From IMG/VR virus record IMGVR_UViG_3300044941_000046, positions 1 to 20,455 of that record: a DNA stretch of 20,455 nt; one strand, written 5' to 3'. The DNA comes from a virus. The notes under the pieces were generated by a model. The model ran no database searches and had not been told where the DNA came from. It worked only from the letters and a program-made list of their open reading frames with translations. A program made the translations under genes and the position numbers. Below are positions 1 to 20,455 of the stretch, in pieces; the first letter of the stretch is position 1, and every line of letters starts with the position of its first letter.

Positions 1-393
1 CATCGCAGCACCGCCGCCGAGTTTCTTCGAGTCAATCGTTTCGAGTGATTGCGTAATATGAATCGTACCCGGCGAGATGTCGAAACTAAACTGAGGCGGT
101 ATCGGGTCAGTCCCTACTGGTGCATAGTCTGCGGTCTCAGTGAGAGGGTCGTTCTCGGTGTTACGCACTCCGAGCTTATAGGATACCGTCCCCTCCCACG
201 CATCAACGCCTATTGATTTGAGCGTCCCGCTGAAACGCATCAAACCACCGTAGGTCAGCGGAGCCTCAGCGAGCAACAACGCTCTTGCAGAGGATTCCGT
301 AGCAACGTTGAAAATTTTGTAGACCATCTCCACCCCCGGCGAATCGCCGAAAGTCGAGTTTGGCCCGTCGATATGCTCGATTATTGTTGCCAT
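1..393 (-). CDS. Phage structural-region protein of unknown function, truncated at window edge
   Basis: The reading frame is open from an ATG at 393 to the left edge of the window, giving 131 residues of a longer protein that starts MATIIEHIDGPNS. The ATG shares one base with the tape measure stop codon (TAATG), so it is probably translationally coupled to that gene. The visible part is beta-rich and hydrophilic, with no signal peptide or membrane segment. Genes directly after a tape measure gene usually encode distal tail or tail-tip components, which is the best guess here. I do not recognise the family. The C-terminus is missing. Confidence 0.7.
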   Translation of the reverse strand, partial: MATIIEHIDGPNSTFGDSPGVEMVYKIFNVATESSARALLLAEAPLTYGGLMRFSGTLKSIGVDAWEGTVSYKLGVRNTENDPLTETADYAPVGTDPIPPQFSFDISPGTIHITQSLETIDSKKLGGGAAM

Positions 394-2234
394 TATGCGA
401 ACCTCCAATTTTTTTCGAGTGCCTTGATTTCATCCGCGACGATGCCGATTCCCTTATCGATGTTTATCAAACGCTCTAATTGTTTTTGGTTGATCGAATC
501 ACCCGCCGCAAAAATTTGTTTGTAGTTGGATGCCGAGAAAACCCCCCTTGTTGCGTCGCCGACCATTGGAACCCGTTGCGACATTGACATTCCGGCAATC
601 GTCGCTTTTACGTCAGGCTTTTTGAGGGCTTCGCGTGCGAGCCTTGCTCGTTCTGTTAGATCGTCGAGTTCCTTTTTCGCCTGTGCGAGTTCGCCTTTTG
701 CGATTTCCAAAGCCTGATCACGTGCGGCCTGACGTTTATCACGTGCGGCCTGACGATCCTTATCAATTTGCTCACGAACCTTATTCCAGACCGACGGGTC
801 GTTAGCCATCTTGTCAAAAATATCGAGATCTTCGAGGATACTCGTTGCTCCGATTGCTTTTGCTCCTCGGCGAATGAGGTTGATAATACCAAGGATCGTC
901 TTTTTGAAGGTCGTGAAAACATACTCGCCGATGTCTACGATTATGTTTGTGATCTCTTCGCCGACCGAGTGCCACGAATCAACAAACCATCGTTTGAACC
1001 AATTCCAACCCTTCTGCAATTCGACTACTAATGTCCGCCATGCAACGAGCAAACCCTTCAATGTGATGTCCCACGCGAGGCGAAAATCGCCCGCAGCGAG
1101 TGCGTCCGCGATACCCTTGAATGCTTGCATTGCTGTTTGTGCGAGAGATTTAAAATAGGCCAACAGCCGACCGAGTGCAGCCGATCCCTCTTCTGTTTGG
1201 GCAATCAGATAAATGATTCCCGCAGCCAACGCAGTCACGCCAATAACGACGAGACCAATCGGCGAAATTATCGCAGCAAATACGGCAATAATCGCTTTTA
1301 CAGCGATGACCAAACCCGCAGCAGCCGTTGCGATTGTTGAGATAACCAGCCCCAAACCCGTCAGTGCGATTCCCACACCGAGAACCGCAGCCGTAACGAT
1401 TCCGACAATCTGAACTGTGCGTTTGTTTTCTTGGAGCCAATCCCGAACCCCTTTGATAACTCGCAGAACTTCGCCCGTAAATTCCTTGATCGAGTCGGCA
1501 CTTGGAAGGATCGCGGAGCCAATCGCGTGAAACGCATAGGTTAACGCGGTGAGGATCGAGTGAAGCGATTTACTCGCCGCCGCCGCCTGCTCGGCTTCCT
1601 CCCTCGGCATCGACGCCCCCGCTAGTTTTGCCTCTTCTCGATAGCGACGCAGACCCGCAGCCCCTTCCGAGAATATCCCTGTCAGTTTGTCGCCCGATCC
1701 GCCGAGAAGTTCCAACATTAACCGCGTCCGGTCGGCAGGGTTTTGGACCCTCGAAACGCCGTCAGCAATCGCCTCGAATTGGTCTTCGAGTTTCAGCCCT
1801 TTGAGACGCTGAGCGTTTAGCCCAATCTCTTCGAGAGCCAGCGAGAACCCGTCACCCTCTTTCGATTTTGAGAGTTTGTCTTGTAGGTCTTTCGTTGCGT
1901 CTGCAACGTTATCGATGTTCAGGCCGACCTGTTCAAACGTGTAGGCCAATTCACTGACAGCCTCGGTAGTTGCCCCTGTCCGATCTGCTATTTTTTTGAT
2001 CTCTGTACCACGATCAACAAACGACGAAACGGCCTTAACGACTGGAAGGGTCGGTGCAGCTACACCGATCCCGATTTTCGCCGTGATTTTACCGAATGCC
2101 AAAATCCGTTTACGCATTTTTTCGAGTGCGGGGCCGATTCCTTTGTCTTTTGCGGATAGTTCAACATGAGCCTTTCCGGCCCGAATCGAGCTTGCGGAAT
2201 TGCTCCCACCGCCACCGCTTCCCGATACTGGCAT
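393..2234 (-). CDS. Tail tape measure protein (TP901-like)
   Basis: This 613-aa protein has the usual tape measure architecture. A Gly/Ser-rich start is followed by a helical N-terminal part (about residues 20-120) in which the text KKIADRTGATTEAVSELAYTF resembles TP901-type tape measure proteins. A long alternating hydrophobic stretch (about 274-345) could form membrane helices at genome ejection. Charged coiled-coil segments with a short internal repeat (RQAARD, twice near residues 494-506) occupy about 483-540. The family sets tail length and occupies the tail lumen. Its place directly after the frameshifting chaperone gene is the standard one. The start overlaps the preceding stop as TAATG. 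By length alone the tail would be fairly short. The family call rests on architecture and position, not on a search. Confidence 0.9.
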   Translation of the reverse strand: MPVSGSGGGGSNSASSIRAGKAHVELSAKDKGIGPALEKMRKRILAFGKITAKIGIGVAAPTLPVVKAVSSFVDRGTEIKKIADRTGATTEAVSELAYTFEQVGLNIDNVADATKDLQDKLSKSKEGDGFSLALEEIGLNAQRLKGLKLEDQFEAIADGVSRVQNPADRTRLMLELLGGSGDKLTGIFSEGAAGLRRYREEAKLAGASMPREEAEQAAAASKSLHSILTALTYAFHAIGSAILPSADSIKEFTGEVLRVIKGVRDWLQENKRTVQIVGIVTAAVLGVGIALTGLGLVISTIATAAAGLVIAVKAIIAVFAAIISPIGLVVIGVTALAAGIIYLIAQTEEGSAALGRLLAYFKSLAQTAMQAFKGIADALAAGDFRLAWDITLKGLLVAWRTLVVELQKGWNWFKRWFVDSWHSVGEEITNIIVDIGEYVFTTFKKTILGIINLIRRGAKAIGATSILEDLDIFDKMANDPSVWNKVREQIDKDRQAARDKRQAARDQALEIAKGELAQAKKELDDLTERARLAREALKKPDVKATIAGMSMSQRVPMVGDATRGVFSASNYKQIFAAGDSINQKQLERLINIDKGIGIVADEIKALEKNWRFA

Positions 2235-2910
2235 TATTTTTTCCTCTTGTAGTTCGATTCAAAAAACTTCCCGATGTTCCGCCACGCTCGATCCGATTCC
2301 GCCTTTGTTGCTCGCACAATTTGCGGTTTTGGTCGGTAGCGAATCGGCAACAATTTCGTCGGGTCTGTCGGTTTATTTACCCATCCTGATCGGTCACCAA
2401 CGAATGCTGCAAGGCTCGCATCTCGCACCCAGTCCGATCTCTGTTTCCCGTCAGCCATCCACGCCAACTCACGCAACGTAAACGGGTCAGGAACTACGCC
2501 GACAATTCCGGCAAGCTCATAGATAATGCGGTCGTGATTTTCTTGTCCAGCTCCGTTGCTGCCATCTCCCCCGCTTTCTGATACATCTCGTGGAACCTCT
2601 CCCGCATCTTCGCAGCGAGGCTCCGGTTCGGGAAAAAACTGATTACGGCCTCCAGAAGAGCCTGCGTAAATCGATCCATTGTGTCAGCGTCGAGCCCATC
2701 CTCGATTGCACTATGATCGTGATCGCCGTTGCACATCGAGACAATTGACACAATTTTCATAGGGTCGCTAGAGAGTCGGATTAGGTCTTGGCTATCCTTC
2801 TCGAAAAGTCGCAGAACATCAACGCCCGTTACGGAGCGAATCCGCTTTGTGAGTCCGATTGTCAGATTGATTTGCCACTCTTTACCGAGTGCGTCTACAA
2901 ACATACTCAT
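2234..2910 (-). CDS. Tail assembly chaperone, -1 frameshift fusion product (lambda gpGT equivalent)
   Basis: The downstream frame (stop at 2234) has no good start of its own. Its only candidate is a TTG at 2476 with no ribosome binding site. The frame is open upstream through the whole second half of the 138-aa gene up to a T TTT TTC heptamer at 2638-2632. Slipping back one base there joins 93 residues of the first protein to 132 residues of the second, giving about 225 aa. The junction is an acidic, Pro/Gly/Ser-rich linker (beginning PEPEP), followed by DPFTLRELAWMADG, a motif I associate with the small gene before tape measure genes in comparable prophages. By analogy with lambda G/GT, a minor fraction of ribosomes would make the fusion, whose second domain recruits tail tube protein onto the tape measure. 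The heptamer and the open frame are seen directly; the shift itself is inferred. Confidence 0.8.
2494..2910 (-). CDS. Tail assembly chaperone, unshifted product (lambda gpG equivalent)
   Basis: This is a 138-aa soluble, mostly helical protein between the gp10-like gene and the tape measure gene. The ATG at 2910 overlaps the previous stop (ATGA). Its N-terminal text (FVDALGKEWQINLTIGLTKRI) looks like a tail assembly chaperone opening with a short beta hairpin followed by helices. The unshifted form coats the tape measure protein during tail assembly and is not expected in the virion. The frameshift heptamer lies at codons 91-93, about two thirds through the gene, so the two products share only the first 93 residues. 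Confidence 0.8.
   Translation of the reverse strand: MSMFVDALGKEWQINLTIGLTKRIRSVTGVDVLRLFEKDSQDLIRLSSDPMKIVSIVSMCNGDHDHSAIEDGLDADTMDRFTQALLEAVISFFPNRSLAAKMRERFHEMYQKAGEMAATELDKKITTALSMSLPELSA
2632..2638 (-). promoter_or_regulatory. Programmed -1 frameshift heptamer T TTT TTC
   Basis: On the minus strand the codons read AGT TTT TTC CCG, which places the heptamer T TTT TTC in the correct X XXY YYZ register. Both P- and A-site tRNAs can re-pair after a one-base slip. The -1 frame is then open for 132 codons to 2234. No obvious long stem or pseudoknot stands out just downstream, though the following 40 bases are GC-rich. Confidence 0.75.
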
Positions 2911-3323
2911 TTTGCTTCATCCTTCCAAAATTCGGCAGGTTTCAACGATAGTTCTTTGTCAAACGCCGGTCTCATAAACGGACGTTGACGATATTTCAGC
3001 GGTCGCCCGTTTTGGCTAATTCGCACTCCGCCCGATTCCAACAAGCTCGGAGCGATGCCACGCCGAAACGGAACGGGACCAATTACAACGGTTTTTTCGT
3101 CCGCCGAATACTGGAAGAAAATGAGCCGTTTGAGATGCCCCGCGTGGTTACTTGGCGGTTGTCCGGGTTGACTGATTTGTTTTCGAGACCGGATCGAGGT
3201 TTTGGCACGTTGACGCACAAAAGCCCCGAATTTACTCAGGGCTTTTTTAGTCGCTTTATCGAGTGCGGTCGTAACTTTTCCCGTATCGAAAAACGATTTT
3301 CGTGCGTTGGCGACAACGTCCAT
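2907..3323 (-). CDS. HK97 gp10-like tail completion / virion morphogenesis protein
   Basis: This 138-aa basic protein has the pattern of the gp10-like neck family. It has a helical N-terminus (KATKKALSKFGAFVRQRAKTSIR), a PG-rich turn (QPGQPPSNH), a VVIGPVPF strand, and a C-terminal RPFMRPAFDKEL helix typical of the family. Members sit at the head-tail interface and help join the finished tail to the connector. Unusually, the gene lies after the tail tube gene instead of before it. The upstream TTAAGGTGA provides a plausible ribosome binding site for the ATG at 3323. The stop overlaps the chaperone start. Confidence 0.7.
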   Translation of the reverse strand: MDVVANARKSFFDTGKVTTALDKATKKALSKFGAFVRQRAKTSIRSRKQISQPGQPPSNHAGHLKRLIFFQYSADEKTVVIGPVPFRRGIAPSLLESGGVRISQNGRPLKYRQRPFMRPAFDKELSLKPAEFWKDEAK

Positions 3324-3331
3324 TTTTCACC

Positions 3332-3808
3332 TTAACTGAATGCCTCGAAGGTTGGTGCTCCGCCAGCGACTACGACCCGTTTTGGAACCTCGGCTTCAAC
3401 CAATGGAATACCGGGGGCCAACTCGAAATCTTGGTAGATCACGTTGGCCATCGCTTGATCCTCTTGCCATGAAAAAATCTCAGCGTGAAACCGGTAGCCG
3501 GTCACTCCGTTTTCGTCGCTAGGGCCGTTGAGAACCATAATGTCGAGTTGCGTATTGTCATGAAACGCATCGTCAAACTTGATAAAGTCTTCGTGATTGA
3601 CGTCGGCTCGCATTTTCCCGCTTATTGAGAGATCGGCCATTGTGCCAGCATATTGCCGCACTCGGCCTCCCCCACGAACTGAGGCGTCTGTTTTATCCTT
3701 CGTCATTGTGTAGGATAGATCACCGACAATAGTCACCTCGTTCCATGTTGGTGTGGCGTATGTTCCGGTGTTGTAATAGAGCTTACCCTGAAACCCTGAT
3801 TTTGCCAT
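3332..3808 (-). CDS. Major tail tube protein
   Basis: This is a 158-aa, beta-rich acidic protein without a signal peptide. The opening GFQGKLYYNTGTY..PTWNEV, then DLSYTMTKDKTDASVRGG and a strand-rich rest with LSISGKMRADVNHEDF, matches the small siphovirus tail tube proteins that polymerise as hexameric rings around the tape measure. Position agrees, being upstream of the chaperone and tape measure genes and downstream of the neck genes. No sheath gene is next to it, which argues for a non-contractile tail. There is a one-base gap after the preceding stop. Confidence 0.75.
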   Translation of the reverse strand: MAKSGFQGKLYYNTGTYATPTWNEVTIVGDLSYTMTKDKTDASVRGGGRVRQYAGTMADLSISGKMRADVNHEDFIKFDDAFHDNTQLDIMVLNGPSDENGVTGYRFHAEIFSWQEDQAMANVIYQDFELAPGIPLVEAEVPKRVVVAGGAPTFEAFS

Positions 3809-3809
3809 A

Positions 3810-4277
3810 TTAGACTATCTCCCGAAAAGTGACTTCTATTTCTGACCAGAATATCTTGTGTTCTCGGACCATTTCAGGATCACAAGCAACGGTTACTGCA
3901 CCAGCTTGCGGCCAGATTTTGTCCAGTATCGGTTCTGCTCGTTGGTCGAGTAAGACGTCGTAGATATTCTCTGCTACCCATTGCTTTCTTTCTCGCAACC
4001 AATCCTGTGGTGGTGCACCCATGCCCGTGTAGCGTTCACACACCACGATTCCAATTCGATAATCCATAACGTCTTCAGATCGAGTCGCCATCTCAGGATT
4101 TTCGTAACCGAGAGGGATGATGAACACACTCCGAGTTGTCAAAAACATCGGCGAGTTCCGATCATTGGTCTCTATGTCTGGTGATTCAGCCACCTGAATT
4201 TGGTAAGAGTGTGTGCCCAGAGCCGCATCTATCGCTGTCTTGCAGGCGTCCGCAATCTCATCCAATCGGAGAGACAT
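3810..4277 (-). CDS. Probable tail terminator / neck protein
   Basis: This 155-aa protein starts with a helix (RLDEIADACKTAIDAAL) and ends with a strand (IFWSEIEVTFREIV). That layout and size are shared by tail terminator and minor tail proteins of siphoviruses, which cap the tail tube at its head-proximal end. It lies directly before the tube gene, as terminators usually do. The start ATG overlaps the previous stop (TAATG at 4277). The assignment rests mainly on position and general fold pattern. Confidence 0.5.
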   Translation of the reverse strand: MSLRLDEIADACKTAIDAALGTHSYQIQVAESPDIETNDRNSPMFLTTRSVFIIPLGYENPEMATRSEDVMDYRIGIVVCERYTGMGAPPQDWLRERKQWVAENIYDVLLDQRAEPILDKIWPQAGAVTVACDPEMVREHKIFWSEIEVTFREIV

Positions 4278-4654
4278 TAGCCAACCCTCTTGCAGTGTAC
4301 CCGTGCGATTCCCCGATTGGAATCAGAATATCGCCATGCTGGATCGCCTGTTCCTGCTGGCACAACGATCTCAAAAACATATAAATGACCATTGATTTGT
4401 TCGGTGATTCGATCCCCGACCTGTGGTAAATCGAACTGGTCGGCGATCTGCGAGATCGGGATAAGGTAGTCTCGCTCACCCCACTGCACAAAACCACCGA
4501 CACCACCCCGTTGAACACCTGCAAAAAGCGTATTCCCTACCCATGCCACGATCAAGGCATGGGTTGCCCCGCGAGAATAAGTCACTGATACACCAGCCCC
4601 ATCACCGAGGCTTTGCTTGAGCCAGCCACTCGCTTTTTTCATGAGGTTAGTCAT
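4277..4654 (-). CDS. Small head-tail connector-type protein, function unproven
   Basis: The chosen start is the ATG at 4654, which overlaps the stop of the decoration protein gene (TAATG) and gives 125 aa; longer upstream frames run into that gene. The protein begins MTNLMKKASGWLKQSL (amphipathic helix) and continues as beta strands, with GDRITEQINGHLYVFEIV and a DPAWRYSDSNRG motif near the end. I recall similar proteins in prophages of the same type in the gap between capsid and tail genes, where head-tail joining (FII-like) proteins are encoded. A connector role is inferred from position only. Confidence 0.55.
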   Translation of the reverse strand: MTNLMKKASGWLKQSLGDGAGVSVTYSRGATHALIVAWVGNTLFAGVQRGGVGGFVQWGERDYLIPISQIADQFDLPQVGDRITEQINGHLYVFEIVVPAGTGDPAWRYSDSNRGIARVHCKRVG

Positions 4655-5625
4655 TATTGTTCCGCCGTCCGAAGGATTGCTCGATCGATATAAACCGGTC
4701 CAGCTGTTGCGGTTCCTGAGGTTTTCTCGACATGGGCCAACAAACCGAGAGGCCCTGTTGCGGCATCTAACCGGAAAACCGTGTTCGGCAACACATTCAC
4801 CCCATCGACGTACAACTGGACGTCTGCTGGATTTCGAGCATCTATCCACAGCTCACATCGGTTCGCAACGGATGAACCGACTGAAAAATCAACTGTGGTA
4901 TCGGTAGCGTTCACAGTTGTCGTACCATCTTTGGATTGTGCTCGGATGTCCGTAGAGCCACCATCGATGTGAAAAAAGACGTGTTCGGTGACTGCATCCG
5001 CATCGGTTGTGGAGGTCCCATTAGCTAGGCCGAAATTGATGTCCACATCCGAGGTGGATCCATTGGCACCCACTCGCACCACAAACTCTGCGATTGGATT
5101 GGAGTTGACCGCAACGCGATCGACGCTTAAAAGATCGACACATTGTGCTTCGCTGGTTCCCGTTAGACGCAGCCCTGGGACTCCACCGTAAATTGGCGGT
5201 AACCCAAATCCACCGGCTGCCGCAGTACCTGTTGCCACCGACAAAGCCCCGTCTCGCAATAAATCGATCGTTGGAGATTGTTCTTTGTTCAGGTCGACAA
5301 CGCATGTAGCATCGCTACTGGTTGCATCGCCGACAATAGTTCCCAGATAAAAATCTCGATCGTTCACCTTACGGAACGTGACGGCATTCGCGGAGTGATC
5401 CCAATAGGCCCGACCACCATCAAGCAACGCGATACCTGTTGCCTTGGTCATTGTGTACTTGCCGACGTCGGAAAAGTTTGCTGTATCGCCAGACTCATGA
5501 GCATTCAGGCCGACGCAGACAGCTGCTCGACCATTAGCGAGTTGACGCACCTCTCCTGAAGCGACCGCATTCTCCAACGTAATACGATTGTCGGATGCAG
5601 GTCGCAACGCAATTGCATCAGCCAT
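4654..5625 (-). CDS. Capsid decoration protein (DUF2190-like) with C-terminal lectin-like domain
   Basis: This is a 323-aa protein. Residues 1-120 resemble DUF2190-type decoration proteins: after an early A/V-rich part come SGDTANFSDVGKYTMTKATGIALLDGGRAYWD and FYLGTIVGDATSSDATCVV, a small beta-barrel that binds the capsid outside and stabilises it. Residues about 150-320 form a second, all-beta region with ELWIDARNPADVQLYVDGV and GLLAHVEKTSG, which looks like a concanavalin/LamG-type jelly roll. A lectin-like domain on a decoration protein could display carbohydrate-binding surfaces on the head. The N-terminal part is fairly secure; the lectin fold is inferred from pattern. Confidence 0.65.
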   Translation of the reverse strand: MADAIALRPASDNRITLENAVASGEVRQLANGRAAVCVGLNAHESGDTANFSDVGKYTMTKATGIALLDGGRAYWDHSANAVTFRKVNDRDFYLGTIVGDATSSDATCVVDLNKEQSPTIDLLRDGALSVATGTAAAGGFGLPPIYGGVPGLRLTGTSEAQCVDLLSVDRVAVNSNPIAEFVVRVGANGSTSDVDINFGLANGTSTTDADAVTEHVFFHIDGGSTDIRAQSKDGTTTVNATDTTVDFSVGSSVANRCELWIDARNPADVQLYVDGVNVLPNTVFRLDAATGPLGLLAHVEKTSGTATAGPVYIDRAILRTAEQ

Positions 5626-5629
5626 TTGT

Positions 5630-5812
5630 TTACCCCTTATTATTTGGCTTCACTTCTTTCTTACTTTCTTGTTGATCAGGCACTTCTCGTACCCATTTCA
5701 CACCGAGGAGAGACTCTAGGTTCCCAGCCGGTATTTCGTGATTTTTCACAATGTCACCATGTTTGTACTGCTTGCCTTCCACGGTGACGTCCCTCAAAAA
5801 TTCGATAGCCAT
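5630..5812 (-). CDS. Small phage protein of unknown function, 60 aa
   Basis: The 60-aa protein has one small beta-rich part (FLRDVTVEGKQYKHGDIV, LLGVKWVREV) followed by a charged, Lys-rich tail. The ATG at 5812 has an AAGGGTG ribosome binding site. It lies between the capsid and decoration protein genes with very short gaps, so it is transcribed with the head genes. The shape recalls small SH3-like phage accessory proteins, but no function can be assigned. Confidence 0.65.
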   Translation of the reverse strand: MAIEFLRDVTVEGKQYKHGDIVKNHEIPAGNLESLLGVKWVREVPDQQESKKEVKPNNKG

Positions 5813-5821
5813 AATGCACCC

Positions 5822-8032
5822 TTAGGCGGTCGTTTTACGCAGCCCTTTCCAGTCGAGGGCTTTGGCCCCAATATCCATTTTTACATCCCAACCAATGCCG
5901 TATTGCCCTCTATCTAAAGTGAAAGAACGCACTTGTGGTGCCTTTCCAGTGCCTCGAAGGTATCCGACCTCAATCGTATGGGCCATGACGGAGGCAAGAT
6001 ACCAAGTCGTTGAGCTACCAGCATTGCTTGTCTCAGTCGCAGGGTCTACCACGCCGTTCTCCAGACGAGCGTCAGAGACGAGCTGCAAGTTTTCATCAGC
6101 CAGCGTGTTTGCGGTACCGCGTTCCGTTACACTACCTGCAGTGCCCGCAATCACGATTGCGGTAGAGGCGATCAGTTCCTTCGCGACAAAACGGAGTGCT
6201 GGGGGCACAATTAAATGGGTCGCGGTGAGATTGAGATTGGCCCCGTTTTCTTGGATTTTGTTGATGGCTGCGATCGCGGATTTTAGAGTTGCTGCGGAGA
6301 GTGCTGAAGACGAGCCGAGATTCCCATCAGTTGTATTAAACAACGCTCTGCCGGTTGCAGTGAGTGTGGGGTTGCTCAAAAGAATTGAATAGACCAAGTC
6401 GGGTCGCAGTCGTGCGGCAGCTTGACCTAGTCTGAGCGGTGTGTCAGAGATCGCACCGAGCATGTCGTCGATAATGTCCTGCTCATCGATCTGGAACCGT
6501 TTTGCGTACCGAGCGATCTTGTAGGATTCCAGAGCGTCTGCAAAACTCGCGTCATCTGCCGTGCCACCACGAGGTAATTTTGAGAGACCATCTCCTACTT
6601 CGACGCGGATTCGCTCCTGAGTTTTGAAATCCGCGACCTCAGCCTCTTTCGTCCAACTCATTGTCGTATCTGGTGCCTCCAAATACGAAGCAAGGAGTAT
6701 GGCATTCACGTTGGTGGTGAAAATGTTGGCGAGGTTGCTACCGCTGAAGGCGGCTTGGATCATCTCGCTGCGGTTCGTTGGAATTGACTTTCCTTCAAGT
6801 CGCAGAGCCTCACGGCAGATATCGACAGCACTCATATCAGAGTATTTGTGTGCTGCTTCCATGATCTGATTGCGGTTTGAATCGTTGATTCCCGCACGAA
6901 GCCATTGGGGGAGTTTCAGGGCGATTGCTTGAACTGAATTGGTGAACGCTTTGTTGTCCAGAGCGAGACCCGCACGAACCAACAGAGCACCCTGAAGGGC
7001 TTGGAGAGTACAGGATTTGTCGTGAGACTTGACGATGACCGCAGGGCCAGCGTGGCGGCTTGATCGTTTCATAGCGAGCAGCTCCGACTTCACTTTGTCT
7101 ACGCTCCAATTATTTTCAATCGCGTGCGAGAGGAGCTTGACCTTTTTCCCAGAAGACGCTTTGATTTTGGGGTTGCCATACTCTTCGCACAATCGAGTAA
7201 TGGTTTTTACCCGTGCCATCACATGGGCGGCGTTGATTTTTCTCTTTTTAGCACGAGCATTTGTCGGCATAACCTCTTCTTTTTCTTCCTCTTGTTCAAT
7301 TACGTCCTCTTCTTTTTTTTCCTCTTCTGCGATTACCCCCTCTTCGGGGTTCGTCGCATTTTCCTCTTCATCTTCCTCAGCGTACTCCTCGTTGTAGAGC
7401 AGTTGCAGATTCGTTCTTTGAATCTCGCTGAGGGAAGTTTGATCGTCAAAACCAATCGACACTAACCATTCCTCGAATGACATTGTTGCCCCCTTTATTG
7501 ATTTGTTCCGGCTAACAACCGCTGTAGTTAATCGGTCCCCGCCAAGCACAACGAAACTCACCTCTCTCAGTTGCAATTTTCTGGCCACATATAGTGGCCC
7601 TTCGTACCGTCTGCCATTCACAGTTATTGTCTGCCCAGACTGTACTCGCTCGACCTGACCCGGGTTACCTCCCACAGATACTTGCCATTGATAACCAGCG
7701 TCTGCTCGATCCAGAACTTGCTTGCAATAGTTCATCTCGAGCGGAGCGTCTGTAGGCGTGAAGACGCCCTCAGCTACCAGTTTCCCGTCCTGCAAGCGGA
7801 TTGACTCGACTTGACCCACAATGCATTCTGCCGTCGATCGATGATCGTATAATGCAGGGATTCGCTGGTTTGACAGATCGATAGAGTCCAATTCGATTAC
7901 GACAGGGTCTTCCCAAGGCCATATCGACATTGGTTCGCCGGTGTAAGCCTCCAACGAAAATCTTCGTTTGCCTGACCCATCCGCCGCCTTGATACGGCAA
8001 TTGACGGCAGTAGTTTTAAGTTCTTTTGGCAT
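5822..8032 (-). CDS. Fused prohead protease, scaffold and Mu gpT-like major capsid protein
   Basis: This 736-aa protein combines three head-assembly roles. Residues 1-180 are a prohead protease of the HK97/U9-like type, with candidate catalytic His64 (LYDHRST) and Ser119 (QVSVGGNPG). Residues about 185-265 are strongly acidic and helical, ending in the basic AKKRK; this is the expected character of a scaffold domain. Residues about 330-736 are capsid-like, with N-terminal helices (AIALKLPQWLRAG, MEAAHKYSDMS) and a long HK97-fold-type region resembling Mu gpT. On assembly the protease is expected to cut itself and the scaffold away from the shell protein. The ATG at 8032 has AGGA three bases upstream. 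An internal ATG at 7483 (residue 184) has an even better ribosome binding site. The fusion is seen directly; cleavage is inferred. Confidence 0.85.
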   Translation of the reverse strand: MPKELKTTAVNCRIKAADGSGKRRFSLEAYTGEPMSIWPWEDPVVIELDSIDLSNQRIPALYDHRSTAECIVGQVESIRLQDGKLVAEGVFTPTDAPLEMNYCKQVLDRADAGYQWQVSVGGNPGQVERVQSGQTITVNGRRYEGPLYVARKLQLREVSFVVLGGDRLTTAVVSRNKSIKGATMSFEEWLVSIGFDDQTSLSEIQRTNLQLLYNEEYAEEDEEENATNPEEGVIAEEEKKEEDVIEQEEEKEEVMPTNARAKKRKINAAHVMARVKTITRLCEEYGNPKIKASSGKKVKLLSHAIENNWSVDKVKSELLAMKRSSRHAGPAVIVKSHDKSCTLQALQGALLVRAGLALDNKAFTNSVQAIALKLPQWLRAGINDSNRNQIMEAAHKYSDMSAVDICREALRLEGKSIPTNRSEMIQAAFSGSNLANIFTTNVNAILLASYLEAPDTTMSWTKEAEVADFKTQERIRVEVGDGLSKLPRGGTADDASFADALESYKIARYAKRFQIDEQDIIDDMLGAISDTPLRLGQAAARLRPDLVYSILLSNPTLTATGRALFNTTDGNLGSSSALSAATLKSAIAAINKIQENGANLNLTATHLIVPPALRFVAKELIASTAIVIAGTAGSVTERGTANTLADENLQLVSDARLENGVVDPATETSNAGSSTTWYLASVMAHTIEVGYLRGTGKAPQVRSFTLDRGQYGIGWDVKMDIGAKALDWKGLRKTTA
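7481..7496 (-). promoter_or_regulatory. Internal ribosome binding site and start inside the protease-capsid gene
   Basis: On the minus strand AAAGGGGGC (7496-7488) precedes an in-frame ATG at 7483 by four bases. Translation from here would give residues 184-736 (553 aa), i.e. scaffold plus capsid without the protease. The match is stronger than the site of the full-length start and falls exactly at the boundary between protease and scaffold domains. This resembles the lambda C/Nu3 nested-gene arrangement, except that here the nested product would also contain the shell protein. Confidence 0.55.
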
Positions 8033-8037
8033 TCTTC

Positions 8038-9489
8038 CTACACTATCTTACGACGTGCCTTATTCGTTTTGCCGACTTCTCTTGCAGCTCCCCGTATGGG
8101 TAGTTGATGTTCACGCAATCGATCTCGCTCGATCGCTCGTTGCTCGAAGGCCTCTTCCCAATCAATACCTCGAGCTGCATACGAGGCAGCGTAGGTTGTT
8201 GTCCCATTCCGCAGGCGGATCTCTTCCGCTTGAGCGTCTTTCACTGGGTCTAAGGAAGTGAACCCGTCAAAGTACCAAGCCCACGACCATTCACTTCGCA
8301 ACGGCAATCCTTCTTCTATCATCCCTGGGATTAGTGCTGCTTCGTCTAACCAAGCTCGAAAAATTTTGTCCATGATACGGTCACAAAAATTGGACCTTCG
8401 CACCTCAAGACCTCGGTGGTAAATCCCATAGTCCAGCCTGCCGGAGGAATAGTTGTAATCTGAAGAGGTATTACTGCTCACGTTCCTCGGAGCTAGGACT
8501 GGCGAGCCGGCCTCCGTCAGAATCTCGTTTTTGAACGCCCCATAGGAGTTGACTGGTTGCTCTGGCTTGAATTGCGTTGCTTTCCAGCCTGCGGGCAAGG
8601 TCAGCAAGGCCCCGCGAGCTAGGGCTACCTCGTCCATAGTTTCGACTGATGGACCATCGCCCGTGTCCGCACTGGCGTCTGTCTCCAGCACGCCAGCAAG
8701 GTTTGCGGCTGTTTCAGCGGCCACTACGGTGGCAAGGGTGTAACGCCGCAGATAAGCAAACAAGGTCAAGGACGAGAGTACCTCTGGTACTCCTCGCAGT
8801 TGCCCTGGACGTCGTCTCTTATACCAATGAAGGACTTTGTTTGCGTCGATCCGATCGTATTCGTAGCTGGCAGCGTACCAGACATTTGAACCTGGATGTG
8901 CTTTGCGGAAGTGCCATTCCGTGACATTGCCGTACTGGTCGATTCGTCCACCTGGAAAACACAACGGGTCGGACCAATCGAGCAATGGTGTTTCGACCTG
9001 ATCACACTCATACAGGCGGATATCCAGCTGCACGTTATCATGAGGCAGAAGGGGGTTGGTAAAAAATAACCCAAACCCTTCTCCGTCTCGAATAGCCGCA
9101 TTGTCGAGCATTCTTAGCTTTTCACCGAGTCCGATGGACCTTGCCCATCGATGGAAGGCATTCTCGAGCCTGCGAGTTACCTTGCGATCTACCCCAGGTA
9201 TCTTGAGCTGAGGGCGTGGCATTGTACCAATGAGATCATTGGATAACTTCTCAACCAGACCTCCTAGATAGCCGTTATTGTCGCATTCATACCTTGAGCG
9301 TTCGCGAAGTGTTTGCCTGACTTCTGGAGAATTTGCCGCATTGGCGTTGAGAGAGTCAGCCCATGCCCAATGATTTGCGTTTTCCCAGGTGGTTTTGGCG
9401 GCATCGTATGATGCCCTGACTTTTCTAGGTTGTCGTGGCGGTCGGAACCATGTCGTAAATTGGCCGAATACGCGTGATAAGGCTGACAT
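8038..9489 (-). CDS. Portal protein, lambda GpB family
   Basis: At 483 aa this is close to the usual length for lambda-type portals. Recognisable features are the N-terminal RASYDAAKTTWENANHW..ADSLNANAANSPEVRQTLRERSRYECDNNGY block, the ENAFHRWARSIGLGEKLRM segment, LYECDQVETPLLDWSDP, and LHWYKRRRPGQLRGVPEVLSSL, all typical of the family. Twelve copies form the DNA channel at one capsid vertex, where terminase docks. The Ala/Arg-rich C-terminus (RGAAREVGKTNKARRKIV) is basic. The start overlaps the previous small gene (TAATG at 9489), and the stop is five bases before the protease-capsid start, matching the lambda order terminase-W-portal-protease-capsid. Confidence 0.92.
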   Translation of the reverse strand: MSALSRVFGQFTTWFRPPRQPRKVRASYDAAKTTWENANHWAWADSLNANAANSPEVRQTLRERSRYECDNNGYLGGLVEKLSNDLIGTMPRPQLKIPGVDRKVTRRLENAFHRWARSIGLGEKLRMLDNAAIRDGEGFGLFFTNPLLPHDNVQLDIRLYECDQVETPLLDWSDPLCFPGGRIDQYGNVTEWHFRKAHPGSNVWYAASYEYDRIDANKVLHWYKRRRPGQLRGVPEVLSSLTLFAYLRRYTLATVVAAETAANLAGVLETDASADTGDGPSVETMDEVALARGALLTLPAGWKATQFKPEQPVNSYGAFKNEILTEAGSPVLAPRNVSSNTSSDYNYSSGRLDYGIYHRGLEVRRSNFCDRIMDKIFRAWLDEAALIPGMIEEGLPLRSEWSWAWYFDGFTSLDPVKDAQAEEIRLRNGTTTYAASYAARGIDWEEAFEQRAIERDRLREHQLPIRGAAREVGKTNKARRKIV

Positions 9490-9713
9490 TACACGGCACC
9501 AGGTGGTACAGCTTTCGCAATTCGCAGTTTATTCCAGCCAGATTTCGGTCCACCCGAGGCATTGTTGCCTGCAAGGGCTTCCTGTGTTTTCTGGTTTTGG
9601 AGTGCCTGTATCTGGTCAGGGATCGGCACTGCCTGAGCCGATTGACCATCGATAGAAACGGATACAGGTTGTGTGGCTGCTTCGGCGATACTTTCTGCTG
9701 TTAATTCTGCCAC
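9489..9713 (-). CDS. Small gpW-position protein between terminase and portal genes
   Basis: The 74-aa protein has an Ala/Gln-rich, probably disordered N-terminal half containing VPIPDQIQAL and a short C-terminus ending LRIAKAVPPGAV. Comparable small proteins in similar prophages keep the IPDQI and PPG elements. It occupies the position of lambda W (head-tail joining), but its composition does not look like the compact gpW fold, so only the location supports that comparison. Its stop overlaps the portal start, suggesting coupled translation. Confidence 0.6.
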   Translation of the reverse strand: MAELTAESIAEAATQPVSVSIDGQSAQAVPIPDQIQALQNQKTQEALAGNNASGGPKSGWNKLRIAKAVPPGAV

Positions 9714-9732
9714 AACTAACCCTCGTGTACGG

Positions 9733-9770
9733 TTCGGCTCGTATTACTCCCATCAGCAATAGGAGCCGAA
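9733..9770. other. Imperfect hairpin upstream of the gpW-position gene
   Basis: TTCGGCTC (9733-9740) pairs with GAGCCGAA (9763-9770). Inside it, TATT (9742-9745) pairs with AATA (9758-9761) after one mismatch, leaving a 12-base loop. There is no T-run on either side, so a simple terminator is unlikely. It lies 20-57 bases upstream of the ATG at 9713 and could be an RNA processing or regulatory structure. Confidence 0.45.
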
Positions 9771-9774
9771 TGTT

Positions 9775-9910
9775 GACTGATTCGCCGTCACTGCTAGGAC
9801 CGATTCCGCGTCTCCCGTAGGTCTGATTCGCCGACTCCCGCTAGGACCGATTCCGCGTCTCCCGTAGGTCTGATTCGCCGACTCCCGCTAGGCCACATTT
9901 CGCTTGGCTC
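9775..9910. repeat. Tandem array of degenerate 23-24 bp units (47-bp higher-order repeat)
   Basis: Units begin at 9795, 9818, 9842 and 9865, with a degenerate unit on each side. Each unit has the form TAGG-C-GATTC-CCG-CTCCCG. Alternating units differ in the same places, so the 47-bp pair 9793-9839 is repeated exactly at 9840-9886. A frame through it on the minus strand (9794-10015) seems to be a by-product. The array sits in a 347-bp gap between the zinc-ribbon gene and the gpW-position gene. No function is known. Confidence 0.75.
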
Positions 9911-10032
9911 CCCAGCTATCGCCTGCGTCCGGCGAACCGACCTACTAGATTCGGCAGCAGCCCCTAGCTCAAGGGTGAGCATTGGTATTCTGAATAATGA
10001 CTGAGGTTTTATCAATAAACAAAATTAGATAT

Positions 10033-10051
10033 GGCTAAATACTTTTTAGCC
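10033..10051 (-). terminator. Hairpin after the zinc-ribbon gene, possible terminator or attenuator
   Basis: GGCTAAA (10033-10039) pairs perfectly with TTTAGCC (10045-10051) around a five-base loop. It begins nine bases past the stop of the zinc-ribbon gene. Reading leftward it is followed by an AT-rich stretch containing TTTTG rather than a clean T-run, so termination may be partial. It would separate terminase from the head genes. Confidence 0.45.
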
Positions 10052-10060
10052 GGCTGAGAA

Positions 10061-10213
10061 CTATTTAACCGTGTCGATCGTTTCGACGGTTCTTATTTTC
10101 GTGTTGCACTTATTACAACGTCGATATCGAATAGTCTTGCCAACCACTGGCTTGTACATTCCGGTCAACCGAAATCGGTTGTACCCACATTTGGGGCAGA
10201 TCAAACCTTTCAT
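10061..10213 (-). CDS. Zinc-ribbon miniprotein (two CxxC pairs), 50 aa
   Basis: The start chosen is the ATG at 10213, which overlaps the terminase stop (ATGA) and has GGGGAG just upstream. A longer frame exists but lies inside the terminase gene. The 50-aa product begins MKGLICPKCGYNRFR and has CPKC (residues 6-9) and CNKC near residue 35, followed by basic residues. Such zinc ribbons resemble the first domain of NrdR or phage Ogr-like small regulators and bind DNA or RNA. Coupling to terminase suggests a role in packaging or late expression, which is an inference. Confidence 0.75.
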   Translation of the reverse strand: MKGLICPKCGYNRFRLTGMYKPVVGKTIRYRRCNKCNTKIRTVETIDTVK

Positions 10214-12285
10214 TCTCCCCTCCGCTTCCTTTTTTGCAGTTCTGATAACTTTATCCTCTGCCTCGTTTGCGTGGTCTGACTCCCGATCACCCTGAGACCT
10301 GCAAAGGATGCCCCTACACAGCAACCGACCAAACAATCGAACCAGTGATTATCTGGTCTGTTTGGCTTAGGCTTCCATTCAGTGACTGTTCGATTTAATT
10401 TCGGTGCTGTTACTAGCACTGGATATTCTGACTGCAAGTGCTCACTCAGCAGATCATGCTCACGAGGGGACGCACCGAAAAACAACAATGCTGACGGTAA
10501 TCCAAGTGGTGTTTCCAGACGTTCGGCAAGAAAAGATTTCCAATAGTTTGCATCGAATTGTAGTAGCCTCGATTTAAGACCACCCGTAGAGGCCGTGAGG
10601 TGCCAGTTTTCGCCCGCTCTGTCACCCGGTCGGACCGTGTAATCGGCGAACGGGGTGGATGTCGCTCCTGCTGACCTACCCTTGCTTGGTATCACGATTC
10701 CCCGCCACGATGTTTCTCTTGACCACCGGTAGATCGCGTCAGTTTCCCAGCCCGAGTCTACTAGCATCCTCTCGATGGTCAAACCGCCGCCCCCGTCACG
10801 AACCCATTGTTTCCCGAGGAGGATATTCGATAGGTCAGTCAGTGCTTGATAGATTCTCGCGGCTGCCGGTAGATTTGGGTAGACGTCAGATAGCGAGGGG
10901 CGAGGGTCGCTTGCAACAAACCTTTTTAACTGTTGTTCTGGGTATGTTCCATAGTCAATGATCGAACCACCAAAACTTTGATTCCACCCTGCCACTGCGT
11001 AAAAGAGAATCTCTCCCTGCACGTCCACCATCGCTGTAAGGAGAGATGTCTCCATCGGGACAACTCCTCGCGGCAATCGGTTCAATCGCTCGATTACCGC
11101 AGCTCCGATCGGTTCCTGCTCCCCACTTTTACGCATTTCTTTTGGTTCGTTCTGATATTCGGCCCAGAACGACTCTGGGCTAATCAAAAAGAGTTCCATT
11201 GCGTGTTGGATCGCGGATATCTGGTCAGGATCGTAACGAGACTCCCAGCTGACTTGTGCTCCGCGATCCATCTCCTCACGATTTTGCCGATAGAATTCCG
11301 TTGCCAGTTCTCGTTTCTTACCCGTTCGCAACCCTTCGCTAAGAAGGTCGTGGTACTTCTCCCACAAATCCACTCGCTCAGGGAATGCCTTCAACAGTGA
11401 GAACCTCCGACCCTGCCATTCTGGATGCCGTGTATTGTCGAGGATACGATCCACCATGTCGCCCGGACGTATCACTGTCGCTGGCATGATGGCTGCGATC
11501 TGTCTGCCCGGACCTGCAAGCCCCAGCACAGCTCCCGAAATCACCTGCTCTCTCGTGATGTTCTGCGCAGGAGATCGTGCGGATTCGTCCGTCTGAGGAT
11601 CATCGATGATCACCAGATCGGGGCGGACCTTTTTCCCACCTTGATTATGTGCCATCCCACGGATCGATCCCGTGATGCCCACCACCTTAATCACACATCC
11701 CGAAGACCGTGCCCCTCTTATCGTAGGGAAGGTAACGCTTTTGCTCGCCCACTCAATCCGCGTCCTCTCCCCCTCACACGTCTGACCACCAGCTCTATTG
11801 TGGATCCCCTCCAAGGCCCTCACTGGGTAGCACACCTCGGGGAAATCCTCTGCTAGCAGATCATTCGTCTCAATCTCAGATTTGATTGAGTTGAGCAAGG
11901 ATTCCGCTAGCGGTTCGGTGGCCCCGATCAGGACCAAGAACTTCCGATGCCCGTACAAGGCCGACCAGAGTGACGCCGATTCCGCCAAGGTTGTTTTCCC
12001 CGACCCCCGTGGCATCGCGAAGGCATACTGGCCGCCGTGCAGACAGACCGTCTCTAATAGTTTGATCGACTCGAGATGGTCGACTCCCCACGCGAGAGCA
12101 AATCGCTCCCGTAGGTAGGTCTCGCAGAATTTTAACAAATCACCTTCACAGGCAGAGCGTCGGGCTGCGTCTACGATCTGTGGTAAACTCCCAATATCCC
12201 GCCCAGCTGCAGCCTGTTTACGCGATCGCTCCGCAGCCCTCTGCTTGTGTGCTTCGTATTGTTGGCTATTCTTGGCGGTCATCAT
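10210..12285 (-). CDS. terL: Terminase large subunit, GpA-like packaging ATPase/nuclease
   Basis: Taking the ATG at 12285 gives 691 aa (a TTG at 12297 would add four). The ATPase domain has Walker A PRGSGKTT (about residues 91-98) and Walker B DLVIIDD (about 223-229). The C-terminal half looks like the GpA-type nuclease, with TAMVDVQGEILFYAVAGW and VDSGWETDAIY as candidate metal-binding Asp segments and a final NHWFDCLVGCCV. The enzyme pumps DNA into the prohead and cuts genome ends. There is no clear ribosome binding site in front of either start. No convincing small terminase is adjacent; the 149-aa upstream gene is a candidate. The lambda-type relatedness suggests cohesive-end packaging, not proven here. 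Confidence 0.92.
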   Translation of the reverse strand: MMTAKNSQQYEAHKQRAAERSRKQAAAGRDIGSLPQIVDAARRSACEGDLLKFCETYLRERFALAWGVDHLESIKLLETVCLHGGQYAFAMPRGSGKTTLAESASLWSALYGHRKFLVLIGATEPLAESLLNSIKSEIETNDLLAEDFPEVCYPVRALEGIHNRAGGQTCEGERTRIEWASKSVTFPTIRGARSSGCVIKVVGITGSIRGMAHNQGGKKVRPDLVIIDDPQTDESARSPAQNITREQVISGAVLGLAGPGRQIAAIMPATVIRPGDMVDRILDNTRHPEWQGRRFSLLKAFPERVDLWEKYHDLLSEGLRTGKKRELATEFYRQNREEMDRGAQVSWESRYDPDQISAIQHAMELFLISPESFWAEYQNEPKEMRKSGEQEPIGAAVIERLNRLPRGVVPMETSLLTAMVDVQGEILFYAVAGWNQSFGGSIIDYGTYPEQQLKRFVASDPRPSLSDVYPNLPAAARIYQALTDLSNILLGKQWVRDGGGGLTIERMLVDSGWETDAIYRWSRETSWRGIVIPSKGRSAGATSTPFADYTVRPGDRAGENWHLTASTGGLKSRLLQFDANYWKSFLAERLETPLGLPSALLFFGASPREHDLLSEHLQSEYPVLVTAPKLNRTVTEWKPKPNRPDNHWFDCLVGCCVGASFAGLRVIGSQTTQTRQRIKLSELQKRKRRGE

Positions 12286-12415
12286 ATATCGAATCAAACA
12301 GTATTTATATTTTTATTCATTGATATTCCGATAACAAAGAAACTTTGCTCAAAAAATCGACTGTTCCCCATACGGTGAGATTTTTTTTCACCACAGGAAG
12401 GACCCAAGGGGGGGG
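12286..12415 (-). promoter_or_regulatory. AT-rich leader of the late operon with dyad, T-tract repeat and G8 run
   Basis: This 130-bp gap precedes terminase. A 13-bp dyad CAAAG-AAA-CTTTG lies at 12335-12347. The AT-rich stretch next to the terminase start could hold a late promoter, but no strong -35/-10 pair stands out. At 12369-12392 is an element (CATACGGT, T8, CACC) that recurs upstream of the winged-helix gene. At 12401-12417 GACCC and GGGTC flank a run of eight G, forming a GC-rich site immediately after the stop of the 149-aa gene; this is a possible cos region. Confidence 0.4.
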
Positions 12416-12865
12416 TCACGACGGCATTTTCCCGATCTCCGCGAATCTTAGTGTCGGGCGTGTTTGTTGTTTTGCAGCCTCTTTTCTGCGTTCGAGCATC
12501 TCGTTATTGCGTTTGATGTCACGCATCATGTCACAGATTTTTTGTGACAAGAGTTGGATGAGCTGAGAAGCGAAGTTCAGCTTGGAGACGGCGTCGAGGG
12601 TACGCAGCGATTCGAGAGCTTTGATGACGACGTTCTCGGGGATTTTTTCGTGGTTTATCCAATGATTGATCCAAGTACAAAGCGACGGGTCAACCTTCTC
12701 ACGGGAGAATCCTTGAAGGTTGGCATACATCATCCAGACTTGGATGGTGATGGGCCTGACGTTCATGGGGACGAGCCGGATAGGGGCTTGCATGACCTGC
12801 CGCAGGCTGTCGATGGAGATTTCGGTAATCTCGGCCAGATCGCGCTTTTCTTTCAATGTTTCCAT
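12416..12865 (-). CDS. Unknown 149-aa phage protein between replication and packaging genes
   Basis: The ATG at 12865 has AAAGGGA upstream, overlapping the stop of the replication gene. The protein is helical and mixed-charge, with PITIQVWMMYANLQGF and TWINHWINHEKIPENVVIKALESL, and a Lys/Arg-rich C-terminus. I do not recognise it. By position it could be a helicase loader (as lambda P follows O) or a small terminase (it directly precedes terL). The first is hinted at by the alpha-helical midsection; neither is demonstrated. It appears to be co-transcribed with the replication gene. Confidence 0.7.
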   Translation of the reverse strand: METLKEKRDLAEITEISIDSLRQVMQAPIRLVPMNVRPITIQVWMMYANLQGFSREKVDPSLCTWINHWINHEKIPENVVIKALESLRTLDAVSKLNFASQLIQLLSQKICDMMRDIKRNNEMLERRKEAAKQQTRPTLRFAEIGKMPS

Positions 12866-12874
12866 ATTTTCCCT

Positions 12875-13810
12875 TTAGGTTGAGAATGCGGACTCTATCT
12901 GTTCGATCATTTTTTCCGTTTCTATCTCTGTTTTGGTCTTTGGCCTTTGCGGCCCAGTATTCGCGTTCTGGCGATACTTTGCCGGGAAAAGGCCTTGCCA
13001 TCCGTTTCGGATGGAATCCCCCACGCATTGGGCCGCTAATGCTTCGGGGAGGGAAGCCAGTTCTTTGAGTTGCCTCGTCAGTGTGGCGGGGGTGAGGGTG
13101 AGTCGCCGAGAACGACGGTACTCGATCCACTCTCGCCACACTGTGGCAAAATTTTCCGACTCGAACGGGAGTTCCAGTTGCTCCGCTTTCCCCTTCGTGG
13201 GCTTAGGTGGTGGGATCGGTTCTGAGGCAGACGCAGGCATGGTCTGGCTCCCGCCCGTCCCCCCAACGGGGGGTAGGGGGGTATTGTCTTGTTCTTGTTC
13301 TTGTTCTTGCTCTTGTTCTTGCTCTTGATTTGGCATACCATTCCGAAAGGGTTCGGGTAACCCTTCGGCAAACCCTTTCCCTAACCCTTCGGCAAACCCT
13401 TTCGCTCTCGCCATAATCTCATAAAGCATAGGACATTCCGGCAAAAGAGCGATGGCGTTGCTCCATGACTTCACTACGTTTGGGTTTTCCGGTTTGTTGT
13501 ATTTGAGGAAGTTTGGCAACCATATCAAACAAGCTCTCTCATCCACCCTGACGAGACCCTTTTGAGTCAGTTCTCGGAACGCTTCCCGAAAGGGTTCCGA
13601 AAGGGTTCCCGAAAGGGTTCCCGAAAGGTTTGATGAGAGAGGCCCGATCTCTTCCGCAAGACCGTTGATGCTCCCTCTCATGGCGCCCAGTGAAGTAAGG
13701 TGGGGGTGGGTGAGTAAGAAAAAGAACACGAGCTTGGCTTTGGGAGACAAAGATCGAAACTTAGCGTCACCCCAAATCCTTGTGTCGATTTTGCGGAATT
13801 TGGCAGTCAC
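12875..13810 (-). CDS. Phage replication initiator-like protein (lambda O-like)
   Basis: The start chosen is the GTG at 13810, because AGAGGGGA lies three bases upstream and the conserved text TAKFRKIDTRIWGDAKFRSLSPKAKLVFFFLLTHPH follows at once; the longer frame to 13876 adds a non-conserved leader. The 311-aa product has an N-terminal winged-helix-type DNA-binding domain (1-125, ending FLKYNKPENPNVVKSW). A linker full of repeats follows (LSGT and FREAF at 60-78, GFAEGL at 138-150, seven EQ dipeptides at 163-174). The C-terminal region (about 220-282) contains SIRNGWQGLFPAKY, seen in replication and loader proteins. It would bind the phage origin and recruit the host helicase. The repeats in the DNA may be the origin itself. 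Confidence 0.8.
   Translation of the reverse strand: MTAKFRKIDTRIWGDAKFRSLSPKAKLVFFFLLTHPHLTSLGAMRGSINGLAEEIGPLSSNLSGTLSGTLSEPFREAFRELTQKGLVRVDERACLIWLPNFLKYNKPENPNVVKSWSNAIALLPECPMLYEIMARAKGFAEGLGKGFAEGLPEPFRNGMPNQEQEQEQEQEQEQDNTPLPPVGGTGGSQTMPASASEPIPPPKPTKGKAEQLELPFESENFATVWREWIEYRRSRRLTLTPATLTRQLKELASLPEALAAQCVGDSIRNGWQGLFPAKYRQNANTGPQRPKTKTEIETEKMIEQIESAFST
13287..13327. repeat. Hexanucleotide microsatellite coding for (EQ)7
   Basis: Tandem copies of TCTTGT or TCTTGC run across 41 bp in frame with the replication gene and encode alternating Glu-Gln. Because the unit is six bases, copy-number change would not break the frame. It separates the DNA-binding and C-terminal halves of the protein. 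Confidence 0.8.
13341..13403. repeat. Second iteron-like cluster in the replication gene
   Basis: TTCCGAAAGGG (13341-13351) matches the iteron unit of the cluster at 13583. It is followed by two exact 22-bp direct repeats (13358-13379 and 13382-13403) that contain AACCCTTTC, the inverse orientation of the same core. The repeats encode the GFAEGL/GKGFAEGL segment. Confidence 0.65.
13583..13629. repeat. Iteron-like tandem repeats, candidate phage replication origin
   Basis: Four tandem units TTCCCGAAAGGG start at 13583, 13595, 13606 and 13618 with lengths 12, 11, 12 and 12, the second lacking one C. The one-base difference shifts the coding frame, so the protein text changes from LSGTLSGTLS to EPFREAF while the DNA repeat continues. 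DNA conservation across a frame change argues for a role of the DNA itself. Lambdoid phages have the origin iterons inside gene O in the same way. Confidence 0.65.
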
Positions 13811-13875
13811 TGGTCCCCTCTTAATTTTTTCGATACTTGCGATTGAGTGCACGTTCTTCGGCCTGATCGATAGCA

Positions 13876-13995
13876 TCAGTGACGAATATGAACGGCATAG
13901 AAATTAGCCAGAACGAAACCGATAGTAGCACGGCGGCCACAGCGATTGGTAACAAGAGCATCCTTGTTATTTTGAGGAGAAGTATCACTGGACAT
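13876..13995 (-). CDS. Possible small protein, 39 aa (uncertain)
   Basis: An ATG at 13995 overlaps the end of the preceding gene (stop at 13985) and opens a 39-aa frame ending at 13876. It has a hydrophilic Ser/Asn-rich start and a short hydrophobic run (ATIGFVLANFYAVHI). GGGAG directly abuts the ATG, too close for ideal use. It fills the gap before the replication gene. No family is recognised and it may be non-coding. Confidence 0.25.
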   Translation of the reverse strand: MSSDTSPQNNKDALVTNRCGRRATIGFVLANFYAVHIRH

Positions 13996-14203
13996 CTCCC
14001 GAACCGTCAACTGGTGTCTTGACCGCATAATCTCTCGGGAGAAGCAGAATCTCACCCTTAGCGTCAAAAACTTCATGGGTTGCGATCGAGCCTATCTTGG
14101 TAAACCCCGTTGGTGTATTTGCCTTAAACGATTCGTATGGCAGATACACGGTTTTATTTTCGTAATCGAAGGTCATGGTAAGTGTGCGTATTTTTGATTT
14201 CAT
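13985..14203 (-). CDS. Small phage protein of unknown function, 72 aa
   Basis: The ATG at 14203 has AGGAG six bases upstream (a GTG at 14206 is too close to the site). The protein is beta-rich (KIRTLTMTFDYENKTVYLPYESF, IATHEVFDAKGEILLLPRDYA) and soluble. It lies in the early operon between the probable annealing protein and the replication gene. It has no recognisable motif; an accessory DNA metabolism or anti-host role is possible but unsupported. Confidence 0.65.
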   Translation of the reverse strand: MKSKIRTLTMTFDYENKTVYLPYESFKANTPTGFTKIGSIATHEVFDAKGEILLLPRDYAVKTPVDGSGDVQ

Positions 14204-14241
14204 CACATTCTCCTATACAGATAAAATTTGGCTTATTCGTT

Positions 14242-15090
14242 TTAGCCTTTGATTGCAGTGGTATCGGTTTGGTGAAACAATTCGCCTTTCGCTGGAATAT
14301 GTGTGGATAGGCTTGCATTTGACTTTGCTGCTAATCGCTCTTTGACAGATTCCGTGCGAGACTTAGTAGCAGGGAAATACTCGGCGAGTTTCTCCTTGTC
14401 AGACTTTACTTCCTCGAAGACAGAGCGGATCGTAATAAGATCATCGTAGGTGAGTTCGCTTGGTGTTTGTTTGTCTACGAGGGTAAGAATTTGGACAGGT
14501 TGCAGCCCCCATTGTTTTGCACCATACTCGGCTGCTTTTGACCACTGGTCCGAGATGGTAGGCCCTTCTTTCTCGATAGTGACTTTGCATCGTTCAACAA
14601 TCTCATCGACGAATACTCGAGGTACGAGTCGGAATATAGCATTCCGCAAGGCTTTACTCTGGCCAGCGTTCGCAGCAATGGTGATCATGTCATCGTTGTA
14701 TCTCTGACCTTGTTTGTTCGTGATCCGAACGCGGATCTCCGAAGAGAAAGCCGTGTTAGTTTCTAGGTCATGTGCAAATCCTTGCACAACGATAGAGGTA
14801 GCAGTTTCCTCGATGACACGAGACCCAAACCTCACATTCCCCCACGCATTAGCAACAATTTCTGCTAGTCGCACACTGGGACCTTCTATCGTCTGCCCAC
14901 CCCGCGGTAATCGATATATACACTTCTGGGCGACAGCAGCGTTAAACGTTGCTTGTGACAAACATCGCTCAAGAGCTAGCTTGACATTTCTGGGGAAGGC
15001 TTTTGCGGTCGCGATTTGCCCATCAATCTCCGCTCTAGCTGTAATGGCTGCGAGCGATATGGCATTAACTTCTTGGGGAGTTTCTTGCAT
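14242..15090 (-). CDS. Probable phage recombination protein (single-strand annealing partner of the exonuclease)
   Basis: This is a 282-aa protein whose core matches a phage family I know from text such as AQKCIYRLPRGGQTIEGPSVRLAEIVANAWGNVRFGSRV, AHDLETNTAFSSEIRVRITNKQGQRYNDDMI and SKALRNAIFRLVPRVFVDEI. The family occurs beside YqaJ or Cas4-like exonucleases and is taken to anneal single strands during recombination. Here it starts one base after the stop of the YqaJ gene, which fits a Red-like pair. The C-terminus (from about 190) is less conserved and charged. The annealing role is inferred from this pairing. Confidence 0.65.
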   Translation of the reverse strand: MQETPQEVNAISLAAITARAEIDGQIATAKAFPRNVKLALERCLSQATFNAAVAQKCIYRLPRGGQTIEGPSVRLAEIVANAWGNVRFGSRVIEETATSIVVQGFAHDLETNTAFSSEIRVRITNKQGQRYNDDMITIAANAGQSKALRNAIFRLVPRVFVDEIVERCKVTIEKEGPTISDQWSKAAEYGAKQWGLQPVQILTLVDKQTPSELTYDDLITIRSVFEEVKSDKEKLAEYFPATKSRTESVKERLAAKSNASLSTHIPAKGELFHQTDTTAIKG

Positions 15091-15091
15091 T

Positions 15092-15991
15092 TTAATTCTC
15101 TATTTCAACAACATCGAAACGGTAGTGTTGACTTGGCTCTACCGAATAGCCTTTGCGTTGTACAAGTTTTCGTTTAATGGTGTATCTGCCAGCGAAGCAT
15201 GTTTCTGCGTTGCCCATCTTGAGGATAATTCTGCCTTTTGCTTCCTCGGCTTCCCTTTCCATTTTGCGGGCAATAGCTTTACAGTCAGAGTAGATGCCAG
15301 CGAGTTCCTCAACCGAGGAGTCGTAGATCGTGTGCTTCTCGGTTGTCGGTTGGTACAGGGCTTCTAAAATCGCAATTGTCTCATGATGCCGCCAATCTGG
15401 TTCGGGTGGTGAGTTTTCCTGTACTCGTTTCCACATCTCGAAACATTGGTTATGTATCATTACCGCGAGCGTCTCATTGAATTTGACCTTGTAAATCAAC
15501 AATTCCTCACCACCTACCAAAACGACTACCTCGGCACTCTTGTGGCCAGTCACGTCCATTTGGTGCATCACCTGACACAGGTAATGATGTGGTATCTGAT
15601 CGGTACCAGGCTCGCCCCAATCATCCACTCCCTGACGGAGTTGCCGTACTGTCTTTATTTCCACGATTCCCGTACCGTCGGCTCGGAACCTATCAACTGT
15701 AGCTAATTTCCACGGATGCATTGGGTGGGCGATCGTCTTCCCATTTGGATCTATCAGACCATCGCCTGTTTCCTCCTCGTACATTTGAGCCACTATTGGT
15801 TCCAGCAAACGGCCTCGTCTCATCGCTGGATTGTCAGGTTGCTTCCACAATCCCCGTTTGTCTGCCCAGACGTGTAGCGGCGTTCTATGTGGGTCGATGC
15901 CGCAACATGCGGCTGCATCAGAGGACCCGATACCCCTTCTCCGATTTTCATGCCATTCGTCGGGCATGGAAGTACCGATTGACACTACCAT
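15092..15991 (-). CDS. YqaJ-family viral exonuclease
   Basis: The ATG at 15991 was chosen because GGAG lies eight bases upstream and the YqaJ signature starts just after; the longer frame to 16078 runs through the preceding gene. The 299-aa product has the family pattern: GIGSSDAAACCGI (about 20-32), GRLLEPIVAQMYEEETG with Glu64, ATVDRFRADGTGIVEIKT with Asp100, Glu111 and Lys113, and HHYLCQVMHQMDVTG with Gln140. These residues form the PD-(D/E)xK metal site of lambda-exonuclease-like enzymes, which resect double-strand ends 5' to 3'. The annealing-type gene follows directly. It overlaps the preceding gene by seven bases. Confidence 0.9.
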   Translation of the reverse strand: MVVSIGTSMPDEWHENRRRGIGSSDAAACCGIDPHRTPLHVWADKRGLWKQPDNPAMRRGRLLEPIVAQMYEEETGDGLIDPNGKTIAHPMHPWKLATVDRFRADGTGIVEIKTVRQLRQGVDDWGEPGTDQIPHHYLCQVMHQMDVTGHKSAEVVVLVGGEELLIYKVKFNETLAVMIHNQCFEMWKRVQENSPPEPDWRHHETIAILEALYQPTTEKHTIYDSSVEELAGIYSDCKAIARKMEREAEEAKGRIILKMGNAETCFAGRYTIKRKLVQRKGYSVEPSQHYRFDVVEIEN

Positions 15992-16257
15992 GGAGTTTTC
16001 TCCATTACAAAAGTCAAATCGTCTGCGAAGCGGGTGATCAGATTGTGTTTGTGGGTGCGAAATGCCTGCAGGTCCCACTTTATTTCTGGGACCTGTTCTG
16101 GGACCAGCATGTAAATCTGTCCTTCAGTGAAACACTCCCATACAGTTTTCGTGATCGCGACGATCCTGTATAGGCCGGTGAGGTCAGTCACCTTGACCAG
16201 ATCGCCAAGTGCGTACTCTCTTCTTGTGGCCGCGAATGTGGCCAGTTGTTCGTTCAT
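15985..16257 (-). CDS. Small early phage protein of unknown function, 90 aa
   Basis: The ATG at 16257 has GGAG six bases upstream; a GTG at 16269 would add four residues but lacks this spacing. The protein starts MNEQLATFAATRREYALGDLVKVTDLTGLYRIVAI and resembles a small KOW/SH3-like beta domain that handles protein or nucleic acid binding (VKVTDLTGLYRIVAITKTVWECF). The C-terminus (FRTHKHNLITRFADDLTFVM) is helical. It is transcribed with the exonuclease, overlapping it by seven bases. No function assigned. Confidence 0.65.
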   Translation of the reverse strand: MNEQLATFAATRREYALGDLVKVTDLTGLYRIVAITKTVWECFTEGQIYMLVPEQVPEIKWDLQAFRTHKHNLITRFADDLTFVMEKTPW

Positions 16258-16286
16258 TCTTTTCTCCACCGTTATTCGTCGCTCAG

Positions 16287-16353
16287 TGCGACATAGGGGT
16301 TCGAACCATCACAGGTCTTATAAACCTGTCCTCTACCACTGAGGTACTTGTCC
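16287..16353 (-). tRNA. Degenerate tRNA-like element, anticodon loop reads AUA
   Basis: Read leftward, the sequence has a perfect D-arm (CCTC-AGTGGTA-GAGG), a perfect anticodon stem (CAGGT/ACCTG, with an extra closing pair), a seven-base loop TTATAAG and a T-loop region GGTTCGAACC. The T-stem keeps only two or three pairs and the variable loop is only about one to four bases. The acceptor stem has only GACA/TGTC in common. AUA is not a normal bacterial anticodon. It is therefore a decayed tRNA, a fragmentary tRNA or a tRNA mimic. It lies in the 156-bp gap between the HTH gene and the small early gene, inside the leftward operon. Confidence 0.5.
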
Positions 16354-16413
16354 AGTTTTTGATGACCTTTGTTCTTCTAAAGATAAAAATATTCTTATTC
16401 TTTTATGCTTTAG

Positions 16414-16899
16414 CTATACAGTTGCTAAAGCAATCTGCCTTAATTGATCGAGTGTGATAAAGTTACTCACCCAATCTGGCTTGTAGCCATCATCAGCAAT
16501 AACCCAAGTTGTTTTGATGTGTTGTGAAGCACAATAGATGGCTATCTGCCGAGCGACATCAGTACCTTCGTTTGGCCCAAGGTATATTTCCGTCAACCAT
16601 TCATAAATCGGTATCTCAAGTGCACTGCGAAATACTCGCAATTTTTGCTCGCAAATTGCGAGTATTGCTTCGTTTGATAGCCCGAATGCCCCGCAGGTTG
16701 TGGCTTCATCCGGTGATATCATCCCGTTGGTTGCCATAAACCTGATCAGGTCCTTTTTGCGGACACGTCGATCATGACTTCCTGGTATGCGATAACCTCG
16801 CAATTGCCCTGAGTCGACCCACTTGCTCACGGTACGCGGTGCCACATGGCATATCTTTGCTATCTGCCCAGTTGTGTATACTTCTCGATCAAGTTCCAT
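16414..16899 (-). CDS. HTH DNA-binding regulator with C-terminal receiver-like region
   Basis: This is a 161-aa protein. Residues 1-57 form a MerR/excisionase-type helix-turn-helix: YTTGQIAKICHVAPRTVSKWVDSGQLRGYRIPGSHDRRVRKKDLIRF. The rest (about 70-161) looks like a degenerate alpha/beta receiver, with EIYLGPNEGTDVARQIAIYCASQHIKTTWVIADDG but no clear phosphoacceptor. Related prophages pair this kind of HTH with a REC-like domain. It begins two bases from the previous gene and is the second gene of the leftward early operon, so it probably controls excision or early transcription. It could also be an excisionase. Confidence 0.7.
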   Translation of the reverse strand: MELDREVYTTGQIAKICHVAPRTVSKWVDSGQLRGYRIPGSHDRRVRKKDLIRFMATNGMISPDEATTCGAFGLSNEAILAICEQKLRVFRSALEIPIYEWLTEIYLGPNEGTDVARQIAIYCASQHIKTTWVIADDGYKPDWVSNFITLDQLRQIALATV

Positions 16900-16900
16900 G

Positions 16901-17194
16901 TTATTTTCTCTCTGTCAATTTGTGTTTTGATTGCACTCTGGCTTTTGCTTTTTCCGCCCGTCTGGTTGCTTGGGTTGGCGTCTCCATTTTTGGGCGGCAC
17001 CCCAACCGTGCTTCCGTGTTCTCGCGGATGTAATCGTCAATCCACTCTTGGCAAGTCTGATACCTGTCGCCAATCACTCTGCACCGTAACTTGATCGTTC
17101 GACCGTTGACTTTTGTCCCCACGATCATGATCGATCTGACGCGATTCAGTGGGATGCCAAGAATCTCTGCAACTTGCTGAGTTGTTAACCACAT
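16901..17194 (-). CDS. Small HTH/excisionase-like DNA-binding protein (DUF1580-like)
   Basis: This 97-aa protein begins MWLTTQQVAEILGIPLNRVRSIMIVGTKVNGRTIKLRCRVIGDRYQTCQEWIDDYI. That is the pattern of a DUF1580/MerR-like DNA-binding domain (HTH, then a beta wing), followed by a highly charged tail (RRAEKAKARVQSKHKL). GGAGGG precedes the ATG by six bases. It is the first gene leftward from the divergent control region, an expected place for an excisionase or early regulator. Confidence 0.75.
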   Translation of the reverse strand: MWLTTQQVAEILGIPLNRVRSIMIVGTKVNGRTIKLRCRVIGDRYQTCQEWIDDYIRENTEARLGCRPKMETPTQATRRAEKAKARVQSKHKLTERK

Positions 17195-17229
17195 TCATTG
17201 CCCTCCGATTGTACGTTGGAATATCGCTT

Positions 17230-17260
17230 AATTTACACTGAATGTCCATTCATTTGTCAT
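17230..17260 (-). promoter_or_regulatory. Candidate leftward early promoter overlapped by a 14-bp dyad operator
   Basis: On the minus strand ATGACA (17260-17255) is followed after 17 bases by TGTAAA (17237-17232), a modest sigma70-like pair. The spacer contains a perfect dyad, TGAATG-TC-CATTCA (17239-17252). It sits in the 132-bp gap between the divergent HTH gene and the ribbon-helix-helix gene. A repressor bound here would block the early operon. Confidence 0.45.
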
Positions 17261-17326
17261 TGCTATCGGGTGTTTCGATGTTTTCCTATAGCTAATAAGC
17301 TGAAAAAAGAGTAAAAATTACCTATC

Positions 17327-17542
17327 ATGCCAAAGCCTCGGAAAACAAATCGCGAAGTACCGGCCAGAGTAGAATTGCGAGAAAACGTGGTGCATTTAAT
17401 CGATCAACTACTAACAGACCGCGGCGGATCCCGTGCCGAGTTTGTTCACTCCGCTATCCTCTATTACCTCGAGCACGCTATTGGCCCGCCCTATTGGCCA
17501 CCGCGAAAGCCCGAAACACGCGATAACAAAGAACATAATTGA
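17327..17542 (+). CDS. Ribbon-helix-helix DNA-binding protein (CopG/Arc-like)
   Basis: The 71-aa protein has the ribbon-helix-helix layout: beta ribbon EVPARVELRENVVHLID, helix QLLTDRGG, then SRAEFVHSAILYYLEHA. The C-terminal tail is Pro-rich and charged. Such proteins dimerise and bind short palindromes through the ribbon. It stands divergent from the leftward early operon and next to the 14-bp dyad, so it could be the repressor or a Cro/CII-like switch factor. The ATG has only a weak ribosome binding site. The regulatory role is inferred. Confidence 0.75.
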   Translation: MPKPRKTNREVPARVELRENVVHLIDQLLTDRGGSRAEFVHSAILYYLEHAIGPPYWPPRKPETRDNKEHN

Positions 17543-17549
17543 CTAGATA

Positions 17550-17586
17550 ATCAAACCATAATCAAATAAGATCAAATCCAATTTGA
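17550..17586 (+). promoter_or_regulatory. Phased direct repeats and a dyad upstream of the lipoprotein gene
   Basis: ATCAAA occurs at 17550, 17561 and 17571, spaced 11 and 10 bases (one helical turn each), in AT-rich sequence. The last copy merges with a dyad TCAAAT-CCA-ATTTGA (17572-17586). The dyad abuts the GAGG ribosome binding site of the lipoprotein gene. Direct repeats one turn apart are typical binding sites of OmpR-type winged-helix proteins, one of which is encoded just downstream. Confidence 0.45.
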
Positions 17587-17593
17587 GGCCCTT

Positions 17594-18487
17594 ATGAAAC
17601 ACTATTTCACACTAGTTTTCTCGCTCGGAATCCTCGCAAGTTTTTTGGCTTGTGGGTCTGGAAACTCCCATCCTCATAAGGAAACTCAAATTGGATCAAA
17701 TCCGACCAAAGAGGTTGACCAGAAAGGTAAGCAGAATACTGATCCTAAAGAACCTTTCTACGATACCGAATTCCCGAACCCACCCTTACTACCAAAACAA
17801 CTCTGGGCAAGGGGAGACACGCAAAGAATGAATGATCTTCTTGCGTTAATCGAGAAACAGAAGGACCAAATAAACGAAAAGAAGAACGGATTTGTTCGTT
17901 ACCCAGCCCCGTCAGAAATATCAACCAAACAACTGCGAGAATGTCGATCGGGTGACTATGTGCGTCTGGGGTTCACTATTGTCGCACAGTTGGCTTATCC
18001 AGAGGAAAATATAATCGTTGGGACTGTCGATCTCGAACCAGTTGCATTGATTAATACAAGTACTCGCGATGTGATTAGCGGACGTGAGTATGTATTTTCT
18101 GGTGTTTGGTATGTTACAACCATTAATGTAAATGGACGACAATATCTTGGTTTTGATGCAAATAAAGGTGCTCAGAAAGAAAAGGAACTTTTGAAAGAAC
18201 GGCATCGATACGAGCAAGCAGAGAAGGCTTTTGACGTGGCAGAGAAGGCAATCAAGATGCTTGATGACCTCAAAAAGAAAATCCTTGATGCAAGAGAGCT
18301 AGAATTTAAGAAGGCGAAAGTCGAAGCGGAAGATACGGCTTCAAAACTAGCAAAAGAAAAGCATCCCATCAACCCAAATTTCACAATCGAAAAACGCAAC
18401 GAACTAAGAAAAATTCAAGAGGCATATCGCAACGAAGAACTCAAAAAACTCATGGCCGACGTCGAAGAGAGGTTCAGACTCAAATAA
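17594..18487 (+). CDS. Coiled-coil lipoprotein, candidate lysogenic conversion (cargo) gene
   Basis: This 297-aa protein starts with a lipoprotein signal: MKHYF, a hydrophobic core (TLVFSLGILASFL), then the lipobox LAC with Cys20. A low-complexity tether (about 21-60) leads to a central beta-rich, OB-fold-like part (about 108-190: GDYVRLGFTIVAQLAYP, IIVGTVDLEPVALI, YVFSGVWYV). Two charged coiled coils fill about 195-297. The protein should be anchored to the outer face of a membrane. It is expressed in the opposite direction to the lytic genes, next to regulators, which is typical of prophage genes active in the lysogen (superinfection exclusion or host-surface change). Neither role is proven. 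GAGG precedes the ATG. Confidence 0.7.
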   Translation: MKHYFTLVFSLGILASFLACGSGNSHPHKETQIGSNPTKEVDQKGKQNTDPKEPFYDTEFPNPPLLPKQLWARGDTQRMNDLLALIEKQKDQINEKKNGFVRYPAPSEISTKQLRECRSGDYVRLGFTIVAQLAYPEENIIVGTVDLEPVALINTSTRDVISGREYVFSGVWYVTTINVNGRQYLGFDANKGAQKEKELLKERHRYEQAEKAFDVAEKAIKMLDDLKKKILDARELEFKKAKVEAEDTASKLAKEKHPINPNFTIEKRNELRKIQEAYRNEELKKLMADVEERFRLK

Positions 18488-18515
18488 AATGTCATAAAAT
18501 TCTTACCGCTGTCGG

Positions 18516-18583
18516 TTTACTGTACAGATGTTCACTTTTATATATCTTACATACGGTCAATTTTTTTTTCACCGGAACGGTTC
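18516..18583 (+). promoter_or_regulatory. Leader of the winged-helix gene with two motifs shared elsewhere in the prophage
   Basis: GTACAGATGTT (18522-18532) also occurs at 20341-20351 near the integrase start. A second element at 18550-18573 (CATACGGT, spacer, T9, CACC) recurs at 12369-12392 before the terminase gene. Both lie upstream of the ATG at 18584, whose own ribosome binding site (GGAACGG) is weak. TATATA at 18539-18544 may serve as a -10 element. Confidence 0.4.
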
Positions 18584-18979
18584 ATGACCACAGAATCAGA
18601 ATTAATAGAAGCGGCCCGTAAATTTGCTTACGAAGTTTCCTCGAAACGTTTGCGGAGAATAACCCTCACACTCGACGACAACACAAGGCGAACCATCACA
18701 ATACGGCACGCGAGCGGTTGGTCGTTTGGGGCCAACAGCGTCACCTTCAACGAGGTCACGGTAGCTTTGCGTGGGAAAGCCCTTGCGACGTTGAAGAGAC
18801 TGGTAGAGGATGAAATAGTCGCGGATTCCGAACTTCTCGCGAGCGTCTGGAACGGCGAAGGGGATACGCACACATTGAATGTGACAATCAGCGAGTTGAG
18901 GCGAGTATTGAAAACGGAATTGAAAATCGAAGGGAATCCAATTCAAAGAGTCGAAGGGGGATATCGATTCACTGGTTAA
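18584..18979 (+). CDS. Stand-alone OmpR/PhoB-type winged-helix regulator
   Basis: The 131-aa protein carries a C-terminal Trans_reg_C-type winged helix (about 55-131): TVALRGKALATLKRLVEDEIVADSELLASVW, then HTLNVTISELRRVLKTEL, then IQRVEGGYRFTG, matching the family's alpha loop, recognition helix and beta hairpin. Residues 1-54 are not a receiver domain (no phospho-Asp signature), so it is a receiver-less regulator. It is the last gene of the rightward block and runs convergently into the integrase. It is a candidate lysogeny regulator in place of a lambda-type CI, which is not found in the window. Confidence 0.75.
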   Translation: MTTESELIEAARKFAYEVSSKRLRRITLTLDDNTRRTITIRHASGWSFGANSVTFNEVTVALRGKALATLKRLVEDEIVADSELLASVWNGEGDTHTLNVTISELRRVLKTELKIEGNPIQRVEGGYRFTG

Positions 18980-18992
18980 CCCATTTTTAACC
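18974..18992. terminator. Weak hairpin between converging genes
   Basis: GGTTAA (18974-18979) pairs with TTAACC (18987-18992) around seven bases. The stop codons of the winged-helix gene and of the integrase lie in the two arms. The stem is short and AT-rich, so efficiency is doubtful; the arrangement would suit a bidirectional terminator. Confidence 0.35.
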
Positions 18993-20258
18993 GATTTCGG
19001 CAGCAATCCTTTTAGCGACGGTGTTATCCTCGTCGAGGTAGACTCTTCGTGTGACTTCCTCGCTGTCACCGATCGCTGCAGCGGCAATTCTATCCGATTC
19101 GTATCGTCGTTTTATTTCGGTCGCGTAATTATGACGCAACTGGTGAGGATGCCAACGTGGTATCTGCAACTCGTCGCAGGCTTGTCGTATCCGAAAACCA
19201 TATCGGTTCCTTTGTATTGGTCGCCCACTCAAGAGGGTGAAAACATAACCTGATAGATTAAGACTCTTTTTTACAATTGCTTGGGCCTTTGGCCCCAGCA
19301 TAACGATCCGTGGCTTTTCCATGTGGGTGGTTTTATTCACTTCAAGGCAGACACGGTACACCCAAACATTTTCGCTGCGGTCTAGGTCCTCCCACCTCAT
19401 TCCGCAAACGTCGCTAGGTCTCATACCGGTCAGGAGCTGGAGTTCAATCATATCCGCGAGCATAGTCGTCGATGCAGAACCTCTGAAATGATCCTGCACC
19501 ATGCGAATGAGCTTGATCGGAGCCGACGTTACCTTTTTTGATTCGGGGACATTCGCTCGACCCGCTTTCAGGTGTTGAATTGACTCACATTCGTGCAAAA
19601 CTGACGGTGGGACAAACTTTCGACCAACACCCCAACGGAAGGCCCTGATAATTCGCGATATATATCCGTTGATTGTGTCACGAACGTACTGCTGTTTGAT
19701 CATGGCATTCCGCACCGCTTCCAGTTTGGTCAAGCTAAAATCTTGGACGTACTCTGAACCGTACAAGCTGAGCAAAAAACTCATCGCAGATCGTTGGATG
19801 TGGTACTCAGAAGTTTGTCGGTCAAATTTGACATAGTTTGCTTGGCAGTGATCTAACCATGCTTCAACAAACTCAGCAATGTATGGTCGAGCCATCTCGG
19901 GATGAGAATTGGGTGACGACCAAGCCGCACAGAAACGACGATACCTCTCGTTTGCCTCCTCAGTTCCCCATTGACCAAAATATGCCCATTGTCGTTTACC
20001 TTTGGCAATCCATGAAGCATATGCCAGCCCTCTAGATTTGTGGCGGAGCATCCTTGGGACTGGGCGAGGAGCTGACCTCGACGGTCTCCCCCCTCTACGA
20101 AACCTTTTATCCGGTGGTGTTGTCACTGCTCTCTCGATATCCCACCTGAGAAGGTCTATTCTGCAACGAAGGGTCGACGTCGAGACGCCGATCTCACTCG
20201 CCCATTCCGCCAGAGATTTGGTTACCCCATTAATAGACAACTGCCGTGCTGGATTCAT
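18987..20258 (-). CDS. int: Tyrosine integrase (site-specific recombinase)
   Basis: The 423-aa protein has the catalytic residues of the family: Arg280 (ELQLLTGMRPSDVCGMRW), a Lys in the beta hairpin (KTTHMEK, about 309-315), His372 and Arg375 (HPHQLRHNYAT), and Tyr407 (VTRRVYLDED). The usual His/Trp at the third position is Asp398 (GDSEE rather than GHSS). Residues 9-48 form a small HTH-like module (INGVTKSLAEWASEIGVSTSTLRCRI..DIERAVTTP), also seen in homing-endonuclease-type proteins, and residues about 75-115 an arm-binding-like strand region. It catalyses integration and excision at the tRNA-Pro site beside it. AGGAG lies seven bases before the ATG at 20258. Confidence 0.92.
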   Translation of the reverse strand: MNPARQLSINGVTKSLAEWASEIGVSTSTLRCRIDLLRWDIERAVTTPPDKRFRRGGRPSRSAPRPVPRMLRHKSRGLAYASWIAKGKRQWAYFGQWGTEEANERYRRFCAAWSSPNSHPEMARPYIAEFVEAWLDHCQANYVKFDRQTSEYHIQRSAMSFLLSLYGSEYVQDFSLTKLEAVRNAMIKQQYVRDTINGYISRIIRAFRWGVGRKFVPPSVLHECESIQHLKAGRANVPESKKVTSAPIKLIRMVQDHFRGSASTTMLADMIELQLLTGMRPSDVCGMRWEDLDRSENVWVYRVCLEVNKTTHMEKPRIVMLGPKAQAIVKKSLNLSGYVFTLLSGRPIQRNRYGFRIRQACDELQIPRWHPHQLRHNYATEIKRRYESDRIAAAAIGDSEEVTRRVYLDEDNTVAKRIAAEIG

Positions 20259-20310
20259 GGCTATCTCCTATCCGTAGACATAACCAAAGATCGACAGGAG
20301 TCAGCCAGCT

Positions 20311-20352
20311 GAAAAATTTTTTGACAATTATGCTTGTACAGTACAGATGTTT
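20311..20352. promoter_or_regulatory. AT-rich integrase leader with dyad, part of the attachment region
   Basis: Between int and the tRNA lie 151 bases without a gene. TTGACA (20321-20326) reads rightward but has no good -10. TGTAC-A-GTACA (20336-20346) is an almost perfect dyad, merging with GTACAGATGTT (20341-20351), a copy of the motif before the winged-helix gene. Leftward, CATAAT lies at 20333-20328. Arm-type integrase sites would also be expected here. Confidence 0.4.
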
Positions 20353-20409
20353 TGGAAATCGTCAAAAATGAAGATCGTAAGGATTTGCCGTAATTTTACG
20401 AAAAAAAAA

Positions 20410-20455
20410 TCGGGCTGGCGGGATTTGAACCCACGACCTCTTGCACCCCAAGCAA
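20410..20455 (-). tRNA. tRNA-Pro(GGG), 3' part, prophage attachment site
   Basis: The minus strand shows most of the anticodon stem and loop (TTGC, loop TTGGGGT with anticodon GGG, GCAAG), the T-arm GTGGG-TTCAAAT-CCCGC and the acceptor 3' strand CAGCCCG with discriminator A. The 5' half is beyond the window. No CCA is encoded, and a run of nine T follows at once as a likely terminator. The 3' end faces the integrase, the classical arrangement in which the phage attachment core restores the tRNA end. Confidence 0.85.

Follow-up and report, generated by a model that had tools for sequence, protein, structure and literature searches.

What is the short tRNA-like sequence that lies within the early operon of this phage, and does it still do anything? 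The window analysed here is the complete 20,455-base IMG/VR record IMGVR_UViG_3300044941_000046. A sequence-only reading had placed a tRNA-like element at 16287-16353 and offered four explanations for it: a decoy for host enzymes that cut tRNAs, a signal that divides the mRNA, an ancient attachment site, or plain decay. The covariance-model check which that reading had in mind yields a match to Rfam family RF00005 with 30.5 bits and E = 1.8e-6 (single-family search, whole record):

16289..16352, minus strand: 64-nt tRNA-like element with a reduced T-arm, read as a degenerate tRNA gene; RF00005, 30.5 bits; ARAGORN negative

The proposed position was therefore right to within 2 nt, while the strand had been omitted. 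No second match to RF00005 is found in the record up to E = 10. The alignment runs end to end (model positions 1-71), although the score is only just above the gathering score of 29 used with cmscan and is low compared with the tRNAs of two bacterial assemblies that contain relatives (mostly 50-78 bits). The possibility that a chance sequence merely looks like a tRNA derives some support from the folding energy, which is unexceptional relative to shuffled sequences (z = -1.1), even though the minimum-energy fold of the isolated 64 nt is the cloverleaf. Thermodynamics alone is thus insufficient, and the significance of the element comes from the combined match in sequence and structure. Given the E value for the record and the full coverage of the model, chance resemblance is refuted and its probability is practically nil; the element is a real relic of a tRNA. 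ARAGORN calls no tRNA anywhere in the window, this element included, and the whole-window cmscan output (fast Rfam scan) lacks it as well, probably because of the speed filters of that scan. The case shows that such programs miss tRNA-derived features in phages. The element is known from one metagenomic contig; a near-identical contig (L002) ends before the region.

The Rfam alignment divides the element into the following parts:

16347..16352, minus strand: 5' strand of the acceptor stem, GACAAG, one base missing compared with the tRNA model
16330..16344, minus strand: D-arm, 4-bp stem CCTC/GAGG, loop AGTGGTA
16312..16328, minus strand: anticodon arm CAGGT-TTATAAG-ACCTG, AUA at the anticodon position
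16297..16307, minus strand: reduced T-arm GG-TTCGAAC-CC, 2-bp stem, normal 7-nt loop
16289..16296, minus strand: 3' strand of the acceptor, CTATGTC, plus discriminator G; CCA is not encoded, CAC follows (alignment and sequence)

The D-stem is intact (4/4 pairs), and so is the anticodon stem (5/5 pairs plus a flanking A-U), which closes a 7-nt loop UUAUAAG. The T-stem is reduced from 5 bp to 2 pairs by the absence of 3 nt on each side, with its loop UUCGAAC intact, and the acceptor has 6 pairs and one bulged A rather than 7 bp, one base of the 5' strand being absent. The sequence-only description thus holds for the perfect D-arm and anticodon arm, for the reduction of the T-arm and the acceptor, and for AUA in the anticodon loop. 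Without exception the 17 remaining pairs are of the Watson-Crick type, and almost none of the conserved tertiary positions has been lost.

Could this be a working tRNA with an unusual, shortened T-arm? The D-arm, the anticodon stem, the T-loop and the acceptor pairing are all recognisable. However, tRNAs without a T-arm are known from animal mitochondria, where they are served by dedicated factors. Here the anticodon loop carries A34 and G38, and an AUA anticodon in this setting is unusable under normal bacterial rules; to our knowledge A34 in bacteria is essentially confined to tRNA-Arg(ACG). Bacterial tRNAs whose T-stem has only 2 bp are not known to us, and ARAGORN rejects the element. A functional tRNA is therefore highly improbable. 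Set against a canonical tRNA, the element has the D-arm, the anticodon arm with a 7-nt loop and a score above the covariance cut-off, and it lacks a bacterial anticodon. Compared with canonical phage tRNA genes it shares its ancestry and its location in a phage genome, but differs in the absent usable anticodon, the 2-bp T-stem and the bulged acceptor. A combination expected of a degenerate phage tRNA gene is present: significant homology to tRNA together with defects that are expected to preclude function.

We therefore consider it most probable (roughly three chances in four) that the element is a passenger tRNA gene of the phage, inactivated by small deletions or insertions. Such a gene would have resided in a gap between two co-oriented early genes of a temperate planctomycete phage and would have lost 1 nt in the acceptor and about 3+3 nt in the T-stem, with an anticodon loop that no longer offers a usable bacterial anticodon. 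It would presumably still be co-transcribed in the leftward early mRNA. The RNA would be unable to complete the stack of acceptor and T-arm on which end-processing enzymes, CCA-adding enzyme and EF-Tu all depend, and as a consequence should have no role in translation; processing and aminoacylation would both be lost, leaving a mere passenger. Plain decay is thus the best supported of the four original suggestions, in view of the 2-bp T-stem, the acceptor bulge, A34 and G38, and the negative ARAGORN result.

The parent of the gene is uncertain. Pairwise alignment leaves the isotype ambiguous, with Pro, Thr, Phe and Ile(TAT) scoring alike. By its D-arm the element comes nearest to planctomycete tRNA-Pro/Thr, with a resemblance to tRNA-Pro(TGG), but in the loop a parent with a CAT anticodon (Met/Ile2) or a tRNA-Ile(TAT) requires the fewest indels.

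Defective tRNA genes tied to mobile elements are pervasive in prokaryotes (van der Gulik et al. 2023, PMC9897764). The tRNA fragments and pseudo-tRNAs described there resemble the present element in being low-scoring, incomplete, linked to mobile elements and missed or mis-called by annotation programs. Many of those cases, however, are fragments made by integration, whereas here the 5' half is complete, the T-arm is short, and the element is situated in an operon away from the attachment site.

One observation fits less easily with slow decay. Neutral decay dominated by substitutions would rarely leave 17 of 17 pairs Watson-Crick: in a neutral model with a 10:1 ratio of substitutions to indels, stems of this quality have p ~0.016 if two indels are assumed and 0.002 for three, these values being rough since the model treats events as independent and ignores both the identity of the parent and the detection bias that only tRNA-like sequences are noticed. 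Stems free of mismatches despite several indels suggest that the lesion is recent, that it arose in a single complex event, or that the fold is under residual selection. In our view they point to a lesion that is recent or arose in one complex step; they do not prove selection. That a T-arm-shortened tRNA-like RNA is being selected in the early operon, either to help process the mRNA or to act as bait for defences that cut tRNAs, with indels accepted only where they spare the remaining helices, is rather improbable.

Which retained functions could be meant becomes clearer from the surroundings of the element. The neighbouring features are:

16414..16899, minus strand: HTH_17 / excisionase-like regulator, 161 aa, upstream gene
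16377..16413, minus strand: AT-rich inverted repeat CTAAAG...CTTTAG, between the excisionase-like stop codon and the element
16278..16292, minus strand: hairpin GTCGC-ACTGA-GCGAC, -6.2 kcal/mol, after the element; present in the 159-nt fold
15985..16257, minus strand: 90-codon ORF, downstream gene, ATG at 16257; no Pfam match
15092..16078, minus strand: RecE/YqaJ-type exonuclease of this early operon; coordinates of the listed ORF, whose true start probably lies further inside

As had been claimed, the element sits within the early operon, which runs leftward; the genes on either side of it are co-oriented. It lies in the 156-nt gap from the stop codon of the excisionase-like gene (16414) to the ATG of the 90-codon gene (16257), which is preceded by a purine-rich stretch resembling a ribosome-binding site. 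The neighbouring early genes are packed tightly, ~1 nt apart or overlapping. The AT-rich inverted repeat may have a regulatory function or mark the end of a transcript.

This arrangement invites the interpretation that the element is a structured RNA in the early mRNA which acts in processing or stability and splits the excisionase-like message from that of the recombination genes, the tRNA-like fold and the flanking hairpins serving for instance as a cut point for RNase P/Z or RNase III. In an otherwise compact operon the gap is taken up mainly by this element, which is flanked by the AT-rich repeat on one side and by the GUCGC-ACUGA-GCGAC hairpin on the other, and its stems are without mismatches. 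RNase P and RNase Z, however, mainly recognise the stack of acceptor and T-stem, and exactly this part is damaged, which weakens the argument. Moreover, the downstream hairpin competes with the element for the 3' strand of the acceptor, and neither the 95-nt nor the 159-nt fold contains an acceptor stem. The intergenic region as a whole folds only moderately better than shuffled sequences (z -2.0). A processing role is therefore unlikely.

A second retained function would be a decoy, or alternative tRNA, directed against host defences that cut tRNAs, in which the anticodon hairpin acts as bait or as a cleavage-resistant substitute. The parts that have remained intact are indeed the D-arm and the anticodon arm, and phage tRNAs have been proposed to evade anticodon nucleases through changes in the loop (PMC10264068). 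The tRNAs in that proposal are working substitutes, however, whereas this element has neither a usable T-arm nor a usable anticodon, and no anticodon nuclease is known that can be linked to the phage or its host. We consider a decoy very unlikely. Overall, there is a high probability that the element is an ordinary feature and a small residual chance that it represents a retained RNA outside translation. As a decayed tRNA gene it is of little import; selection on the fold would make it a rare case of a phage tRNA mimic that operates outside translation.

The remaining suggestion, an attachment site, depends on the biology of the phage itself. The record encodes tail, head, portal and terminase genes and a replication protein, together with RecT-like and RecE-like recombination proteins, the excisionase-like regulator and a tyrosine integrase. 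Assemblies of Gemmatales, Gemmataceae and Phycisphaerales contain relatives of the capsid, which makes a temperate phage of Planctomycetota the most likely identity. Two features at the end of the record are relevant here:

18987..20258, minus strand: tyrosine integrase, 423 aa
20410..20455, minus strand: 3' half of a tRNA-Pro(GGG) gene, current tRNA-type att site, cut by the contig end

The tRNA-Pro(GGG) half precedes the integrase start by ~150 bp. Over its last 42 nt it is identical to a chromosomal tRNA-Pro(GGG) in 5 of 392 Planctomycetota genomes, and in the matching genomes the preceding TTGC is identical too, which extends the identity to 46 nt and to the end of the contig. This is the classic tRNA-type arrangement, and judged by these matches 20410-20455 is the probable att site of the phage; the matches also point to the host lineage. 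Study of the element has in this way helped to settle what the phage is: most likely temperate, a phage of Planctomycetota, and with tRNA-Pro(GGG) as its probable att.

The hallmark of such a site, a stretch that lies beside the integrase gene and is identical to the 3' part of some host tRNA gene, is found at 20410-20455 and is lacking at the element. With the true site next to the integrase, the element is not a working att site, and the earlier proposal is largely refuted in its present-day form. Instead, it might be what is left of an earlier attachment site of host tRNA origin. The capsid-related phages G003, G010 and G012 hold att-like remnants consisting of tRNA 3' halves, and in G005, G011 and G431 tRNAs or tRNA-like elements lie within ~0.5-1.5 kb of the integrase domain. 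The 3' halves in G003, G010 and G012 have complete T-arms, however, and here the 5' half is full and the 3' half damaged, the reverse of what an att copy shows. A host tRNA gene with the same 3' half would need a 2-bp T-stem. Furthermore, the integrase gene is 2.6 kb from the element, with several ORFs in between, and the working site already lies beside it. Since the damage affects the very part of the tRNA that an att copy must preserve, ancestral use as an attachment site is quite improbable as well.

In the related phage G005 a tRNA-like sequence (L096 1501-1556; G005:C1:19445-19500, minus strand) has D-, anticodon and T-arms and no acceptor. It is located ~1.5 kb before the integrase domain, and its anticodon loop lacks U33.

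In combining a tyrosine integrase with a tRNA-type att and, apart from it, an element of tRNA origin, this probably temperate phage is reminiscent of tRNA-dependent lysogeny (Guerrero-Bustamante and Hatfull 2024, PMC10865867), in which the att common core is only ~10 bp and the host tRNA is consequently broken by integration. Here the att identity covers at least 42 nt of tRNA-Pro (46 with TTGC) instead of ~10 bp; the element, for its part, is damaged, and its anticodon (AUA, not NGG) is not that of the att isotype. As two defining features fail, the phage falls outside that system.

The element has no detectable counterpart elsewhere. Exact-pattern searches of IMG/VR (with the 5' half and with the anticodon arm of a CAT-type or TAT-type parent) and a blastn comparison with the phage collection yield none. 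In the 392 Planctomycetota genomes blastn finds ordinary Thr/Pro tRNAs only, matched mainly on the D-arm side. Nor is an element-like feature seen near RecE in planctomycete prophage regions, where the RecE homologues are distant (about 30% identity); the regions compared include two that come from the same family as a genome matching the tRNA-Pro half. Scans of IMG/VR for the RecE exonuclease and for the excisionase-like protein reveal no close relative of the early module, and blastn of 15985-16899 against the phage collection gives no match. A search with the 90-codon protein was also negative, though weakly so, as the query had a duplicated part and the search was run without a positive control. 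Among 52 viral records with a related capsid, five have full tRNAs and four have weak partial ones, which indicates that tRNA carriage is sporadic among these phages.

A search for the spacing of a tRNA that is 4 nt short between D-arm and T-loop returned five viral tRNA-like genes, all with a shortened anticodon arm. Viral tRNA-like genes with 39.7-53.1 bits are found at L147 1-67, L151 467-534, L148 3198-3265 (minus strand) and L150 2038-2105 (minus strand); the contigs of L147 and L151 are closely similar. They have intact acceptor, D- and T-arms, and the anticodon loop is shortened or missing. They resemble the element in that the arms are intact besides one small deletion, but they keep the acceptor and T-arm and lose the anticodon loop, whereas in the element the anticodon arm has been preserved at the expense of the T-stem length. 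Possibly these anticodon-less genes form a separate class.

Some further features of the record can be mentioned. Between the integrase and the early operon, in the stretch with the lowest GC content (about 39-43%), a 297-aa gene at 17594-18487 (plus strand) has a lipoprotein-like signal peptide and no PHROG or Pfam match, and it is a candidate for cargo expressed during lysogeny. The polypeptide of 736 aa encoded at 5822-8032 (minus strand) is a fusion of the head maturation protease and the major head protein. Finally, two tandem repeats are present. One, at 9793-9886 between the portal region and the terminase region, consists of two identical 47-nt units; the other, at 13575-13632 within the replication gene, has units of ~12 nt.
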